Assembly: GCF_000719135.1 (NCBI RefSeq)
Contig: NZ_JOEK01000017.1
Span: 189,481-253,480 of the forward strand
Source of the DNA: Streptomyces avicenniae
Lineage (GTDB): Bacteria; Actinomycetota; Actinomycetes; Streptomycetales; Streptomycetaceae
DNA: 64,000 nt
Direction: 5' to 3'
The position numbers and the translations under genes are program-made. Under the pieces are notes generated by a model, which was not told the origin of the DNA, searched no databases, and saw nothing but the letters and a program-made list of their open reading frames with translations. This document shows positions 1 to 64,000 of this stretch, piece by piece (the first letter of the stretch is position 1; each line of letters begins with the position of its first letter).

Positions 1-295
1 CGGCGCCGAGGTCGCGGCCGATCTGCGCGCACTCCAGGGAGTGCGTGAGGCGGGTGCGGGGGGTGATGTCCCAGGCGGGCTGGGCGGCGTCGCCGGTGTC
101 GGGCGTGACGATCTGCGTCTTGCCCGCGAGACGGCGCAGCGCGGCGGAGTGCTGCACGCGGGCGCGGTCGCGCTGGAACGCGGTGCGGCCTGGCCGCTTG
201 TCGGGCTCGGGGTCGAAGCGGGCGGCGTCGGCCTCGTCGTAGGGGGCGGGGACGGCGGAGGGGTCGGCGCCGGGTGCGGGACGTGCGGGGTGCAT
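1..295 (-). CDS. dgt: dNTP triphosphohydrolase (Dgt family), N-terminal part
   Basis: This is the first 98 codons of a deoxynucleotide triphosphohydrolase of the HD superfamily; the rest lies beyond the window start. The blocks [16 protein letters not shown] and [16 protein letters not shown] are the two motifs that open bacterial Dgt proteins, and the His of RLTHSLE is the first metal ligand of the HD site. Family members cleave a dNTP to the deoxynucleoside plus triphosphate. The ATG at 293-295 is chosen because a TACCGT hexamer ends 7 nt before it with no Shine-Dalgarno sequence, the layout of a leaderless transcript. Identity is firm; the substrate cannot be read from this fragment. Confidence 0.9.
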
Positions 296-397
296 GCCCT
301 TGACGGTAGCGGGCGGGCGCACGGGGAGGCGCGGCGCGGCGGGGCCGTGTGCGCCCGCGCGCGGTAGCTTCAGCGAACGGCTGCGGGGCGGGGCGCG

Positions 398-1138
398 TCA
401 GGCGGTCGCGGCGAGCGGCGTGTCCGCGCCGAGGACGCCACGGGCGCGGTCGTAGCGGTGCAGCAGCAGCCGGGCCAGCGCGGGGTGGCTGCCGAGCGGC
501 CTGGCCACGGGCAGTCCTGGCGCGGCCTCGGCGCAGCGGGTGGCGAAGACGCCTGGCGCGGTGAAACACGAGGAGACCGCGATGTCGCGGTGCCCGCGCG
601 CCCGCAGCGTCGCGACGGCCTCCTCGACCGTCGGCGTGGCGGCGGAGGCGTAGGCGGGCAGCACGGTGGCGCCGCCCAGGCGCGCGGACAGCATCTGCGC
701 CGTGTACTCCGTGCCCGCCGCGGACTCCGGGTCGCGCGAGCCTGCGGCGGCGAGCACCACGGCGCCGCCCCTGCGGTACCCGGCCTCCATCAGGCGGCTG
801 TGCAGGGCCTCCGCGAGCAGCGGGTGCGGGCCGAGGGAGCCCGTCGTGGTCACGGACAGGTGCGGGGCTGCGGCGACGAGCGCGGGGATGTCGTGCTTGA
901 CGTGGAATCCCCGGCTGAAGAGCAGCGGGACGAGCACCACGTCCCCGCGCAGCCTGGCCAGGGTGTCGGCGAGCAGCGGTTCGTCACGGTCCAGGTGCCC
1001 CAGCTCGACGCGCAGCCCCTTCCGCATGGCGCCGACGAGCCGCAGGAGGGTGCGGACGGTCTGGCGGGCGCGGGGGTCGGGGGAGCCGTGCGCGACGGCG
1101 ACGAGCGTCGGTGGGGTGCTCTGGCGGACGGTGCTCAT
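398..1138 (-). CDS. Sirohydrochlorin chelatase, CbiX type
   Basis: A 246-residue protein of the class II chelatase family, which inserts Fe2+ (or Co2+) into sirohydrochlorin. The family opens with a metal-site His directly after a beta strand, seen here as LVAVAHGSPDPRA (His17); a second His-containing block, FSRGFHVKHDIPAL, lies near residue 75. Length suits a two-domain CbiX/SirB-like enzyme. It is divergent from the nitrate reductase gene and about 14 kb from nirB, whose product needs sirohaem, so ferrochelation for sirohaem is the likely role. A CACCCT hexamer sits 6 nt before the ATG, again with no ribosome binding site. A cobalt chelatase role cannot be excluded. Confidence 0.85.
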   Translation of the reverse strand: MSTVRQSTPPTLVAVAHGSPDPRARQTVRTLLRLVGAMRKGLRVELGHLDRDEPLLADTLARLRGDVVLVPLLFSRGFHVKHDIPALVAAAPHLSVTTTGSLGPHPLLAEALHSRLMEAGYRRGGAVVLAAAGSRDPESAAGTEYTAQMLSARLGGATVLPAYASAATPTVEEAVATLRARGHRDIAVSSCFTAPGVFATRCAEAAPGLPVARPLGSHPALARLLLHRYDRARGVLGADTPLAATA

Positions 1139-1250
1139 TCGGCCAGGGTGCGCCCGACCGATTGCGATTGCATTGCGGACATGTCACGAATGCCCGCGCC
1201 GTTCGCTCACCGCGCGGGCCCTGCGGCGCTGAGGACGCCGCCCCTGCCGC

Positions 1251-1288
1251 GTAACGCCGCCCCACGCCCGGCGTAACACGGACGACCC
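1251..1288 (+). promoter_or_regulatory. Possible weak GlnR-type box before nitrate reductase
   Basis: Two GTAAC half-sites start at 1251 and 1273, exactly 22 bp apart, which is the spacing of the two a-sites in the actinobacterial GlnR box (gTnAc-n6-GaAAc repeated). The b-sites are poor (CCACG and GACCC). The element ends at the -10-like CACGAT (1288-1293) that precedes the leaderless ATG at 1300. GlnR control of nitrate assimilation is established in Streptomyces; binding here is an inference. Confidence 0.4.
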
Positions 1289-1299
1289 ACGATGGCGCC

Positions 1300-3420
1300 A
1301 TGAGCGCCGACACCGCCGGGACAGTGAGCAGTATCACGCAGACGCACTGCCCCTACTGCGCGCTCCAGTGCGGCATGGGACTGCGGCGGGGGGCCCACGG
1401 GCTCGACGTCGTGCCGCGCGAGGCGTTCCCCGTGAACCGGGGCGCCCTGTGCGGCAAGGGGCAGAACGCGCCCGCCGTGCTGGCGTCGGGCGCCCGTCTG
1501 ACGGGCCCGCTGGTCCGCGACACCCGGGAGGGCCCGCTGCGGCCCGCGACGTGGCCCGAGGCGCTGGACAGGGTGGCCGCCGGGCTGGCCGCCGCGCGTG
1601 GGCGGCACGGGCCCGACGCCGTGGGCGTCTTCGGCGGCGGAGGGCTGACCAACGAGAAGGCGTACGCGCTGGGCAAGTTCGCCCGCGTCGTGCTGCGCAC
1701 CTCGCAGATCGACTACAACGGGCGCTTCTGCATGTCGTCCGCCGCAGCGGCGGGCAACAAGGCGTTCGGCCTGGACCGGGGCCTGCCCTTCCCGCTCGCC
1801 GACATCCCGCGCACCGGCTGCGTGATCCTGGTCGGCTCCAACCCGGCCGAGACGATGCCGCCCGCCGTGCGCTACCTCACCGAGCTGCGCGCGAACGGCG
1901 GCACGCTGATCGTGATCGACCCGCGCCGCACCCGTACCGCCGAGCTGGCCGACCTGCACCTCGCGCCGCGCCCCGGCACCGACCTGGCGCTCGCCCTCGG
2001 CATGCTGCACCTGGTCGTCGCGCAGGGCCACACCGACGAGGCGTTCATCGCGGAACGCACCTCCGGCTGGCCCGCCACGCGCGCCGCCGCCATGGCGCAC
2101 TGGCCCGAGCTGGTGGAGCGGATCACCGGCGTGCCGGTGCCCGCGCTGCGTGAGGCCGTCCGCATGTTCTGCGCCCCGCAGGCCGCCATGGTGCTGACGG
2201 CACGCGGCCCCGAGCAGCAGGCGAAGGGCACGGACACGGTCGGCGCGTGGATCAACCTGTGCCTTGCCACGGGCCGCGCCGGGCGCCCGTACTCCGGCTA
2301 CGGCTGCCTCACCGGCCAGGGCAACGGGCAGGGCGGCCGTGAGCACGGGCAGAAGGCCGACCAGCTGCCCGGCTACCGATCCCTGACGGACCCCGCCGCC
2401 CGCGCCCATGTCGCCGCGGTGTGGGGCGTGGACCCTGCGGATCTGCCAGGGCCGGGGCGCAGTGCCTACGAACTGCTGGACGCACTGGGCCGCGACGCAC
2501 CCGACGGCATAAGGGCGCTCCTGCTGATGGGCTCGAACCCCGTCGTCTCCGCCCCACGCGCCGCGCATGTGGAGCAGCGCATACGGGCGCTCGACTTCCT
2601 CGCCGTCTGCGACGTCGTCGCGTCGGAGACGGCGCTGCTGGCGGACGTCGTCCTGCCCGTCACGCAGTGGGCCGAGGAGACGGGGACGCTGACCAGCCTG
2701 GAGGGCCGCGTCCTGCTGCGGCGCAAGGCCGTGGACCCGCCGCCGGGCTGCCGCAGCGACCTGGCCGTCCTCGGCGGCCTCGCGGCGCGGCTCGGGCACC
2801 CGACGGGCTTCTCCGAGGACCCGGCCGAGGTGTTCGACGAGCTGCGGCGCGCGTCGGCCGGGGGCGTGGCGGACTACGCGGGCATCACGTACGGGCGGAT
2901 CGCCGCCGAGGACGGCGTGTTCTGGCCCTGCCCCACGCCGGAGCACCCGGGGACGCCGCGCCTGTTCCTCGACCGCTTCGCGACACCGGACGGGCGCGCG
3001 CGGTTCACGCCCGTGGAGCACCGGCCGTCGGCCGAGGAGCCGTGCGCGGAGTACCCGCTGCTGCTGACGACGGGCCGGGTGCTCGCGCAGTACCAGTCGG
3101 GCGCGCAGACGCGGCGCGTGGCGGAGCTGAACGCGGCGGCGCCAGGGCCGTTCGTGCAGCTGCATCCACGGCTGGCGGCACGGCTCGGGGTGGCGGAGGG
3201 CGAGCCGCTGGCGGTGGTGTCGCGGCGGGGGCGGGCGGTGGCGCCCGCGCGGATCAGCACGGACATCAGGCAGGACACCGTGTTCATGCCGTTCCACTGG
3301 CCGGGGGAGGGACGCGCCAACACGGTGACGAACCCCGCGCTCGACCCCACGTCCCGCATGCCGGAGTTCAAGGTGTGCGCCGTACGGGTGACACGTGCCG
3401 AGGGGGGCGCGGAGGGCTGA
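1300..3420 (+). CDS. nasA: Assimilatory nitrate reductase, molybdopterin catalytic subunit
   Basis: A 706-residue molybdopterin oxidoreductase. The [4Fe-4S] motif is complete: Cys17, Cys20, Cys24 (in CPYCALQC) and Cys51 (in GALCGKG). Cys144 in GRFCMSSAAAAG is in the position of the Mo-ligating cysteine of the Nas/Nap branch. The C-terminal domain near residues 590-700 has the molybdopterin dinucleotide-binding pattern (LLLTTGRVLAQYQSG; NTVTNPALDP). There is no Tat signal, so it is cytoplasmic and assimilatory rather than respiratory. It would reduce nitrate to nitrite for NirBD at 15.2-18.1 kb. The ATG follows a CACGAT hexamer by 6 nt (leaderless). A formate dehydrogenase-like enzyme is the main alternative, but the nitrite reductase nearby argues for nitrate. 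Confidence 0.88.
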   Translation: MSADTAGTVSSITQTHCPYCALQCGMGLRRGAHGLDVVPREAFPVNRGALCGKGQNAPAVLASGARLTGPLVRDTREGPLRPATWPEALDRVAAGLAAARGRHGPDAVGVFGGGGLTNEKAYALGKFARVVLRTSQIDYNGRFCMSSAAAAGNKAFGLDRGLPFPLADIPRTGCVILVGSNPAETMPPAVRYLTELRANGGTLIVIDPRRTRTAELADLHLAPRPGTDLALALGMLHLVVAQGHTDEAFIAERTSGWPATRAAAMAHWPELVERITGVPVPALREAVRMFCAPQAAMVLTARGPEQQAKGTDTVGAWINLCLATGRAGRPYSGYGCLTGQGNGQGGREHGQKADQLPGYRSLTDPAARAHVAAVWGVDPADLPGPGRSAYELLDALGRDAPDGIRALLLMGSNPVVSAPRAAHVEQRIRALDFLAVCDVVASETALLADVVLPVTQWAEETGTLTSLEGRVLLRRKAVDPPPGCRSDLAVLGGLAARLGHPTGFSEDPAEVFDELRRASAGGVADYAGITYGRIAAEDGVFWPCPTPEHPGTPRLFLDRFATPDGRARFTPVEHRPSAEEPCAEYPLLLTTGRVLAQYQSGAQTRRVAELNAAAPGPFVQLHPRLAARLGVAEGEPLAVVSRRGRAVAPARISTDIRQDTVFMPFHWPGEGRANTVTNPALDPTSRMPEFKVCAVRVTRAEGGAEG

Positions 3421-3474
3421 CGTGCCCGAGCGTGCCCGAGTTGCGCATCGCGGGCCACGGGTCAGCATGGAGGG

Positions 3475-3846
3475 ATGGACGACATCACCCAGCTGGCCGA
3501 CACGCACATGGCGCTGGCGCACGAGGGGGACCACGGGCGCAGCGCGCATCTGTTCCTGCACGACGGCCCGCTGCGGCAGAGCGTCATCGCGCTGACCGCC
3601 GGGTGCGTGCTGGAGGAGCACAACGCGCCGCCCGCCTCCAGCATCCAGGTGCTGCGCGGCCGGGTGCGGCTGGTCTCGTCGGACGGGGTCGCGGCGGACC
3701 TGGAGGCCGGGCACGTGATGCGCGTCCCGCACAGCAGGCACGCGCTGACGGCCGTGCACGACGCGGTGATCCTGCTGACGTCCGTGACGGCCACGCCCGA
3801 GCCGCTGGTCGTATACGACACACGCCGCGAGTCCCACCCTGCGTGA
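3475..3846 (+). CDS. Cupin-domain protein
   Basis: A small single-domain cupin of 123 residues. The conserved stretch runs from LEEHNAPPASSIQVLRGRV to LEAGHVMRVPHSRHAL, matching the two cupin motifs with His, Glu-like and late His positions that may hold a metal. It starts 54 bp after the nitrate reductase stop and ends 21 bp before the convergent AraC gene. The ATG is preceded within 6 nt by GGAGGG, too close for good ribosome use, and CAGCAT stands 6 nt upstream, so leaderless initiation is possible. The function is unknown; small cupins of this kind are often annotated as stress or redox sensors, with no direct evidence here. Confidence 0.75.
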   Translation: MDDITQLADTHMALAHEGDHGRSAHLFLHDGPLRQSVIALTAGCVLEEHNAPPASSIQVLRGRVRLVSSDGVAADLEAGHVMRVPHSRHALTAVHDAVILLTSVTATPEPLVVYDTRRESHPA

Positions 3847-3867
3847 CCGGCCCCCGGGGACAGGGCC

Positions 3868-4866
3868 TCAGTGCCCTGTGTCGGTGCCCGCGGCCTCCCT
3901 GCCGAGGACGCGGTGCGCGCTGGGGCTCACGCCCCGCTCCCGCTTGAACGCCGTGCTGAGCGTGAACGCGCTGCCGTAGCCGACGCGGCGCGCGACCGAC
4001 TCCAGCGTCGCGTCCGGCTCGCGCAGCAGGTCGGCGGCCAGGTCGAGGCGGTGCGCGGTCAGGTACGTCATGGGCGGCTCGCCCACCAGCGCGCCGAACC
4101 GCCGCGCCAGCGCCGCGCGGGACACACCGGCCTTGGCCGCCAGGCCCGCGACCGTCCACGGGTGCGCCGGGTGGTCGTGGATCAGCCGCAGCACCTGCGC
4201 GACGACGGGGTCGCCGTGCGCCCGGTACCAGGCGGGCGCGGCGGCGTCGGGGCGCGCGTACCAGGCGCGCAGCGCGGCGATCACCAGCAGGTCGAGGAGC
4301 CGGTCGAGGATGACCTCCTGGCCCGGCTCGTCGCGCGCGACCTCCGCTTCGAGCAGCGGGATCAGCGGGCTGTCCCAGCTGTCGCGCCGCAGCGTGAGGA
4401 CGGGCGGCAGGGCCTGGAGGAGGCGCCCCGTGATCTCGCCGCGCAGCTGGTAGGTGCCGATGACGAGCACGGTGGACCCGTCGGGCGCGTTGCCCCACGT
4501 GCGGACGCCGAGGTCCATCTCCTCGCACAGGTCGGTCCCGTCCGCCGCGACGCTGCACCCGCCGGGCCGTACGACGACCTGCGGCGTGGTCGCCGGGTCG
4601 TCGGCGACGGTGTACGGGGTGGGGCCGCGCATCAGCGCGAGGTCGCCCGCGGCGAGCCGCACGGCGTCGGGGTGGTTCCCGGCGGGCCCCGGGCCCGGGG
4701 CGCCGTCGCCTGGGACGAGCCAGGCGTCGCCGCGCGTCACGCAGATGACGGTCAGCGGTGCCTCGTCCCTGACCTGCACGCCCCACGGCGGCGCCAGGAC
4801 CGCCCGCATCAGGAACGCGCCACGGGCCCGGGGACCGTCGAGGAGGCTGCCCAGTGCGTTGTCCAT
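3868..4866 (-). CDS. AraC-family transcriptional regulator with cupin sensor domain
   Basis: A 332-residue regulator. Residues 1-190 form the cupin-like AraC_binding (cupin_6) domain (PWGVQVRDEAPLTVICVTRG), and the last 100 residues hold two helix-turn-helix motifs (WTVAGLAAKAGVSRAALARR and LESVARRVGYGSAFTLSTAF). It is convergent with the cupin gene and divergent from the GNAT gene at 4923, only 56 bp away, so it may control that gene. A TACGCT hexamer lies 8 nt before the ATG. The effector cannot be deduced. Confidence 0.9.
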   Translation of the reverse strand: MDNALGSLLDGPRARGAFLMRAVLAPPWGVQVRDEAPLTVICVTRGDAWLVPGDGAPGPGPAGNHPDAVRLAAGDLALMRGPTPYTVADDPATTPQVVVRPGGCSVAADGTDLCEEMDLGVRTWGNAPDGSTVLVIGTYQLRGEITGRLLQALPPVLTLRRDSWDSPLIPLLEAEVARDEPGQEVILDRLLDLLVIAALRAWYARPDAAAPAWYRAHGDPVVAQVLRLIHDHPAHPWTVAGLAAKAGVSRAALARRFGALVGEPPMTYLTAHRLDLAADLLREPDATLESVARRVGYGSAFTLSTAFKRERGVSPSAHRVLGREAAGTDTGH

Positions 4867-4922
4867 GGCCTCGGAGCGTAGCTCGTGCGGGTGACGTCAG
4901 TGGTGCGCGATACGGTCGGGGC

Positions 4923-5543
4923 ATGCCCGAGCACAGCGAGCCCACCGCTCTCGCCACCGCCTCCACCCCCGTCCGCGTGATCCGCGCGGCGGCGCCCGAC
5001 GACCTGTTCACGGTCACCACGATCTTCGCCCACTACGTCGCGTCCACCCTGATCACGTTCATGGAGACCGCGCCCACCACGGGCGAGTGGCGGCAGAAGC
5101 TGGACGGCATCGCGGAGCGCGGGCTGCCGTTCCTGGTGGCGGAGGAGGACGGCGAGATCGTCGGCTTCGCGTACGCCAGCCCGTGGCGGATGCAGGACGC
5201 CTACCGCTACACCGTGGAGAACAGCGTCTACCTCGCGCCGGGGCGGACCGGGCGGGGGCTCGGGCGGGCGCTGCTGACGGCGCTGCTCGCGGCGTGCGAG
5301 GCGGCCGGGGTCCGTCAGGTCGTCGCGGTGATCGCCGACTGCGACAACGACGCGTCGCCCGCGCTGCACCGGCGGCTCGGCTTCCGTGACGCGGGGCGGC
5401 TGACCGCCGTGGGCCACAAGCGCGGGCACTGGCTGGACACGCTGCTGATGCAGCTGGACCTGTCGGGCGGCTCCGCGCGGCCGGGCGGGCTCGGCGTGCC
5501 GGACGGCGCGCTCGGGCCCGAGGGCCCGGCCGCGGGGGCGTGA
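4923..5543 (+). CDS. GNAT N-acetyltransferase, phosphinothricin acetyltransferase type
   Basis: A 206-residue GNAT enzyme of the PAT/bar-like branch. The acetyl-CoA pyrophosphate-binding loop is GRTGRGLGRALL; other family blocks are YVASTLITFMETAP near the start, GFAYASPWRMQDAYRYTVE, and HRRLGFRDAGRLTAVGHKRG near the end. Homologues acetylate phosphinothricin-like or amino-acid amines such as methionine sulfone. The ATG at 4923 is preferred over an in-frame start at 4854 because TACGGT ends 6 nt before it and conserved residues begin after it. It is divergent from the AraC gene. The substrate is not determined by the sequence. Confidence 0.88.
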   Translation: MPEHSEPTALATASTPVRVIRAAAPDDLFTVTTIFAHYVASTLITFMETAPTTGEWRQKLDGIAERGLPFLVAEEDGEIVGFAYASPWRMQDAYRYTVENSVYLAPGRTGRGLGRALLTALLAACEAAGVRQVVAVIADCDNDASPALHRRLGFRDAGRLTAVGHKRGHWLDTLLMQLDLSGGSARPGGLGVPDGALGPEGPAAGA

Positions 5544-5550
5544 CGGCGGG

Positions 5551-6492
5551 TCAGGGCACGGAAGGACCGCTGAGGTAGGCGCCGTCCTCACCGTACGGCC
5601 AGGCGTTCGCGACGCAGCCGTCCAGGCCCATGATCTGTTGCATCATCGCGGGGGCCGTGGCGCCCTCGCCGGGGCAGCCCTCGTGGCCGTGGCCGAGGAA
5701 GTGGCCGACCTCGTGGTTGACGATGAGGGCCCGGTAGTCGCCGATCGGCCCGTCGAACTGCGGTGAACCCTGCACCCAGCGGCGCAGGTTGACGACGACG
5801 ACCTGGCCGATCGAGCAGTTGGTCTCGCCGCGCGTGTTCAGCCCGTACTCGCCGCAGAGCGCGTCCACCGTGCCGGGCGTGGCGACGCGGACGGTGAAGT
5901 CGGGCGTGGCGCCGTCGTCCGCCGGGCGGAAGCCGGTGTCGCCCTCGTTCGTCCAGCCGCGCGGGTCGCCGAGGACGGCGTGCACCTCGGCCGCCGTGGC
6001 GGCGGGGTCGAGGCCGATGCCGTCCTCGATCTCGACGCGGTAGGTGAGGACGGCCCGCCCGCCGACCGGCCCGCCGTCGCCCGGCGCGGTGGTGAAGGTG
6101 CCGGGGCCCGTCTCCAGGACCTCGACGGTCGTGCCGTCGGCCGACGGCTCGCCATCGGCCGCGCCGGGCGGCGATGTGTCGGCCGACGGGGTGTCGGGCG
6201 CCGGGGTGTCGGGCGCCGGGGTGTCGGGCGCCGGTTCGGCCGGGGGGCTGGCGGCGGCCGAGGGGGGCGCGGCGGACGCCCCGGCCGGGGGCGGGGTGTC
6301 GTCGCCGCCCCGGAAGGCGAGCACGCCCGCGACCGCGACGGCGGCTATGACCAGGACGGCCGTCAGGGCGCTCAGCGGGACGGTACGTCGGGCGCGGCGG
6401 GCGCGACGGCTTCCCTTGCGGTTCCGGTTGTTCCGGTTGCCGTTGCGGCTCCGGGACGGGACGGGCGCGAGCGGTGGGGCGGGGCTTCGCAT
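5551..6492 (-). CDS. DUF3152 membrane-anchored zinc-protease-like protein
   Basis: A 313-residue protein with a basic N-terminus, one membrane segment (LSALTAVLVIAAVAVAGVLA), a Pro/Ala/Asp/Thr linker and a C-terminal DUF3152 domain. The domain contains HEVGHFLGHGH, an HExxHxxGxxH metzincin-type zinc motif, so extracellular metalloprotease activity is plausible although DUF3152 members are uncharacterised. The ATG at 6490-6492 follows an AGGAG by 12 nt. A longer form could start at GTG 6568-6570, which overlaps the stop of the upstream membrane-protein gene (GTGA) and would add 26 residues by translational coupling. It is the last gene of the sigma-factor operon and is convergent with the GNAT gene at 7 bp. 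Confidence 0.8.
   Translation of the reverse strand: MRSPAPPLAPVPSRSRNGNRNNRNRKGSRRARRARRTVPLSALTAVLVIAAVAVAGVLAFRGGDDTPPPAGASAAPPSAAASPPAEPAPDTPAPDTPAPDTPSADTSPPGAADGEPSADGTTVEVLETGPGTFTTAPGDGGPVGGRAVLTYRVEIEDGIGLDPAATAAEVHAVLGDPRGWTNEGDTGFRPADDGATPDFTVRVATPGTVDALCGEYGLNTRGETNCSIGQVVVVNLRRWVQGSPQFDGPIGDYRALIVNHEVGHFLGHGHEGCPGEGATAPAMMQQIMGLDGCVANAWPYGEDGAYLSGPSVP
6191..6235. repeat. Three 15-bp tandem repeats inside the DUF3152 gene
   Basis: The unit GTGTCGGGCGCCGGG occurs three times head to tail (the last copy ends in T). It encodes repeated Pro-Ala-Pro-Asp-Thr units of the linker between membrane anchor and protease-like domain. Such arrays change length by slippage, which would alter the distance of the domain from the membrane. 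Confidence 0.85.
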
Positions 6493-6566
6493 GGGTGGGC
6501 CGTTCTCCTGGCGCCGTGTGCGCGGTTCGGTGAGGGTGGTGGTGAGGTGGGAGAGTGGCGGGGGCG

Positions 6567-7505
6567 TCACTCAGGGACGACGTCAAGCGGCGCGGCGTCC
6601 GCCTCCTGGAACAGCTCCGTGGCCAGCGGGGCGGCGGCCAGACGCAGCAGTTCGTCGGGCCCGACGGGCGAGGGGGTGCCGGTGGCGGCGTCGGGGCGCG
6701 CGGCGAGCAGGACTTCGCTCCCGCCGACGCGGAATGTGGCGCTGGCCCCGCCGGTGCGCCGCGCCTCGGCGGTCAGGCCGCGCAGGGCGACGCTCTCCCC
6801 GCCCGGCAGGGTGTCCACCCGGCAGGCGTCCGCCGCCTCGTCGGGCAGGCAGGTGACGGCGCTCTCCTCCGCGCCCTGGTCGCCTGACCTGGCGCGTACC
6901 GAGAAGACGAGCGGGAACGTCAGGCCGTCCTGCGTCCGGCCCTGGTAGGCGCTGACGGGGGACTGGACGATCTGGATCGCGCCGACCTCGGTGGGCAGGG
7001 CGAGTTCCAGCGCGTGCGCGGCCCGTTGCCGGTACTCATCGACGCGGGCGCGCTCGGCGGGCGGCATGGCGGCCCCTCCGGGCGCGCCAGGGGCGCCCGG
7101 CTCGCCCGGCTCGCCCGCCACGCCGGGCACGACGGGGTAGCGCGGCACGGCGCCGCCGGGGCTCGTCGCCGAGGAGTCGGGGGTGGCATCCGTGGGTGAG
7201 GGGGTGGAGGTCCTGGTCTCCACGGGTTCGCTGCCGGGCGGCGACGCCACCGGGGGCGGGTCGGCGGCGACGTCCGTGCCGTCCTGGCCCGTGAGGCGCG
7301 GACCTGCGGCGACGGCGACGAGCGCGACGACCGCCGCGGTGGCGGCCACGGCGCCGCCCGCCTTGGCCATCAGGACCCTGGCGCGGCGGCGTGGCCCGAG
7401 GACGAGCGCGGTCGGCAGCAGCGTGGGCGCCGCCTCCAGGTCGCCGACCGCGCGGCCCATCGCCTCCCTCAGCCGGGCGGCGTCCTGCGTTTCGTTGGTG
7501 TCCAC
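6567..7505 (-). CDS. Membrane protein partnered with the SigE-type sigma factor (possible anti-sigma factor)
   Basis: A 312-residue protein with a short cytoplasmic N-terminus (about 50 residues), one membrane segment (GGAVAATAAVVALVAVAAGP), a Thr/Ser/Pro/Gly-rich linker and an extracellular C-terminal domain that I do not recognise. The GTG at 7503-7505 is chosen because a GAGGAG lies just upstream and the hydrophobic segment then falls near the N-terminus. It sits 35 bp after the sigma-factor gene and overlaps the possible upstream start of the DUF3152 gene. Position and topology suggest an anti-sigma or regulatory partner, but no zinc anti-sigma motif (HxxxCxxC) is visible, so this is inferred from context. 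Confidence 0.65.
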   Translation of the reverse strand: MDTNETQDAARLREAMGRAVGDLEAAPTLLPTALVLGPRRRARVLMAKAGGAVAATAAVVALVAVAAGPRLTGQDGTDVAADPPPVASPPGSEPVETRTSTPSPTDATPDSSATSPGGAVPRYPVVPGVAGEPGEPGAPGAPGGAAMPPAERARVDEYRQRAAHALELALPTEVGAIQIVQSPVSAYQGRTQDGLTFPLVFSVRARSGDQGAEESAVTCLPDEAADACRVDTLPGGESVALRGLTAEARRTGGASATFRVGGSEVLLAARPDAATGTPSPVGPDELLRLAAAPLATELFQEADAAPLDVVPE

Positions 7506-7540
7506 GGTGCTCCTCGTCAGCACTCGGCGCGGCGCGCGGC

Positions 7541-8035
7541 TCAGCACTCGGCGGTGATGCGTTCGTCGGCCCCCAGGCGCTCGCGCAGCATGGCGAGCGC
7601 GCGGGAGCACTGGCTCTTGACCGTGCCGGGGCTGCATCCCAGGGAGGCGGCGACGTTCTCGATGCTCTGGTCCTCCCAGTAGCGCAGGACGACCATGGCC
7701 CGCGCCTTGGGCGGGAGGTCCCGCAACGCGGCGAGCAGGGTGACGCGCAGCGCGGGGTCGCCGGGCGACGTCGGGTTGTCCAGGGTGGTGTGCAGGCGGC
7801 GGCCGAGGAGCCTCCTGCGCTGTTCGGCGAGGAACGTCCGGGTCAGAACGGTGCGGGCGTACGCGTCGATGTTGTCGGCCCCGGCCGCCCGGTTCCAGTG
7901 CTGGAGGAGCTTCACGAGGGTCGTCTGCGTGAGGTCCTGGGCGCGGTGGGTGTCGCCGCACAGCAGCACGGCCGTGCGGTAGAGCCAGTGCTGGCGCGCC
8001 TGCGCGTACTCCTCGAAGTCCTGCGTGTCACCCAT
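7541..8035 (-). CDS. SigE-family (ECF-like) RNA polymerase sigma factor
   Basis: A 164-residue two-domain sigma factor. Region 2 includes AQDLTQTTLVKLLQHW and region 4 includes SIENVAASLGCSPGTVKSQC, a clear helix-turn-helix with the SigE-family pattern of Streptomyces. The ATG at 8033-8035 has GGGGAG just upstream; an in-frame upstream codon at 8083 would add 16 residues without a better signal. It heads a leftward operon with the membrane protein and the DUF3152 protein, so the three probably form an envelope-signal module. The target promoters are unknown. Confidence 0.88.
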   Translation of the reverse strand: MGDTQDFEEYAQARQHWLYRTAVLLCGDTHRAQDLTQTTLVKLLQHWNRAAGADNIDAYARTVLTRTFLAEQRRRLLGRRLHTTLDNPTSPGDPALRVTLLAALRDLPPKARAMVVLRYWEDQSIENVAASLGCSPGTVKSQCSRALAMLRERLGADERITAEC

Positions 8036-8194
8036 GCGCTCCCCGGCCACGACCCGTCCGTGTCTCTCTCCCTGTCTGATCATCGGGCTGGCCAGAAGGT
8101 TCGATCACGAAACGATAACGTCCCCGGGTTGCCGGAGGACCGCCCGCCCCTGAAGGTGAGGTGACGGCAGGACGGCATCGCCAGGAGGCCCCGC

Positions 8195-9169
8195 GTGAAC
8201 GACTCCCCCGCGCCCCTGCTCGACGTGCACGCGCACTTCCTCACCGACGCCTACGTCGCGGCGGCCAAGGCGGCGGGACATGTCCGGCCTGACGGCATGC
8301 CCGGCTGGCCGTCCTGGGACGCGCGCGACCACCTGCGGCAGATGGACGAGGCGGGCATCGCCACCGCGCTGCTCTCCGTCTCCTCCCCAGGCACCCACTT
8401 CGGCGACGACGCCGCCGCCCGCGCGCTCAGCCGCGCGGTGAACGACGCGGGCGCCGCCCTCAGACGCGACCACCCCGACCGCTACGGCCACCTCGCCTCC
8501 CTGCCCCTGCCCGACGTCGAGGGCGCGCTCGCGGAGGCCACCCGCGCGCTCGACGTGCTGGGCAGCGACGGCCTGACGGTCCTGTCCAACGCCGGGGGCG
8601 TCTACCTGGGCGACGAGCGGTTCGAGCCGCTGTGGACCGAGCTGGACCGGCGCCGGGCGGTCGTCCTCGTCCACCCCACGTCGCCGCCCTGCGCCGAGAC
8701 GCTCGCCCTGGGCCGTCCGCGCCCGATGGCCGAGTACCTCTTCGACGAGGCGCGGGCCGCGTCCGACCTGGTCCTCGGCGGTGTCCTGACCCGCCACCCG
8801 GGCATCCGCTGGATCGTCACGCACGGCGGCGGCGTCCTGCCGCTGCTCGCGGACCGGCTGGAACTCTTCCGGCCCCTCCTCGGCGGCGCGGCGTCCGGCG
8901 GCCCCGGCGTGCGGGAGCAGCTGTCCGGGCTCTGGTACGACACGGCGGGGACGCCGTTCCCCCGGCAGATCCCGGCCCTCGTCGGCGCGTTCGGGAGCGA
9001 CCGGGTGCTGTACGGCAGCGACTCGTGCTGGACACCGGCCGCGGGGGTGGCGGCGCAGGTGGCGTCGCTCGGCGGCGCCGAGCAGCCTCCCGGCACGACA
9101 TGGCGCGCCCTGACCACCCGCAACGCGGCCCGCCTCTTCCCCCACCTGCCCCCCACGGGCGGCGGGTGA
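8195..9169 (+). CDS. Amidohydrolase family 2 (ACMSD-like) metal-dependent hydrolase or decarboxylase
   Basis: A 324-residue TIM-barrel amidohydrolase. Metal-site blocks are in order: DVHAHF near the N-terminus, VHPTSPPC in the middle, WIVTHGGGVLPLLADRL, and LYGSDSCWTP near the C-terminus. This pattern fits the aminocarboxymuconate-semialdehyde decarboxylase-like branch, whose members decarboxylate or hydrolyse aromatic or muconate substrates. The GTG start has AGGAGG 5 nt upstream. It stands alone between the sigma operon and the XRE locus, so context gives no substrate. Confidence 0.85.
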   Translation: MNDSPAPLLDVHAHFLTDAYVAAAKAAGHVRPDGMPGWPSWDARDHLRQMDEAGIATALLSVSSPGTHFGDDAAARALSRAVNDAGAALRRDHPDRYGHLASLPLPDVEGALAEATRALDVLGSDGLTVLSNAGGVYLGDERFEPLWTELDRRRAVVLVHPTSPPCAETLALGRPRPMAEYLFDEARAASDLVLGGVLTRHPGIRWIVTHGGGVLPLLADRLELFRPLLGGAASGGPGVREQLSGLWYDTAGTPFPRQIPALVGAFGSDRVLYGSDSCWTPAAGVAAQVASLGGAEQPPGTTWRALTTRNAARLFPHLPPTGGG

Positions 9170-9194
9170 GGGAGGGCGGTGTGCCCCGGGGCCC

Positions 9195-9596
9195 TCAGCC
9201 CACCGCCGAGGCGGCGCAGGGGCACGGGGCCTGCGGATCGGCCCGGTTGGGACAGCTCACCAGCGCCAGGGACAGGTAGCGGACGCCGGGACCGTACAGG
9301 CCCCAGGCGATGTCACCGCCCCAGCCGAGCACGTCGAGCGCGTCCTGGCAGCGCCGGTCGAGCGGCGGCCAGACCGGCGTACCGGCCCCGGCCGCCTGCC
9401 CGGAGAGCCAGGAGACGGCGCTGGGCGGGTCGTCGAACGTGGCCTTGACGTACGCCACCGGTTTGCGCAGCCAGTCGGCCACGCGCATCGGCGGTGTCCC
9501 GACCGCCGTGAACGACGGGTGGTCCGCCCGCCGTTCACGCTCCCGGTCGAGGTCCGCACGCGGCCCGAGCCACGAGAACGCGTGGACGTGCGTCAC
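9195..9596 (-). CDS. Hypothetical protein coupled to the DUF397 gene
   Basis: A 133-residue protein with no family that I recognise. It has HAFSWLGPRADLDRERERRA near its N-terminus, a Trp-rich centre, and a Cys/Pro-rich tail (SCPNRADPQAPCPC). The GTG at 9594-9596 overlaps the stop of the DUF397 gene as GTGA, so translation is likely coupled. A longer reading to 9734 would run inside the DUF397 gene in another frame and is not supported. It is the last gene of the five-gene XRE locus. Confidence 0.6.
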   Translation of the reverse strand: MTHVHAFSWLGPRADLDRERERRADHPSFTAVGTPPMRVADWLRKPVAYVKATFDDPPSAVSWLSGQAAGAGTPVWPPLDRRCQDALDVLGWGGDIAWGLYGPGVRYLSLALVSCPNRADPQAPCPCAASAVG

Positions 9597-9823
9597 CGGC
9601 CGAAGTTCTCCAGGTCGATACCGGCCGCCGCCAGCTCCTCGACCGTGAACCGCAGCGGTGCCGCCTCCGGCCGCTTGCTGTCGCCCAACGCGTAGGCACC
9701 CTCGACGCCCGGAATGGGCGCCAGGGTGACGCATGTCTCCGGCCCGTCCGGCCCATTACCGCCGCACGCGGGTGCGAATTCGGCTCCGCCGAGATCGACG
9801 GCGTAGATGTCCTGTCCGGCCAT
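9593..9823 (-). CDS. DUF397-domain small protein
   Basis: A 76-residue protein with the DUF397 pattern: a Cys-containing GGNGPDGPETCVTLA block followed by GDSKRPEAAPLRFTVEELAA, corresponding to the usual VRDSK..L.F..W core. In Streptomyces such proteins are encoded beside XRE regulators with a DUF5753 domain (whiJ- and abaA-type clusters) and are thought to act as antagonists or partners of the regulator. The gene has its own 100-bp upstream region with a TAACGT -10-like hexamer and an operator-like motif at 9901-9920. Confidence 0.82.
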   Translation of the reverse strand: MAGQDIYAVDLGGAEFAPACGGNGPDGPETCVTLAPIPGVEGAYALGDSKRPEAAPLRFTVEELAAAGIDLENFGR

Positions 9824-9900
9824 GACGACCCACCTTTCCGGCTCCCCCTGCGGGAACCGACGGAAAGGACGTTAGGGAGACCGCGTGCGGCGGGACCAGC

Positions 9901-9920
9901 GATGTGCGGGAACTTGCACC
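9901..9920 (-). promoter_or_regulatory. Operator-like motif, copy 1, between XRE and DUF397 genes
   Basis: On the minus strand this reads GGTGCAAGTTCCCGCACATC. A second copy with 16 of 20 identical bases occurs at 11583-11602 upstream of the first gene of the same locus. A shared GCAAGTTC(C/G)CGCA core before both transcription units suggests the binding site of the XRE regulator. This is an inference from repetition and position. Confidence 0.5.
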
Positions 9921-9923
9921 GCG

Positions 9924-10766
9924 TCACCCGAGCGCGTCGATGGCCTCGGTGATGCAGTTCCTGGCGGCCTTTCCGTAGACGGCCATCTCGGCGAGCAGGG
10001 CGAACGTGCGTTGGTAAATGAGTAATTCATGAGGCTGGGTCACCGTCACCTTGGCCGTGGCCAACTCGACGAGCGCCGTCGTGTCGTCGAACAGCCAGAA
10101 ACCTTCCACCGGCCACATGGGCCTGTCCACGGTCGAGGGGATGATCCCCAGGCTCACGCGGGGCAGCGTCGCCGCCACCAGCAGATGCCCCAACTGGGCC
10201 GCCATGACGTCCGCGCCCCCGATACGGGTCCGGAGCGTGGATTCCTCCAGAACGAGAGCGACGCGATGGTCACCCGTGTGAAGTACCTTCTGGCGGGCCA
10301 GCCGCGCAGCCACTGCCTCCTCGACATCATCGGGAATGGCGAGGAAAGCCGCGATGGACGTCATCAGAGCGGTCGCGTAGTCCGCCGTCTGCAAAAGACC
10401 TGGGACAACTCCCGGTTCATAGACACGAAAGCGTCGAGTCCTCTCGTAAAGAGGAAGCGCCCTTTGCTGTACCTGTCTGAGCCCGGATCTGCAGAGCCGC
10501 CTCCACTCGACGTACATGCCGTCCAGCCCACGGGACACGGCGAGGAGATCGGCGACCTGTTCCGGCGCCCCGCAGCACTCGGCCCACGTCCGGATGTCCG
10601 ATTGTGAGACCGCTTGCTTGCCGTTCTCGATCCGTGAGCACTTGGACTCGTGCCAACCGGCCATTTCGGCCAGACGCCTGGCGGTGAGACCCGCGTCCTC
10701 ACGGATCTCCCGCAGGCGTCGGCCGAAGGCCCTTCTCGCTTCTTGGACACTCGATGATGCGACCAC
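9924..10766 (-). CDS. XRE helix-turn-helix regulator with DUF5753 domain (whiJ-like)
   Basis: A 280-residue protein: an XRE helix-turn-helix at residues 10-65 (LTARRLAEMAGWHESKCSRI) and a DUF5753 sensor domain over the rest (YEPGVVPGLLQTADYATALM; PVEGFWLFDDTTALVELATA). This architecture is widespread and expanded in Streptomyces; WhiJ is the best-known member and affects sporulation. It starts 10 bp after the DUF6879 gene, so it is in the same operon. Codon use is visibly less GC-rich than in neighbouring housekeeping genes. The ligand is unknown. Confidence 0.9.
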   Translation of the reverse strand: MVASSSVQEARRAFGRRLREIREDAGLTARRLAEMAGWHESKCSRIENGKQAVSQSDIRTWAECCGAPEQVADLLAVSRGLDGMYVEWRRLCRSGLRQVQQRALPLYERTRRFRVYEPGVVPGLLQTADYATALMTSIAAFLAIPDDVEEAVAARLARQKVLHTGDHRVALVLEESTLRTRIGGADVMAAQLGHLLVAATLPRVSLGIIPSTVDRPMWPVEGFWLFDDTTALVELATAKVTVTQPHELLIYQRTFALLAEMAVYGKAARNCITEAIDALG

Positions 10767-10776
10767 ACGACCAGTC

Positions 10777-11304
10777 TCAGGCGGGTCGGTAGTCCTCGTG
10801 CGGGACGGCGCGTTCCCAGACGGCCTCGAAGGCCGTGGCGCAGAGCTTCACGACCTCGGGGTCACCGATCAGTTCCCGGGGGACACCGGGCGCGACCTCC
10901 CCCTCGCCGTCGAAGTGGTTGATCAGCAGCACCTCGCCGTCGAACAGCCAGAAGTCGTTGCCGGGCAGCGCCAGATCGGTGGCACGGCGGCGTGGCAGCC
11001 AGCGGACCTGCTCCCCCGCCGCGACGTTCTCGTCCGTCACGTGGTGCTCGAAGCGGATGTAGTCACTGAGGGGTTCGGAGACGATCCGGGCGCGCCGCAC
11101 CTCGACACCCCGGTCCACCGTCTCCCGCACGAGCCGGGCCCAGGGCAGCCATGCCGGATCGATGTCCACGATCCCGTCCCGCAGGCCGCGCCGCCACGCC
11201 TCGTAGCTCGGGTCCGAGGTCATGTAGCCGTCGCGCATCTCCAGGTGGACGGCGGACCGGGAGCTGTGGGCGAACAGGTCGCGGAACGAAGGGATGTCAG
11301 TCAT
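10777..11304 (-). CDS. DUF6879 family protein
   Basis: A 175-residue protein of a family common beside XRE/DUF397 genes in Streptomyces. Recognisable blocks are FRDLFAHSSRSAVHLEMRDG near the start, a GVEVRRARIVSEPLSDYIRF centre, WLPRRRATDLALPGNDFWLF, and a final AFEAVWERAVPHEDYRP. The biochemical function is unknown. Its start overlaps the end of the 70-residue upstream gene by 8 bp, and the XRE gene follows at 10 bp, so all three are co-transcribed. Confidence 0.82.
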   Translation of the reverse strand: MTDIPSFRDLFAHSSRSAVHLEMRDGYMTSDPSYEAWRRGLRDGIVDIDPAWLPWARLVRETVDRGVEVRRARIVSEPLSDYIRFEHHVTDENVAAGEQVRWLPRRRATDLALPGNDFWLFDGEVLLINHFDGEGEVAPGVPRELIGDPEVVKLCATAFEAVWERAVPHEDYRPA

Positions 11305-11509
11305 GCGTCACCTCCGGGAAGAACTGCATCATGCGCCTCGGGAACTCGACGACCGTCTCGTGGGCGGGAATGTCCATCTGGGACAGACGCTCCGCGTCGG
11401 TGACCCTCCAGGACTGCATGAGGTAGGTGTCGCTGTCCTCGTCGAAGTAGAGAGTCGGCGATTCGCCCACCTTGCTCTCCGGGTCCTTACCGAGCTTGAT
11501 CAGTGCCAT
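11297..11509 (-). CDS. Small hypothetical protein heading the XRE operon
   Basis: A 70-residue protein (MALIKLGKDPESKVGESPTL at the N-terminus) with no family that I recognise beyond its recurrent pairing with DUF6879. The sequence is acidic in the middle (FDEDSDTYLMQSW) and ends with EFPRRMMQFFPEVTHD. The ATG at 11507-11509 has GAGGAG 5 nt upstream, which excludes the longer reading to 11680. It is the promoter-proximal gene of the five-gene locus. Confidence 0.75.
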   Translation of the reverse strand: MALIKLGKDPESKVGESPTLYFDEDSDTYLMQSWRVTDAERLSQMDIPAHETVVEFPRRMMQFFPEVTHD

Positions 11510-11582
11510 GAGTGCTCCTCGTCCGCCGTCGCCGGGCGCGACCGCACGGACAGCGTGCCAACAACTGCACTGCGTCACCACG

Positions 11583-11602
11583 GACTTGCGCGAACTTGCG
11601 CC
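11583..11602 (-). promoter_or_regulatory. Operator-like motif, copy 2, upstream of the XRE operon
   Basis: On the minus strand this reads GGCGCAAGTTCGCGCAAGTC, matching the copy at 9901-9920 at 16 of 20 positions. It lies about 75 bp upstream of the start of the first gene. Inside this copy CGCAAGT also repeats directly. It is a candidate site for autoregulation by the XRE protein. Confidence 0.5.
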
Positions 11603-11613
11603 GCTGGCGGGGG

Positions 11614-13290
11614 TCAGGCCGCCGGGGCGTGGGCGGTGGACGGGTTCACGATGAGGATGTGGCAGTGCGCGTGGCGCCACAGCTCGCGGCTCGCGCTGGC
11701 GTCGATCAGCGCCGGGAGCCCGCCGTGCGTCGGGACGCCGATGACGATGGCGCGCGCGCCCGTGCGGTCGGCGTACGCGGCGATCATGCGGCCGACGTCG
11801 CCGTGGTCGGCGGCGTCGCCGAGGACGTGTCCCGTCGCGGGGACGTCCTGCCCGGCGAGGGTGTCCACGTGGCGCCTGACGACCTCACGCGCCGCGGCCA
11901 CCTCCTCCGCCTCGGCCGCCGTGCCCGCGCCCAGGCCCAGTTCACGGGCGTGCAGGACGTGGACGGCGCGGCCGTTCAGCCGGGCGAGGCGCCCCGCCGT
12001 CCTGGTGACCTCGGCGGCGAGCGGCCCGTCGTCCACGGCGGCGACGATGACGCCGTCGCCCCCCGTCGCCGCGGCGGCGGGGGTGACGGCGGCCTCGTGG
12101 CCGGGCGCCTCCCGCTGGCGGCGCTCGGCGGCGCCCAGCAGGTCGTGGGCGGTGGCGAGGATGCCGATGCCGAGGACGAGGGCGCCCGCGCCGACGTAGA
12201 ACGGCACGTGCAGGTTCGTCGCCTCGACCAGCTTGCCCGCGACGTACGGCGCGAGGCCGCCGCCGATGAAGCGGACGAAGCCGTACGCGGCCGACGCCAC
12301 CGGCCGGTCCACCGGCGAGACCGTCATGACGGCCTGGGTCGTGACGGTGTTGTTCACGCCGATGAAGACGCCGGACACGACCACCGCCCCGATCAGGACG
12401 GCCCTGTGGTCCACGCCGAGGGCGATGACGACCATGACGACGGCGAACAGCGCCAGGTTCACGTACAGCGTGCGCGCCAGGCCGAGGCGCCGCTGCAACC
12501 AGGGCGCGCCCGCCACCGCGAACAGCGCGACGAGCGCGCCCCACGCCGTGAAGACCAGGCCGAGCTTGACGGCGCTCAGCTCCATGGGGAACGGCGCGTA
12601 GCCCAGCATCGTGAAGAACGCCCAGTTGTAGCAGAGCGCGGTCAGCGAGAGCGTGAGCAGGCCGCGGTGCCGCAGGGCGCGCAGGGGGTCGCTGAGCCGC
12701 GTCTTCCTGGCGGGCTTGGGCAGGGGTTCGACCAGGATCACGGTGGCGAGCAGCGCGATGGCCATGAGGACCGAGACGCCGTAGAACGGGCCGCGCCAGC
12801 TGATGTCGCCCAACAGCCCGCCGAGCAGCGGCCCGACGGCGATGCCGAGGCCGAGCGCCGTCTCGTACAGGACGATCGCGCCGACGAAGCCGCCGCTCGC
12901 CGAGGCGACGATGACGGCGAGCGACGTCGCGATGAACAGAGCGTTCCCGACGCCCCAGCCCGCGCGGAAGCCCACGATGCCGTCGATGCTGCCCGAGGCC
13001 CCGGCGAGGGCGCTGAAGACGACGATGACGGCGAGGCCGACGATCAGCGTGCGCTTGGCGCCGATGCGGCTGGAGACCCAGCCGGTGACGAGCATGGCGA
13101 CGGCGGTGACGACCAGGTAGCTCGTGAAGAGCAGGGAGACCTGGCTCGGGGTGGCGTCGAGGTCCTCGGAGATGGCGGGCAGGATCGGATCGACGAGGCC
13201 GATGCCCATGAAGGACACGACGCAGGCGAAGGCGACCGCGAAGACGGCCTTCGGCTGCTGGAACGGACGGGCGGTGGCGGGGCCGCTCAT
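11614..13290 (-). CDS. MFS transporter fused to a C-terminal UspA-like domain
   Basis: A 558-residue protein. Residues 1-400 are a 12-segment DHA1-type MFS transporter with the motif A loop WVSSRIGAKRTLIVG and the motif C region GLGIAVGPLLGGLLGDI. After a short charged linker, residues from about 412 to 550 form a UspA-like alpha/beta domain (VIVAAVDDGPLAAEVTRTAG; ARAIVIGVPTHGGLPALIDA; HCHILIVNP). The usual ATP loop G-2x-G-9x-G(S/T) is not cleanly present, so nucleotide binding is uncertain. It overlaps the upstream MarR gene by 4 bp (ATGA). Drug export under MarR control is likely; the Usp domain may gate or sense, which is inference. Confidence 0.88.
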   Translation of the reverse strand: MSGPATARPFQQPKAVFAVAFACVVSFMGIGLVDPILPAISEDLDATPSQVSLLFTSYLVVTAVAMLVTGWVSSRIGAKRTLIVGLAVIVVFSALAGASGSIDGIVGFRAGWGVGNALFIATSLAVIVASASGGFVGAIVLYETALGLGIAVGPLLGGLLGDISWRGPFYGVSVLMAIALLATVILVEPLPKPARKTRLSDPLRALRHRGLLTLSLTALCYNWAFFTMLGYAPFPMELSAVKLGLVFTAWGALVALFAVAGAPWLQRRLGLARTLYVNLALFAVVMVVIALGVDHRAVLIGAVVVSGVFIGVNNTVTTQAVMTVSPVDRPVASAAYGFVRFIGGGLAPYVAGKLVEATNLHVPFYVGAGALVLGIGILATAHDLLGAAERRQREAPGHEAAVTPAAAATGGDGVIVAAVDDGPLAAEVTRTAGRLARLNGRAVHVLHARELGLGAGTAAEAEEVAAAREVVRRHVDTLAGQDVPATGHVLGDAADHGDVGRMIAAYADRTGARAIVIGVPTHGGLPALIDASASRELWRHAHCHILIVNPSTAHAPAA

Positions 13291-13769
13291 GTGGGTGCTC
13301 CCGGGGTGTGTCGGGTGTCGGGGACTGCGGCTGTGGGGACGGCGGGGGGTTCCTCAAGTGCCAGGCGGGTGAGCGCGTCGATGGCCGGGAGTGCGGCGCG
13401 GAGGGCGTCCTGCTGGTCGGTGGGGAGCCGGTCGAGGAGGACGACGAGGCGTTCGGCGCGCAGCGCGCGGCGCCGCTCCAGGAAGTCGCGTCCCGTGTCG
13501 GTGATGCCGACGAGGACGACCCGGCCGTCGGCGGGGTCGGCGGCGCGCGCGGCGAGGCCCGCGTCCTGGAGGCGGGAGACGAGCTGCGTCATCGCGGGCT
13601 GGGTGACGCCTTCGGCCGCGGCCAGTTCGGTGAGGCGGCGGGGGCCGGTGCGTTCCAGGGTGGAGAGGGTGGCGACGGCGGTCAGCGACAGGTCGCTCGG
13701 GGTGCTCATGCGGCGGAAGAGCCGCAGGAGGCGTTCGAGCGCGTGCACCGTCTCCCGGGGAAAGTCCAT
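13287..13769 (-). CDS. MarR-family transcriptional regulator
   Basis: A 160-residue winged-helix regulator: LTELAAAEGVTQPAMTQLVS is the DNA-recognition helix pair and DPADGRVVLVGITDTGRDFL is the wing typical of MarR. It is followed directly (ATGA overlap) by the MFS-Usp gene, so it probably represses its own operon and responds to a drug-like ligand. The upstream 13770-13800 stretch is unusually AT-rich for this genome and should hold the promoter and operator. Confidence 0.92.
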   Translation of the reverse strand: MDFPRETVHALERLLRLFRRMSTPSDLSLTAVATLSTLERTGPRRLTELAAAEGVTQPAMTQLVSRLQDAGLAARAADPADGRVVLVGITDTGRDFLERRRALRAERLVVLLDRLPTDQQDALRAALPAIDALTRLALEEPPAVPTAAVPDTRHTPGAPT

Positions 13770-13835
13770 AACTCATTTATATCACTGCCTTATGTATCGG
13801 GCTCACAGCGGCCCGCGGCGGGCGGGGAGGACAGC

Positions 13836-13873
13836 GTTCCCGCCGGGAAACGGGTGTGATGCCGCCGGGTAAC
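13836..13873 (+). promoter_or_regulatory. GlnR-type box before the nitrite assimilation operon
   Basis: The four half-sites fall at the spacing of the actinobacterial GlnR box (gTnAc-n6-GaAAc-n6-GtnAC-n6-GAAAc): GTTCC at 13836, GAAAC at 13847 (perfect), GATGC at 13858 (poor) and GTAAC at 13869 (4 of 5). It ends 10 bp before a CACGCT -10 hexamer (13884-13889), which itself lies 6 nt before the leaderless ATG at 13896. GlnR activation of nirBD is established in Streptomyces; the site here is read by eye. Confidence 0.6.
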
Positions 13874-13895
13874 AGCGCCCCCGCACGCTCGGTGC

Positions 13896-15155
13896 ATGCG
13901 AACGAACGGCGCGGCGGCGGACGGCCGTCTGGTGATCGTCGGCGGCGGCCAGGCAGCCGCCCGCCTGGCGCGCCGCGTCCTGCCGGGCGCCGCCGGGTCC
14001 GTCACGGTGCTGGCGGAGGAGCGGTGGCCCGCGTACAACCGGGTGCTGCTCGCCGACGTGCTGGCCGGGCGTTACCCGGCAGAGGTCATCGAGCTGCCGG
14101 GCCCGCCGGAGGCGGTGCGCTGGCTCCCCGGGGCGCGGGCCGTCCGCATCGACCGCGCCGCGCGCACCGTGACGTGCGACGACGGCGGCGTGCACCCGTA
14201 CGACACCCTCGTCCTCGCCACCGGCGCCAACCCCGTCCTGCCGCCCCTGCCCGGCCTCCACTCCCCCGGCCACCAACTGCCGGACGGCGTCCGGGCCCTG
14301 CGCACGCTCGACGACTGCCGCGCGCTGAGCGACGCCCTCGACGCCGCGCCGGGCGCCGCGCCCGCCGTCGTCATCGGCGGCGGCCTGCTCGGCGTCCTCG
14401 CCTCGGCCGCGCTGGCACGGCGCGGCGCCCGCGTGCTGCTTGCCCAGCGCGCCGCGCACCTGCTCGACCGCCACCTCGACCCGGAGGCCGCCGCGCTGCT
14501 GCGCGCCCACCTGACGGACCTCGGCGTCGAGGTGCACACGGAGTGCGCGGTCAGCGCGCTGCGCACCGACCCCGCGACGGGCGCCGTACGGGGCGTGCGG
14601 CTGGCGGACGGGTACGAGGCGGACGCCCGGCTCGTGGTCCTCGCCTGCGGCGTCCGGCCGCGCGTCGGGCTGGCCAGGGACGCCGGGCTGCCCGTCGGCC
14701 CCACGGGCGGCGTCGTCGTGGACGACCTGCTGACGACGGCCGACCCGCGCATCCGCGCCCTCGGCGACTGCGCTGAACACGCCGGTGTCTCCTACGGGTT
14801 GGCCGGGGCCGCGACCGAACAGGCCGACGTCCTGGCCGCCGTGCTGAGCGGCGACCGCGCCGCCCGCTACACCGGCACCCGCGCGCTGGTGCGCCTCACG
14901 CTGCCGGACGGACCGGCGCCGTTCGACCTCGCCGCCTTCGGGCTGCCCGTGCCAGGCCCGCCGGACGACACGCTGCGGCTCGCGGACGGGACGCGCGGCA
15001 CGTACCGCTCGCTCGTCGTCCGCGACGACCACCTGCGCGGCGGCGTCCTGGTGGGCGACCTGGGCGGCGTCGGCCCGCTGGCGCGCGCCTGGCAGGCGGC
15101 CGAGCCACTCCCCGCGGGCCCGCTGCTGCACCTGCTCTCCCCCGACACCGCCTGA
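13896..15155 (+). CDS. FAD/NAD(P)H-dependent oxidoreductase of the nitrate/nitrite assimilation cluster
   Basis: A 419-residue pyridine nucleotide-disulphide oxidoreductase resembling the N-terminal half of NirB. It has an FAD-binding Rossmann motif LVIVGGGQAAARLARR, an NAD(P) motif VVIGGGLLGVLASAALARRG, and DPRIRALGDCAEH, the second FAD-contact block. No BFD or sirohaem domain is present. It probably passes electrons from NAD(P)H to the nitrate reductase, which lacks its own electron-input domain, or duplicates the NirB flavin domain. It starts the nirBD operon and is preceded by a GlnR-type box; nirB follows after 53 bp. Confidence 0.82.
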   Translation: MRTNGAAADGRLVIVGGGQAAARLARRVLPGAAGSVTVLAEERWPAYNRVLLADVLAGRYPAEVIELPGPPEAVRWLPGARAVRIDRAARTVTCDDGGVHPYDTLVLATGANPVLPPLPGLHSPGHQLPDGVRALRTLDDCRALSDALDAAPGAAPAVVIGGGLLGVLASAALARRGARVLLAQRAAHLLDRHLDPEAAALLRAHLTDLGVEVHTECAVSALRTDPATGAVRGVRLADGYEADARLVVLACGVRPRVGLARDAGLPVGPTGGVVVDDLLTTADPRIRALGDCAEHAGVSYGLAGAATEQADVLAAVLSGDRAARYTGTRALVRLTLPDGPAPFDLAAFGLPVPGPPDDTLRLADGTRGTYRSLVVRDDHLRGGVLVGDLGGVGPLARAWQAAEPLPAGPLLHLLSPDTA

Positions 15156-15208
15156 CCCCCTCGCACCCGCATCCCGCACCCGCACCCACCCGCATGGAGG
15201 CCCCGATC

Positions 15209-17785
15209 ATGTCCCCCGCGCGCAAGCCCACCCTCGTGCTCGTCGGTCACGGCATGGTCGGCCAGCGCTTCCTCGAACAGCTCGCCGACCTCGGCGTGAC
15301 GCGCACCGCCCGGGTGGTCGTGTTCGGCGAGGAGCCGCGCCCGGCGTACGACCGCGTGCACCTCACCTCCTGCTTCACCGGCACGACGCCCGAGGCCCTG
15401 TCGCTCGTCCCGGACGGCTTCCTGGCGACGCACGGCATCGAGACGCACACCGGCGACCCCGTCACGGCCCTCGACCGGGAGGCGCGGACCGTCACGACGG
15501 CGTCCGGCCTGGTCGTCGCGTACGACACGCTCGTCCTGGCCACCGGCTCGTACGCCTTCGTGCCGCCCGTGCCAGGACGCGACGCGGACGGCTGCTTCGT
15601 GTACCGCACGATCGAGGACGTCCGCGCCATCGAGGAGCGCGCGCGCACGGCCCGCGCCGGGGTCGTCGTGGGCGGCGGCCTGCTGGGGCTTGAGGCGGCC
15701 GGGGCCCTGACCGGGCTCGGCCTCACGACGCACGTCGTCGAGTTCGCCCCCCGCCTGATGGCGGTGCAGGTGGACGACGGCGGCGGCGCCGCGCTGCGGC
15801 GGGCCGTGGAGGGCCTGGGCGTCGTGGTGCACACGGGCGTCGGCGGGCAGGAGATCACGACGGACGCGACCGGCGCCGTCACCGGCATCACGCTGTCGGA
15901 CGGCTCGTCGGTCGCGGCCGGGCTCGTCGTCTTCTCGGCCGGGGTCAGGCCGCGCGACGCGCTCGCCCGCGAGGCGGGGCTGCCGGTCGGCGAGCGCGGC
16001 GGCATCGTCGTGGACGCGCACTGCCGCACGTCCGACCCCGCCGTCTACGCGATCGGCGAGTGCGCGCGGGCGGCGGACGGCACGGTGTACGGGCTGGTCG
16101 CGCCCGGCTACGAGATGGCCGCGACCGCCGCCGCCGCCATCGCGGGCGCGGCGGACGGCAGGCCGTTCACCGGCGCCGACACCTCGACCAAGCTCAAGCT
16201 GCTCGGCGTGGACGTCGCCTCCTTCGGCGACGCGCACGGCCGCGCCGACGGCTGCCTCGACGTCGTCTACGCCGACTCGCGCGCCGGGATCTACCGCAAG
16301 CTGGTCGTCGCCGACGACGGCACGCTCCTCGGCGGCGTCCTCGTCGGCGACGCCGAGTCGTACGGCCTGCTGCGCCCGCTGACCGGCACGGTGCCGCCCG
16401 CCGCACCCGAGCAACTCGTCCTGCCAGCCGGGCTCGCGCCGCCCACCGCCATCGGCCCTGCGGCGCTGCCCGACGACGCGGTGATCTGCAGCTGCCACAA
16501 CGTCAGCAAGGGCACGATCCGCGCGGCCGTCGCCGAGGGCGGCTGCGCGTCGGTGGCCGAGGTCAAGGGCTGCACCCGCGCGGGCACCGGCTGCGGCAGC
16601 TGCGTCAAGGTGCTCGGCCAGCTGGTGAACGACGAGCTGACGGCGGCCGGGGTCGCCGTGGACACCGGGCTGTGCGGCTGCTTCGCGCAGACGCGGCAGG
16701 AGCTGTACGAGATCGTGCGCGCCCTGCGGATCACCACCTACCGGGCGCTGCTGGACGGCTACGGCCGCGCCGAGGCGCGCGGCGGCGAGGGCTGCGAGGT
16801 CTGCAAGCCGGTCGCCGCGTCCGTCATCGCCTCCCTGGCACCGTCCATCGGCGCGGACGGCTATGTCCTGGACGGCGAACAGGCCGCGCTCCAGGACACG
16901 AACGATCACTTTCTCGCCAACATGCAGCGCAACGGGTCGTACTCGATCGTGCCGCGCGTGCCGGGCGGCGAGATCACGCCGGAGAAGCTGATCGTCATCG
17001 GCGAGGTCGCGCGCGACTTCGGGCTCTACACGAAGATCACCGGCGGCCAGCGCATCGACCTGTTCGGCGCCCGCGTGGACCAGTTGCCGCGCATCTGGGC
17101 GCGGCTGGTCGCCGCCGGGTTCGAGTCGGGGCACGCGTACGGGAAGGCGCTGCGGACGGTCAAGTCGTGCGTGGGCTCGACCTGGTGCCGCTTCGGCGTG
17201 CAGGACAGCGTGGCCATGGCCATCGACCTGGAGCTGCGCTACCGGGGGCTGCGCTCGCCGCACAAGCTGAAGTCGGCCGTCTCCGGCTGCGCGCGCGAGT
17301 GCGCCGAGGCGATGAGCAAGGACTTCGGCGTCATCGCGACGGCGGCCGGCTGGAACCTGTACGTCGGCGGCAACGGCGGCGCCACGCCCCGGCACGCCGA
17401 CCTGCTGGCGCAGGACCTCTCCGACACCGGCCTGGTGCAGCTGATCGACCGGTTCCTCATGTTCTACGTCCGCACCGCCGACCGCCTGGAGCGCACCTCG
17501 GTCTGGCTGGAGCGCATGGGCCTCGACCACGTGCGCGACGTGGTCGTGGACGACTCGCTGGGCATCTGCGCCGACCTTGAGGCGCTGATGGCCGCGCACG
17601 TGGCCGGGTACCGCGACGAGTGGGCGCAGACGCTGGGCGACCCGGAGCGGCTGCGGCGCTTCGTGTCCTTCGTGAACGCGCCCGACACCCCCGACCCCAC
17701 CGTCACCTTCACCCCGGAGCGCGGCCAGATCAGGCCCGACCTGACGGCGCTGGCCGTCCCGACCGCGGAGGCCACCGCCCGATGA
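15209..17785 (+). CDS. nirB: Nitrite reductase [NAD(P)H], large subunit
   Basis: An 858-residue assimilatory nitrite reductase. Domains in order: FAD/NAD(P) oxidoreductase (1-410), BFD-like [2Fe-2S] domain with CSC at 427-429 and CGSC at 462-465, a second such region (CGCFAQ to CEVCKP), the ferredoxin-like half, and the sirohaem/[4Fe-4S] domain with Cys654, Cys660 (KSCVGSTWC) and Cys694, Cys698 (SGCAREC). It reduces nitrite to ammonium by six electrons. The ATG at 15209 has GGAGG 8 nt upstream; an in-frame ATG at 15194 contains that site and is unlikely. The stop overlaps the nirD start (ATGA). Confidence 0.95.
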   Translation: MSPARKPTLVLVGHGMVGQRFLEQLADLGVTRTARVVVFGEEPRPAYDRVHLTSCFTGTTPEALSLVPDGFLATHGIETHTGDPVTALDREARTVTTASGLVVAYDTLVLATGSYAFVPPVPGRDADGCFVYRTIEDVRAIEERARTARAGVVVGGGLLGLEAAGALTGLGLTTHVVEFAPRLMAVQVDDGGGAALRRAVEGLGVVVHTGVGGQEITTDATGAVTGITLSDGSSVAAGLVVFSAGVRPRDALAREAGLPVGERGGIVVDAHCRTSDPAVYAIGECARAADGTVYGLVAPGYEMAATAAAAIAGAADGRPFTGADTSTKLKLLGVDVASFGDAHGRADGCLDVVYADSRAGIYRKLVVADDGTLLGGVLVGDAESYGLLRPLTGTVPPAAPEQLVLPAGLAPPTAIGPAALPDDAVICSCHNVSKGTIRAAVAEGGCASVAEVKGCTRAGTGCGSCVKVLGQLVNDELTAAGVAVDTGLCGCFAQTRQELYEIVRALRITTYRALLDGYGRAEARGGEGCEVCKPVAASVIASLAPSIGADGYVLDGEQAALQDTNDHFLANMQRNGSYSIVPRVPGGEITPEKLIVIGEVARDFGLYTKITGGQRIDLFGARVDQLPRIWARLVAAGFESGHAYGKALRTVKSCVGSTWCRFGVQDSVAMAIDLELRYRGLRSPHKLKSAVSGCARECAEAMSKDFGVIATAAGWNLYVGGNGGATPRHADLLAQDLSDTGLVQLIDRFLMFYVRTADRLERTSVWLERMGLDHVRDVVVDDSLGICADLEALMAAHVAGYRDEWAQTLGDPERLRRFVSFVNAPDTPDPTVTFTPERGQIRPDLTALAVPTAEATAR

Positions 17786-18144
17786 GCACGCCGCCCACCA
17801 CCCTCGAACTGCTCCTGCCCGACGGCTCCTGGTTCCCCGTCTGCGACCTGGCCGCCCTCACCCCGGGCCGGGGCGTCGCGGCGCTGCTGCCGGGCGGCGC
17901 CCAGGCGGCGGTCTTCCTCGACGGCCGCGGCGCGACGTACGCCATCGACAACCGCGACCCGTTCACGGGCGCCCGGGTGCTGGCGCGCGGGCTGCTCGGC
18001 TCGACGGGCGGCAGCGGCGGCGGCCCGTTCGTCGCCTCGCCGCTGCTCAAGCAGCGCTTCGACCTGACGACCGGCGTCTGCCTCGACGACCCCTCCCCCG
18101 ACCGCGCGGTCACGGCCTACCCCACCCGCCGCACGACGAACTGA
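17782..18144 (+). CDS. nirD: Nitrite reductase [NAD(P)H], small subunit
   Basis: A 120-residue NirD, a Rieske-fold protein. Its conserved blocks are WFPVCDLAALTPGRGVAALL, YAIDNRDPFTGARVLARGLL and VASPLLKQRFDLTTGVCLDD. As in other NirD proteins the Rieske cluster ligands (CxH and CxxH) are absent, so it is structural or regulatory for NirB rather than an electron carrier. Start and nirB stop share ATGA, so the subunits are translationally coupled. Confidence 0.93.
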   Translation: MSTPPTTLELLLPDGSWFPVCDLAALTPGRGVAALLPGGAQAAVFLDGRGATYAIDNRDPFTGARVLARGLLGSTGGSGGGPFVASPLLKQRFDLTTGVCLDDPSPDRAVTAYPTRRTTN

Positions 18145-18245
18145 CACGTGACGCGGCCAACACCCCCTGAATCGTGCGCACTTGCGATCGGCGAGCCTAG
18201 GATCGCCTCCTCACGTCCCGTCTCCTCACCTGGAAAAGCACGCAC

Positions 18246-19460
18246 ATGCGCATATCTCTCGCCCTGACGGCCCTCGCGTCCGGCGCGCTGGTCGCCCTCG
18301 GCGGCGTCCCCGCGGCCGGTGCCGCGACGGTCCCCACCACAGCGAGCGGGCACGCCCCCGTCTTCACCACCCCCGCGCTCCCCCCTGGCATCGGCCAGTT
18401 GCTCGACACCGTGCAGATCGACCCGTACACCACCTGGGCGTTCGGCATGCACCGCGGCGAGGACGTGCCGGACAGCCCGCTGCTCCTCGGCCTCGACACG
18501 CGGACCGATCAGGGATGGCAGGAGATCGAGCTGCCCGCGTACGGCGGCGGCATGAACGAGATCAACGCCGCCACCGCCGTACCGGGCTCCGGCGGCGCCG
18601 AGGCATGGCTCGTCGGGCTCGCCGACCTGGAGGAGACGGGCGGCATCCTGACCTATCACCTGACGGACGGCGTCTGGCGGGCCGTGACCGCGCCGCTGCC
18701 GCCGAAGGCCGAGTTCGGCGGCTTCTCGGCGGTGTCCGCGCTCGCCCCCGACGACGTGTGGGCGGTCGGCTGGGCGGACATCATCGACAGCCGCACGCCG
18801 CATCCGACGAAGCCGGGCGGCGTGATCATCGAATCGCACTTCGAGGCCCTCGTGGAGCACTGGGACGGCACCTCCTGGCAGCAGGTCGCCGTGCCCGACC
18901 CCGCCGCGTTCACCCCGAGCAGCCTCCTGGCGACCGGTCCTGGCGAGCTGTGGATCGGCGGCTGGGACGAGAACGGCCACCCGGCGCTGCGCCACCTGGA
19001 CGACGGCGTGTGGACGACCGCCGACCTGCCCGCGACCCCGGGGGGCGGCGAGCTGTACGGGCTCGCCGCGGGCGCCGACGGCACGCTGTGGGCCGTCGGC
19101 CGGAGCCTGCCGACCGAGGACGGCGGGGACACCGGGACCGAGGCGCTCGTCCTGCGCGACACCGGTGACGGCTGGGAGCGCGTCCCCACGCCGGACGCCG
19201 CCGGGCGCCTCAAGCGCGTCGCCGTCACGCCGGGCGGTGTGACCGTCGTCGGCGAGCGCGTCGGCGACCCGTCCGGCCTCGTGATGCGGCTGACCGGCGA
19301 CCGGTGGACGCTCCCCGTGCTCCCGGACACGGACGCCGACCTGCGCTGGATCAACGGCGTGTCCCTCTCCCCCACGGGCCGGCTCACGTTCGTCGGCGCC
19401 ACGGCCGACGAGGACAACCCCATCCTGTCGCAGCCCCTGGTCCTCCACTCCTGGAACTGA
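18246..19460 (+). CDS. Secreted beta-propeller-like protein
   Basis: A 404-residue exported protein. The first 27 residues form a Sec signal peptide (ALTALASGALVALGGVPAAG then AAT), with a likely cleavage after an Ala-x-Ala. The mature part contains spaced repeats of the type DVWAVGW, ELWIGGW and TLWAVGR, typical of beta-propeller blades in actinobacterial secreted proteins. No enzymatic motif is visible. A TAGGAT -10 hexamer lies at 18198-18203. It is monocistronic, and its function is unknown. Confidence 0.8.
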   Translation: MRISLALTALASGALVALGGVPAAGAATVPTTASGHAPVFTTPALPPGIGQLLDTVQIDPYTTWAFGMHRGEDVPDSPLLLGLDTRTDQGWQEIELPAYGGGMNEINAATAVPGSGGAEAWLVGLADLEETGGILTYHLTDGVWRAVTAPLPPKAEFGGFSAVSALAPDDVWAVGWADIIDSRTPHPTKPGGVIIESHFEALVEHWDGTSWQQVAVPDPAAFTPSSLLATGPGELWIGGWDENGHPALRHLDDGVWTTADLPATPGGGELYGLAAGADGTLWAVGRSLPTEDGGDTGTEALVLRDTGDGWERVPTPDAAGRLKRVAVTPGGVTVVGERVGDPSGLVMRLTGDRWTLPVLPDTDADLRWINGVSLSPTGRLTFVGATADEDNPILSQPLVLHSWN

Positions 19461-19595
19461 CCACCCGCGCGCCCGGCCCCTCGCCCCGGGGGACGACCAC
19501 CGGTCGCCCCCGGCACCGAACCGCGCCACAGTGGACGTGACCGTGCGGTGGCGCGGGAAGCGACCGGTGGTGCGGGACAGCGAAGGAGGCGGCCC

Positions 19596-20468
19596 ATGGT
19601 CCGGCCCTTGACCGTCGGGGTGGACGGCAGCCCGAGCAGCGGCGCCGCCGTCGAGTGGGCCGCGCGCGAGGCCGGGCGGCGCGGGCTCGGCGTCCACCTG
19701 GTGCACGCCTGGGTCGATGAGTCCCTGTACATGGGGACGGTGCCGGACGGGCGGGACGGGCAGCAGTTGCTGGAGCAGGTGGCGCGCGACGTCTCCTCCC
19801 GTCACCCCGGCCTGCCCGTCACGACGGAGCTGCTGGCGGAGACGGCGACCGCCGGGCTGATCGAGAAGGCCGACGGCGCCGAGGTCATGGTGCTCGGCAC
19901 GCGCGGCCACACCCCGGTGATGGGCTTCCTGCTCGGCTCGGTCGGCCTGCCCGTCATCGCGCACAGCGAGCGCCCCGTCGTGCTCGTGCGGGCGGGGGCG
20001 GACGACGACGGGGACGAGATCGTCGTCGGCCTGCGGGACCTCGGGCCGCCGGGGGACGCGCTGCTCGGGCTCGCGTTCGCCTCCGCCGTCGCACGGGGGG
20101 CCGCCGTGCGGGCGGTGCGCGTGTGGGGCGGGGCGCCGTCGCTCTTCGGCGGCTCCGACCTGCCGGAGAACCTGGAGGACCGCGACGCGCACGACGAGGC
20201 GGAGGCGCGGGAGACGGCGGCGCTGGTCGAGGCGCTGGCGCCCTGGCGCCTCCAGTTCCCGGACGTGCCCCTGATCGAGGACGTGCGGTTCGGCAACGCG
20301 GCGGAGGAGCTGCTGCGCGCCGCCTCGGTGAGCGCGGCGCTGCTGGTGGTGGGGCGGCGCACGAACCGTTCGCTGTTCGCCATGCGCATCGGCGCCGTCG
20401 CGCACGCGGCGCTGCACCACGCGCCCGCGCCCGTGGCCGTCGTCCCGTACGAACGGCACGGGCGGTAG
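19596..20468 (+). CDS. Universal stress protein with two UspA domains
   Basis: A 290-residue tandem Usp. Domain 1 (1-140) begins LTVGVDGSPSSGAAVEWAAR and has the ATP loop GTRGHTPVMGFLLGSVG; domain 2 (145-290) ends with LLVVGRRTNRSLFAMRIGAV and PVAVVPY. The first domain fits the nucleotide-binding pattern G-2x-G-9x-G(S); the second is degenerate. The ATG at 19596 has GAAGGAGG at good spacing, so in-frame codons upstream are excluded. It is convergent with the GH65 gene. Confidence 0.92.
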   Translation: MVRPLTVGVDGSPSSGAAVEWAAREAGRRGLGVHLVHAWVDESLYMGTVPDGRDGQQLLEQVARDVSSRHPGLPVTTELLAETATAGLIEKADGAEVMVLGTRGHTPVMGFLLGSVGLPVIAHSERPVVLVRAGADDDGDEIVVGLRDLGPPGDALLGLAFASAVARGAAVRAVRVWGGAPSLFGGSDLPENLEDRDAHDEAEARETAALVEALAPWRLQFPDVPLIEDVRFGNAAEELLRAASVSAALLVVGRRTNRSLFAMRIGAVAHAALHHAPAPVAVVPYERHGR

Positions 20469-20499
20469 GCCACGGGCGGACGGCGCCGCGTCCGGCGCG

Positions 20500-22926
20500 T
20501 CAGCCGGGGAGCGGCAGCAGCTTCTCCTCGCCGGGCGCCACCTCGACCGTGAGGTCGCCGAGCCGCACCCGCGCGGGCGCCTCCTCCCACTCGGGGACGG
20601 AGACCTTCACCTCGCCTGGCCGCATGTGCAGCCGCACCTCGACGCCCCTGAACCGCACGGAGAACGCGTACTCGGACAGCTCCGGCAGCGGCGCCGGGTC
20701 CAGCCACAGCGCGCCCTTGCGGGTCTCCAGGCCCGTCAGCCCGCGCTGCACGAGGTCGAGCGTCCCGGCCATCGCGCCGAGGTGGATGCCCTCGGACGTG
20801 GTGCCGCCCTGGATGTCGCAGACATCGCTGGCCAGCGCGTCCTTCATGTACGACCACGCCTTGGCGTGCCGGGAGCGGCCCAGCACCCAGGCGTGCACGA
20901 CGCCGCTGAGCGTGGACCCGTGGCTCGTACGGTCGAGGTAGTACTCGACGGTGCGCCGCCACGTGTCCTCGTCGAAGTCGGTGTAGCCGAGGTGCTGGAG
21001 CACGGCGATCAGCTCGCGCGGCTGGAAGAGGTAGCCGAGCATGACCGTGTCGGCCTGCTTGGACGCCTTGTAGCGGTTGACGGTGTCGTGCTCCGACTCC
21101 AGGATGCGGTCCAGGCGGCGGATGTCGCCGTACCGCTTCCGGTAGCCCTCCCAGTCCAGTTCCTCCAGCTCGCCGTAGCCCTCGAACTGGCTGATGACGC
21201 CCTCGTGGAAGGGGACGTGGAGGCGGCGGGAGATCTCGTCCCACTCGTCGGGCTCCCCGTCGGCGAGGCCGATGCGCTCGAACACCTCGCGGCGCCGCGA
21301 CACCGGCAGCGTCCGCGCCACGCGCACGGCGTGCGCGAGGACCCAGGCGGCGGAGACGTTGGTGTACGCGTTGTCGTCCAGGCCGGACGTGTCGCGGTCC
21401 GGATAGCCGTCGTGGTACTCGTCCGGGCCGAGGACGCCGAGGATGCGGTAGCGCTCGTGCCGCCGGTCGTAGACGGCGGAGTCGGCCCAGAAGCGGGCGA
21501 TCTGGAGCAGCATCTCGGCGCCGCGCGAGTGGGCGAACTCGGTGTCGCCCGTGACCTGGCCGTAGCGCCACGCGTTGTACGCGACCGCGGAGCCGACGTG
21601 GTGCTGGAGCCGCGAGTTGTCGGGCAGCCAGCGTCCCGAGCGCGGGTTGAGGTGGACCTCGGGCGTCTCCTCGCGGCCGTCGCTGCCGCTCTGCCAGGGG
21701 TACATCGCGCCCGCGCGGCCGATCGCGTGCGCCGAGCGGCACGCCTCGGGCAGACGCCGGTAGCGGTAGTTGATCAGCGCCTTGGACAGGTCGGGGAAGT
21801 GCAGGTTCAGGTAGGGCAGCACGAACAGCTCGTCCCAGAACACGTGGCCCCGGTACGCCTCCCCGTGCAGCCCGCGCGCGGGCACGCCGACGTCCAGCTC
21901 CGCCGTGTGCGCGGGCGACAGCGTGCAGAGCAGGTGGAAGAGGTGCACGCGCAGGATGCGGCCCGGCTCGCCCGGCACCTCAAGTCCCGCGTGGCGCCAC
22001 AGCCGTTCCCAGGCCATCCGGTGCGAGGCGAGCAGGTCGGCGTACGACGGCGCGCGGCGTACGCGTTCCAGTGCGGCGGACAGCGGGCTGCTGATCGCGG
22101 GGTCGCGCGAGGTGTGCAGCGCGATCGTCTTCTCCGCGACGACCGGGCGGTCGGGCGCGATCGGCAGGACGAGGACCTGCCCGACGCGGAAGTCGGAGCG
22201 GTGGGTCCTGATGTCCTCGCGCTTGATCTCCGGCTCGACGTGCGTGCGCGCGGCGACGACGATCCGGATGTCGGAGACGCTGGTGCGGCAGCGCAGCCAG
22301 ATGACGGTGGGGTCCTTCTCCTCGCCGCCGCCGGTGCGCATCGCCGTCAGGTGGTGGTCGGCGAGGTCGCTGTAGCGGGAGACTCCCGTGTTGCCGATCG
22401 AGCCGTCGATCGCCGACTCGACCTCCACGGTGCCCGACCAGTCCTCGGCGGTGAACTCGGTGCGCAGCGCCGCGAGATGGGGGTCGCCCATGTGCACGAG
22501 CCGGGACTGCGCGACGCGGGTGTGGCGGCCGTGCGCGTCGCGGTAGCGGAAGCGGCGCTCGTACGTGCCCTGGTGCATGTTCAGTTCCTGGCCGTACTCC
22601 AGCAGCTCGCCCCCTGCCGGGTCGTCGGGCGTGAACCAGTCGCCGTCCGGGCCGTCGTCGGGGTGCGTGCGGAAGCGCAGCGGCAGCCAGTTGGGCAGGT
22701 TGACCATGTCCTCGTGTTCCAGGGTGCGCCCGGCGAGGAGGGTGGGGGCCCGGTTGTAGAGACCGGCGGCGTAGCTGCCCGGGTAGTGCGTGCCGTCGGC
22801 GACGGTCTCGGGGGCGGCGCCGCGGGTGGCGAAGTAGCCGTTGCCCAGGGTGCACAGCGCCTCGCGCAGGGGCTCGGCGGCCGGGTCGTAGCCCTCGTAC
22901 GTCCACTGCCACTCGGAGTCGGTCAT
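20500..22926 (-). CDS. Glycoside hydrolase family 65 protein (disaccharide phosphorylase type)
   Basis: An 808-residue GH65 enzyme. The N-terminal beta-sandwich begins WTYEGYDPAAEPLREALCTL; the (alpha/alpha)6 barrel contains GHVFWDELFVLPYL and GVLGPDEYHDGYPD, where Glu503 aligns with the catalytic acid of maltose, trehalose and kojibiose phosphorylases; HGSTLSGVVHAWVLGRS late in the barrel is the phosphate-site region of the family. It would phosphorolyse an alpha-glucosidic disaccharide to beta-glucose 1-phosphate. The upstream gene encodes a HAD phosphatase or beta-phosphoglucomutase and overlaps it by 4 bp (ATGA), matching that product. Which disaccharide is used is not readable. Confidence 0.9.
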   Translation of the reverse strand: MTDSEWQWTYEGYDPAAEPLREALCTLGNGYFATRGAAPETVADGTHYPGSYAAGLYNRAPTLLAGRTLEHEDMVNLPNWLPLRFRTHPDDGPDGDWFTPDDPAGGELLEYGQELNMHQGTYERRFRYRDAHGRHTRVAQSRLVHMGDPHLAALRTEFTAEDWSGTVEVESAIDGSIGNTGVSRYSDLADHHLTAMRTGGGEEKDPTVIWLRCRTSVSDIRIVVAARTHVEPEIKREDIRTHRSDFRVGQVLVLPIAPDRPVVAEKTIALHTSRDPAISSPLSAALERVRRAPSYADLLASHRMAWERLWRHAGLEVPGEPGRILRVHLFHLLCTLSPAHTAELDVGVPARGLHGEAYRGHVFWDELFVLPYLNLHFPDLSKALINYRYRRLPEACRSAHAIGRAGAMYPWQSGSDGREETPEVHLNPRSGRWLPDNSRLQHHVGSAVAYNAWRYGQVTGDTEFAHSRGAEMLLQIARFWADSAVYDRRHERYRILGVLGPDEYHDGYPDRDTSGLDDNAYTNVSAAWVLAHAVRVARTLPVSRRREVFERIGLADGEPDEWDEISRRLHVPFHEGVISQFEGYGELEELDWEGYRKRYGDIRRLDRILESEHDTVNRYKASKQADTVMLGYLFQPRELIAVLQHLGYTDFDEDTWRRTVEYYLDRTSHGSTLSGVVHAWVLGRSRHAKAWSYMKDALASDVCDIQGGTTSEGIHLGAMAGTLDLVQRGLTGLETRKGALWLDPAPLPELSEYAFSVRFRGVEVRLHMRPGEVKVSVPEWEEAPARVRLGDLTVEVAPGEEKLLPLPG

Positions 22927-23672
22927 CCGCCGTCACCTTCCGAGGCCGCGCCGACCAGTTCGCCGAGGTCGCGCACGACAATGTCGGCGCCGTGCGCGCG
23001 CAGGTCGTCGGCGCTGGTCGCGCTGGCCGTGCGGTCCACGCCGACGACCAGGCCGAAGCCGCCGCGGCGGCCCGCCTCGACGCCGGAGAGCGCGTCCTCG
23101 ACGATCGCGGCCGACCCGGCGGGCACCGACAGGCGGCGCGCGGCCTCCAGGAAGAGCGCGGGGTCGGGCTTGCCCGCCAGGCCGAGGCTGGCGACGTCGT
23201 TGCCGTCCACGACCGTCTCCAGCATGGGGCGTACGCCCGCGTGCTCGATCAGGTCGCGCGCGTGGCGGGACGAGGAGATCGCGGCGCAGGGCACGTGGGC
23301 GCTCTGGAGCGCCAGCATCAGCCGTACGGTGCCGGGGTACGCCTCCAGGACGCCCTCGTCGAGGACGCGCATGAAGATCTTGTCCTTCATGGCGGCCACG
23401 GCGCACACGCTGTCGGTGCCGGGCGCCTCGTCGGGCTCGCCGTAGGGCAGGTCCATGTTCCGCGCGGCGAAGAAGGCGGCGGCGCCGTCGAGGCGCGACT
23501 TGCCGTCCACGTAGCGCCGGTAGTCGTCTTCCTGGTCGAACGGCGGCTCCACGCCGGGTACGGCGTCGAACGCCTCCTTCCAGGCGGTCGCGTGCGCCCG
23601 CGCCGAATCGGTGATCACTCCATCGGTGTCGAACACCACGGCCCGGCAGTCCCACAGTTCCGGCACAGCCAC
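22923..23672 (-). CDS. HAD-family hydrolase, beta-phosphoglucomutase / sugar phosphatase type
   Basis: A 249-residue HAD-IA protein with motif I VVFDTDGVITDS (Asp15 nucleophile, Asp17), motif II AISSSRHARDLIEHAG, the motif III Lys in GLAGKPDPALFLEAARRL and motif IV AIVEDALSGVEAG. These match beta-phosphoglucomutases and related sugar phosphatases. Coupled translation with the GH65 gene supports a pathway from disaccharide to beta-glucose 1-phosphate to glucose 6-phosphate. In mycobacteria the two domains are fused in one trehalose-related protein; here they are separate. Confidence 0.88.
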   Translation of the reverse strand: MAVPELWDCRAVVFDTDGVITDSARAHATAWKEAFDAVPGVEPPFDQEDDYRRYVDGKSRLDGAAAFFAARNMDLPYGEPDEAPGTDSVCAVAAMKDKIFMRVLDEGVLEAYPGTVRLMLALQSAHVPCAAISSSRHARDLIEHAGVRPMLETVVDGNDVASLGLAGKPDPALFLEAARRLSVPAGSAAIVEDALSGVEAGRRGGFGLVVGVDRTASATSADDLRAHGADIVVRDLGELVGAASEGDGG

Positions 23673-23786
23673 CCACCGCCTCCCGGACGTCAGTCCTGTC
23701 GCCTTCGTTCCATGGGACCCCCGCGACGGCCGTCCCGCAAACGGGCGACGGCCGGACGGGGGTCGCGGCGACGGGCCGGGGGCCGG

Positions 23787-24488
23787 TCAGCGGCCGGACG
23801 GGGCGAGCCGCATCCGGTGGCCCGTCACGCGCACCGGGCGCAGCCTGACCCACAGTTCGCGCTCGCCGCCCGCCCACCGGCCGCCCTCGGTCGCGGCGAC
23901 GAGCCGGGCGACCTCCTCCTCGTCCACGACCGGCGTGGCGCGGCCGAGGATCTGCACGCTCCAGCCGACGCCGTCGCGCCCCGACGGCAGGTGGTCCACC
24001 TCGAAGGCGATGTCGGTGTCGAACGCGGGCGGCGCGTCGGTGCCGGTGCGGAAGACGACGGCGCCCTCGACGAGCCGGTACCCGGCCGGGATGATGGCCG
24101 GGCCGTCTGCGGTGGTGACGGCGACGCGGCCGACCGTGTGGCGGGCGACGAGGTCGTAGCACTCGTCGGTGTCGAGCGCGACGAGTTCCGCGGTGGCGGC
24201 CGGGCGGGGCGCGGCGCCGACGACCGGGCGGGCGCCGCGCAGTTCGGCGACGGTGGTCTCCAGCGCGCGGGCGACGCGCGTCAGCGAGTCGAGTGTCGGG
24301 GAGGCGGGGCTCTCCTCCAGGTAGCGCAGGTACTGGGGCGCGACGCGCGCGCGGTGCGCCACGTCCTCGCGGCTGAGGCCCAGTTCCTCGCGCCGCATCG
24401 CGACGCGGCGGCCGACGTCGCCGATGTGGCTGCGTGTGCCCGTGCCGCCGCGCGCCGCCCGGTGTACGTGCCGTCCGTGACCTGCCAT
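23787..24488 (-). CDS. XRE helix-turn-helix protein with C-terminal PNPOx-like flavin domain
   Basis: A 233-residue fusion. Residues 20-85 form an XRE helix-turn-helix (LSREDVAHRARVAPQYLRYL); residues 105-230 are a pyridoxamine 5'-phosphate oxidase-like split barrel (LDTDECYDLVARHTVGRVAV; FEVDHLPSGRDGVGWSVQIL). Actinobacterial proteins of this kind may be redox- or flavin-responsive regulators. The ATG at 24486-24488 is preferred over an in-frame codon at 24557. It stands alone, with no clear target gene nearby. Confidence 0.87.
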   Translation of the reverse strand: MAGHGRHVHRAARGGTGTRSHIGDVGRRVAMRREELGLSREDVAHRARVAPQYLRYLEESPASPTLDSLTRVARALETTVAELRGARPVVGAAPRPAATAELVALDTDECYDLVARHTVGRVAVTTADGPAIIPAGYRLVEGAVVFRTGTDAPPAFDTDIAFEVDHLPSGRDGVGWSVQILGRATPVVDEEEVARLVAATEGGRWAGGERELWVRLRPVRVTGHRMRLAPSGR

Positions 24489-25004
24489 GGTTCGACCACC
24501 TCTCGCTTCCCCTGCCCGGCTGTACCCGGCGCCGTTCCCAGCGTTCCCCGGCCCCACGGGACCCGCGCGCCGGGGCGCGTCCCGTGCTGGTGGCGTGTGC
24601 GGTTGTCAAGTGCCCCGGAGCAATGTCGGCCATTCCCCGGAACGCGCCGGGAACGACGCTGCTGCGGCCCGCCCGCGCCGTACGGTCCCGCGCGGCGTGT
24701 CCTGCCGGGACGGACGGGCGGCGCCGCGCCGTCGTGGCCTGAACACGCTGTGAGGTGCCAGAGGGCTGGTGGACCGGCGGACGGCCCGCGCGCGGGGGGA
24801 CGCGGGGCCGTCGCCGTTCCGGGGAACCGGATGCCCCGGCCGGGCGAGGCCATGCCTGCGGATTCCCGACGGATTCCGGCCGCGCGCCCCTCTGGCGCGC
24901 CCGGCGCACGCCATGGTTGTGGCCCGTTTCCACTGTGCCGGGGCACCCCGTGCGGTCACGCTATGAGGGGAGATCACCACACCATGTGATGAGAGGTGAG
25001 GCAC
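24489..25004. other. Intergenic region without a supported gene
   Basis: About 515 bp between the XRE-PNPOx gene and the tiny coupled ORFs. Open frames here lack ribosome binding sites and coding character. ATCAC at 24973 and GTGAT at 24986 form a short inverted repeat immediately before the 25005 start region, possibly an operator. Nothing else is recognised. Confidence 0.4.
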
Positions 25005-25097
25005 GTGACCACGCCATCGGCGACGTGTGCGGGCGCCCGGCCCATCGACGGCGCGGCTGCTCCGGCCGCGGGACCCCGGGGGGAGGGCCCGCGATGA
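25005..25097 (+). CDS. Tiny leader-like ORF coupled to the next small gene
   Basis: A 30-codon frame from GTG 25005 (MTTPSATCAGARPID at the start) preceded by an AGGTGAGG purine run. Its stop TGA overlaps the ATG of the following 50-residue ORF (ATGA). The overlap and purine run are the only support; the peptide has no recognised motif and could be a leader rather than a functional product. Confidence 0.35.
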   Translation: MTTPSATCAGARPIDGAAAPAAGPRGEGPR

Positions 25098-25246
25098 GCG
25101 ACACCGAGCAGTCCGCGACGCCGCGCAACCCCGACCGCCGCCCGGAGTTGGAGGACCGGCTGCGCGAGGCGAACGCCCTCAGCCGCGCGGACCGCCGCGC
25201 CAAGGGCGGCGACGCGTCACGGCCCCTGCCGCCAGGGACACCGTAG
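25094..25246 (+). CDS. Small charged hypothetical protein
   Basis: A 50-residue, strongly hydrophilic peptide (contains ELEDRLREANALSRADRRAK, a likely helix) encoded from ATG 25094, with GGGAGGG 7 nt upstream and coupling to the preceding tiny ORF. No family is recognised. Composition suggests a soluble, possibly nucleic-acid- or protein-binding helix. Conservation among relatives would decide whether it is real. Confidence 0.45.
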   Translation: MSDTEQSATPRNPDRRPELEDRLREANALSRADRRAKGGDASRPLPPGTP

Positions 25247-25354
25247 CGGCGTCGCCCGTTCGGGTGAAGCGGCTCCGGGGAGACCTCAGCGGAGGCCCGC
25301 AGCCCCCCGTCCGCCCGTCCGGGTGCACGCGGGCGAGCCACTAGGGTGGCCGCC

Positions 25355-26287
25355 ATGCCGGACGACCTGATCCGAATCGTCTCCCGCTCCTCCCCCATGG
25401 CGCTGGCCCAGGTGGAACGGGTGCGCGCCGAACTCGGCGCCCTCTACCCCGGGATGCGGACCGCGGTGGTGCCCGTCACGACATCGGGCGACCGGTGGAC
25501 GGGCGACCTGGGCGCGCTGGGCGGCAAGGGCGCGTTCACCAAGGAGGTGGACGCCGCGCTGCTCGCGGGCGAGGCGGACCTCGCCGTCCACTGCATGAAG
25601 GACGTCCCCGCCGACCGGCCCCTGCCGCCCGGCACCGCCTTCGCCGCGTACCTGCGGCGCGACGACATCCGCGACGCGCTCGTGCACCCGGAGGGCCTGA
25701 CCCTCCCTGAACTGCCCGACGGCACGCGGATCGGCACGTCCTCGGTCCGCCGCCGGGCCCAGCTCGCCGCGTCGTGGCCCGGCCTGGAGTGCGTGCCGCT
25801 GCGGGGGAACGTCAACCGGCGGCTGGAGAAGCTGGCCGCCGGGGAGGCGGACGCGCTGCTGCTCGCCCTGTCGGGCCTGGAGCGCATCGGGCGCCGGGAC
25901 GCGGCCTCGCAGCTGCTCGGCGTCGAGGACATGTGCCCGCCGCTGGGCGCGGGGGTGCTCGGGCTCCAGTGCCGGGCGGACGACGACCGCGTCCTGGAGA
26001 CGGTCTCGATCCTCGGCGACCCGGACGCGTGGCGGGAGATGACGGCGGAGCGCACGTTCCTGCACGTCCTGCGCGGGCACTGCAACAGCCCGATCGCGGG
26101 CTACGCCAGGGCCGAGCGCGACGGGCGGCTGCAACTGTGGGGCAGGGTCTTCTCGCCCGACGGCAAGACGGTCCTGGACGCGCACGAGTGGGCGGGGCCG
26201 CTGGACCCGGAGGCGCTGGGCATGTCGGTGGCCGTGGCGCTGCTGCGCCAGGGGGCGCGGGACGTCATCGACGCCATCCCGCACTGA
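25355..26287 (+). CDS. hemC: Hydroxymethylbilane synthase (porphobilinogen deaminase)
   Basis: A 310-residue HemC, which polymerises four porphobilinogens to hydroxymethylbilane. Diagnostic blocks: [43 protein letters not shown], and [11 protein letters not shown] with the Cys that carries the dipyrromethane cofactor. The usual PAVGQGALG segment is altered to PPLGAGVLG. The ATG at 25355 follows TAGGGT by 7 nt, a clear leaderless start; the GTG at 25346 overlaps that hexamer. No other haem gene is adjacent, although Streptomyces usually keep hemC in a hem cluster, so this may be a second copy, perhaps supporting sirohaem or another tetrapyrrole. Confidence 0.92.
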
Positions 26288-26309
26288 CCACGGCCGCGCG
26301 CGTCGTCCC

Positions 26310-26768
26310 TCACTCGTAGGAGACGCGGAACACCGGGTGCTTCGGGGCGGCGCGGCGCAGTTCCTCGTCGGACGACGTGGGGCCGACGCCGTCGAAGAAG
26401 ATGCCGACCTCGGCCTTCCAGCGCTTGAGGTAGGCGCGCAGGATCTCCGGCTTGTCGTCGTCGGCGACCTCGGTGGCGGTGAACGCGGTGACCCGCTTGC
26501 CGAGGATGAGCTGCCCCCCGCCCGCCGCCCGCATGTTGTGGGTCCACTGGACGTGGCCGCGCGGCGCGACGAGGTACTGCGCGCCGTCCACGGTCAGCAG
26601 GTTGACCGGGGTGCGGCGCCAGGCGCCGCTCTTGCGGCCCTTGACCGCGAGGACGCGGGAGCCCCAGACGCTGATGCCGCGACGGGTGAGCCAGGAGACG
26701 GTGCGGTTGAGCACGTTGACGGTGAACCAGCCGGGCTTGCGCAGGTGCGGGGCGGCTTCGCTGCTCAT
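26310..26768 (-). CDS. Deazaflavin (F420)-dependent oxidoreductase, DUF385/DDN family
   Basis: A 152-residue split-barrel protein of the nitroreductase/DDN family of actinobacteria, which use coenzyme F420 or related flavins. Family blocks are RKSGAWRRTPVNLLTVDG and QYLVAPRGHVQWTHNMRAAG, then a C-terminal LKRWKAEVGIFFDG. The substrate is unknown. It is divergent from the TetR gene with about 160 bp between, so it is the probable target of that repressor. Confidence 0.85.
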   Translation of the reverse strand: MSSEAAPHLRKPGWFTVNVLNRTVSWLTRRGISVWGSRVLAVKGRKSGAWRRTPVNLLTVDGAQYLVAPRGHVQWTHNMRAAGGGQLILGKRVTAFTATEVADDDKPEILRAYLKRWKAEVGIFFDGVGPTSSDEELRRAAPKHPVFRVSYE

Positions 26769-26925
26769 GGTGGGTGCCTCTCGGTTCCGGGGTCCTGACG
26801 GGGCGGGCGGCCGTTACGTGAGCACTGCTCTCGGCCTGGGACCACAGTGGCACGGCTGCGCCACGAAAGCAAGAGCAGTGTTCACGTATTGGTGCACCGA
26901 TCCACCGAATGGCAGACTGGGGTGC

Positions 26926-27648
26926 ATGAGCACCATCGAGGGAGCCAGGGCCAGGGCCAGGCGCGAGATCACCGCCGCCATCAAGGACGAGGCGCGGCGC
27001 GGGCTCGCCGCCGAGGGGGCGTCCCGGCTGTCGCTGCGCGCGGTGGCGCGGGAACTGGGCATGGCGTCGTCGGCGCTCTACCGGTACTTCCCGAGCCGTG
27101 ACGACCTGCTGACCGCGCTGATCGTGGACGCCTACGACGCGCTGGGCGAGGCCGCCGAGGAGACCCTCGCCGCGACGCCCCGGGACGACCCGGCCACCCG
27201 CTGGGTCGCCGTGTGCGGGGCCGTCAGGGCGTGGGCCCTCGCGCACCCGCACGAGTTCGCCCTCGTGCACGGCACCCCCGTACCGGGCTACGCGGCACCG
27301 CAGGCGACGACGGGCCCCGGCGTCCGCGTACCCCTCGCGCTGCTCGCGCTGACGGCCGAGGCGCAGGAGGACGCGCTGCTGGCCCCGCCGACCTGGGACC
27401 CGCTTCCGCCCCCGGTGCGGGCCGAGGCGGAGGCGCTGGCCGACGAGTACGCGCCGGGACTGCCCGCGCCGGTGGTGGCGGCACTGGTGGCGGCGTGGGC
27501 ACAGCTCGTCGGGCTGATCAGCTTCGAGGTGTTCGGCCAGTACACGGGCGTGGTGACGGCGCGCGACGAGTTCTTCGCCCACGCCGTCTCCCGCATCGCC
27601 GCCGACATCGGCCTCCCGACCACCCGCGGCGGCACCCCGGAGGAGTGA
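26926..27648 (+). CDS. TetR-family transcriptional regulator
   Basis: A 240-residue regulator. The N-terminal helix-turn-helix is LSLRAVARELGMASSALYRY followed by FPSRDDLLTALI; the C-terminal half is the TetR_C-like ligand domain (WVAVCGAVRAWALAHPHEFA). The ATG at 26926 follows CAGACT by 7 nt. It is divergent from the deazaflavin oxidoreductase; the AT-rich intergenic segment 26800-26920 should hold the operator. Its stop codon overlaps the tRNA-like remnant starting at 27647. Confidence 0.92.
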   Translation: MSTIEGARARARREITAAIKDEARRGLAAEGASRLSLRAVARELGMASSALYRYFPSRDDLLTALIVDAYDALGEAAEETLAATPRDDPATRWVAVCGAVRAWALAHPHEFALVHGTPVPGYAAPQATTGPGVRVPLALLALTAEAQEDALLAPPTWDPLPPPVRAEAEALADEYAPGLPAPVVAALVAAWAQLVGLISFEVFGQYTGVVTARDEFFAHAVSRIAADIGLPTTRGGTPEE

Positions 27649-27711
27649 CCCCGGCACGGAGCACCGCTCTCCTAAAGCGGGTGTCGCACGGCCCGGATGC
27701 TGCCGGGGGCA
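27647..27711 (+). pseudogene. Degenerate tRNA-Arg(CCU) remnant, possible attachment-site scar
   Basis: The stretch GAGCACCGCTCTCCTAAAGC (27659-27678) continues as GGGTGTCGCA and reads as the D-arm end, anticodon stem CCGCT/AGCGG and loop CTCCTAA with anticodon CCU. CTGCCGGGGGCA at 27700-27711 is the T-stem end plus 3' acceptor strand. GACCCCG at 27647 could be the 5' acceptor strand, but most of the D-arm is missing and the TTCGAAT T-loop is replaced, so it cannot be a working tRNA. Actinobacterial integrative elements use such tRNA halves as att sites, and lower-GC accessory genes begin right after it. Confidence 0.55.
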
Positions 27712-28101
27712 TGTGCGTCCTTCATGCGGCCTGCGCGTTCTCAGAACGCTCAAGCATGCCGGGGGTGTTCGAGCACAGTCGGGAACGTCCGGGAACCAAG
27801 ATCGGCTTCTCTTCCTTCCCGCCTGGCCACAGACTTACCTGCGCAAGCCCTGCCCGGTGAGGACACGCCCATGGCAGCTTGGTGGTCCGCGGGCGGAGGC
27901 CGCCGGAGGAATCGCCTCACGGCGGTTCCTCTCTTCTCCGGTCAGCAGTCACGTCTCGGCCTCGTCGTCGCACGGGGGATCGGTGACACCGAAGTGTGTT
28001 GGCCCCCGTGACCCCGTGGAAAATGCCGTGTGAACCGTGTCCGCTGCGCGGCATGCCCCTGACGCGCCGACCTCTTGAACGCCGCCCCGTTCGGGGCCCT
28101 G
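27712..28101. other. Intergenic part of the islet without a supported gene
   Basis: About 390 bp. It contains a perfect 15-bp palindrome (27735-27749; arms GCGTTCT and AGAACGC around one C) and an 11-bp hairpin with one G-U pair on the plus strand (27906-27916 with 27921-27931) followed by a pyrimidine-rich run, possibly a terminator. Short frames lack ribosome binding sites and family resemblance. Confidence 0.4.
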
Positions 28102-29187
28102 TCAGTGACTCGGTTCGCGCGACTCCCACATGATTCGCATGCGCTCACGGGCCTGATCGGGAGCGGGGACTCGTTCGAAGACGCCTGGGGAAACCCGATG
28201 AACGACATCGACCCCGTAATGGTGCAGAAAGCTGCGTTCCCTGAGTTCAAGAGGGTGAGGGAAGAGCGCACCGAGGCGACCGACCGCACGGGGTGCGTAG
28301 CGCGCGTAGTCGAGCAGCTGGGCCAAGGCCTCGCGTACGTACCGACGCCCGACGCGCGACTTGGCCTCGATGAGTTCGCTTCCCTCAGGACCGTCCAGAA
28401 AGATGTCACAGAGGCCGGCCGGACTTGCGAAGCGTGTCGTTGTCGTGCCGGTCAAGGTTCCGCAGAATTCGGCGACCAACGCCGCCTCGTCCCGGTTGAA
28501 GAGAACCTGTTGCGCAGTTCGCTCGACCGTCACGGACCGGGTGTGCTGTCGCTCCAGTGGCAGTTCACGAACCACGCCGGGCGGCGTCACGGCACCGGCA
28601 TCCTCCAGAGCCGTCCTGGTGGTGATGAGCAGGCCGTCGATTCCGGCACGCGCCCGTTCGCCGAACAACACCAGCTGCCCCGGGTACTGAAAGGTGGGCT
28701 TGTACCCGAGGAGAGCGCTCAATGTCGCGTAGGGAATCTCCGCCCGCTCGAACTGGCGCAGGCTGTAGACCGTGTGCCAGCTCTCGCCGCCTTCCTTCGG
28801 CGGCCACAACACATCGGCGAAGGAGCTGTTCCGGAAGATCGCCCCGATCTCACCGATGGCCCGCAGATGGTTCTTGCCGGTGAAGAACACCACGTCCCCG
28901 GTGGAGACGCCCGCCATCTTGCCGTCGTGGCCCGGGGTGGCCCCCCAGAACCTGCTCCGCCCGTCCGGGTGGAATGTCTTCAGAGACCGTAGCTGGTCTT
29001 CCGTCAACCTCTCGGCATACGGGGACTCGGTGAACGGCACGGACCGGTCCAGAGTGTCCTTCCAGTGTCGGCGCGATTCGACGCTGCCGAACGCCGGGGA
29101 GACCAACAGGCGTGTCGCGGGACTTGAGTCAACGGGCCCCTTCCCGCCGTGAGAGCCCTCGACACGGAGAACGGGTCGCGCCGTCAC
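28102..29187 (-). CDS. Candidate modification-dependent nuclease: PUA/EVE-like reader domain plus PD-(D/E)XK domain
   Basis: A 361-residue protein. Residues 70-165 (RFWGATPGHDGKMAGVSTGD; VVFFTGKNHLRAIGEIGAIF; SFADVLWPP; WHTVYSLRQF) resemble the reader-like modules found at the front of restriction nucleases; this part is tentative. Residues 235-300 have a PD-(D/E)XK nuclease core: Asp261 in LCDIFLDGPEG, Glu274-x-Lys276 in ELIEAKSRVG, and a helix with Gln290 (EALAQLLDYARY). The GTG at 29185-29187 overlaps the stop of the head-domain gene (GTGA). Together they suggest a type IV-like restriction system. Lower GC than its neighbours indicates transfer. Confidence 0.65.
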   Translation of the reverse strand: MTARPVLRVEGSHGGKGPVDSSPATRLLVSPAFGSVESRRHWKDTLDRSVPFTESPYAERLTEDQLRSLKTFHPDGRSRFWGATPGHDGKMAGVSTGDVVFFTGKNHLRAIGEIGAIFRNSSFADVLWPPKEGGESWHTVYSLRQFERAEIPYATLSALLGYKPTFQYPGQLVLFGERARAGIDGLLITTRTALEDAGAVTPPGVVRELPLERQHTRSVTVERTAQQVLFNRDEAALVAEFCGTLTGTTTTRFASPAGLCDIFLDGPEGSELIEAKSRVGRRYVREALAQLLDYARYAPRAVGRLGALFPHPLELRERSFLHHYGVDVVHRVSPGVFERVPAPDQARERMRIMWESREPSH

Positions 29188-29423
29188 CGGGACACCTGCC
29201 GCAGCGCCTCGGAGGAAGTCGCCTGATCCCGGGGCCCGAACGTCGCATGCGGGTAAGCCACACCGACGACGGCCCCGGAGTCGTCCAGACGGCCATCCCG
29301 AAGGACCAGGTGGCTTCGAACCGGCTTGATCCGGTAGGTGACAACGGACGGCTTCCTGCCGAGGGCGTCGCACTCCGCCAGTGTCTGAACCAGATGCTCA
29401 CGGGTGACATCGTCGATTCCCAC
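29184..29423 (-). CDS. Stand-alone ScoMcrA-like head-domain protein
   Basis: A 79-residue protein: VTREHLVQTLAECDALGRKP, a TYRIKPVRSHLVLRDGRLDD block and SGAVVGVAYPHATFG. From memory this follows the N-terminal domain of many actinobacterial HNH restriction enzymes (consensus like EcDrLGRdaFL.kYGF..a..Y.lv.dGr.YDSKAIaGvAhG), with the YDSKAI block altered to DDSGAV. Here it is a separate gene coupled to a nuclease rather than fused to one. The GTG at 29421-29423 has no ribosome binding site but TATGAT ends 6 nt upstream, a textbook leaderless start. A role in substrate recognition or in complex formation with the nuclease is inferred. Confidence 0.55.
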   Translation of the reverse strand: MGIDDVTREHLVQTLAECDALGRKPSVVTYRIKPVRSHLVLRDGRLDDSGAVVGVAYPHATFGPRDQATSSEALRQVSR

Positions 29424-29915
29424 GCTGGGATCATATGACTATTGCTCGACTTGATTACTGCTGGAGTCAGCTGCCGGATAGGGGCGTTCCTTCGAGGTGA
29501 GGCCGGGCACCGTCCGCCACATCGAGTGCAGCCAGACCTCACGGATTGTCCGGCACGACATGTCGTGAGCGGGACCGAGTATGAGGCCACGCTGCATCAG
29601 GCGGCGGCATTGAGCAGCACACCGGAAGGATTCGGTCCCGCCCCTGAAGCGGGTGTGGCAGGTCGAGGCCTGCCGGGTGCGCGGGCGAAGGGCCGGACCC
29701 GAACAGCTCGCCCGCGCACGGCCACACGCCATGCACTCACGCCGTACTGAGGATGGCTACGAGAGCCCGTCGGACCCGTCGTCGAGCGTCCGGAACGACC
29801 AGGCGCTGCCGTTCCGGTTCGGGTCGGCGCCCGGCTCGTGGAAGCTGTGCCCACGACGGGTGCGACGACCTCGTCATCCGCGCAACCAACTCGTCAGAGT
29901 GGAAGGTCTGCTCGG
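29424..29915. other. Intergenic region at the right border of the islet
   Basis: About 490 bp without a supportable gene. It contains the promoter of the leftward head-domain gene (TATGAT at 29430-29435 on the minus strand) and a tRNA-like element (29637-29680). A frame around 29753-29965 reads CDDLVIRATNSSEWKVCSVT near its end, which looks protein-like, but there is no start signal and the rest is low-complexity Arg; it may be a gene fragment. Confidence 0.35.
29637..29680 (+). other. Second tRNA-like 3' half (degenerate)
   Basis: CCCGC/GCGGG (29637-29641 with 29649-29653) forms a 5-bp stem around a 7-nt loop, followed by TGTG and a second stem GCAGG/CCTGC with a 6-nt TCGAGG loop, then CGGG. 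From GTGT onward it matches the expected tRNA-Arg 3' half at most positions. The U33 position is C and the T-loop is short, so it is not functional. An ordinary terminator hairpin pair is the alternative explanation. Confidence 0.3.
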
Positions 29916-31451
29916 TCACCCATCGGTGGGCTTGCCCGCGCGGCGCAGGGTTGTCGCCGCGATGAGTGCCGTGGCGGCGGCGAACACCGCGCACACCACG
30001 GCGACCGTGTTCAGCCCGCTCGTGTACGCCTCCCGCGCCGCGGCCAGCGTCTCGCGCGCGGCGTCCGCCGGGAGGTTTCGTGTCACCGCCAGCGCGCCTT
30101 CGAGGCTGCCCCGGGCGGACTCGGCCACGTCGGCAGGAACCCCGCCCGGCAGCGTGATCCCCTCCCGGTAGACGAGCGAGCCGAGGCTGCCCATCGTGGC
30201 GATGCCGAGCGCCACGCCCAGGTGGCTGCTGGTCTCCTGGAGCGAGGCGGCCGAGCCGCCCTTCTCCGGCGGCGCGGAGCTGACGACCAGGTTGGTGCCC
30301 AGCGCCCCGACCGGCCCCGTGCCGAAGAAGCAGATCACGAAGCCGACGACCAGGAGCGGCAGCCCGCCGACCGGTTCGACGAAGGCCATCAGCGCGTAGC
30401 CGCCCGCCGCGACGGCGAGACCGGCGGCGATCACGGACGCCATCGAGAAACGCGCCGCCAGCGTGGGCGCCAGCATCGCGGAGACGATCGACGCGAGCGC
30501 CGAGGGCACCATCCACAGCCCCGCCTCGACCGGCGAGAGCCCCTCGACCATCTGGAGGAAACCGGTGATGAGCAGGTAGCTCCCGGCCACGCCGACCATC
30601 AGGAGCGTCGTGATCAGCAGGGAGGAGGTGAAGGCCCGGTTGCGGAACAGGCTCACGTCCAGCACCGGGTGGGTCAGCTTCCGCTGACGGCGCACGAACA
30701 GCACGCCCACGGCCGCACCGGCCGCCGCCGTCAGGACCGGCACCGGCCCCCACCCGTGCTTCGTGAACTCCTTCAGACCGTGGATGACCGGCAGGATCGC
30801 CGCCAGGGAGAGGCCCACGCTGAACAGGTCGATCCTGCCCGCCCCGGCGTCGCGGTACTCGGGGAGCAGGAGGGGCGCCGCGATCAGCAGGACCACCATG
30901 ACCGGCACGCCGAGCAGGAACACCGAGCCCCACCAGAAGTGTTCGAGCAGCACCCCGCCGATCACCGGGCCGAGCGCGGTGCCCGCCATGAAGCAGCTGG
31001 CCCACAGCGCGAAGGCCCGGCCGCGCTCCCGCGGGTCCTCGAACATGTTGCCGATCAGGGCCAGCGTGGACGGCATGAGCGTCGCCGCCGCGATCCCGAG
31101 CAGGGCGCGGCTCACGATCAGCATCTCGGCACTCGTGGAGTACGCGGTGAGCACGGACGTCACACCGACGACGACCGCGCCGGTGATCAGCAGTCTCCGG
31201 CGGCCGATCCGGTCGCCGAGCGTGCCCATGGTGACGAGGAACCCGGCCATCATGAAGCCGTAGATGTCCATGATCCACAGCGTCTGCGTGCCGCTGGGCC
31301 GCAGGTCCTCGGCGAGGGGCGGCAGCGCCAGGAACAGCACGCTCTGGTCGAGCGAGAGCAGGAGGGTGGGCAGGGCCAGCACGGCGAGCCCGGTCCACTC
31401 CCGGGGACCGGCCTTCCTCGCCACGCCGGTCGTGGGGGCATGCGTCGTCAT
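29916..31451 (-). CDS. MFS drug-efflux transporter, DHA2 (EmrB/QacA) type
   Basis: A 511-residue transporter with about 14 membrane segments. Markers: LLLSLDQSVLFLALPPLAED in TM1 (motif D1), the motif A loop GTLGDRIGRRRLLITG, and GTALGPVIGGVLLEHFWWGS (motif C) of drug antiporters. It is divergent from the BTAD regulator. Its upstream region has three heptamer repeats at 11-bp period ending 10 bp before a CACGCT -10 hexamer, the form of a SARP-type activator site, and AAGGA 7 nt before the ATG. The substrate is unknown. Confidence 0.92.
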   Translation of the reverse strand: MTTHAPTTGVARKAGPREWTGLAVLALPTLLLSLDQSVLFLALPPLAEDLRPSGTQTLWIMDIYGFMMAGFLVTMGTLGDRIGRRRLLITGAVVVGVTSVLTAYSTSAEMLIVSRALLGIAAATLMPSTLALIGNMFEDPRERGRAFALWASCFMAGTALGPVIGGVLLEHFWWGSVFLLGVPVMVVLLIAAPLLLPEYRDAGAGRIDLFSVGLSLAAILPVIHGLKEFTKHGWGPVPVLTAAAGAAVGVLFVRRQRKLTHPVLDVSLFRNRAFTSSLLITTLLMVGVAGSYLLITGFLQMVEGLSPVEAGLWMVPSALASIVSAMLAPTLAARFSMASVIAAGLAVAAGGYALMAFVEPVGGLPLLVVGFVICFFGTGPVGALGTNLVVSSAPPEKGGSAASLQETSSHLGVALGIATMGSLGSLVYREGITLPGGVPADVAESARGSLEGALAVTRNLPADAARETLAAAREAYTSGLNTVAVVCAVFAAATALIAATTLRRAGKPTDG

Positions 31452-31501
31452 GGGGCGTTCCTTCCGGTGAAGCCTTGGGACGGGCAGCGTGGACGGGGGC
31501 G

Positions 31502-31530
31502 CTCCCGGTTCCCTCTCGGTCCGCTCTCGG
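31502..31530 (-). promoter_or_regulatory. Triple direct repeat, SARP-type operator of the efflux gene
   Basis: On the minus strand CCGAGAG (31530-31524), CCGAGAG (31519-31513) and CCGGGAG (31508-31502) recur at exactly 11 bp. The -10-like CACGCT (31491-31486) follows after 10 bp. SARP/BTAD proteins typically bind heptamer repeats at 11-bp spacing about 8 bp before the -10. The adjacent gene encodes a BTAD protein. Binding is an inference. Confidence 0.55.
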
Positions 31531-31572
31531 GCCGTTCCCCGCCCGGGAGCGCCGGTCGGTTAGCGTGATCCC

Positions 31573-34500
31573 ATGCGTTTCGGGGTGCTGGGCCCGCTGG
31601 GGGTGTGGACGGCGGACGGGCGGCCCGTGCGGGTCCCGGAGGCCAAGGTCCGGGCCCTGCTCGCCGCGCTCCTGGTCCACCGGGAGCGGCCGGTGTCCGC
31701 GGACCGGCTCGTCCACGACCTGTGGGGCGACGCGGTGCCCGGCCGTCCGGCGGGCGCGCTCCAGAACAAGGTCTGGCAGCTGCGGCGGGCGCTCGAAGCC
31801 GCCGAGCCCGGAGGCCGTGACCTGGTGGTGTCCCGCCCGCCCGGCTACCAGCTCGTGGTCGGTGACGACGCGGTGGACGCCGACCGGTTCGTCGGGCTGA
31901 CGACGCGCGCACGGGCGGCGGACGATCCCGCCGTGCGCGCCGAACTGTTCGCGTCGGCCCTGGCGTTGTGGCGCGGCCCCGCGTTCGCGGACTTCGCGGA
32001 CGCGGAGTTCACCCGCGCCGCCGCCGCGGGTCTGGAGGAACGGCGGCTGTCCGCCGTCGAGGAACGCGCCGAGGCGCGCCTCGCCCTCGGCGAACACGCC
32101 TCGGTGGCGGAGGAGTTGCACGAGCCGGTCGCCCGCAATCCGCTACGGGAGCGGCTGCGCGCCGCGCACATCCGCGCCCTCGGCCTGGCGGGGCGCCCGG
32201 ACGCGGCGCTCAGCAGTTACACGGAGCTGCGCGAACGCCTCGCCGACGAACTGGGCATGGACCCTGGCCCCGAACTGGCCGCGCTCCACCGGGCGATCCT
32301 CACGCAGGACCCGTCGCTCACCACGGCCCCCACACCCGCGCCCGCCCCCGCACCGGCACGCGGCGGCGCGCCCGGCGGCCTGACCGCGCTCGTCGGCCGC
32401 GCCGAGGCCCTGCGCACGCTCCACGCCCATCTGGCGGCCGACAGGCTGGTGACGCTCACCGGCGCGGGCGGCGTCGGCAAGACCCGGCTGGCCCGCGCGG
32501 CGGCGGCGCGGGCCGCCGACGGGTTCCCCGGCGGCGTACGGCTCGCCGAACTGGCCGCGCTGGACGCCACCGCGACGGCGGAGACGGTCTACGAGACGAT
32601 CGGCGCCGTCCTCGGGGTACGCGACGACACGGCGGGCCGCCCGATCCCGCCCGCCGACCGCGTCGTGCGCGCGCTGGGTGGTCGGCGCGCCCTCCTCGTC
32701 CTCGACAACTGCGAGCACGTCGTCGGGCCGGTCGCCGAGGTGGCCGAGCGGCTCCTCGACGCGGCGCCCGCGCTCACGCTCCTCGCGACCAGCCAGCTGC
32801 CGCTCGGCATCCCGGGCGAGCGGCTCCAGGAGGTGCCGCCGCTGGAGCAGCCCGCCGCGGTGGAGCTGTTCGTCGCGCGCGCGAGCGCCGCCGCCCCCCG
32901 TTTCGCGCTCGACGCCGACACCGCCGACGCGGTGGCCGCCGTCTGCCGACGCCTGGACGGCATCCCCCTCGCCCTGGAGATGGCCGCGACCCGCGTCCGG
33001 GCCTTGGGCGTACGCGAGGTGGCGGCGCGCCTGGACGACAGGTTCCCGCTGCTGGCCACGGGACGGCGCACGGCACCGGCCAGGCACCGCACGCTGCGGG
33101 CGGTCATCGACTGGAGCTGGGGCCTCCTCGGCGAGCGGGAACGGGCGGTCCTCGGGCGCCTCGCGCTCCACGCGGACGGCTGCGCGCTCGACATGGCCGA
33201 GGCGTTCTGCGCCACCGGCGACGTCGCCGCCCGGGACGTGCCCGACCTGCTGGCGCGGCTGGTGGACGCCTCACTGGTCGTCGTGGCGGACACGCCGGAC
33301 GGGCCGCGGTACCGGCTGCTGGAGTCCGTCACCGCGTACTGCCACGAACGCCTGCGTGAGAGCGGCGAGTTCGACGCGCTCAGGCAGCGGCACCTCACCC
33401 GCTACACCGCGCTCGCCGAACAGGCGGAACCCCACCTGCGCGCCCACGGGCAGCGCACCTGGCTGCGCCGCCTCGACGCCGAGACGGCGAACCTGCGCGC
33501 GGCGCTCGACACGGCCGTCAGGACGGGCGCGGCCGACCCGGCGCTCCGCCTCGTGAACGCGCTCGCCTGGTACTGGCGGCTGCGCGGCAGGACCGGCGAG
33601 GCGGAACGCTCCCTCTCCCTCGCCCTGTCGGTCACCGGCCCGCGCGATCCCGCGCTGGTCGCGCGGGCCACGGCGTGGCGCGGCGGCATCCGCCTGCTGG
33701 GCGGCGGCGGCACGGACCCGGTGACGGAGTACCGCACCGCGCTGGAGCCGTACGCGGCGGTGGACGACCCGGCCGGACGGGCGCGCGCCGAATGGTTCCT
33801 CGGCTCACGCCTGTACGGCGTGGGCGACCTGGCGTCCGGGGTCGAACTGGTCAACAGGGCGCTGGAGACGTTCCGTTCCCTCGGCGACACCTGGGGCACC
33901 GCCGCCGCGCTCGGCACCCGCACGTTCCAGGCGAACCTGCGCGGCGACTTCGACGCGCTGCGCGAGGACGGCGAGCGCAGCCTCGCGCTCTTCCGCGAGC
34001 TGGGCGACCGGTGGGGGCAGCTCCAGGCCATGGTCCCGCTCCAGACGCTCGCGGAGGTCGTCGGCGACTACGGGCGCGCCGCGCGCCTCTACCGGGACGG
34101 GCTGCGGATGGCCGAAGACCTCGGGCTGTGGGCGGAGTTCTCCTTCCAGCTCTCGGGACTCGGCCGCATCGCGCTGCTGGAGCGGGACTACGCGAAGGCC
34201 GGGGAGCTGCACGAGCGGGCGCGGCGGGTGGCCGTCGAGCAGTCGGACCGGTTCGGGGAGCAGTTCGCCGAGATCGGGCTCGGGCTGGGGGCACGCCGCG
34301 AGGGGCGGCTCGACGCCGCCGAGGCGCACCTGCGCTCCGTGCTGGATCTGCACCGCCGGATGGGGTACGAGCCGAGCGTGCCCCCGCTGATCCTCGCCGA
34401 GCTGGGGTTCGTCGCCGAACTGCGGGGCGACGCGCGGGCCGCCGTCGCTCTCCAGGAGAGGGGGCTGGCCGCCGCGCGGGCGGGCGACGACCCGCGGGCC

Positions 34501-34725
34501 GTCGCGCTGGCGCTCGAAGGGCTGGCGGGGGCCCGCCTGTTGGGGGGCGACGCCGCGCGCGCGGCACGGCTGCTCGGCGAGGCCGCGGCCACCCGCCGGT
34601 CGGTCGGCACCCCGCTGCCGGACGGCGAACGGGACGACGTCGATCGCATCTCCGCCGCGGCCACCACGGCCCTCGGCGCCACACGCTTCGCCGCCGAGTG
34701 GTGCGCCGGGGAGGGCGTGGTGTGA
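31573..34725 (+). CDS. BTAD-type (AfsR/SARP-like) regulator with NB-ARC ATPase and TPR domains
   Basis: A 1050-residue regulator. Residues 1-90 form an OmpR-type winged helix (VLVHRERPVSADRLVHDLWG region), about 95-240 the BTAD helical domain (VGLTTRARAADDPAVRAELF; LRERLRAAHIRALGLAGRPD), 270-600 an NB-ARC/AAA ATPase with Walker A GAGGVGKT at 297-304 and Walker B LLVLDNCEHVV near 374, and 600-1050 TPR repeats. Such proteins activate antibiotic or export genes in response to nucleotide and ligand states. It is divergent from the efflux pump, its probable target. TAGCGT ends 6 nt before the ATG (leaderless). Confidence 0.92.
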   Translation: MRFGVLGPLGVWTADGRPVRVPEAKVRALLAALLVHRERPVSADRLVHDLWGDAVPGRPAGALQNKVWQLRRALEAAEPGGRDLVVSRPPGYQLVVGDDAVDADRFVGLTTRARAADDPAVRAELFASALALWRGPAFADFADAEFTRAAAAGLEERRLSAVEERAEARLALGEHASVAEELHEPVARNPLRERLRAAHIRALGLAGRPDAALSSYTELRERLADELGMDPGPELAALHRAILTQDPSLTTAPTPAPAPAPARGGAPGGLTALVGRAEALRTLHAHLAADRLVTLTGAGGVGKTRLARAAAARAADGFPGGVRLAELAALDATATAETVYETIGAVLGVRDDTAGRPIPPADRVVRALGGRRALLVLDNCEHVVGPVAEVAERLLDAAPALTLLATSQLPLGIPGERLQEVPPLEQPAAVELFVARASAAAPRFALDADTADAVAAVCRRLDGIPLALEMAATRVRALGVREVAARLDDRFPLLATGRRTAPARHRTLRAVIDWSWGLLGERERAVLGRLALHADGCALDMAEAFCATGDVAARDVPDLLARLVDASLVVVADTPDGPRYRLLESVTAYCHERLRESGEFDALRQRHLTRYTALAEQAEPHLRAHGQRTWLRRLDAETANLRAALDTAVRTGAADPALRLVNALAWYWRLRGRTGEAERSLSLALSVTGPRDPALVARATAWRGGIRLLGGGGTDPVTEYRTALEPYAAVDDPAGRARAEWFLGSRLYGVGDLASGVELVNRALETFRSLGDTWGTAAALGTRTFQANLRGDFDALREDGERSLALFRELGDRWGQLQAMVPLQTLAEVVGDYGRAARLYRDGLRMAEDLGLWAEFSFQLSGLGRIALLERDYAKAGELHERARRVAVEQSDRFGEQFAEIGLGLGARREGRLDAAEAHLRSVLDLHRRMGYEPSVPPLILAELGFVAELRGDARAAVALQERGLAAARAGDDPRAVALALEGLAGARLLGGDAARAARLLGEAAATRRSVGTPLPDGERDDVDRISAAATTALGATRFAAEWCAGEGVV

Positions 34726-34771
34726 CGTGCGCTCTCGTCATGTCCCCGGCGGCGGGCCTAGGCTGGGGGGC

Positions 34772-35695
34772 ATGGCCTGGACGGTGCGCGACATCCCGGA
34801 TCTGAAGGGCCGCACGGCGGTCGTGACGGGCGCCAACAGCGGCCTCGGCTACGTCACCGCGCGCGAGCTGGCGCGGCGTGGCGCGCAGGTCGTGCTGGCC
34901 TGCCGCAGCCGGGAACGCGGCCGGGCGGCGTTGGAGCGGCTGCGCGGCGAAGTCCCCGAGGGACGGGTCGAGTTGCGGCTGCTCGATCTGGCTGACCTCT
35001 CCTCGGTCCGCGCGTTCGCCACCCAGTGGCGCGGCGAGCGGCTGGACCTGCTGGTGAACAACGCGGGGCTCATGGCCGTGCCGCGCGGCCGGACCGAGGA
35101 CGGCTTCGAGACGCAGTTCGGCGTCAACCACCTCGGCCACTTCGCCCTGACGGGGCTGCTCCTGCGACCGCTGCTCGCCGCCCCGGCGCCCCGCGTCGTG
35201 ACGGTCTCCAGCATCGCGCACCTGGCGGCCAACGTGGACCTGTCCGACCCGCACGCGGACCGGCGCTACCTGCGCTGGGTCGCGTACGCGCGCTCCAAGT
35301 CGGCCAACCTCATGTTCACCCACGAACTGGCCCGCCGCGCGCGGGACACGGCCCTGGTCGCCGTCGCCGCGCACCCCGGCTGGGCCGCCACCGAACTCCA
35401 GGCCAAGGGGCCGCGGATGGCGGGCAGCGCGGTGCAGGAACGTGCCGCCCACGCCCTGAACAGGCTCGTCGGCTCGGCGCCCGAGGCCGGGGCGGCGCCG
35501 CTGCTGCACGCCGCGACCGCCCCGGACGTGGCGCCCGACGCGTACCTGGGGCCACGCGCCGCGGCCAGGGGCCGTGCGGGCCGCACCTGGCGCGCCCCCT
35601 GGACGAGGAACGACGCGATGACGGCGCGCCTGTGGCATGTCTCGGAGGAACTGACGCGTGTGAGCTACGACTTCGCACCGCCGTCAGCCCTGTGA
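34772..35695 (+). CDS. Short-chain dehydrogenase/reductase
   Basis: A 307-residue SDR of the retinol-dehydrogenase-like branch. Motifs: TGANSGLG (cofactor loop), NNAGLMA, a catalytic Ser in TVSSIAHLAA and YARSK (Tyr-x3-Lys). The basic CRSRERGR after beta2 suggests NADP preference. The ATG at 34772 follows TAGGCT by 7 nt; the upstream in-frame codon at 34727 overlaps the regulator gene and is unlikely. The substrate is unknown. Confidence 0.9.
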   Translation: MAWTVRDIPDLKGRTAVVTGANSGLGYVTARELARRGAQVVLACRSRERGRAALERLRGEVPEGRVELRLLDLADLSSVRAFATQWRGERLDLLVNNAGLMAVPRGRTEDGFETQFGVNHLGHFALTGLLLRPLLAAPAPRVVTVSSIAHLAANVDLSDPHADRRYLRWVAYARSKSANLMFTHELARRARDTALVAVAAHPGWAATELQAKGPRMAGSAVQERAAHALNRLVGSAPEAGAAPLLHAATAPDVAPDAYLGPRAAARGRAGRTWRAPWTRNDAMTARLWHVSEELTRVSYDFAPPSAL

Positions 35696-35772
35696 CATGG
35701 AGCGCGCACGCGTCGGTGCGCGCTGTTATCGTCAGCGGATCGGGACGATCCGTATCGCCGCAGGGGGAAAGC

Positions 35773-36984
35773 ATGAGTGCGCAGTGCTGGAGCTGCCGAC
35801 AGCGGCCGTCCGCCGCGCCGGACGGCCGGTGTCAGGTGTGCACCGCGGGTGGCGCGGTGGCGAGCCAGCCGACCGTGGGTGACGGCTTCCCGCTGACGCC
35901 GCCGGTCGCCGCCGGGCCCGTGCCGCCGTCGGCCCCGCCCCCGCAGCCCCCGCCGTTCTCCCAGCCACAGCCCCACCCTCAGCCACAACTCCAGCCGCAG
36001 CTCCAGCCGTTCGCCCCGCCTCCCACGCCCGGCTACGGCTACCCCGGCTCCGCCGGCCCCGCCGCCGGTCCCGCGTACGGCTACCCGGGCGGTCACCTGC
36101 CGCTGCTGGCCACCCCGTTCACCAGTCCGCAGGGCCTGTCCACCGCGCTGACGGCCCTGTTCGGCGTCGCGATCGCCATCTGGCTGTTCGGCATGGTGTC
36201 CGGGGCCGCGATGCTGAACCTGCTGGACGACATGGAGGGGCCCGCCGCGTTCGGCCTGACCTTGGACGAGGTGCAGGACACGCTGGACACCTGGCAGGGC
36301 ACGGCCACCATCCAGATCCTGCTGATGCTGGCGATCGGCATCGTGTTCCTCATCTGGTTCTACCGGGTGCGCTCGAACGCCGAGATGTTCGACCCGGCCG
36401 GGATGCGCCTGAGCCGTGGCTGGGCGATCGGCGCCTGGTTCGTGCCGGTGGTGGGCCTGTGGTTCCCCAAGCAGATCGCGAACGACACGTGGCGCGCCAG
36501 CGCCCCGTGGGGCGAGCAGGCGCGTCTCGGCCTGGTGACCGCGTGGTGGCTGCTGTGGCTGCCCACCGTCTTCACGAGCTTCTCGGCGCTGTACTCGGAC
36601 GACGACGGCATCATCGACTTCAACGACTCGGACGAGTTCGACGAGGTGCGGAGCGCCGCCGCGGTGACGGTCCTGAACGGCGCGCTCGGCATCGCCGCGG
36701 CGATCCTCGCGATCCTCTTCGTCCGGCAGCTGACACGGCGGCAGTTGACGAAGTTCGCGCAGGGGCCGACGCCGTGGGCGACGCAGGGCGCGATGCCGCC
36801 GCCGGGGGCGTACCCGCAGCAGCATCCGCAGCCGGGCGTGCCGCACCAGCAGTACGCGCCCCCGCCGCACTTCCAGGCCCCGCCGCAGGCGCAGCCGTTC
36901 CCCCAGCCGGGACAGCAGCCAGGACCGCAGCCAGGACAGCAGCCGGGCCACCAGCCTCCGGGCGCGCCGCCGCCCCCGTTCTGA
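35773..36984 (+). CDS. DUF4328 membrane protein with proline/glutamine-rich tails
   Basis: A 403-residue protein. The first 25 residues carry CWSCRQRP and GRCQVC, a small CxxC...CxxC zinc-ribbon-like head; then a Pro/Gln-rich stretch to about residue 110; then a DUF4328 domain with four membrane segments (ALFGVAIAIWLFGMVSGAAM; LMLAIGIVFLIWFYRVRSNA; WFVPVVGLWFPKQIANDTWR; a final LGIAAAILAILFVRQL); then a long QPGQQPG-type tail. The ATG has GGGGGA 6 nt before it. DUF4328 function is unknown. Confidence 0.87.
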   Translation: MSAQCWSCRQRPSAAPDGRCQVCTAGGAVASQPTVGDGFPLTPPVAAGPVPPSAPPPQPPPFSQPQPHPQPQLQPQLQPFAPPPTPGYGYPGSAGPAAGPAYGYPGGHLPLLATPFTSPQGLSTALTALFGVAIAIWLFGMVSGAAMLNLLDDMEGPAAFGLTLDEVQDTLDTWQGTATIQILLMLAIGIVFLIWFYRVRSNAEMFDPAGMRLSRGWAIGAWFVPVVGLWFPKQIANDTWRASAPWGEQARLGLVTAWWLLWLPTVFTSFSALYSDDDGIIDFNDSDEFDEVRSAAAVTVLNGALGIAAAILAILFVRQLTRRQLTKFAQGPTPWATQGAMPPPGAYPQQHPQPGVPHQQYAPPPHFQAPPQAQPFPQPGQQPGPQPGQQPGHQPPGAPPPPF

Positions 36985-37092
36985 CCCGGGCCTCCTCCTG
37001 ACCCGCGGCACCCTCCCCCCGGGGCCGGGTCTCGCGAACGCGTGCGATACTCTGCGCCGTTCACCGAGATCCGTCCAACCGGGGGGTTTTTC

Positions 37093-37713
37093 ATGGGGCT
37101 TGTCCTCGCCGTCGTCGGCGTGGCCGCGCTGGTGGCGGCCGTCGTCGTCCTGCTGCGGTCACGGCGCCGCGCCGCGCCGAAGGCGCCACCACCGCCGCGC
37201 GACCCGTTCGCGCCCGAGCAGGACACGGGCGGCGACCCGCGGCGGCTCAAGGCGGGCGACATGGTGGAGTACCTGGGCGAGCGGCTGTTCGTCCGCGGGT
37301 CGCTGCGGCTGTCCGAGGGCGGGTTCAGCTGGTCGGAGCACTTCGTGGACGCCATGGACGGCACCGACGCGGGGCGCCGGTGGATCTCGGTCGAGGAGGA
37401 CCCCGACCTGGAGGTCACGCTGTGGAGCGAGTACGCAGGTGACCCGCTGAAGCCGAGCGAGCAGTCCCTGACCGTCGGGGGCGTCACGTACCACCGCACC
37501 GAGCACGGCACGGCCACGTACGCCTCCGAGGGCACGACCGGCCTCGCCGCGACGGGCCGCATGGAGTACGCGGACTACGAGGGGCCGCGCGGACACGCCC
37601 TGTCCTTCGAGCGCTTCCCCGGCGCGGGCGGCGAGCAGGGCCGCTGGGAGGCGTCGCTCGGCGAGCGCGTCCCGGCCGGAACGCTCACCATCTACCCGGG
37701 CGGTGACGCGTGA
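37093..37713 (+). CDS. DUF4178 protein, first gene of the polyamine-synthase-like operon
   Basis: A 206-residue protein with one N-terminal membrane segment (VLAVVGVAALVAAVVVLLRS) and a cytoplasmic DUF4178 beta-rich domain (LKAGDMVEYLGERLFVRGSL; FVDAMDGTDAGRRWISVEED). Its last 4 bases overlap the start of the DUF4247 lipoprotein gene. DUF4178, DUF4247, DUF350 and a membrane aminopropyltransferase recur together in bacteria; the joint function is not established. Confidence 0.87.
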   Translation: MGLVLAVVGVAALVAAVVVLLRSRRRAAPKAPPPPRDPFAPEQDTGGDPRRLKAGDMVEYLGERLFVRGSLRLSEGGFSWSEHFVDAMDGTDAGRRWISVEEDPDLEVTLWSEYAGDPLKPSEQSLTVGGVTYHRTEHGTATYASEGTTGLAATGRMEYADYEGPRGHALSFERFPGAGGEQGRWEASLGERVPAGTLTIYPGGDA

Positions 37714-38159
37714 GCGCGCGCGGGGGCCGCAGGAGGAGCGGCATACGCACGGCGGCCGGGCTGCTCACGGGCGCGCTGCTGGTCACGGCCTGCGGTGGCG
37801 GCGGCGACCCGGACGTCCCGGACGCCTGGATCCGCGACACGTACGAACGCGACACGACGCCGGGCGGCGGCGACTACCTCGACCGGCAGGACACCCCGGC
37901 GCAGGTCGCCGACGAGATCGAGCGTGAGCGCGGGGCCATGGACCGTGTGACCAGCGAGTCGATGGTCTTCCTGCGCTACGACGACGACATCGTCGCCATC
38001 AGCCCCCGCACCGATGTGCCGGGCGGCAGCAGCATCGACGTGGACGACTACGAGTCGGGGCGGTCCCGGTACAGCAGCCACGTCGGCCACTACTGGCCGG
38101 CGTCGCAGGGACGCAGCGGCAGCGACTTCCGCGGCGGCGGGCCCGGCTCCGGCAAGTGA
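37710..38159 (+). CDS. DUF4247 lipoprotein
   Basis: A 149-residue lipoprotein. After a basic start, AAGLLTGALLVTACGGGGDP has a lipobox (VTAC), so the protein is anchored outside the membrane. The DUF4247 domain follows (AWIRDTYERD; FLRYDDDIVAISPRTDVPGG) and the C-terminus is Gly/Ser-rich. Its GTG overlaps the DUF4178 stop (GTGA). Confidence 0.85.
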   Translation: MSARGGRRRSGIRTAAGLLTGALLVTACGGGGDPDVPDAWIRDTYERDTTPGGGDYLDRQDTPAQVADEIERERGAMDRVTSESMVFLRYDDDIVAISPRTDVPGGSSIDVDDYESGRSRYSSHVGHYWPASQGRSGSDFRGGGPGSGK

Positions 38160-38251
38160 GCACGGCACCGGCGGCGACGCGCGGTGCGGACAGTTCAGGC
38201 AGTGCACAGCTCGGAGAACACCACTCCCGGGCGGAACGAGAGGACGTCGTC

Positions 38252-38689
38252 ATGGGGGACATATTCGAATCGGCCGCGGAGACGCTGGCCTACGGGGGCG
38301 TCGGTCTCCTGGTGATGGCCGTGGCCTTCGGCGCGCTGGACCTGGTCACGCCGGGCAATCTGGCCAAGATCGTCTGGTCGGAGCGGAACAAGGGCGCGGC
38401 CATCGTGCTCGCCGGTCAGATGCTGGGCGTGGGCATCGTCGTCCAGCAGGCGATCCTGGCGAGCGAGTCGGAGGAGGGCCTGGACTACGGGCTGGTGAGC
38501 ACCGGCGTATACGGGCTGGCCGGTGTCGTCGTGATGACGGTGGTCTTCGCGATCGTCGGCGTCATCACGCCGGGCCGGATGGGCGCGGCGGTGCTGGAGG
38601 ACCAGGACGGACGGGCGCACCCGGTCGCCTGGGTGCAGGGCACGATGTACGTCGGCACGGCACTGATGGTCGGCGCGGCGCTCTCGTGA
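38252..38689 (+). CDS. DUF350 membrane protein
   Basis: A 145-residue protein with four membrane segments arranged as two DUF350 repeats (AYGGVGLLVMAVAFGALDLV; IVLAGQMLGVGIVVQQAILA; YGLAGVVVMTVVFAIVGVIT; MYVGTALMVGAALS). The ATG at 38252 is preferred over an in-frame start at 38156. GTGA overlap joins its stop to the aminopropyltransferase start. Function unknown; it is probably a membrane partner of the synthase. Confidence 0.87.
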   Translation: MGDIFESAAETLAYGGVGLLVMAVAFGALDLVTPGNLAKIVWSERNKGAAIVLAGQMLGVGIVVQQAILASESEEGLDYGLVSTGVYGLAGVVVMTVVFAIVGVITPGRMGAAVLEDQDGRAHPVAWVQGTMYVGTALMVGAALS

Positions 38690-40230
38690 TCCGCCGCCCC
38701 CGGCTGGCCCGCTTCCTCCTGCTGCTGACCGTGTTCCTGTGCGCGGCGTGCGGTCTGGTGTACGAGCTGGCGCTGGTCGCGCTCGGCGGCTACCTGATAG
38801 GCAACACCATCACGCAGACCTCCCTCGTGCTGGCCGTCATGGTCTTCGCGATGGGGGTCGGCTCGCTGGCGGCGAAGCCCCTCCAGCGGCGCGCCGTGGG
38901 CGCGTTCGCCGTGGTGGAGGGGCTGCTCGCGCTGGTGGGCGGGCTGTCGGTGCTCGTGCTGTACGTGCTGTACGCGTGGGTGGGCGTCTACACCCCGGCG
39001 ATGACGGTCGTCGCGTTCCTGGTCGGCCTGCTGATCGGGGCGGAGATCCCGCTGCTGATGACGATGCTCCAGCGCATCCGCAGGCAGGAGGCGGGGAACG
39101 CGGTCGCCGACATGTTCGCGGTCGATTATCTGGGCGCGCTGGTGGGCGGGTTGTGTTTCCCGCTCCTGCTGCTGCCGACGTTCGGGCAGCTCAAGGGCGT
39201 GCTGGTGGTCGGCGTGGTGAACGCGGTGGCGGGGGTGGTCACCGTGCTGTGGATCTTCAGGGGCCGGCTGCGGCGGATCGTCTCGGTCGGTCTCGCGGCC
39301 GGGCTCGCGGCGGTCCTGACCGTGCTGGTCGGCGCGTACGTGCTGGCGGACGACATCGAGATCTCGGCGCGGCAGCGGATGTACCGCGACCCGATCGTGC
39401 ACGCGGAGCGCACGCCGTACCAGGAGATCGTGATGACGGAGTCGCTGGGCTTCACCTCACGCACGGACCTGCGGCTGTTCCTCAACGGCGACCTCCAGTT
39501 CTCCTCGATCGACGAGTACCGCTACCACGAGGCGCTGGTGCACCCGGCGCTCGTGGGCGCGCGGGAGCGGGTGCTGGTCCTGGGCGGCGGGGACGGCCTC
39601 GCGCTGCGCGAGGTGCTGCGCTACCCGGACGTGGCGGAGGTGACGCTCGTCGAGCTGGACCCGGCGATGACGGAGCTGGGCCGGACGTACGGGGCGCTGC
39701 GGGAGCTGAACGGCGGCGCGTTCGAGGACCCGCGCGTCACGGTCGTGAACGCGGACGCGTTCACGTGGCTGCGCGGCGCGCCTGGTCCTTACGACGCGGT
39801 GATCGTGGACTTCCCCGACCCGGAGGACACGGCGACGGCCAAGCTGTACTCCGTGGAGATGTACGCGCTGCTGGCGAACGTGCTGGCGCCGCAGGCACGG
39901 GTGGTCGTGCAGTCGGGGTCGCCGTTCTTCGCGCCCCGCACCTACTGGTCGGTGGACGCGTCGCTGGCGGAGGCGGGCTTCGCGACGACGCCGTACCAGG
40001 TGGACGTCCCGAGCTTCGGCAACTGGGGCTTCGTGCTGGCGACGGTCGGCGAGGGGGCGCCTGAGCTGCGGCTGCCGGGGGACGTGCCGCCGCTGCGGTT
40101 CCTGGACGACGCGGTGCTGCGGGCGGCGACGGTCTTCCCGCTGGACCGGCGGCACGAGGACGTGCGCGCGAGCACGCTGATGGACCCGGCGGTGCTGGAG
40201 TACGCGCGCGGCGAGTGGCAGTACGACTGA
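38686..40230 (+). CDS. Membrane-bound polyamine aminopropyltransferase (spermidine synthase-like)
   Basis: A 514-residue protein. The N-terminal 220 residues hold about seven membrane segments; the C-terminal 280 form a spermidine-synthase domain. Motif YQEIVMTESLG, RLFLNGDLQFSSIDEYRYHE, and the cofactor loop VLVLGGGDGLALREVL with VELDPAM are typical; DFPDPED replaces the usual catalytic DxxDP block closely. It would transfer an aminopropyl group from decarboxylated AdoMet to an amine acceptor, or another AdoMet-derived group. The GTG overlaps the DUF350 stop. No AdoMet decarboxylase gene is in the window. Confidence 0.9.
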   Translation: MIRRPRLARFLLLLTVFLCAACGLVYELALVALGGYLIGNTITQTSLVLAVMVFAMGVGSLAAKPLQRRAVGAFAVVEGLLALVGGLSVLVLYVLYAWVGVYTPAMTVVAFLVGLLIGAEIPLLMTMLQRIRRQEAGNAVADMFAVDYLGALVGGLCFPLLLLPTFGQLKGVLVVGVVNAVAGVVTVLWIFRGRLRRIVSVGLAAGLAAVLTVLVGAYVLADDIEISARQRMYRDPIVHAERTPYQEIVMTESLGFTSRTDLRLFLNGDLQFSSIDEYRYHEALVHPALVGARERVLVLGGGDGLALREVLRYPDVAEVTLVELDPAMTELGRTYGALRELNGGAFEDPRVTVVNADAFTWLRGAPGPYDAVIVDFPDPEDTATAKLYSVEMYALLANVLAPQARVVVQSGSPFFAPRTYWSVDASLAEAGFATTPYQVDVPSFGNWGFVLATVGEGAPELRLPGDVPPLRFLDDAVLRAATVFPLDRRHEDVRASTLMDPAVLEYARGEWQYD

Positions 40231-40303
40231 GCGGGCGCGCCGGGGCGGCGGGCGGCGCGGCTTCTAGACTGCCGGGGCCGACCCAGGAGAGGAACACATC
40301 GCC

Positions 40304-40714
40304 ATGCGCCCGCAGAGGTTCCAGCAGTTCGCCATCGACGCCTACCAGGCGGCCGGGATGAAGGCCGAGCCGTGGAGCGAGGGCACGAAGCGTCCGCTGG
40401 GCGTGGCGCTGACCCTGCCGAACGGGGCGCAGCTGCGGCACGCCGTCTCGGGGCAGAGCCGGGACGGCGACGCGTACGGGGAGGCGGAGCAGCCGGTGGA
40501 GGGCGAGGCCCCGGCGCCGGTGCCGGTGCCGGACCTCGGCCGGGGGGCGGAGCCGCGCCAGGTCGAGGCGTACCTGGCGGCCGTCCTGACGAACACGGGC
40601 CATCCCGAGATCCTGCGGGCGTACGCGTACGGGGACCGGGAGCAGCCGCCGAAGCACGCCGGTGTCGGCGTGGTGTTCCACTCGGGCGCGAAGGTGTACT
40701 GCCTGTTCGTGTAG
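40304..40714 (+). CDS. Conserved-looking hypothetical protein
   Basis: A 136-residue protein (MRPQRFQQFAIDAYQAAGMK at the start). The middle is a Pro/Ala/Val spacer, followed by VEAYLAAVLTNTGHPEILRA and a C-terminal GVGVVFHSGAKVYCLFV strand. No known family is recognised. It has AGGAGAGG about 12 nt upstream and a TAGACT -10 hexamer at 40264-40269, so it has its own promoter, and a strong terminator follows. Confidence 0.75.
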   Translation: MRPQRFQQFAIDAYQAAGMKAEPWSEGTKRPLGVALTLPNGAQLRHAVSGQSRDGDAYGEAEQPVEGEAPAPVPVPDLGRGAEPRQVEAYLAAVLTNTGHPEILRAYAYGDREQPPKHAGVGVVFHSGAKVYCLFV

Positions 40715-40742
40715 CGCATGGCGGGGCCGGAGTGACGGGATG

Positions 40743-40775
40743 AGGGGCGGCGCCTCCGCACAAGGCGCCGCCCCT
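40743..40775. terminator. Rho-independent-like hairpin 1
   Basis: An 11-bp perfect G/C stem (40744-40754 with 40764-40774, extendable by one A-T pair) with a 9-nt loop, 29 bp after the stop of the 136-residue gene. No long U tract follows, as is usual in Streptomyces. Confidence 0.75.
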
Positions 40776-40784
40776 TCGGTGTCC

Positions 40785-40843
40785 CCGGGCCGCCGGGGAC
40801 GCCCCCGTACGAGGGTCGGGTGGGGGCGTCCCCGGCGGCCCGG
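40785..40843. terminator. Very long perfect hairpin 2 (22-bp stem)
   Basis: Arms 40785-40806 and 40822-40843 are perfect inverted repeats over 22 bp, with a 15-nt loop. It lies between the convergent 136-residue gene and ROK gene and can serve both strands. The stem is far longer than needed for termination. Confidence 0.65.
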
Positions 40844-40872
40844 CGGCGGTGACCGTGGAGCGCACCGCCGCT

Positions 40873-40900
40873 GCCGTCAGGGCACGCGGGCCCTGACGGC
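40873..40900. terminator. Hairpin 3 between convergent genes
   Basis: An 11-bp perfect stem, GCCGTCAGGGC (40873-40883) with GCCCTGACGGC (40890-40900), around a 6-nt loop. It is the third hairpin in 160 bp, nearer to the ROK gene end. Confidence 0.65.
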
Positions 40901-41024
40901 GGGAAGCTCGTCCGCCCCCCGTGCGTCGGCAGTGACACTACCCCGCCGATCGCTCATCTGAGCGTGCGGCCCCTCATGGGTGGCGGGCATCACGTCCGCA
41001 GACCCGGGGAAAACGGCCGGAAAC

Positions 41025-41100
41025 GAGCGTTTCACCCGCGCCGGGTCAGGCCCTGGCGCCCGGAGCGTTTCACCCGCGCCGGGTCAGGCCCTGGCGCCCG
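41025..41100. repeat. 38-bp perfect tandem duplication at the end of the ROK gene
   Basis: A 38-bp unit beginning GAGCGTTTCACCCGCGCC occurs at 41025-41062 and again, identically, at 41063-41100. The right-hand copy contains the stop codon and last codons of the leftward ROK gene; the left copy is therefore downstream of the gene. Perfect identity suggests a recent duplication. Confidence 0.9.
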
Positions 41101-42301
41101 TCTCGGCAGCGGCGAGCCGCGCGTCGGCGCGGTCGGGCGCGTACAGCGACTCGACCACCATCGCCGCCGCGCCGCGCAGCCCTGCGTGGTCGCCGAGCCG
41201 TGAGGAGACGACCTGGAGGTACGCCGTGGTGCGCGGCATCGCGCGCTGGTAGAGCAGCTCGCGCACGCCGGTGAGGAACGGCGGCCCGGTCAGGTCGCCC
41301 GCGATCATGAGGACCCCGGGGTTGAGCAGGGTGACGACGGTGGCCAGCACGCCGCCGACGAGCCGCCCCGCCTCGCGCGCGAGGCGCACGGCGTCGGGCT
41401 GCCCGATGGACAGCTGGTCGCGGACGCCGGAGCCCGACGCGGTCGGGACGCCCGCCGCCGTCAGCTGCTCGGCGAGCGCCCGGCCGCTCGCGACGGCCGC
41501 GAGGCAGCCGAAGGAGCCGCAGCGGCACAGGGCGTGCGGGTGGTCGCTGAGCCGTATGTGGCCTATGTCACCGGCCGCGCCGTCGAAGCCCCGGTACATC
41601 TCGCCGTTCACGACGACCCCGGCCCCTATACCGGTGGACACCTTGACGAGGAGGAAGGCCGGGCAGTCCTGGTAGCCGTCGCGCTGCTCGGCGTACGCCA
41701 TGAGGTTGGCGTCGTTCTCCACGAGCACGGGCACGGGCCCGGCCGTCGGGTCGAGGCGCACGTGGGAGGCGAAGGCCCGGCGCATGCCGTCGGGGATGGG
41801 GAAGCGGTCCCAGCCCGGCATCATGGGCGGCTGCACGACGATGCCGGTCGGCGCGTCCACCGGGCCAGGCACGGACAGGCCGATGCCGCAGACGGCGGAG
41901 GCGGGCACGTCGGCCTTCTCCAGCAGGAGCGCGAACCACTGCCCGAGCCGGTCGAGCGCCTGGTCGGGGCCCTGGTTGATCAGCAGGGAGCCGCTGTGCT
42001 CGGCGAGGAGCGTGCCGTCGAGGTCGAGGACGGCGGCGCGGGCGTGCCGCGTCTCCAGGTCGGCGCACAGCACGACGGCGTGCGCCGCGTCGAATTCCAG
42101 CCGTACGGGCGGGCGGCCCCCCGTCGAGACCTCGACCGGGTCGGGCGCGGTCTCGCGGACCCAGCCGACGCGGAAGAGCTGGTCGAGGCGGTGACCGACG
42201 GTGGACCGGGAGAGCCCGGTCACTCTCTGGAGCTCGCCCCGGGTGGTGGCCTGGCCGTTCCTGATCAGCGACAGCAGGTGTCCCGCGCTCGCCTGGTTCA
42301 T
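41084..42301 (-). CDS. ROK-family transcriptional regulator
   Basis: A 405-residue ROK protein. Residues 1-65 are a winged helix-turn-helix (ATTRGELQRVTGLSRSTVGH); the rest is a sugar-kinase fold with VENDANLMAYAE (catalytic Asp region), AAGDIGHIRLS and the zinc motif CRCGSFGC. The usual Glu after the zinc motif is replaced (GCLAAVAS), so kinase activity is doubtful and a repressor role is likely. It is divergent from the two sugar-hydrolase genes, its probable targets. A promoter with TTAACA and TAATAT lies at 42356-42383. Confidence 0.9.
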   Translation of the reverse strand: MNQASAGHLLSLIRNGQATTRGELQRVTGLSRSTVGHRLDQLFRVGWVRETAPDPVEVSTGGRPPVRLEFDAAHAVVLCADLETRHARAAVLDLDGTLLAEHSGSLLINQGPDQALDRLGQWFALLLEKADVPASAVCGIGLSVPGPVDAPTGIVVQPPMMPGWDRFPIPDGMRRAFASHVRLDPTAGPVPVLVENDANLMAYAEQRDGYQDCPAFLLVKVSTGIGAGVVVNGEMYRGFDGAAGDIGHIRLSDHPHALCRCGSFGCLAAVASGRALAEQLTAAGVPTASGSGVRDQLSIGQPDAVRLAREAGRLVGGVLATVVTLLNPGVLMIAGDLTGPPFLTGVRELLYQRAMPRTTAYLQVVSSRLGDHAGLRGAAAMVVESLYAPDRADARLAAAETGARA

Positions 42302-42355
42302 GCCGACTCGCCTTCCCAGTGCCGGATTTCACGCCTCCTTCAGCTTGTGCGGTAG

Positions 42356-42383
42356 ATATTACAGCGGTAGTTTTGCGTGTTAA
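42356..42383 (-). promoter_or_regulatory. Promoter of the ROK gene and shared divergent control region
   Basis: On the minus strand TTAACA (42383-42378) and TAATAT (42361-42356) are separated by 16 bp and each differs by little from the vegetative consensus. The whole 42340-42395 interval is AT-rich compared with the genome and lies between ROK and hydrolase genes, so it probably also contains the ROK operator. Confidence 0.5.
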
Positions 42384-42417
42384 GCAGACGTAACCCGACG
42401 GAACCTTGGACAAAACA

Positions 42418-43800
42418 ATGAGCGCCCTCGCGGTGCGGCAACACAGCCGACGTCCACTCGGAGCTGACGTGGAAAGCGCTGATCAACCCCCTAGTACGTC
42501 CTCGATCGCATACAACGGCGCGCGGCGCGTGCTCGACGGGAACTGGACCGGAACCTCCACCGTCCCCTCACACGCCCTGTACCCCCACCAGTGGAGCTGG
42601 GACTCGGCGTTCATCGCCATCGGGCTGCGGCACCTGTCGCCGGCCCGTGCCCAGCGGGAGCTGGAGACGCTGCTGACCGCCCAGTGGGCCGACGGCCGCA
42701 TCCCGCACATCGTGTTCAATCCCACAGTCCCGCTCGGTGCGTACTTCCCGAGCCCCGACTTCTGGCGCTCCTCGTCCGCCGGTGACCTCGCCGGGGCGCC
42801 GACCGCCGTGGAGACGTCCGGCATCGTCCAGCCCCCGGTGCACGCGCTCGCCGCGCTGCTGGTGCACGAGGCGGACCCCGAGGTGTCGCGGCGGCGCGGC
42901 TTCCTGGCGCACGTCTACCCGCGCCTGGTCGCCTGGCAGCGGTACCTGACCGAGCGCCGTGACCTGGGCGGGCGCGGCCTCGCGTCGATCGTGCACCCCT
43001 GGGAGTCGGGCATGGACAACAGCCCGTGCTGGGACCCGCCGCTCTCCCGCATCCGCCCCGCCGACCGTGGCACGTTCCAGCGCGCCGACCTGGACCACGG
43101 CTGCCCGGCCGACCGGCCGACCGACCTCGACTACGGCCGCTACGTCCGCCTCGCCACGACCTACCGCGACCACGGCTACGCCGACGGCCCCGACACGGCG
43201 CTGTTCGCCGTCGAGGACCCGGCGATGAACGCGCTGCTCATCGCCTCGGAGCACGCGCTCGCCGGGATCGCCACGGCGATCGGCGCCGACCCGTCCGACC
43301 ACCTCGTGCGCGGCGAGCAGCTGACGACCGCGCTGCTCAAGCGGCTGTGGAACGAGGACGCGGGCCTGTTCCTGTGCCAGGACGTGATCAGCAACGAGCC
43401 GATCCGCGAGCGCAGCGTCTGCGGCCTGCTGCCGCTGATCCTGCCAGGACTGCCGGAGGAGGTCGTGGCCTCGCTGGTCGCGACGCTCAGGGGAGAGCAC
43501 TTCGGCGTGGGCACGACGACCCGGCTGGCGCCGAGCTACGACCTGCGCGGCGCGGCGTTCGACCCGGCCAGGTACTGGCGGGGCCCTGCCTGGTTCAACG
43601 TGAACTGGCTGCTGGAGCGCGGCCTGCGGCAGTACGGCGAGACGGCGACGGCGGACGCGCTGCGCGACGAGCTGCTGGGCACGGCGGTGACCTCGGGGTT
43701 CGCGGAGTACGTCGATCCGGTCACCGGCGAGGCGCGCGGCAGCCGTGACTTCAGCTGGACGGCCGCGTTGGCCATGGACCTGGCCGTCCGGTCGCGCTGA
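42418..43800 (+). CDS. GH63-like glycosidase (glucosyl-/mannosyl-glycerate hydrolase type)
   Basis: A 460-residue (alpha/alpha)6-barrel hydrolase. Key blocks: HQWSWDSAFIAIGLRHLSPA, HPWESGMDNSPCWDPP, where the Asp of SGMDNS is in the position of the catalytic acid in mannosylglycerate hydrolases, YWRGPAWFNVNWLLERGLRQ, and a C-terminal RDFSWTAAL. The family cleaves glucosyl- or mannosyl-glycerate or related alpha-glucosides. No strong ribosome binding site precedes the ATG. It lies next to a debranching-enzyme-like gene under likely ROK control, pointing to sugar or compatible-solute breakdown. Confidence 0.82.
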   Translation: MSALAVRQHSRRPLGADVESADQPPSTSSIAYNGARRVLDGNWTGTSTVPSHALYPHQWSWDSAFIAIGLRHLSPARAQRELETLLTAQWADGRIPHIVFNPTVPLGAYFPSPDFWRSSSAGDLAGAPTAVETSGIVQPPVHALAALLVHEADPEVSRRRGFLAHVYPRLVAWQRYLTERRDLGGRGLASIVHPWESGMDNSPCWDPPLSRIRPADRGTFQRADLDHGCPADRPTDLDYGRYVRLATTYRDHGYADGPDTALFAVEDPAMNALLIASEHALAGIATAIGADPSDHLVRGEQLTTALLKRLWNEDAGLFLCQDVISNEPIRERSVCGLLPLILPGLPEEVVASLVATLRGEHFGVGTTTRLAPSYDLRGAAFDPARYWRGPAWFNVNWLLERGLRQYGETATADALRDELLGTAVTSGFAEYVDPVTGEARGSRDFSWTAALAMDLAVRSR

Positions 43801-43860
43801 GCGGCCGGGAGTCGCGCGCCGGGGGGACGAAAAGTGAACAGGGTGAACAGGGGAGACGCA

Positions 43861-45801
43861 GTGACCACGATCCAGCAGTGTCTGCTCGTCCGGGACGGCA
43901 CCTTCGTCGCGGTGGGACCGGCGGGCGACATCACCGGGGAGCGGGGGACATGGCCGTGCGGCCTGTTCTCCCGTGACGCGCGGCACCTCAGCCGCTGGCA
44001 GCTCACGCTCGACGGCGGCATGCCGGCCGTGCTGGTGCCGGCGGCGCCCGACAGCCCCGGCGCGGACACGGCGACGGCCGTGCTCACGCCGCCGGGCGGA
44101 CGCACGGACGCGCCCGCCCTGACCGTCTTCCGCGCCCAGACCGTGACGGGCACGGGCCTGGCGGAGCGGCTGGTGCTCAGCAGCAACACCCGGGAGGCCG
44201 CCGAGGTCCTGGTCGCCGTCACGGCGGACGCCGACTTCGCCGACCAGTTCCAGCTGCGCGCCGACCACCGCTGGTACGACAAGCCGCACGCCGTACGGAC
44301 CCGGGCCGTCCGCGACGACGGCGTGGAGTTCGGCTACCGGCGGCGCGAGTGGCGGGCGCGGACCGTCGTCACGGCGGATCCCGCGCCCGACGCCGTGGAG
44401 GAGACGGGCAGCGGCGCGCGGCGCCTCGTGTGGCGCGTCACGCTGCCGCCGCACGGCTCGGCCGAGCTGGCGCTGCGCGTCGCCGCCGTCCCGCACGGCG
44501 CCCCCGCCCCGGCCGACGGCACGCCCGCCGCGCCGCCCGTGCTGCCCGCGCCGCACGCACGCCCCGAGCTGGCCCCGGCGTGCGAGCGCGGCCACGCCGA
44601 CCTGGCCTCGCTGCTCGTGCCCGCGACGGGCCCCGAGGGCGAGCCGCTGCGCGTCCCGGCGGCGGGCGTCCCGTGGTTCCTGACGCTGCTGGGCAGGCAC
44701 GCGCTGATCACCTCGCTGTTCACGCTGCACAGCCACCCGGACCAGGCCGCCGAGACCCTGCTGGCGCTCGCCGCCGCGCAGGCCACCGACGAGGAGCCCG
44801 CCAGGATCGGCGAGCCGGGCAAGATCGTGCACGAGCTGCGCGCGGGCGAGCTGGCGTACTTCGAGCAGGTGCCGTACGGCCGCTACTACGGCTCGGTGGA
44901 CAGCACGCCCCTCTTCCTCATGCTGCTGGGCGCGCACGCGGAGAGCACGGGGGACGAGAAGCTGGCGCGCCGCCTGGAGCGGCACGCGCGGGCGGCCGTG
45001 GAGTGGATGTTCACCTACGGCGGCCTTGAGGCGCGCGGCTACCTCCTCTACCACGCGGACGAGGGCGGTCTCGCGAACCAGAGCTGGAAGGACTCGCCCG
45101 ACGCGATCTGCTTCGCGGACGGCAGCCCGGCGAAGGGCCTGATCACGGCCGCCGCCGCGCAGGGGTACGCGTACGCGGCGCTGCGCCGTACCGCGCGCCT
45201 GGCCCGTACGGCGTGGGGCGACCCGGCGTACGGCGAGCGGCTGGACGCGGCGGCCGACGGGCTGAAGGCGCGCTTCGCCCGCGACTTCTGGCTGCCGGAG
45301 GCGGACTTCCCCGCGCTCGCGCTGGACGGCTCGGGCACGCCGGTGGACGCGCTGGCCTCCGACGCCGGTCATCTGCTGTGGACGGGCATCCTGGACCAGG
45401 AGCGCGCGGAACGGGCGGGGCGGCGGCTGCTTGAGCCCGACTTCTTCACCGGCTGGGGCATCCGTACGCTGGCCGCCGGGCAGCCCGCGTACCACCCGCT
45501 CGCCTACCACCGCGGCACGGTGTGGCCGCACGACAGCGCCGTGGCCGCGCTGGGGCTGGCGCGCCACGGGCTGCGCGCCGAGGCGGAGACGGTGGTCGGG
45601 GGGCTGCTCGACCTGGCGGCGCGGACCGGCTACCGGCTGCCCGAGCTGATCGCGGGCTACTCGCGCGCGGAGCACGCGCAGCCGGTGCCGTACCCGCACG
45701 CGTGCTCGCCGCAGGCCTGGGCGGCGGCGGTGCCGTTCGCGCTGGCGACGGCGCTGGGGCAGGGCGCGGTGGGGCAGGGCGCGGTGGCGCCGGTCGCCTG
45801 A
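43861..45801 (+). CDS. Glycogen-debranching-like / amylo-alpha-1,6-glucosidase family protein
   Basis: A 646-residue protein. Residues 1-210 form the N-terminal debranching-enzyme beta domain (CLLVRDGTFVAVGPAGDITG; GLFSRDARHLSRWQLTLDGG); residues 260-640 form an (alpha/alpha)6 barrel (YYGSVDSTPLFLMLLGAHAE; NQSWKDSPDAICFADG; YHRGTVWPHDSAVAALGLAR). The GTG at 43861 has GGGGAG 5 nt upstream and is preferred over an in-frame GTG at 43834. It follows the GH63-like gene by 60 bp and is probably co-transcribed. True substrate unknown. Confidence 0.87.
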   Translation: MTTIQQCLLVRDGTFVAVGPAGDITGERGTWPCGLFSRDARHLSRWQLTLDGGMPAVLVPAAPDSPGADTATAVLTPPGGRTDAPALTVFRAQTVTGTGLAERLVLSSNTREAAEVLVAVTADADFADQFQLRADHRWYDKPHAVRTRAVRDDGVEFGYRRREWRARTVVTADPAPDAVEETGSGARRLVWRVTLPPHGSAELALRVAAVPHGAPAPADGTPAAPPVLPAPHARPELAPACERGHADLASLLVPATGPEGEPLRVPAAGVPWFLTLLGRHALITSLFTLHSHPDQAAETLLALAAAQATDEEPARIGEPGKIVHELRAGELAYFEQVPYGRYYGSVDSTPLFLMLLGAHAESTGDEKLARRLERHARAAVEWMFTYGGLEARGYLLYHADEGGLANQSWKDSPDAICFADGSPAKGLITAAAAQGYAYAALRRTARLARTAWGDPAYGERLDAAADGLKARFARDFWLPEADFPALALDGSGTPVDALASDAGHLLWTGILDQERAERAGRRLLEPDFFTGWGIRTLAAGQPAYHPLAYHRGTVWPHDSAVAALGLARHGLRAEAETVVGGLLDLAARTGYRLPELIAGYSRAEHAQPVPYPHACSPQAWAAAVPFALATALGQGAVGQGAVAPVA

Positions 45802-45861
45802 CGGGAGAGGTGCGGAAACGTCACGGCAGGGGGCTGACGCCCGGGGCGCCGGGCCCGGGGC

Positions 45862-47001
45862 TCAGCCGCCCGACGTGCCGTCCTCGGCGCCCTCGCGCGG
45901 CACGGCGCAGTCCTGCGGGTCGTCCAGCCAGCCGTCGGGGAGCGCGACGCGGTTACGGCCCGAGGTGCGGCCCCTGGGCCCGTCCGCGCCGGTGGGCCAC
46001 TCCTGGTCGAGGTCCGCCTCGGCGAGCAGCGTGGCGAGTTCGTCGAGCGAGGCCGAGACGGCCAGCCTGCGGCGCAGCTCGGAGCCGACCGAGAAGCCCT
46101 TGGTGTACCAGGCGACGTGCTTGCGGAAGTCGATGACGCCGCGCGCCTCGTCCTCCAGCCACTCCCCCAGCAGCCGGGCGTGCCGCAGCATGACGTCCGC
46201 GACCTCCCGCAGCGACGGCCGCGCGTACGCGTCCTCCCCGCGGCCGTCGAAGGCCGCCACGAGGTCGCCGAACAGCCACGGCCGCCCGAGGCAGCCGCGC
46301 CCGACGACGACGCCGTCGCAGCCGGTCTCGCGCACCATGCGGACGGCGTCGGCGGCCGACCAGATGTCGCCGTTGCCGAGGACGGGGATCTCCGGCACGG
46401 CCTCCTTCAGGCGGGCGATGGCTGACCAGTCGGCCTCGCCGCCGTAGTGCTGCGCGGCGGTCCTGCCGTGCAGGGCGATCGCGGTGACGCCCTCGTCCAC
46501 GGCGATGCGGCCCGCGTCGAGGTAGGTGAGGTGGTCGTCGTCGATGCCCTTGCGCATCTTCATGGTGACCGGCAGGCTCCCCGCGTTGCCGACGGCGGCG
46601 CGCAGGATGGCGCGCAGCAGGGGCCGCTTGTACGGGAGCGCGGAGCCGCCGCCGCGCCGGGTGACCTTGGGGACGGGGCAGCCGAAGTTGAGGTCCACGT
46701 GGTCGGCCAGGTCCTCGTCGGCGATCATGCGGACGGCGCGGCCGACGGTCTCCGGGTCCACGCCGTAGAGCTGGATGGACCGGGGCTTCTCCGCGTCGTC
46801 GAAGTGGACGAGCCGCATCGTCTTGTCGTTGCGCTCGACCAGCGCGCGCGAGGTGATCATCTCGCTGACGAACAGGCCGCGTCCGCCCGCGAAGTCGCGG
46901 CAGAGCGTGCGGAAGGGCGCGTTGGTGATCCCCGCCATGGGGGCGAGGACGACGGGCGGATCGACGGAGTGCGCCCCGATCCGCAGCAGCGGTTCAGCCA
47001 T
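45862..47001 (-). CDS. dusB: tRNA-dihydrouridine synthase
   Basis: A 379-residue FMN enzyme that reduces uridine to dihydrouridine in the tRNA D-loop. Markers: VVLAPMAGITNAPFRTLCRD (FMN loop), HVDLNFGCPVPKVTRRGGGS with the catalytic Cys, TMKMRKGIDDDHLTYLDAG, and GNGDIWSAADAVRMV. The ATG at 46999-47001 follows GACAAT by 6 nt. The C-terminal 45 residues are an acidic actinobacterial extension. It is convergent with the debranching-like gene, with an imperfect hairpin at 45832-45867 in between. Confidence 0.93.
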   Translation of the reverse strand: MAEPLLRIGAHSVDPPVVLAPMAGITNAPFRTLCRDFAGGRGLFVSEMITSRALVERNDKTMRLVHFDDAEKPRSIQLYGVDPETVGRAVRMIADEDLADHVDLNFGCPVPKVTRRGGGSALPYKRPLLRAILRAAVGNAGSLPVTMKMRKGIDDDHLTYLDAGRIAVDEGVTAIALHGRTAAQHYGGEADWSAIARLKEAVPEIPVLGNGDIWSAADAVRMVRETGCDGVVVGRGCLGRPWLFGDLVAAFDGRGEDAYARPSLREVADVMLRHARLLGEWLEDEARGVIDFRKHVAWYTKGFSVGSELRRRLAVSASLDELATLLAEADLDQEWPTGADGPRGRTSGRNRVALPDGWLDDPQDCAVPREGAEDGTSGG

Positions 47002-47217
47002 GCCCCCATTGTCCACCGCCGGGGAACGCCCCCGGTCCGGCGGGCGGGTGCCCCGCTCCGGCGTGGCCGGGCGCGCCCCCGGGGCAGCAGCAACGATTCA
47101 GCGGCGGCGCCGCCGTCCGGGCCCGCGACCGCCCCCGCCTCGCGACTCTGCGCATCGTTTTGAACACATAACGTGATGGGTAGCGTCCTGGTCAGTCGAA
47201 ACGGGGGAGGCTTTCCC

Positions 47218-48483
47218 ATGCCGGAGCCGGCCGCGCGGCGGCAGCAGCAACACCGGTCGCCGGGCGGTGACGACGGGCACCGGCCGGGGCGTCCGATCCC
47301 GCCACCGGCGGAGCCCGCGCCGGGCCGCGGCGGGCAGGTGAGCGAGGCGGCCGAGCGGCTGGTGACCGCGCTGCGGCACCGCCTGGGCCGCCCCGTCCCG
47401 CCGGAGTGGACGGCGGCGCTGCGCGCGACGCCGCGCGACGTCTTCCTGCCGGGGACGGTGTGGCTGCGTGACGGCGAGGGCGGCTACGAGCGGTGCGACC
47501 GCGCCACGGACGCGGGGCGGTGGCGGGCCGCCGCCTCGGCGGACGAGCCGGTCGTGACGCGGCTGGACACCGAGCCGGACGGCTGGCAGCGCCCGGTGTC
47601 CTCGCTGTCCGCGCCGAGCACGGTGGTGCGCATGCTGGACACGCTGGCGCTGCGCGACGGCGACCGCGTCCTGGAGATCGGCACCGGCGTGGGCTTCACC
47701 GCGGCCCTGCTGGCGCACCGGCTGGGCGACGGCCAGGTCATCAGCCTGGAACTGGACGCGGATCTGGTGCGGACGGCGCGGGGCAACCTGGCGTTCCTCG
47801 GGCGCCGCCCGGCCGTGGAGTGCGCGGACGGCGCGCGGGGGTGGCCGGACGGGGGGCCGTACGACGCGGTGTTCGCGACGTGTTCGGTGCGCGGGGTGCC
47901 CGGCGCGTGGCTGGAGCAGACGCGGCCCGGCGGCCGGATCGTCGTGCCGTGGGCCACGGCGTGGTGCGCCTTCGGGACGGTGACGCTGACCCGGCGGGAC
48001 GACGGGGGCGCGGACGGCCGGTTCACGTCGGGTGGCTCCTCCATGCCGCTGCTCGACCGGACGGCCCACGGGCCAGGGCCTGAGCGGGTGGACGAGCCGC
48101 CGCGCGTCAGCCGTACCGGCCTGTCGCCCTGGGCGGTGGCGGGCGAGGACTACACGGCGCAGTTCGCCGTGGGCGCGTGCGTCCCGGGTGTGCGGCACGT
48201 GTGGGACGGCGCCCCGGCGCCGAAGGGCGTGCGGGTGCGGCTGTGGCTGGACGACGAGGCGGGGGGTTCCTGGGCGACGGTGGACGTGCGTGACGGGTCG
48301 GTGGGCTTCGTCGTCGCGCAGTACGGCCCGCGCTCGCTGTGGGACGAGGCGGAGACCGCCTGGCACTGGTGGGACCATCACGGCCGCCCGACGCCCGACC
48401 GGTTCGGCATCTCCGCCACGCGTGACGCGCACACCCTGTGGCTGGACACGCCCGCGACGCCCTGCCTGCGCCCGTCGTCCTGA
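47218..48483 (+). CDS. Protein-isoaspartate-methyltransferase-like (PIMT-like) protein
   Basis: A 421-residue AdoMet methyltransferase. The N-terminal 45 residues are low-complexity; residues 120-250 are the Rossmann domain with VLEIGTGVGFTAALLAHRLG (motif I) and VISLELDADLVRTARGNLAF, preceded by SSLSAPSTVVRMLDTLAL as in PIMT; the C-terminal 160 residues are a beta-rich extension (VRVRLWLDDEAGGSWATVDV). In Streptomyces, such PIMT homologues often occur with ATP-grasp graspetide genes, but none is adjacent. TAGCGT at 47181-47186 may be its -10; GGGGGAGG precedes the ATG. Confidence 0.85.
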   Translation: MPEPAARRQQQHRSPGGDDGHRPGRPIPPPAEPAPGRGGQVSEAAERLVTALRHRLGRPVPPEWTAALRATPRDVFLPGTVWLRDGEGGYERCDRATDAGRWRAAASADEPVVTRLDTEPDGWQRPVSSLSAPSTVVRMLDTLALRDGDRVLEIGTGVGFTAALLAHRLGDGQVISLELDADLVRTARGNLAFLGRRPAVECADGARGWPDGGPYDAVFATCSVRGVPGAWLEQTRPGGRIVVPWATAWCAFGTVTLTRRDDGGADGRFTSGGSSMPLLDRTAHGPGPERVDEPPRVSRTGLSPWAVAGEDYTAQFAVGACVPGVRHVWDGAPAPKGVRVRLWLDDEAGGSWATVDVRDGSVGFVVAQYGPRSLWDEAETAWHWWDHHGRPTPDRFGISATRDAHTLWLDTPATPCLRPSS

Positions 48484-48555
48484 CGGGGCCGCCGCCGTGG
48501 GACACGAGGCGGCGTGACGTGGCGGCGCCCCGCCCGGTGTGCCATCTTCGGCGCC

Positions 48556-49605
48556 ATGACGTCCCCCTCCCCAGGCCCGTCCCACTCCCCCGCCCCGCTG
48601 CCGTCGCGCACCCTCGGCGCCCACGGCCCGGCCGTCTCGGCCCTGGGGCTCGGCTGCATGGGCATGTCGGCCCTCTACGCGGGCGGTCCGGGGCCCGCCG
48701 AGTCCGTCGCGACCCTGCACGCCGCCCTGGACGCCGGGGTGACCCTGCTCGACACCGGCGACTTCTACGACATGGGCGGCAACGAGATGCTGATCGGCGA
48801 GGCGCTGCGCGGCGTGTCGCCCTCGACGCGTGAACAGGTGCTGCTGAGCGTGAAGTTCGGCGCGCTGCGCGATCCCGACGGCGGCTTCGCCGGGTTCGAC
48901 GGGCGGCCGGTCGCCGTCCGCAACGCGCTGCTGTACTCGCTGCGGCGTCTCGGCGTGGACCATGTGGACGTCTACCGTCTCGCCAGGCTCGACCCGGCGG
49001 TGCCGATCGAGGAGACGGTGGGGGCCGTCGCCGAATTGGTGCGGGCGGGCCTGGTGCGGCACGTCGGGCTGTCGGAGGTCGGCGCGGCGACGGTCCGCCG
49101 GGCGGCGGCCGTGACGCCGATCGCCGATCTCCAGATCGAGTACTCGCTGCTGTCGCGGGGCATCGAGCGCGAGATCCTGCCGACGCTGCGTGAGCTGGGT
49201 ATCGGCGTGACGGCGTACGGCGTCCTGTCGCGCGGGCTGATCAGCGGCCACTGGCGGGCGGACCGGCGGTTGGACGCGGCCGACTTCCGCCGGACGAGCC
49301 CGCGGTTCGCCGGGGACAACCTGACGCACAACCTGCGGCTGGTCGAGGCGCTGCGGGCGGTCGCGGACGAGCGGGGTGTGAGCGTTGCGCAGCTCGCGAT
49401 CGCGTGGGTGCTGGCGCAGGGCGAGGACATCGTGCCGCTGGTGGGGGCGCGGACGCGGGAGCGGCTGGCCGAGTCGCTCGGCGCGCTGTCCGTGGCGCTC
49501 GGGCCGGAGGATCTGGCGGCGGTCGAGGCGGCGGTGCCGCCGGGGGCGGCGGCGGGCGCCCGGTACGCGCCGGGGCAGACGGCGTTCCTCGACGGGCAGG
49601 GCTGA
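48556..49605 (+). CDS. Aldo/keto reductase lacking the usual active-site histidine
   Basis: A 349-residue TIM-barrel reductase: TLGAHGPAVSALGLGCMGMS, LLDTGDFYDMGGNEMLIGEA (catalytic Asp and Tyr), LLSVKFGAL (catalytic Lys) and VGLSEVGAATVRRAAAV. The strand that normally ends ..LHR.DP reads VYRLARLDPAVPIEE, so the tetrad His is Ala. A subfamily with YRPARLDP-type sequence exists, so this is probably a lineage trait rather than damage. NADPH-dependent carbonyl reduction is assumed; substrate unknown. The ATG at 48556 follows CATCTT by 7 nt. Confidence 0.88.
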   Translation: MTSPSPGPSHSPAPLPSRTLGAHGPAVSALGLGCMGMSALYAGGPGPAESVATLHAALDAGVTLLDTGDFYDMGGNEMLIGEALRGVSPSTREQVLLSVKFGALRDPDGGFAGFDGRPVAVRNALLYSLRRLGVDHVDVYRLARLDPAVPIEETVGAVAELVRAGLVRHVGLSEVGAATVRRAAAVTPIADLQIEYSLLSRGIEREILPTLRELGIGVTAYGVLSRGLISGHWRADRRLDAADFRRTSPRFAGDNLTHNLRLVEALRAVADERGVSVAQLAIAWVLAQGEDIVPLVGARTRERLAESLGALSVALGPEDLAAVEAAVPPGAAAGARYAPGQTAFLDGQG

Positions 49606-49647
49606 GGCCGCCTGACGCGCGACGTGCGGTGCGGGTCAGGCGGCCTC
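49604..49647. terminator. Bidirectional terminator between the AKR and glyS genes
   Basis: A 13-bp perfect inverted repeat, GAGGCCGCCTGAC (49604-49616) and GTCAGGCGGCCTC (49635-49647), with an 18-nt loop between two convergent genes. It begins within the AKR stop codon. Confidence 0.7.
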
Positions 49648-49678
49648 TGGCTGCGGGGGCCGTGCGGTGTGCGGCGGT

Positions 49679-51061
49679 TCAGCAGCCGACGAGGCGCCCG
49701 GCGAGGTAGGACTCGACCTGGTCGAGGGAGACGCGCTCCTGCTTCATCGTGTCGCGCTCGCGGACGGTCACGGCGTTGTCGTCGAGGGTGTCGAAGTCCA
49801 CGGTGACGCAGAACGGGGTGCCGATCTCGTCCTGGCGCCGGTAGCGGCGGCCGATGGCGCCCGCGTCGTCGAACTCGATGTTCCAGTTCCTGCGCAGGGC
49901 CGTGGCGAGGTCCTTGGCCTTCGGGGACAGCTGGGGGTTGCGCGAGAGCGGGAGCACGGCGACCTTGACCGGGGCGAGGCGCGGGTCGAGCGTCATGACG
50001 ACGCGCTTCTCCATCTTGCCCTTGGCGTTGGGCGCCTCGTCCTCGTGGTAGGCGTCGAGCATGAAGGCCAGCATGGCGCGGCCGACGCCCGCGGCGGGCT
50101 CGATGACGTAGGGGGTCCAGCGCTCGCCGGCCTCCTGGTCGAAGTAGCTGAGGTCCTGGCCCGACGCCTTGGCGTGGGCGCCGAGGTCGTAGTCCGTGCG
50201 GTTGGCGACGCCCTCCAGCTCACCGAACTCGGAGCCCGCGAAGTTGAAGCGGTACTCGATGTCGGCGGTGCGCTTGGAGTAGTGCGACAGCTTCTCCTTC
50301 GGGTGCTCGAACCACCGCATGTTCTGCTCGGACAGGCCGAGGCCGCGGTACCAGTTCCAGCGCTGCTCCATCCAGTACGTCTGCCACTCCTCGTCCTCGC
50401 CCGGCTTGACGAAGAACTCCATCTCCATCTGCTCGAACTCGCGGGTGCGGAAGATGAAGTTGCCCGGGGTGATCTCGTTCCGGAACGACTTGCCCATCTG
50501 CGCGATGCCGAACGGCGGCTTGCGGCGTGACGTCTGCTGGACGGCGGCGAAGTTGGTGAAGATGCCCTGGGCGGTCTCCGGGCGCAGGTAGGCGACGGAG
50601 CCGGTGTCCTGCGTCGGGCCGAGGTGGGTGGACAGCAGGCCGGAGAACTGCTTGGGCTCGGTGAAGACGCCCTTGTTGCCGCAGTTGGGGCAGTTCAGGT
50701 CGGCGAGGCCGTTCGCGGGGACGTGGCCGTGCTTCTCCTCGTACGCCTCCTCCAGGTGGTCGGCGCGGAACCGCTTGTGGCAGGAGGTGCATTCGGTCAG
50801 CGGGTCGGTGAAGGTCGCGACGTGGCCGGACGCCTGCCAGACCTCGGTGGCCAGGATGACCGAGGAGTCGATGCCCACGACGTCGTCGCGCGAGGTCACC
50901 ATCGCCCGCCACCACTGGCGCTTGATGTTCTCCTTCAGTTCCACGCCGAGCGGTCCGTAGTCCCAGGCGGCGCGCTGTCCGCCGTAGATCTCGCTGCTGG
51001 GATAGACGAAGCCACGGCGCTTGCTGAGGCTGACGATGGTGTCGATCTTGTCGGCGGCCAC
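49679..51061 (-). CDS. glyS: Glycyl-tRNA synthetase (homodimeric class II)
   Basis: A 460-residue class IIa synthetase: [20 protein letters not shown] at the N-terminus, zinc-ribbon-like CTSCHKRF and CPNCGNKG, motif 2 [18 protein letters not shown], motif 3 region [16 protein letters not shown], and a C-terminal anticodon-binding domain ([20 protein letters not shown]). It charges tRNA-Gly. The GTG at 51059-51061 has GAGAG upstream. It is divergent from znuA; the promoter may be TAACCT at 51103-51108 on the minus strand with TTGCCG 19 bp upstream. Confidence 0.95.
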
Positions 51062-51204
51062 GGTGCTCTCTTCGGGACGAAGGACGACGCTGGAATTGGA
51101 TCAGGTTACCGGCGCCCGAGGGGGCGTCGGCAAATCGGCGGGGTTCCCGCCGCGGGGGCCCGCGGGGGCGGATCGAGGCGGTCGTCACACCTTTGCGGCC
51201 ACAT

Positions 51205-51242
51205 TTGACAATGATTGTCATCTGACTTGAAAATGGCTGTCA
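51205..51242 (+). promoter_or_regulatory. znuA promoter with two Zur boxes
   Basis: TGACAATGATTGTCA (51206-51220) is a perfect 7-1-7 palindrome and TGAAAATGGCTGTCA (51228-51242) a second, imperfect one, with centres 22 bp apart; both follow the Streptomyces Zur-box pattern. The first overlaps a perfect -35 TTGACA (51205-51210), the second covers the -10-like GAAAAT (51229-51234) and touches the ATG at 51242. Zinc-bound Zur would block polymerase at both elements. Confidence 0.75.
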
Positions 51243-52285
51243 TGAGCATCCGTCGCGTTGGTACGCGTTCCCGTTCCCGATCCCGCTCCCGGATAGCCGG
51301 CTCCGCGCTCACCGCGGGCGCCACGGCCGTGGGGCTGCTGGCCCTGACGGCCTGCGGCTCCGACGACGGCGGGGGCGGAGGGGACGGCGCGGGCGGCGGG
51401 CGGCTGGACGTGGTGGCGTCGTTCTACCCGATGGAGTTCCTGGCCGAGCGCATCGGCGGCGACCACGTCGAGGTCTCGACGCTGACCGGGCCGGGCGTCG
51501 AGCCGCACGACCTGGAGCTGTCGCCGCGGCAGACGGCGCGGGTCACGGAGGCGGACCTGGTGGTCTACCTGGCCGGGCTCCAGCCGACCGTGGACGAGGC
51601 GGTGGAGACCTCGGGCGTCGCACACGTCGCGGAGGCCACGTCGTTCACGTCCCTGGAGGAGCACGGCGACGACGTGCACGGCGAGGAGGAGCACGCCGAC
51701 GAGCACGGGGACGAGCACGCCGAGGAGGGCCACGAGGGGCACGACCACGACCACGAGGGCGGCGACCCGCACATCTGGCTCGACCCGGCGAAGTACGCGG
51801 AGGTCGCCGAGGGCGTCGGCGACGCCCTGGCCGAGGCCGACCCGGACCACGCCGCGGACTACGCGCGGAACACGGACACGCTCGTCGAGGAACTGCACGC
51901 GCTGGACGGGGAGTTCACCGAGGGCCTGGCCGGGCGGCAGTCCGACACGTTCATCACGACGCACGCCGCCTTCGGCTACCTCGCGGAGGCGTACGGTCTG
52001 CACGAGGAGGCCATCGCCGGTCTCGACCCCGAGTCGGAGCCGAGCGCGGCCCGGATGCGGGATCTCCAGGACATCGCGGAGGCGGACGGCGTCTCCACCA
52101 TCTTCTTCGAGACACTGGTCAGCGACGACACCGCGCGGACGCTCGCGGACGACCTCGGGCTGACCACGGCCGTGCTCGACCCGGTCGAGGGCATCACGGA
52201 CGAGTCCGCGGGCTCCGACTACCTCGCCGTGATGCGGGCGAACCTGGCGGCGCTCCAGGCGGCCCTGGGCGTCCCCGCCTCCTGA
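51242..52285 (+). CDS. znuA: Zinc ABC transporter, substrate-binding lipoprotein
   Basis: A 347-residue cluster A-I binding protein. Signal and lipobox: AVGLLALTACGSDD. The metal site His residues lie in GPGVEPHDLELSPRQ, DPHIWLDPAKYAEV and TTHAAFGYLAEAYG; an acidic His-rich loop (HGDDVHGEEEHADEHGDEHA and more) of about 40 residues around 145-180 is typical of zinc-specific ZnuA. Start choice: ATG 51242 lies 7 nt after the GAAAAT -10 (leaderless); an in-frame ATG at 51233 is inside that element. First gene of znuACB. Confidence 0.93.
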   Translation: MSIRRVGTRSRSRSRSRIAGSALTAGATAVGLLALTACGSDDGGGGGDGAGGGRLDVVASFYPMEFLAERIGGDHVEVSTLTGPGVEPHDLELSPRQTARVTEADLVVYLAGLQPTVDEAVETSGVAHVAEATSFTSLEEHGDDVHGEEEHADEHGDEHAEEGHEGHDHDHEGGDPHIWLDPAKYAEVAEGVGDALAEADPDHAADYARNTDTLVEELHALDGEFTEGLAGRQSDTFITTHAAFGYLAEAYGLHEEAIAGLDPESEPSAARMRDLQDIAEADGVSTIFFETLVSDDTARTLADDLGLTTAVLDPVEGITDESAGSDYLAVMRANLAALQAALGVPAS

Positions 52286-52362
52286 CGGGGACGGGGCCGG
52301 GCGGAGCGGGACGGCGGCGGCGGCGGAGAAGCGGACGGCGGAGGACGGAAGGGGAGCGGACC

Positions 52363-53127
52363 ATGGAGCAGCCAGAGCCCGTCATAGCCCTGCGGGGCGT
52401 GAGCGCGGAGCTGGGCGGACGTCCGGTGCTGCGCGGCGTGGACCTGACGGTGCGGCGCGGCGAGGTGGTGGCCCTGCTCGGGGCGAACGGCTCGGGCAAG
52501 TCCACGGCCGTGCGCGCCGCCGTGGGGCAGGTGCCGGTGAGCGGCGGGGAGCTGGCGCTCTTCGGGACGCCGGTGCGGCGCTTCCGTGACTGGCGGCGGA
52601 TCGGGTACGTGCCGCAGCGTTCGACGGCGGCGGGCGGTGTGCCCGCGACCGTGCGCGAGGTGGTGATGTCGGGGCGGCTGGCGTTGCGGCGGCTGCGTCC
52701 GCTGGGGCGCGCCGACCGGGCGGCCGTGGACCGTGCGCTGGGCCTGGTGGGGCTGGCGGACCGTGCGGGCGATCCGGTGGGGTCGTTGTCGGGCGGGCAG
52801 CACCAGCGGGTGCTGATCGCGCGGGCCCTGGCGATCGGCCCTGAGCTGCTGCTGATGGACGAGCCGCTGGCGGGCGTCGATCTGGCGAGCCAGCGGGTGC
52901 TGTCGGGGACGCTCGCGGCGCTGACGGCCGAGGGTGTGTCGGTGCTGCTGGTGCTGCACGAGCTGGGGCCGCTCCAGCCGCTGATCGACCGGGCGGTGGT
53001 GCTGGCGCACGGCCGGGTCGAGCGGACCGTGGACCATCCGGCGCAGCTGCCGGAGTCGCATGCCTGCCATCCGGCGGACGAGCTGCCGCCGTCCGCCGCG
53101 CCGTCGCTCCAGACCGGGATCCTGTGA
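52363..53127 (+). CDS. znuC: Zinc ABC transporter, ATP-binding protein
   Basis: A 254-residue ATPase: Walker A GANGSGKST, signature LSGGQHQRVLIARAL, Walker B ELLLMDEPLAGVD and switch His in VLLVLHELGPL. It powers ZnuB. The ATG has GGGGAGCGG upstream. It lies 77 bp after znuA and 7 bp before znuB. Confidence 0.95.
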   Translation: MEQPEPVIALRGVSAELGGRPVLRGVDLTVRRGEVVALLGANGSGKSTAVRAAVGQVPVSGGELALFGTPVRRFRDWRRIGYVPQRSTAAGGVPATVREVVMSGRLALRRLRPLGRADRAAVDRALGLVGLADRAGDPVGSLSGGQHQRVLIARALAIGPELLLMDEPLAGVDLASQRVLSGTLAALTAEGVSVLLVLHELGPLQPLIDRAVVLAHGRVERTVDHPAQLPESHACHPADELPPSAAPSLQTGIL

Positions 53128-53134
53128 GGCCGTG

Positions 53135-54013
53135 ATGTTCGAGGTGTTGGACTACGCGTTCATGCAGCGGGCGTTGCTCGCCGCGCTGCTGATCGGTTTC
53201 GCCGCGCCCGCCGTCGGCATCTACCTGGTGCAGCGGCAGCAGGCGCTGATGGGGGACGGCATCGGGCATGTGGCGCTGACGGGGGTGGCGCTCGGTTTCC
53301 TGCTGAGCGCGAACCCGGTGTGGACGGCCGTGCTGGTCTCGACGGTCGGGGCGGTGGCGATGGAGCTGCTGCGCTCGTCGGGGCGGGCGCGGGGGGACGT
53401 GGCGCTGGCGATGCTGTTCTACGGCGGCATGGCGGGCGGTGTGATGCTCATCAATCTGGCGCCTGGTGGTTCGACGGCGAACCTGACGTCGTACCTGTGG
53501 GGGTCGGTCACGACGGTCTCGGAGGGGGACATCGCGGCGATCTGCTGGCTGTCCGTGTTCGTGCTGGTGGTGACGCTCGGCCTGCGGCGGCAGTTGTTCG
53601 CCGTCTGTCAGGACGAGGAGTTCGCGCGGGTGACGGGGCTGCCGGTGCGGACGCTGAACCTGCTGCTGGCCGTGACGGCCGCGGCGACGGTCACGGTCGC
53701 CATGCGGGTCGTGGGGCTGCTGCTGGTCAGCGCGCTGATGGTGATCCCGGTGGTGGCGGCGCAGCAGGCGACGCGTGGGTTCGTGATGACGCTGGCGCTC
53801 GCGATGGTCTTCGGGGTGCTGGTGTCCGTGTCGGGGACGGTGACGTCGTACTACGCGGACGTGCCGCCGGGGGCGACGATCGTGCTGATCGCGCTGGGGC
53901 TGTTCCTGGTGGTCTCGGTGCTGGCGCTGCCGCTGGCGAGGAGCCGGGCGCGCAGGCAGGCGGCGCGGGAGGCCGTGCCGGTGCCGGAGGCGGCGGGGGT
54001 GGCCGGGGCGTAG
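53135..54013 (+). CDS. znuB: Zinc ABC transporter, permease
   Basis: A 292-residue ABC-3 family permease with about eight membrane segments (LLAALLIGFAAPAVGIYLVQ; GHVALTGVALGFLLSANPVW; AMRVVGLLLVSALMVIPVVA; TIVLIALGLFLVVSVLALPL). The start is ATG 53135, with an adjacent in-frame GTG at 53132 possible. It forms the membrane channel for Zn2+ with ZnuA and ZnuC. Confidence 0.95.
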   Translation: MFEVLDYAFMQRALLAALLIGFAAPAVGIYLVQRQQALMGDGIGHVALTGVALGFLLSANPVWTAVLVSTVGAVAMELLRSSGRARGDVALAMLFYGGMAGGVMLINLAPGGSTANLTSYLWGSVTTVSEGDIAAICWLSVFVLVVTLGLRRQLFAVCQDEEFARVTGLPVRTLNLLLAVTAAATVTVAMRVVGLLLVSALMVIPVVAAQQATRGFVMTLALAMVFGVLVSVSGTVTSYYADVPPGATIVLIALGLFLVVSVLALPLARSRARRQAAREAVPVPEAAGVAGA

Positions 54014-54096
54014 CGGCGGGCCTGTGCCCGGAGCAACCGAAAACAGCTACCCTGACGACGCGGGGTCAGGTCCGATTCTGCGGCGAGGAGGCAGAC

Positions 54097-54513
54097 GTGG
54101 AGACGCTGGGACCACCGGTACGCGGCCGTTCGACGCGCCAGCGCGCGGCCGTCGCGGCGGCGCTCGCGGAGGTCGATGAGTTCCGGAGCGCGCAGGAACT
54201 GCACGACATGCTGAAGCACAAGGGCGACTCGGTGGGCCTGACGACCGTCTACCGCACGCTCCAGTCCCTCGCCGACGCGGGCGAGGTCGATGTGCTGCGG
54301 ACCGTCGAGGGCGAGGCCGTCTACCGGCGCTGCGCCAGTGACGACCACCATCACCATCTGGTGTGCCGGGCGTGCGGCAAGGCGGTGGAGGTCGAGGGGC
54401 CCGCGGTGGAGAAGTGGGCGGACGCGACGGCGCGGGAGCACGGGTTCGTGGACGTGCGGCACACCGTGGAGATCTTCGGTACCTGCGGGGACTGCGCGGG
54501 CGCCTGCTCCTGA
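54097..54513 (+). CDS. zur: Zinc uptake regulator, Fur family
   Basis: A 138-residue Fur-family repressor. DNA-binding helix: GLTTVYRTLQSLADAGEVDV. Metal residues: DDHHHHLVCRACG and GTCGDCAGAC provide the His cluster and the two CxxC pairs of the structural zinc. The GTG at 54097 has GAGGAGG 5-6 nt upstream. It follows znuB by 83 bp; a TACCCT hexamer at 54048-54053 may give it its own promoter. It should repress znuACB through the boxes at 51206-51242. Confidence 0.94.
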   Translation: METLGPPVRGRSTRQRAAVAAALAEVDEFRSAQELHDMLKHKGDSVGLTTVYRTLQSLADAGEVDVLRTVEGEAVYRRCASDDHHHHLVCRACGKAVEVEGPAVEKWADATAREHGFVDVRHTVEIFGTCGDCAGACS

Positions 54514-54619
54514 GCGCCGACTGCCGGGCGTGCGGGGCCTGTTGGTGCCCCGGCCGGGCGCCGGGGCCGTGCGGTGCCGCGTTACGGTGGGGGCCGTCGG
54601 CGGACCGGAGGGAGTCGGT

Positions 54620-55447
54620 GTGACGGACGGCGGGGACGGGCGGCCCGATCTGGGGCTCGGCCGGGCGCACACGGCTCGTATCTACGACTACCTGCTCGGT
54701 GGCAAGGACAACTACGCGGCGGACCGGGAGGCGGCGGCGCTGGCGTTGCGTGTCCAGCCGCACGCGCGGACCGTCGCGCACGCCAACCGTGCGTTCATGC
54801 ATCGGGTGACGCGTGTGCTGGCGGCGGAGTACGGCGTCCGGCAGTGGCTGGACATCGGCACGGGCATACCGACGCGGCCGAATCTGCACGAGGTCGCGCA
54901 GTCCGTGGCTCCGGAGGCGCGGGTGGTCTACGTGGACAACGACCGGGTCGTCCTGGCGCACGCGACGGCGCTGCTGGGCAGCGCGCCGGAGGGCCGTACG
55001 GCGTACGTCCACGCGGACGCGACGCGCCCGCGGGCGGTTCTCGAGGCGCCGGAGCTGGCCGAGACCTTGGATCTGGACCGGCCTGTGGCGCTGAGTCTGA
55101 ACGCGCTGCTGCACTTCCTGCCGGGGGATCCGCGGGACGTCGTGGGCCCGCTGATGGACGCCCTGCCGTCCGGGAGCGTGCTGGCGCTGACGCACGCGAC
55201 GCGGGATCTGGCGCCGGAGATGTGGGACGCGATCGCGGCGATCTACCGGGGTGCGGGGAATCCGCTGTATCTGCGGACGCACGCGGAGGTGCGGGGTCTG
55301 TTCGACGGGCTCGACATGGTCGCCCCCGGGCTGGTGATCGCGCACCGCTGGCGTCCGCAGCACGTCGGGACGGGCGCGACGGCGGCGACGGCGGCGGTCA
55401 CGGACGCCGACGTGAGCCTGTGGGCGGGTGTGGGCGTCAAGCCCTGA
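54620..55447 (+). CDS. DUF574 SAM-dependent methyltransferase-like protein
   Basis: A 275-residue protein of the large actinobacterial DUF574 family. The N-terminal signature HTARIYDYLLGGKDNYAADR is diagnostic; QWLDIGTGIPTRPNLHEVAQ is the AdoMet loop and VVYVDNDRVVLAHATALL follows. Function is unknown for the family. The GTG at 54620 has GGAGGGAG 5 nt upstream. It is convergent with the LanC-like gene (21 bp between), so the two are not an operon. Confidence 0.88.
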   Translation: MTDGGDGRPDLGLGRAHTARIYDYLLGGKDNYAADREAAALALRVQPHARTVAHANRAFMHRVTRVLAAEYGVRQWLDIGTGIPTRPNLHEVAQSVAPEARVVYVDNDRVVLAHATALLGSAPEGRTAYVHADATRPRAVLEAPELAETLDLDRPVALSLNALLHFLPGDPRDVVGPLMDALPSGSVLALTHATRDLAPEMWDAIAAIYRGAGNPLYLRTHAEVRGLFDGLDMVAPGLVIAHRWRPQHVGTGATAATAAVTDADVSLWAGVGVKP

Positions 55448-55468
55448 GCGGGGTGGCCCGGGCGGTCG

Positions 55469-56701
55469 TCAGGCGAGGAGGAGGGCCATGTCCCAGCCTC
55501 GTACGGCGGGGCCGCCGCCGCCCGCGTAGGTGTCGAGTGCCAGGGCCACGCCCGCGGCGCCGTCGAGGAAGCCCGGGGAGGCGGCGGGGCGTCCGTCGGG
55601 TGCGGTGAAGCGGTAGCAGAAGCGGGATCGCGGGTCGTGGTGGGCGAGGAGGATGGACGCGATCTCGTCGTGGAGGAGCCGGAGCCGTCCGTCGTCGAGG
55701 TGGGCGGCGAGGAGGCCGGTGAGGTGGAGGACGCCGCTCCAGCCGTGGCGGATGCCGGGGCTGTCGAGGCCCCATTTCTCGGGGTCCTGGGTGATCAGGG
55801 GCAGCAGGGCGCGGTGGGCGAGGGTGTGCCAGTCGTGGCGGCCGAGGGCGAGGGCCGCGAGCTGGACGGCGCGGGCCGTGCCGGGGGCGCCGTCGGACCA
55901 GGTGGGGCGGCTGGGGGCGGGTGACCAGTGGCGTGGTCCCGCGGCCCACTCGTCGGGGGTGAGGTGGGCGGGCCACAGGATGCCGTCGCCCTGCCGTACG
56001 GCCCAGTCGGTGAGGAGGCCGACGAGGCGCTCGATGGCGTCGCGCTGGCCGTCGAGGACGACGCCGGCGCGGTGGGCGAGGGAGAGCAGGGCGAGGGGGC
56101 CCGCGATGCCGTGGGCGAGGCCGAGGTGGAGCCGGTCGTCGTGGGCGGACCACCAGGCGGGGACGGTGCGGCCGTGGCGCGGGACGGTGCGGCGGCTGAG
56201 GGTGATGAGGTGGGCCAGGACGGCGCGGAGTCCGGGGGTGGCCGTGCCGTCGCGGGCGAGGAGGTGGCGGCCGATGCCGGTGAGGCCGTCGGCGCCGATG
56301 CCGAGGCCGGGGGTGGTGGCGGCGTGGAGGGGGCGGGGCCATCGGGTGGCGAGGCGGTCGAGGGCGTCGAGGTGGTCGCCGGTGGCGCGGTGGGCGACGA
56401 GCAGGGCGAACGCGAGGGCGCCGGTGCCGTCGTGGATGCCGGTCGCGCCTGGCGGGGCGTGGGCTGCCGCCGTGGTGGCGCGGTCGAGGCAGGCGGCGGC
56501 GAGGCGTGCGTGGTCGGCGCCGCCGAGGGGGCTGCCGCTGAAGGCGAGGGAGACGCCGGGGTAGCCGTTCGCGAGGGAGAGGTCTCCCCAGGGGGACGCG
56601 GGCCCGGTGTCGGCGGCGGCGGCGCCGGGGTCGGCGAGCGCGCCGCGGATGCGGGCGGCGACGGTGCGGGCCTGGTCGCGGTGGCGTGGCGCGGGGTGCA
56701 C
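55469..56701 (-). CDS. LanC-like cyclase-fold protein lacking zinc-ligand cysteines
   Basis: A 410-residue LanC-family (alpha/alpha)-barrel protein. Family blocks are SLANGYPGVSLAFSGSPLGG, GLGIGADGLTGIGRHLL, LGLAHGIAGPLALLSLAH (residues 193-210) and PGFLDGAAGVALALDTYA near the end. The zinc motifs are altered: WCxG is W268-S-D-G and CHG is R318-H-G, so both Cys ligands of a lanthionine cyclase are gone while His319 remains. Class III cyclase domains also lack these ligands. The GTG at 56699-56701 has AGGAGG about 10 nt upstream. It follows a 19-residue peptide gene and a hairpin on the same strand. Thioether cyclisation by the usual zinc mechanism is unlikely. Confidence 0.85.
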   Translation of the reverse strand: MHPAPRHRDQARTVAARIRGALADPGAAAADTGPASPWGDLSLANGYPGVSLAFSGSPLGGADHARLAAACLDRATTAAAHAPPGATGIHDGTGALAFALLVAHRATGDHLDALDRLATRWPRPLHAATTPGLGIGADGLTGIGRHLLARDGTATPGLRAVLAHLITLSRRTVPRHGRTVPAWWSAHDDRLHLGLAHGIAGPLALLSLAHRAGVVLDGQRDAIERLVGLLTDWAVRQGDGILWPAHLTPDEWAAGPRHWSPAPSRPTWSDGAPGTARAVQLAALALGRHDWHTLAHRALLPLITQDPEKWGLDSPGIRHGWSGVLHLTGLLAAHLDDGRLRLLHDEIASILLAHHDPRSRFCYRFTAPDGRPAASPGFLDGAAGVALALDTYAGGGGPAVRGWDMALLLA

Positions 56702-56752
56702 GGTGCAGGACCCTCCTCTCCCCCGGGGTCCCGGGGCCGTACCCGGACATGA

Positions 56753-56790
56753 CGAAGGGCGGCAGGCGGTTCTCCGCCCGCCACCCTTCG
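56753..56790 (-). terminator. Strand-specific hairpin between peptide gene and LanC-like gene (attenuator)
   Basis: Arms 56753-56769 and 56774-56790 (17 bp) around a 4-nt loop. In minus-strand RNA every position pairs, two as G-U; the plus strand would have two A-C mismatches. It lies 17 bp after the peptide stop and about 50 bp before the cyclase start, the place where RiPP operons often have a leaky terminator that gives excess precursor. Confidence 0.65.
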
Positions 56791-56807
56791 GTGACAAGTG
56801 ATCAGCT

Positions 56808-56867
56808 TCAGCCAATGATGCCGATGATGCCGATGATGCCGATGATCGAGTCGCGGGAGGAAGTCAT
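56808..56867 (-). CDS. 19-residue peptide with four IIG repeats, candidate RiPP-like precursor
   Basis: The frame ATG 56867-56865 to TGA 56810-56808 encodes MTSSRDSIIGIIGIIGIIG. AGGAG stands 8 nt before the ATG, an ideal ribosome binding site. The second half is four perfect Ile-Ile-Gly repeats; the first seven residues carry one Thr, three Ser, Arg and Asp, and no Cys is present. It is on the same strand as, and 107 bp before, the LanC-like gene, with a hairpin between them. A modified hydrophobic peptide, a membrane-active peptide or a leader peptide controlling the cyclase are all possible. It is too short for automatic gene callers. Confidence 0.7.
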   Translation of the reverse strand: MTSSRDSIIGIIGIIGIIG

Positions 56868-57274
56868 AGTCAACACTCCTAATGTGATTGGGATTTGCAA
56901 GAGCTGTGCTGCACGCGTAACCGTAGTTGGTGGAGTGACGCCTGCGCTAGATCGACCTGGACTGGATTTGAGTCACGTTCGTCACGTCCCTGGACCGCGC
57001 TCCGGACGGTGCGGTAGGGCGGCGGCGCCCGGGGGGCGGTGCGGCGGCAATGCCCTTTGGGCGACTGTGTGTTACCTCCCCGAGATCAGGGGCATGATTC
57101 CCGACGGCGCCCGGCGTGGGGCCCGGGTTACCCACCGTGCAAACTTGTTGAAGCCATGCCAGATCGAGGACGACTTGATTCCTGTGTTTCCTCTTCCGAT
57201 CAACACTGGTAATTAACGCGTTGGTTACGAAGAGGGCCGACTTCCGACCGGAGTGGGTGTGCGGGAGCGTCCGT
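56868..57274. other. Upstream control region of the peptide gene
   Basis: About 400 bp, more AT-rich than its surroundings. ACGTGAC occurs twice at 9-bp period on the minus strand (56987-56981 and 56978-56972), about 105 bp before the peptide ATG, and may be a regulator site. TACGGT (56925-56920, minus strand) is a possible -10 hexamer. A 62-codon leftward frame (56947-57135) has no start signal and is not accepted as a gene. Confidence 0.4.
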
Positions 57275-57505
57275 TCAGGGGGTGGGGCGCCTGTCGGGGT
57301 CGGGCTCGGGCGGCGGGTCGTCGCCGGGTGGTGGTCCGTCGGGCGCGCGGCGGGTGTCGGCCGTGGCGCCGCCGGTGGCCGCGCGGCCCTCCCAGCCGGG
57401 GAGCACCCGGCCGCACACGGCGTGGGTCCACAACTCGGTGTCCGTCACGGTCCACGCGCGCAGCGGCGCGCGCCCGAGTCGGCCGACCGGCTTCCGCCAT
57501 ACCAC
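57275..57505 (-). CDS. Small hypothetical protein
   Basis: A 76-residue protein from GTG 57503-57505 with AGGAG 7 nt upstream. The N-terminal half (VVWRKPVGRLGRAPLRAWTV; ELWTHAVCGRVLPGWEGR) looks folded, the C-terminal half is Pro/Asp-rich and disordered. No family is recognised. It is in the same direction as the peptide gene but 400 bp upstream, so a joint transcript is uncertain. Confidence 0.6.
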   Translation of the reverse strand: MVWRKPVGRLGRAPLRAWTVTDTELWTHAVCGRVLPGWEGRAATGGATADTRRAPDGPPPGDDPPPEPDPDRRPTP

Positions 57506-57621
57506 CCCGGTACTCCTCACACCTGCGCCGAGCGGCCCGTGCGGGTCCGCACCACCAGTGTGCCAAGTCAACGGGCCCCGTATGGACGGGACCTGACGAC
57601 GTGTCGGCGTTCGGCGCGCGG

Positions 57622-58176
57622 TCAGGGGGCGGTGAGTTCGACGAGGCGGCGTACCGTGTTCCAGTTCCGGGTGGTGGCGACGATGCCCTCGCGGGCGGGG
57701 GTGAGCCGGGCGGTGGTCTCGGCGAGGCGGGAGCGGCCGAGCCCTTCCGGTGTGTGGAGGTAGAGCGCGCGGTCGCCGAGGGCGAACTCCTCGGGGTGGT
57801 ACGCCGCCGCGTCGAGGGCGGCGAAGCGGGCGGCGTCCACGGGGTGGGAGTAGTACGTGACGTGGAGCTGCTTGCCCTCCAGGGTGTCGGCGGGGAAGGG
57901 GCAGGCGTCCGCGACGGCGGCCAGGTAGGCGTGGTCGCGGACGAGGACGTCCACGTGGAGGCCGAAGTGCTCGGCGAGGGCCGCCGACAGCTGTTCGGCG
58001 AGTGCCTCGTGCGGTGTCGTGTCGGTGTCGAGGACGACGTTGCCGCTCTGGAGATGGGTGCGGACGCGCCCGTAGCCGCGTTCGGTGAGCAGGGCGCGCA
58101 GGTCGGCCATGAGGACCTTGCGTCCGCCCCCGACGTTGACGCCGCGCAGGAGGGCGGCGTAGGTGGTCGTTCCCAT
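57622..58176 (-). CDS. DUF1697 protein
   Basis: A 184-residue DUF1697 protein: YAALLRGVNVGGGRKVLMAD and HLQSGNVVLDTD are the family signature, with a C-terminal ATTRNWNTVRRLVEL. The function is unknown. The ATG is preceded by GAGGAG directly and TAGGGT 6 nt upstream, so it may be translated with or without a leader. Confidence 0.92.
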   Translation of the reverse strand: MGTTTYAALLRGVNVGGGRKVLMADLRALLTERGYGRVRTHLQSGNVVLDTDTTPHEALAEQLSAALAEHFGLHVDVLVRDHAYLAAVADACPFPADTLEGKQLHVTYYSHPVDAARFAALDAAAYHPEEFALGDRALYLHTPEGLGRSRLAETTARLTPAREGIVATTRNWNTVRRLVELTAP

Positions 58177-58219
58177 CTCCTCACCCTAATGCGCGACGTC
58201 TCGGGGGGCTCGGGGGGTG

Positions 58220-58852
58220 TTACGGGTGGTCGCGCGTGGTCCCGTCCCACTGCCATGCGGTGCGGCGGGGCAGGCCGGGGAGGGCGGCGCGGCCCGTGCA
58301 CCACAGGAGGGTGTCGGCGGGGGCGTGTCCTGGTGGGGCTTCGGGGAAGAGGCGGTGGACGGCGGCGGCGGCCGGGGTGTCGGGCGGGGACCAGGCCGGG
58401 TCGAGGGTGCGGGTGATGTCGTGGGTGTGGACGGCCAGTTCGGTGATTCCCATGGCGGCGAATCCGGTGGCGTCGGAGTGGCCCCAGGGGTGCCAGGCGC
58501 GTGCGTCGGGGGGTGTGTCGCGGACGGTGGTGGTGAGGAGGTGGGCGGCGATCCGCAGGCCGTCCAGGCGGTCGGGGACGGGGGCGTGCGGGTCGAGCGA
58601 GGCGAGGAGCGTGACGTAGCGGTCGGTGGGGCGGGCGATGAGCAGGCCCGCGTAGCCGACGAGGCCGAAGGCGAGGTGGTCGAGGGTCTGGCTGCGGCTC
58701 CAGTCGAGGCCGTGGGCGGGGCGTGACCAGTTCTGGTGGGCCTGCTGGCGGAGGGCGGCGAGGCACGTGTCGGCGGTGGCGGCCAGCAGGCCGGTCCAGG
58801 ACGTCGCCGTCGCCGTCGGTGTCGGAGTCGGAGTCGGTGTGGCCGTGGTCAC
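58220..58852 (-). CDS. DinB / mycothiol-dependent maleylpyruvate isomerase-like protein
   Basis: A 210-residue four-helix-bundle protein. The N-terminus is Thr/Pro-rich; then WSRSQTLDHLAFGLVGYAGL with a His in the metal position and GITELAVHTHDITRTLDPAW with the other two, matching the actinobacterial TIGR03083-type family, whose members may use mycothiol as cofactor. The GTG overlaps the stop of the upstream oxidoreductase gene (GTGA). The substrate is unknown. Confidence 0.8.
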   Translation of the reverse strand: MTTATPTPTPTPTATATSWTGLLAATADTCLAALRQQAHQNWSRPAHGLDWSRSQTLDHLAFGLVGYAGLLIARPTDRYVTLLASLDPHAPVPDRLDGLRIAAHLLTTTVRDTPPDARAWHPWGHSDATGFAAMGITELAVHTHDITRTLDPAWSPPDTPAAAAVHRLFPEAPPGHAPADTLLWCTGRAALPGLPRRTAWQWDGTTRDHP

Positions 58853-59733
58853 CGGTCGGCCGCCGGGTTCCTGAGCACCTCGATGAGGCTGGCGTAGCTG
58901 TCGGCGCCGTGGCCCGCGTCCCTGGCCCGTTCCATGGCGGACTTGAGGAGTTCGGGCAGGGCGTTGTCGATGTCGCGGGCCGCGGCGGCGTGCAGGAGGT
59001 GGTCGATCGCCGCTATCTGCACGTCCACGGTCGCGTCGTCGCCCGGGTAGCGGCCGTCGTCCACCTGGGCCGCGTAGGTGGTGAGGAAGCCGGTCACGGC
59101 GCCGAGCCAGCGGACCGCGACGGGCGTGAAGGCGGTGGCGGGGGTCTTCTCCGCGCCGACCAGCGCGGTGCCGTGGAGCCAGCCGGTCATCGTGGACCAC
59201 ATGAGGCCGAGGAGGGCGGCGTCGTAGAGGGAGGCGAGGCCGGGGTCGGTGCCGAGGTGGAGGGGGTCGCCGAGGGAGGTCAGCGTCGGCCGGTGGGCCG
59301 TGAACGCGTCGGGGGAGCCGCTGTAGAGGAACATCATGTCGGGGCTGCCCACTCCCGGCGGGGTGGTCATGATCGCGCCGTCGAGGTGGCGGATGCCGTG
59401 GGCCGCGGCCCAGGTGTCGTTCGCGCGGGCCTGCTCGGGGGAGCTGGAGGTGAGGTTGACCAGGGTCTTGCCCGCGAGGGAGGCGGCGAGGGGGTCGAGG
59501 ACGGCGTGCAGCGCCTCGTCGTCGAGGAGGCAGGTGAGGATGAGCGGGCTGGCGGCGACGGCCTCCTCGGGGGTCGCGGCCGGGCGTGCGCCGCGGTCGG
59601 CGAGGGGGCGGGCGCGGTGTGCCGAGCGGTTCCACACCGTCGTCGTGTGGCCCGCCTCCAGGAGGGCGGCGGCCAGCGCCGAGCCCATGGAACCGAGTCC
59701 GATGACGGTCACCGCCGAACGGTCTGCGTGCAT
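58849..59733 (-). CDS. NAD(P)-dependent oxidoreductase, beta-hydroxyacid dehydrogenase / imine reductase-like
   Basis: A 294-residue protein with an N-terminal Rossmann domain (VTVIGLGSMGSALAAALLEA; TVWNRSAHRA suggests NADP) and a C-terminal helical domain like 6-phosphogluconate dehydrogenase relatives (AALLGLMWSTMTGWLHGTAL). The LDGAIMTTPPGVGSPDMMFL block resembles imine-reductase-like proteins; the classical catalytic Lys is not evident. The ATG at 59731-59733 has AGGGAG upstream. It is divergent from the GlxA regulator, its probable controller. Confidence 0.87.
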   Translation of the reverse strand: MHADRSAVTVIGLGSMGSALAAALLEAGHTTTVWNRSAHRARPLADRGARPAATPEEAVAASPLILTCLLDDEALHAVLDPLAASLAGKTLVNLTSSSPEQARANDTWAAAHGIRHLDGAIMTTPPGVGSPDMMFLYSGSPDAFTAHRPTLTSLGDPLHLGTDPGLASLYDAALLGLMWSTMTGWLHGTALVGAEKTPATAFTPVAVRWLGAVTGFLTTYAAQVDDGRYPGDDATVDVQIAAIDHLLHAAAARDIDNALPELLKSAMERARDAGHGADSYASLIEVLRNPAADR

Positions 59734-59865
59734 GCGTGTCAACTCCCTGTACGTCCGCCTGGGGCGGTCCTGTCGTGTGGGATCCCCAAGATCGCAGCGG
59801 GCGGCGGGCGGGAACAGTGACACCGATGACGGTGATCACCAAATTCCCGCCATACCCTGGGCGGT

Positions 59866-60897
59866 ATGAATCCTGGTTCCGTCGCCGTGGTGGTGACCGA
59901 GGACATCGACGTCTCCTCGTGGGACCTGTACGAGCTGAGCATCCCGTGCACCGTCTTCGGGAAGCCGCAGGCCGACCTGGCGGACCCCTGGTACAGCCTG
60001 CGGTTGTGCGGCACCGGGGAGCGCGGGCGCGGGGATTCCCCTGCGGGGTCGGGGCTGTCGCTGCGTGCGGGGCACGGGCTGGAGGGCCTTGTCGGCGCGG
60101 ACACCGTCATCGTGCCGTCCGTGCCGGACGCGTGCGTCGAGGAGGGCAGGCCGCTGCCCGGCGGCCTGGTCACGGCCCTGCGCCGGGCCCACGAGGCGGG
60201 GGCCCGTATGGTCTCGCTGTGCACCGGCGCGTTCGCGCTGGCGGAGGCGGGTCTGCTCGACGGGCGCCGGGCGACGGCCCATTGGATGCACACCGCGCAG
60301 CTCGCCGAGCGGTATCCGCGGGTGGAGGTGGACGACTCGGTCCTGTACGTGGACGAGGGTGACGTCCTCACCAGCGCCGGGCTCACCGCGGGGCTCGACC
60401 TCTGCCTCCATCTGGTGCGCCGCGACCTGGGCGCGCGTGTCGCGAACCAGTTGGCCCGGCGGATGGTCGTGCCCGCCCACCGGCCGGGCGGCCAGGCGCA
60501 GTTCATCGACCTGTCGGTGCCCGCCACGGACGACCTGAGCCTGGCGCCCGTGCTGGACTGGGCGCGCGCCCACCTGGACCGGCCGTTGACGGTCGAGGAC
60601 CTGGCGCGGCGTGCGGCGATGAGCCCGCGGACCCTCCACCGGCGGCTCAGGGCGGCCACCGGCACGACGCCGCTCCAGTGGCTGCTGAACCAGCGTCTGG
60701 GGCGGGCGCGGAGCCTGCTGGAGTCCACGGACCTGCCGGTCGAGAAGGTCGGGGAGTTGAGTGGTCTTGGCACCGCCAACAATCTGCGCCACCACTTCCT
60801 CAAGCAGGTCGGGGTGTCGCCGAACGCGTATCGGCGGGCGTTCCCGCGGGCGCTGCCGGGGGCGGGGGCGGGGCCGGGCGCGCTGCCGTACGGTTGA
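59866..60897 (+). CDS. GlxA-type regulator (DJ-1/PfpI domain plus AraC helix-turn-helix)
   Basis: A 343-residue regulator. Residues 1-190 are a DJ-1/PfpI-like domain, with the elbow Cys in MVSLCTGAFALAEAGLLDGR and TAHWMHTAQLAERYP; residues 230-325 hold the AraC helix-turn-helices (LTVEDLARRAAMSPRTLHRR; VEKVGELSGLGTANNLRHHF). TACCCT ends 7 nt before the ATG (leaderless). It is divergent from the oxidoreductase/DinB pair, 132 bp away, which it probably controls. Confidence 0.92.
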   Translation: MNPGSVAVVVTEDIDVSSWDLYELSIPCTVFGKPQADLADPWYSLRLCGTGERGRGDSPAGSGLSLRAGHGLEGLVGADTVIVPSVPDACVEEGRPLPGGLVTALRRAHEAGARMVSLCTGAFALAEAGLLDGRRATAHWMHTAQLAERYPRVEVDDSVLYVDEGDVLTSAGLTAGLDLCLHLVRRDLGARVANQLARRMVVPAHRPGGQAQFIDLSVPATDDLSLAPVLDWARAHLDRPLTVEDLARRAAMSPRTLHRRLRAATGTTPLQWLLNQRLGRARSLLESTDLPVEKVGELSGLGTANNLRHHFLKQVGVSPNAYRRAFPRALPGAGAGPGALPYG

Positions 60898-60956
60898 CGC
60901 CCGGCGCGCCGCCGCACCGCCGCACCGCCGCGTGACCCGGATCACACCGGCCCGCG

Positions 60957-60989
60957 TTGACCTTCACATTGATGTGAAGGTCTGAACAT
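60957..60989 (+). promoter_or_regulatory. MerR-type operator and promoter of the MFS gene
   Basis: An 11-bp perfect inverted repeat with a 2-bp centre, GACCTTCACAT (60959-60969) and ATGTGAAGGTC (60972-60982), lies between TTGACC (60957-60962, -35) and GAACAT (60984-60989, -10). The spacer is about 20-21 bp, longer than usual, as in promoters activated by MerR-family proteins that untwist DNA. The ATG at 60996 is 6 nt after the -10. No MerR gene is in the window. Confidence 0.65.
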
Positions 60990-60995
60990 CTGGGC

Positions 60996-62228
60996 ATGAC
61001 TGAGCATGAGAGCGCTCCGAGGGCCGTCGCCAGCGGTGGGGGCGGGCGTGGCGGGCTTCCGCTGCCCGCGCTGCTGGCGCTGACGACGGCCGTGTTCCTG
61101 ACCGCCTTGACCGAGACGCTGCCCGCCGGGGTGCTGCCCGCCATGAGCGGGGACCTGGGGGTGGGCGAGTCCGCGATGGGGCAGTCGGTCACGGTGTACG
61201 CGCTGGGGACGGCGCTGACCGCCATCCCGCTGTCGGCGGCGACCGCCGGGTGGCCCCGTAAGCGGCTGCTGCTGACGGCGATGACGGGTTTCGCGGTGGC
61301 CAACACGGTCACGGCGGTGTCGGCGAGTTATCCGCTGACGATGGTGGCGCGTGGCGCGGCGGGCGTGGCGGCGGGGCTGGCGTGGGCGCTGCTGGCGGGG
61401 TACGCGCGGCGGATGGTGCCGGTCGCGCTCCAGGGGCGGGCGATCGCGGTGGTGATGACGGGTGTGCCGGTGGCGCTGTCGCTGGGGGTGCCCGCGGGGA
61501 CGTATCTGGGGGAAACCCTGGGCTGGCGGGCGGCGTTCGGGCTGATGACCGTGATCGCCGCCGGGCTGATCGCGTGGATCGCCGCGCTGGTGCCCGACCA
61601 GCCGGGGCCGGGGCGGGGCGGCCGGACGCCGGTGCGGGCGACGCTGGCGCTGCCGGGGGTGCGGCCCGTGCTCTTCGTGACGCTGGTCTACGTGCTGGCC
61701 CACAACGTGCTGTACACGTACATCGCGGCGTTCCTCGACCGGCACGGCATGGGTGGTTCGACGGATGTGGCGCTGCTGGTCTTCGGGGTGGCGTCGATGC
61801 TGAGCATCTGGGCCGTGGGGGCGCGGATCGACCGGCGGCTGCGGCTGCTGGCGGTCGGCGGGACGGTGCTGTTCGCGGCCGGGGTGACGCTGCTGGCGCT
61901 GGCCGCGGGGAGCGAGCCGTTCGTCTATGTGGCCGTGGCCTTGTGGGGGTTGGGCTGGGGTGGCGCCCCGTCGCTGCTCCAGACGGCGGCCGGGGACGCG
62001 GGCGGCGAGTCGGGCGACACGGCGCAGGCGATGCTGGTGACGCTGTGGAACGCGGCGATGGCCGGGGGCGGCGTGGTCGGCGGGGTCCTGCTCGACCTCG
62101 CGGGCACGGGCGCGCTCGCGTGGAGTGTGCTGATCCTGCTGGCGCCCGCCCTGGCCGCGGTGGTGGCGGCCCGGACGCACGGCTTCCCCGCCGTACGGCC
62201 CGGCGTCACTCTTTCGCGTGAAGACTGA
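60996..62228 (+). CDS. MFS efflux transporter, DHA1 type
   Basis: A 410-residue 12-segment transporter of the Cmx/AraJ-like branch: TALTETLPAGVLPAMSGDLG in TM1, GRAIAVVMTGVPVALSLGVP (motif C region) and YLGETLGWRAAFGLMTVIAA. Relatives export chloramphenicol, sugars or other drugs. It is leaderless from a MerR-type promoter, so it is probably induced by a drug-like ligand through a MerR activator encoded elsewhere. Confidence 0.9.
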   Translation: MTEHESAPRAVASGGGGRGGLPLPALLALTTAVFLTALTETLPAGVLPAMSGDLGVGESAMGQSVTVYALGTALTAIPLSAATAGWPRKRLLLTAMTGFAVANTVTAVSASYPLTMVARGAAGVAAGLAWALLAGYARRMVPVALQGRAIAVVMTGVPVALSLGVPAGTYLGETLGWRAAFGLMTVIAAGLIAWIAALVPDQPGPGRGGRTPVRATLALPGVRPVLFVTLVYVLAHNVLYTYIAAFLDRHGMGGSTDVALLVFGVASMLSIWAVGARIDRRLRLLAVGGTVLFAAGVTLLALAAGSEPFVYVAVALWGLGWGGAPSLLQTAAGDAGGESGDTAQAMLVTLWNAAMAGGGVVGGVLLDLAGTGALAWSVLILLAPALAAVVAARTHGFPAVRPGVTLSRED

Positions 62229-62385
62229 CCACTCTCCGTAGCCAAACCCCCCACCATCGGGCATCCTCGTCACAGAGAGACACCGAACCGGGTGTCACCG
62301 AGGAGCGGAGGGGCGGTCATGGGGCCGAGGGGTGTGACGGGTCGTCGGGAGCTGCGCCGACGGGGCGTGGCGGTGGGCCGGGGGT

Positions 62386-62429
62386 CCCGGCCCGGCGGTG
62401 TGGGGGGTGGAGGCCACCGCCGGGCCGGG
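62386..62429. terminator. Bidirectional terminator between MFS and secreted-protein genes
   Basis: A 15-bp perfect inverted repeat, CCCGGCCCGGCGGTG (62386-62400) with CACCGCCGGGCCGGG (62415-62429), loop 14 nt, between two convergent genes. Confidence 0.7.
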
Positions 62430-62447
62430 GTGAGGGTGGGAAGGTGG

Positions 62448-64000
62448 TCAGGGGGCGCCGTCGAGCGTGGTCAGCGCGTGGGCGTAGAGGACGCGCCCGC
62501 AGGGGGTGTTGCCTGTCGGTGCGCACGAGGCGTCGGTGAGGTTCTCGGCGTGTTCGGAGACCGACCACAGGCGGGGTGCGCGGCCGGTGCCGCGTCCGTG
62601 TTCGGCGTAGAGGTCCTCGGGGCCGACCGCCGTGCGCAGTTCGCCGCCGGTGCGGGTGAGACGTCCGCCGGTGATCCGTGCCCGCCAGAGGCTTCCGTTG
62701 CTGTACCGGTGGCTCTGGTTGACGTACCAGGCGCCGTCCTGGCGAGCGACGCCCTGCACCTGGTGGACCGGCAGGAACCAGCTGGTGTTCGCGGCGACGG
62801 AGCCGGAGCGGCGTTCCAGCTCCGCGACGGGCCAGGAGCCGGTGCGGCCGGTCGAGGGCAGGCCAGCCGTCGGCGCGCAGTACTCTCCGGCGACGAGGTG
62901 GTCGGTGCCGGTGCGGTCGAGGGAGAGATACGAGATCCGGGGGGCGCCGGTGTCGGCGCAGGCGCTGGACGAGCCGGAGTTGTACTGGGTCGCGGCCAGC
63001 CGCCAGGTGGCGACCTGGGGCATGACGTAGCGATAGCCGTAGGAGTACCAGACGTTGTTCTGGCGCCCGACCTGGCGGTTGTCGCGGACGTTGCTGCGCA
63101 GGCCGTCGGGTGTGGGGTCGTCCGCCGCCGCGTCCTGGTCCGGGTTCAGGTCCATGATGTACCGCATGTCGAAGACGCGGATGCCGTTGAACGTGTCGGC
63201 GACGTAGAGGTAGTTGCCGTACCAGACCATGCCGCCCGCGTGGATGCCGTTCTGCTGGGGGCTCTCGCTGGCGTGGACCGCGTCGAAGGAGATGTGGTCG
63301 TAGGAGTTGCGGTACGGCCAGACGAGGAGCACGTGCCGGTAGGCGCGTGCGGCGGGGTCGATGAAGGTGACGCGGACGCCCTTCTCGTTGCAGGCGTCGC
63401 TCTCGCCGGACGTGCAGCCGTCGCCGCGGCCCGGGTTGCTGTTGTCGTACCAGCCCGTGAGGACGGTCCGGGTGGCGTCGCCCCATGCCTCGTCCTCCTG
63501 GGCGTCGGAGACGCCGGTGACGGCCTGGGGTATCCACTCGGTGGTGACCGAGTCGTCGTGCTCGAAGCAGTAGCGCTCGACGGTGGCCACCGGGGGCTTG
63601 AGGGCGGGGTCGGTGCCGGAGACGGGATCGCCGCGGCCGAACGGGTCGGGGCATGAACCGCCGGTCTCCAGCGTGCGGTTGGCCTGGGTGAGGAGGTTCT
63701 GCACGCCTTGCTTGGGTAGCGCGGCGTCGAGGTCGGCGACCAGACCGGCGAGGTTGCTGCCCGCCGTCAGCCGGTAGTCACCGGCCGGGGCGGGGGCGCC
63801 TGGGCCGGGGAAGGCGAGGGCGGCGGCCTCCCGCTGGCGGGGGCCGAGGGTGCCGCGTTCCGCGCGGGGCTCCTGCGGGCCAGAGGCGGGCGCCCACGGG
63901 TCGGCGGACGCGGGGCCCGTCGCCTCGTGGCGGGGGGACGCGGGATCGGGGGACGCGGGATCGGCCGTCCCGTGGCCGGGGGCGTGGGGGTCGGGAGGGG
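62448..64000 (-). CDS. Secreted or surface protein of unknown function, N-terminus beyond the window
   Basis: 517 codons are visible and the frame remains open to the window end. The first visible part is a Pro/Asp/Ala/His-rich linker (ADPASPDPASPRHEATGPAS), then a short helical segment (GSNLAGLVADLDAALPK), then a large domain with many Cys, Trp and Tyr residues (ATVERYCFEHDDSVTTEWIP; HAGGMVWYGNYLYVADTFNG; IRVFDMRYIMDL), suggestive of a beta-propeller-like extracellular fold. The Cys pairs favour disulphides outside the cell. No enzymatic motif or family is recognised. Internal GTG codons such as 63704 are not starts because coding continues upstream. Confidence 0.75.
   Translation of the reverse strand, partial: PPDPHAPGHGTADPASPDPASPRHEATGPASADPWAPASGPQEPRAERGTLGPRQREAAALAFPGPGAPAPAGDYRLTAGSNLAGLVADLDAALPKQGVQNLLTQANRTLETGGSCPDPFGRGDPVSGTDPALKPPVATVERYCFEHDDSVTTEWIPQAVTGVSDAQEDEAWGDATRTVLTGWYDNSNPGRGDGCTSGESDACNEKGVRVTFIDPAARAYRHVLLVWPYRNSYDHISFDAVHASESPQQNGIHAGGMVWYGNYLYVADTFNGIRVFDMRYIMDLNPDQDAAADDPTPDGLRSNVRDNRQVGRQNNVWYSYGYRYVMPQVATWRLAATQYNSGSSSACADTGAPRISYLSLDRTGTDHLVAGEYCAPTAGLPSTGRTGSWPVAELERRSGSVAANTSWFLPVHQVQGVARQDGAWYVNQSHRYSNGSLWRARITGGRLTRTGGELRTAVGPEDLYAEHGRGTGRAPRLWSVSEHAENLTDASCAPTGNTPCGRVLYAHALTTLDGAP

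Follow-up and report, generated by a model that had tools for sequence, protein, structure and literature searches.

A LanC-like protein without zinc cysteines downstream of a short (IIG)4 open reading frame in Streptomyces avicenniae: a probable remnant of a class I lanthipeptide operon

The window analysed here, a stretch of 64,000 nucleotides (64 kb) from Streptomyces avicenniae, encodes on its minus strand a stand-alone LanC-like protein that has lost both zinc cysteines, and a 19-codon open reading frame (ORF) with four IIG repeats lies directly before the gene. With a probability of about one half, the protein is a selected, non-cyclising binding protein of the LanC fold that remains from a class I lanthipeptide operon, with its translation gated by the short ORF. 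The features of the locus are collected in Table 1.

Table 1. Features of the lanC-like locus, in window coordinates
Feature	Position	Strand	Remarks
lanC-like gene	55469..56701	-	GTG start, 410 aa, stop included; S269 and R318 replace the zinc cysteines; H319 and H197 kept
Shine-Dalgarno of lanC-like gene, GAGGAGGG	56711..56718	-	
Hairpin between short ORF and lanC-like gene	56753..56790	-	17 bp, G-U pairs included; 4-nt loop; no T tract
Short ORF, MTSSRDS(IIG)4	56808..56867	-	19 codons, stop included; repeat array 56811-56846
Predicted anti-Shine-Dalgarno, CTTCCTC	56857..56863	-	codons 2-4 of short ORF; pairs with GAGGAGG of the lanC-like ribosome site
Shine-Dalgarno of short ORF, AGGAG	56876..56880	-	8 nt before ATG
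Palindrome, GTAATTAACGCGTTGGTTAC	57209..57228		about 340 bp upstream of short ORF, in an AT-richer stretch; candidate operator

The lanC-like ORF begins with GTG at 56701 and contains 410 codons with a GC3 of 0.95. Its product matched the Pfam family LANC_like (PF05147, E = 4.2e-27) over residues 38–395 of 410 as a single domain, and a sequence search of the PDB gave two matches, 8byk (a LanC-like protein) and NisC. The NisC alignment was read using the zinc-ligand residue numbers given in the available part of PMC10604976. Cys284 and Cys330 of NisC are replaced by S269 and R318, while the third ligand, His331, is retained as H319, and the zinc-site motifs read WSDG and RHG. The first-pass annotation had stated that both zinc cysteines are lost, and the alignment confirmed this with the addition that the ligand histidine remains. 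H197, whose counterpart in the alignment is His212, the conserved acid of NisC, is present in both zinc-free members, the window protein and an ortholog (P0002) described below; the role of His212 is treated in the accessible text of PMC9934072. The protein has the fold of a LanC but S269, R318 and H319 in place of the Cys-Cys-His zinc triad of class I LanC, and its single LANC_like domain separates it from the class III LanKC enzymes, in which lyase and kinase domains are fused to the cyclase.

The loss of zinc ligands alone would not rule out catalysis, because the class III LanKC cyclases act without them, as the available sections of PMC10604976 state. From the same partial source, the class III enzyme ThurKC is metal-independent, with Ser, Phe and Asp at the ligand positions; it resembles the window protein in having a zinc-ligand-free LanC fold with Ser at the first position, but has other residues at the remaining two positions, and the window protein has a single LanC domain. 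The window protein could by analogy catalyse cyclisation without zinc, working in trans on a substrate whose dehydration takes place elsewhere, and the H197 kept in both members is consistent with such a role. However, a position that is mostly Tyr in bacterial LanC proteins, and that may stabilise the enolate according to the portion of PMC9934072 available, is Asp in the window protein, and when the genomic context given below is also considered a cyclase acting in trans appears very improbable.

Both cysteines were present by motif in 118 of 120 homologous proteins listed, the exceptions being the window protein and P0002; in P0059 the motif reads WCYD, with the Cys retained. The first homolog listing comprised the best 120 of 202 proteins and the second 120 of 366. 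Across the 225 proteins of both listings the first-Cys motif test lacked stringency, with matches at other sites in P0121 and P0122, so the count rests on the CHG motif, which was present in 221 of the 225; the four proteins without it fall in two lineages, and a LanC without a zinc site is rare in this neighbourhood. Genome searches gave 66 loci, some of which hold one gene twice, and the only loci lacking both cysteines were those of the window gene (L003, L074) and L005, which holds the same gene as the orphan of locus L089 discussed below. One further locus, L011, was missed by the CHG motif test and found to be intact on closer inspection. When P0002 was searched against overlapping draws of genus, family and order genomes (366, 394 and 187), nothing was found beyond the window gene itself and homologs that did not exceed 55% identity, and these homologs retain both cysteines by motif; plasmids gave 11 matches, every one below 60% identity. 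Genome scans with the window protein and with the alignment of the zinc-free pair confirmed no further ortholog, a negative of little weight because each scan had M in place of the GTG start in one of its patterns (6 and 2 patterns, respectively).

The ortholog P0002, from Streptomyces sp. NPDC049881, is full-length and shares 72% BLASTP identity with the window protein, and all three of its ligand positions are replaced (A, R and Y). Both proteins carry the substitutions Y270D and C318R, indicating that the zinc site was lost before the two diverged. On the tree they formed a clade with support of 100/100, and its sister was the intact protein P0003 from S. mayteni (87/94, or 81/77 in a smaller tree); P0031, P0033 and P0050 were left out of the first tree as short. 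Constraint was measured by comparing the window protein with P0002, proteins from two species only, over columns scored on 44 intact proteins of P0003–P0048, from which P0031 and P0033 were dropped as short. The pair differed at 11 of the 139 conserved columns (at least 85%), and among the 249 columns below that level it differed at 86 (Fisher p = 1e-9). Neutral decay would not have spared the conserved columns after the split, which argues for a LanC-like protein retained under constraint and not a decaying relic.

A gene that is decaying after the loss of lanA and lanB, with its stop codon yet to come, would be an orphan with lost ligands, as this one is, and would be expected to carry changes at otherwise invariant positions. 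The zinc-free pair differs at 8 of 84 near-invariant columns compared to 1–5 of about 90 in 12 intact pairs (those printed, of 39 with 70–80% identity), suggesting that some positions, the ligands included, are relaxed. This relic is nevertheless quite unlikely, as family-conserved columns were avoided after the loss (at the p = 1e-9 above), the frames are full-length in two species at 72% identity, and the gene keeps its GC3 of 0.95 and a strong ribosome site.

Changes shared by the two proteins give some indication of what became of the pocket. In columns conserved to at least 85%, 17 family-rare changes are common to both members, and eight of them introduce His, Asp or Arg (at 109, 110, 138, 190, 192, 210, 270 and 318). 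By alignment both proteins have lost two Cys and one Tyr and gained several His/Asp. Enrichment of His/Asp in shared changes (11/46) over single-lineage changes (10/92) was not significant (p = 0.076). G-x-x-G motifs line the cavity in LanC folds; several of the shared His/Asp/Arg changes adjoin such motifs and so, judged by motif position, probably face the cavity. A rather improbable conjecture that would use these residues is a thioether-free system in which a Cys-free (IIG)n peptide is combined with the LanC toroid, the pocket being rebuilt with a shared His/Asp set (H90, D109, H110, D138, H192, H210 and D270) as a metal or catalytic site or as a chaperone, and synthesis of the two being coupled on the mRNA.

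A second zinc-free orphan was found in locus L089, where the LanC gene at 8533-9774 is a 99% match to protein P0121 of Carbonactinospora thermoautotrophica. This protein has WEFG for WCYG and RSG for CHG, and Tyr replaces the conserved His of GLxHG. The genes called over 18 kb included no LanB, no IIG peptide was found at the locus, and a frame for an EamA-type transporter (Pfam) ends 17 nt before the LanC gene. The three zinc-free proteins grouped together in none of 200 bootstrap trees. Since the L089 protein is separate on the tree and has no peptide, zinc-free orphan LanC proteins have arisen at least twice and an IIG peptide is dispensable for them. The Carbonactinospora orphan is thus like the window protein in lacking a nearby LanB and in the Cys to Arg change of CHG, but differs in its separate loss, in the Tyr of GLxHG and in having no IIG peptide. 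Since the two are not orthologs, this case does not disprove a pairing of the IIG peptide with the LanC-like protein at the window locus.

The genes that normally accompany a class I LanC were sought around the window gene. The tblastn search of the window with five LanB and three LanA queries gave no LanA or LanB homology (best E 0.27), and no further LanC-domain gene was found on the contig, which also speaks against a LanM; the statement that no LanB or LanM gene is adjacent was borne out to this extent. The closest LanC relatives by protein search, among the matches listed, were actinobacterial LanC proteins. In 16 larger stretches, chosen from the homolog loci found in genome searches, LanB adjoins LanC in 15, the exception being the zinc-free orphan of L089. 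For three of the LanB genes the upstream LanA candidates were scanned, and all matched TIGR04451 (the SCO0268 family), one above the curated cut-off and two below. Because the intact relatives are lanB-lanC operons and the window has no trace of LanA or LanB, the most plausible view is that the lanC-like gene is all that survives of a class I lanthipeptide operon; the precursors of that operon would have been SCO0268-family-like, and lanA and lanB would since have been lost. Locus L087 carries two LanB genes, a paired lanthipeptide locus, with frames resembling an oligopeptide transporter and a cytochrome P450 nearby (identified by eye).

It had also been proposed that lanthionine chemistry is not needed at this locus. 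The ligand loss is both real and old, the protein is constrained and the window is without dehydratase homology, and taken together these observations make ordinary lanthionine chemistry there very unlikely. Against a cyclase acting in trans, the window lacks LanA homology and the one LanB of this genome to pass the Pfam cut-off lies on another contig, in a YcaO/nitroreductase cluster of thiopeptide-like appearance. This LanB was considered as a partner and rejected, since it belongs to the YcaO cluster and is not a natural partner.

Three loci elsewhere in the genome carry related domains. The YcaO cluster just mentioned, at L072 (G000:C9:42000-60000), contains a BTAD regulator, two YcaO proteins and a nitroreductase-domain protein together with a split lantibiotic dehydratase, and has the appearance of a gene cluster for a thiopeptide or a related RiPP. 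At G000:C4:231884-232309 (L059), within a 274-aa frame, there is a weak match to the lantibiotic dehydratase N-terminal family (E 8.1e-4, below cut-off). The second LanC domain of the genome, at G000:C12:236945-240229 (L002), is in a 900-aa open frame that is perhaps a class III or IV synthetase.

The short ORF has its ATG at 56867 and its stop codon at 56808-56810, giving the product MTSSRDSIIGIIGIIGIIG, a Cys-free peptide with a Ser/Thr-bearing head of seven residues followed by (IIG)4. The 19-residue (IIG)4 peptide noted previously, with its AGGAG site 8 nt before the ATG on the minus strand, was found as described. The window contains 11 ATG ORFs of 12–50 codons with one of five strong Shine-Dalgarno types, this one included. 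In six frames of the 64 kb, (IIG)4 was the sole mixed three-residue unit detected in at least four repeats, its rarity being a post hoc observation with no formal test. At the DNA level the array is a 9-nt repeat of four copies with 96% matches. One base change was seen among the units and is synonymous, although one change alone demonstrates nothing.

Conservation of the short ORF was searched for in several ways. A degenerate IIG codon pattern run against 392 genus genomes matched (IIG)3 in the S. avicenniae genome alone and in none of the other 391. Using the intergenic DNA as query, 41 of 199 genomes, S. avicenniae included, gave matches at E ≤ 1e-3, and all except its own were short. Six of these loci were opened, and the match corresponded to the repeat in L091, L094, L095 and L098 and to sequence elsewhere in L093 and L096, each inside a long open frame; the matches were dropped as evidence of homology because they are short and the opened ones lie inside long open frames. 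The string IIGIIGIIG was not found by text search of the open-access literature, and no description of such a system was seen among the listed open-access matches (titles and starts of abstracts) for zinc-less, orphan or pseudoenzyme LanC.

The ORF may be untranslated, an AGGAG and ATG that happen to precede a 9-nt repeat in the 5' leader of an independent LanC-like gene. The searches for the IIG pattern and the intergenic DNA gave no evidence of conservation, and the window is rich in short tandem arrays (63 rows), both of which agree with a chance ORF. Against it, no other of the 11 comparable ORFs in 64 kb has such a repeat, and it is the only minus-strand ORF of at least 10 codons with a ribosome site among starts at 56702–57500; an untranslated ORF is therefore possible but somewhat unlikely.

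The short ORF and the lanC-like gene are 106 nt apart, and the gap including the stop codon (109 nt) folds with a z of -3.98. Perfect stems of at least 11 bp occur in 4 of 7 lanA-lanB gaps of relatives compared to 2 of 22 other same-strand control gaps, a comparison that left out L064 (folded), L061, L065, L067, L070, L071, L073, L088 and the second LanB gap of L087. As the lanA-lanB gaps of intact relatives also hold hairpins, the short ORF appears to occupy a lanA-like slot.

This position bears on the functional pairing put forward in the first-pass annotation, in which the (IIG)4 peptide, now in the lanA slot, would be a ligand or substrate of the zinc-free LanC for folding, protection, export or a non-lanthionine modification. 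The order of short ORF, hairpin (a 17-bp stem here) and processing gene is that of a lanA-like slot, Cys is absent from the peptide just as the zinc cysteines are from the protein, and the sole four-fold three-residue repeat of the window sits in one of the 11 ORFs with a good ribosome site. However, (IIG)3 is absent from the other 391 genus genomes, a leader/core layout is not evident, no protease gene was recognised by eye among the listed neighbours, and the independent orphan of L089 does without the peptide. The pairing was not upheld, since the IIG pattern occurs in this one genome of 392, the repeat matches that were opened lie in long frames and the L089 non-ortholog is free of the peptide. 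Such a pair is unlikely, and both translation of the IIG peptide and its partnership with the LanC-like protein are unproven.

A different role for the short ORF is suggested by the predicted fold of the mRNA. When the 221-nt leader was folded, pairing of CTTCCTC in the short ORF with GAGGAGG of the lanC-like ribosome site had a probability of 0.86–0.99, and the GGAGG was paired with bases more than 100 nt upstream at a predicted mean of 0.90, giving the sequestered downstream ribosome site that is expected for control by a leader ORF. A mean pairing of at least 0.8 was reached by 9 of 106 control genes; 200 shuffles gave it in 7% of cases, and when the short ORF was recoded synonymously 200 times the rate was 2%. 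The predicted sequestration signal is suggestive, not strong, and the gate may be a product of chance given that 9 of 106 other genes reach equal strength. Searches of Rfam and for sigma-70 and terminator consensus sequences gave no match, the latter on the relevant strand.

In the favoured explanation the short ORF is most likely a translated leader ORF, in which codons 2–4, including the Ser codons TCC TCC, would pair with the lanC-like Shine-Dalgarno, and initiation on the short ORF would free this site, allowing the LanC-like protein to be translated. The gating, if real, explains why the short ORF is kept whatever its product does, and a leader-ORF role explains the codon choice of the short ORF at least as well as functional pairing. 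In erm-type attenuators such as ermC, a short leader ORF likewise precedes a gene with a sequestered ribosome site; the window locus differs in that the pairing uses the first codons of the leader, and there is no known drug or stall signal.

A zinc-uptake operon lies one gene from the zinc-free LanC, at 51206-54513 of the window, with ZnuA, an ABC ATPase, an ABC-3 permease and a Fur-family regulator assigned by Pfam. A palindromic Zur-box-like site, TGACAATGATTGTCA, is present before znuA at 51206-51242, identified with up to three mismatches to the Zur-box consensus. Control of the LanC-like gene by Zur, as a zinc-free paralog, was considered and rejected, as a Zur-box-like site was present only before znuA and none before the LanC-like gene.

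The nearest characterised proteins to the window protein are probably the SCO0268/Coi-type and embleporicin-type class I LanC proteins CoiC and EmpC, described in the available parts of PMC9486935 and PMC11672506 and set beside it here by description only. The relatives fetched in this work share with that group a LanC adjoining LanB and LanA candidates that match TIGR04451. EmpC, as the accessible text of PMC11672506 has it, keeps the zinc triad, whereas the window protein is without triad, lanA and lanB. A related case is CA_C0082 of Clostridium acetobutylicum, which the available sections of PMC10301443 describe as a zinc-less LanM-like protein in a genome without other lanthipeptide genes. 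It is encoded beside a peptide-signalling locus, and granulose synthesis requires it, although the signal peptide can be made in its absence (same partial source). Both proteins are zinc-ligand-free descendants of lanthipeptide synthetases, but CA_C0082 is derived from LanM, has two domains and is encoded at an agr locus, while the window protein is a stand-alone LanC. A non-cyclising binding role, for which CA_C0082 is a precedent, is likely for the LanC-like protein. The LanC descendant would have been kept, without its zinc site, as a protein that most likely binds a peptide or protein in its toroid.

A selected, stand-alone, zinc-free LanC apart from any dehydratase would allow the question to be asked of what the LanC fold does without thioether chemistry, a question that CA_C0082 poses likewise. 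If it were true that the short peptide is the ligand of the LanC-like protein, the locus would show how a biosynthetic operon can give rise to a new peptide system.
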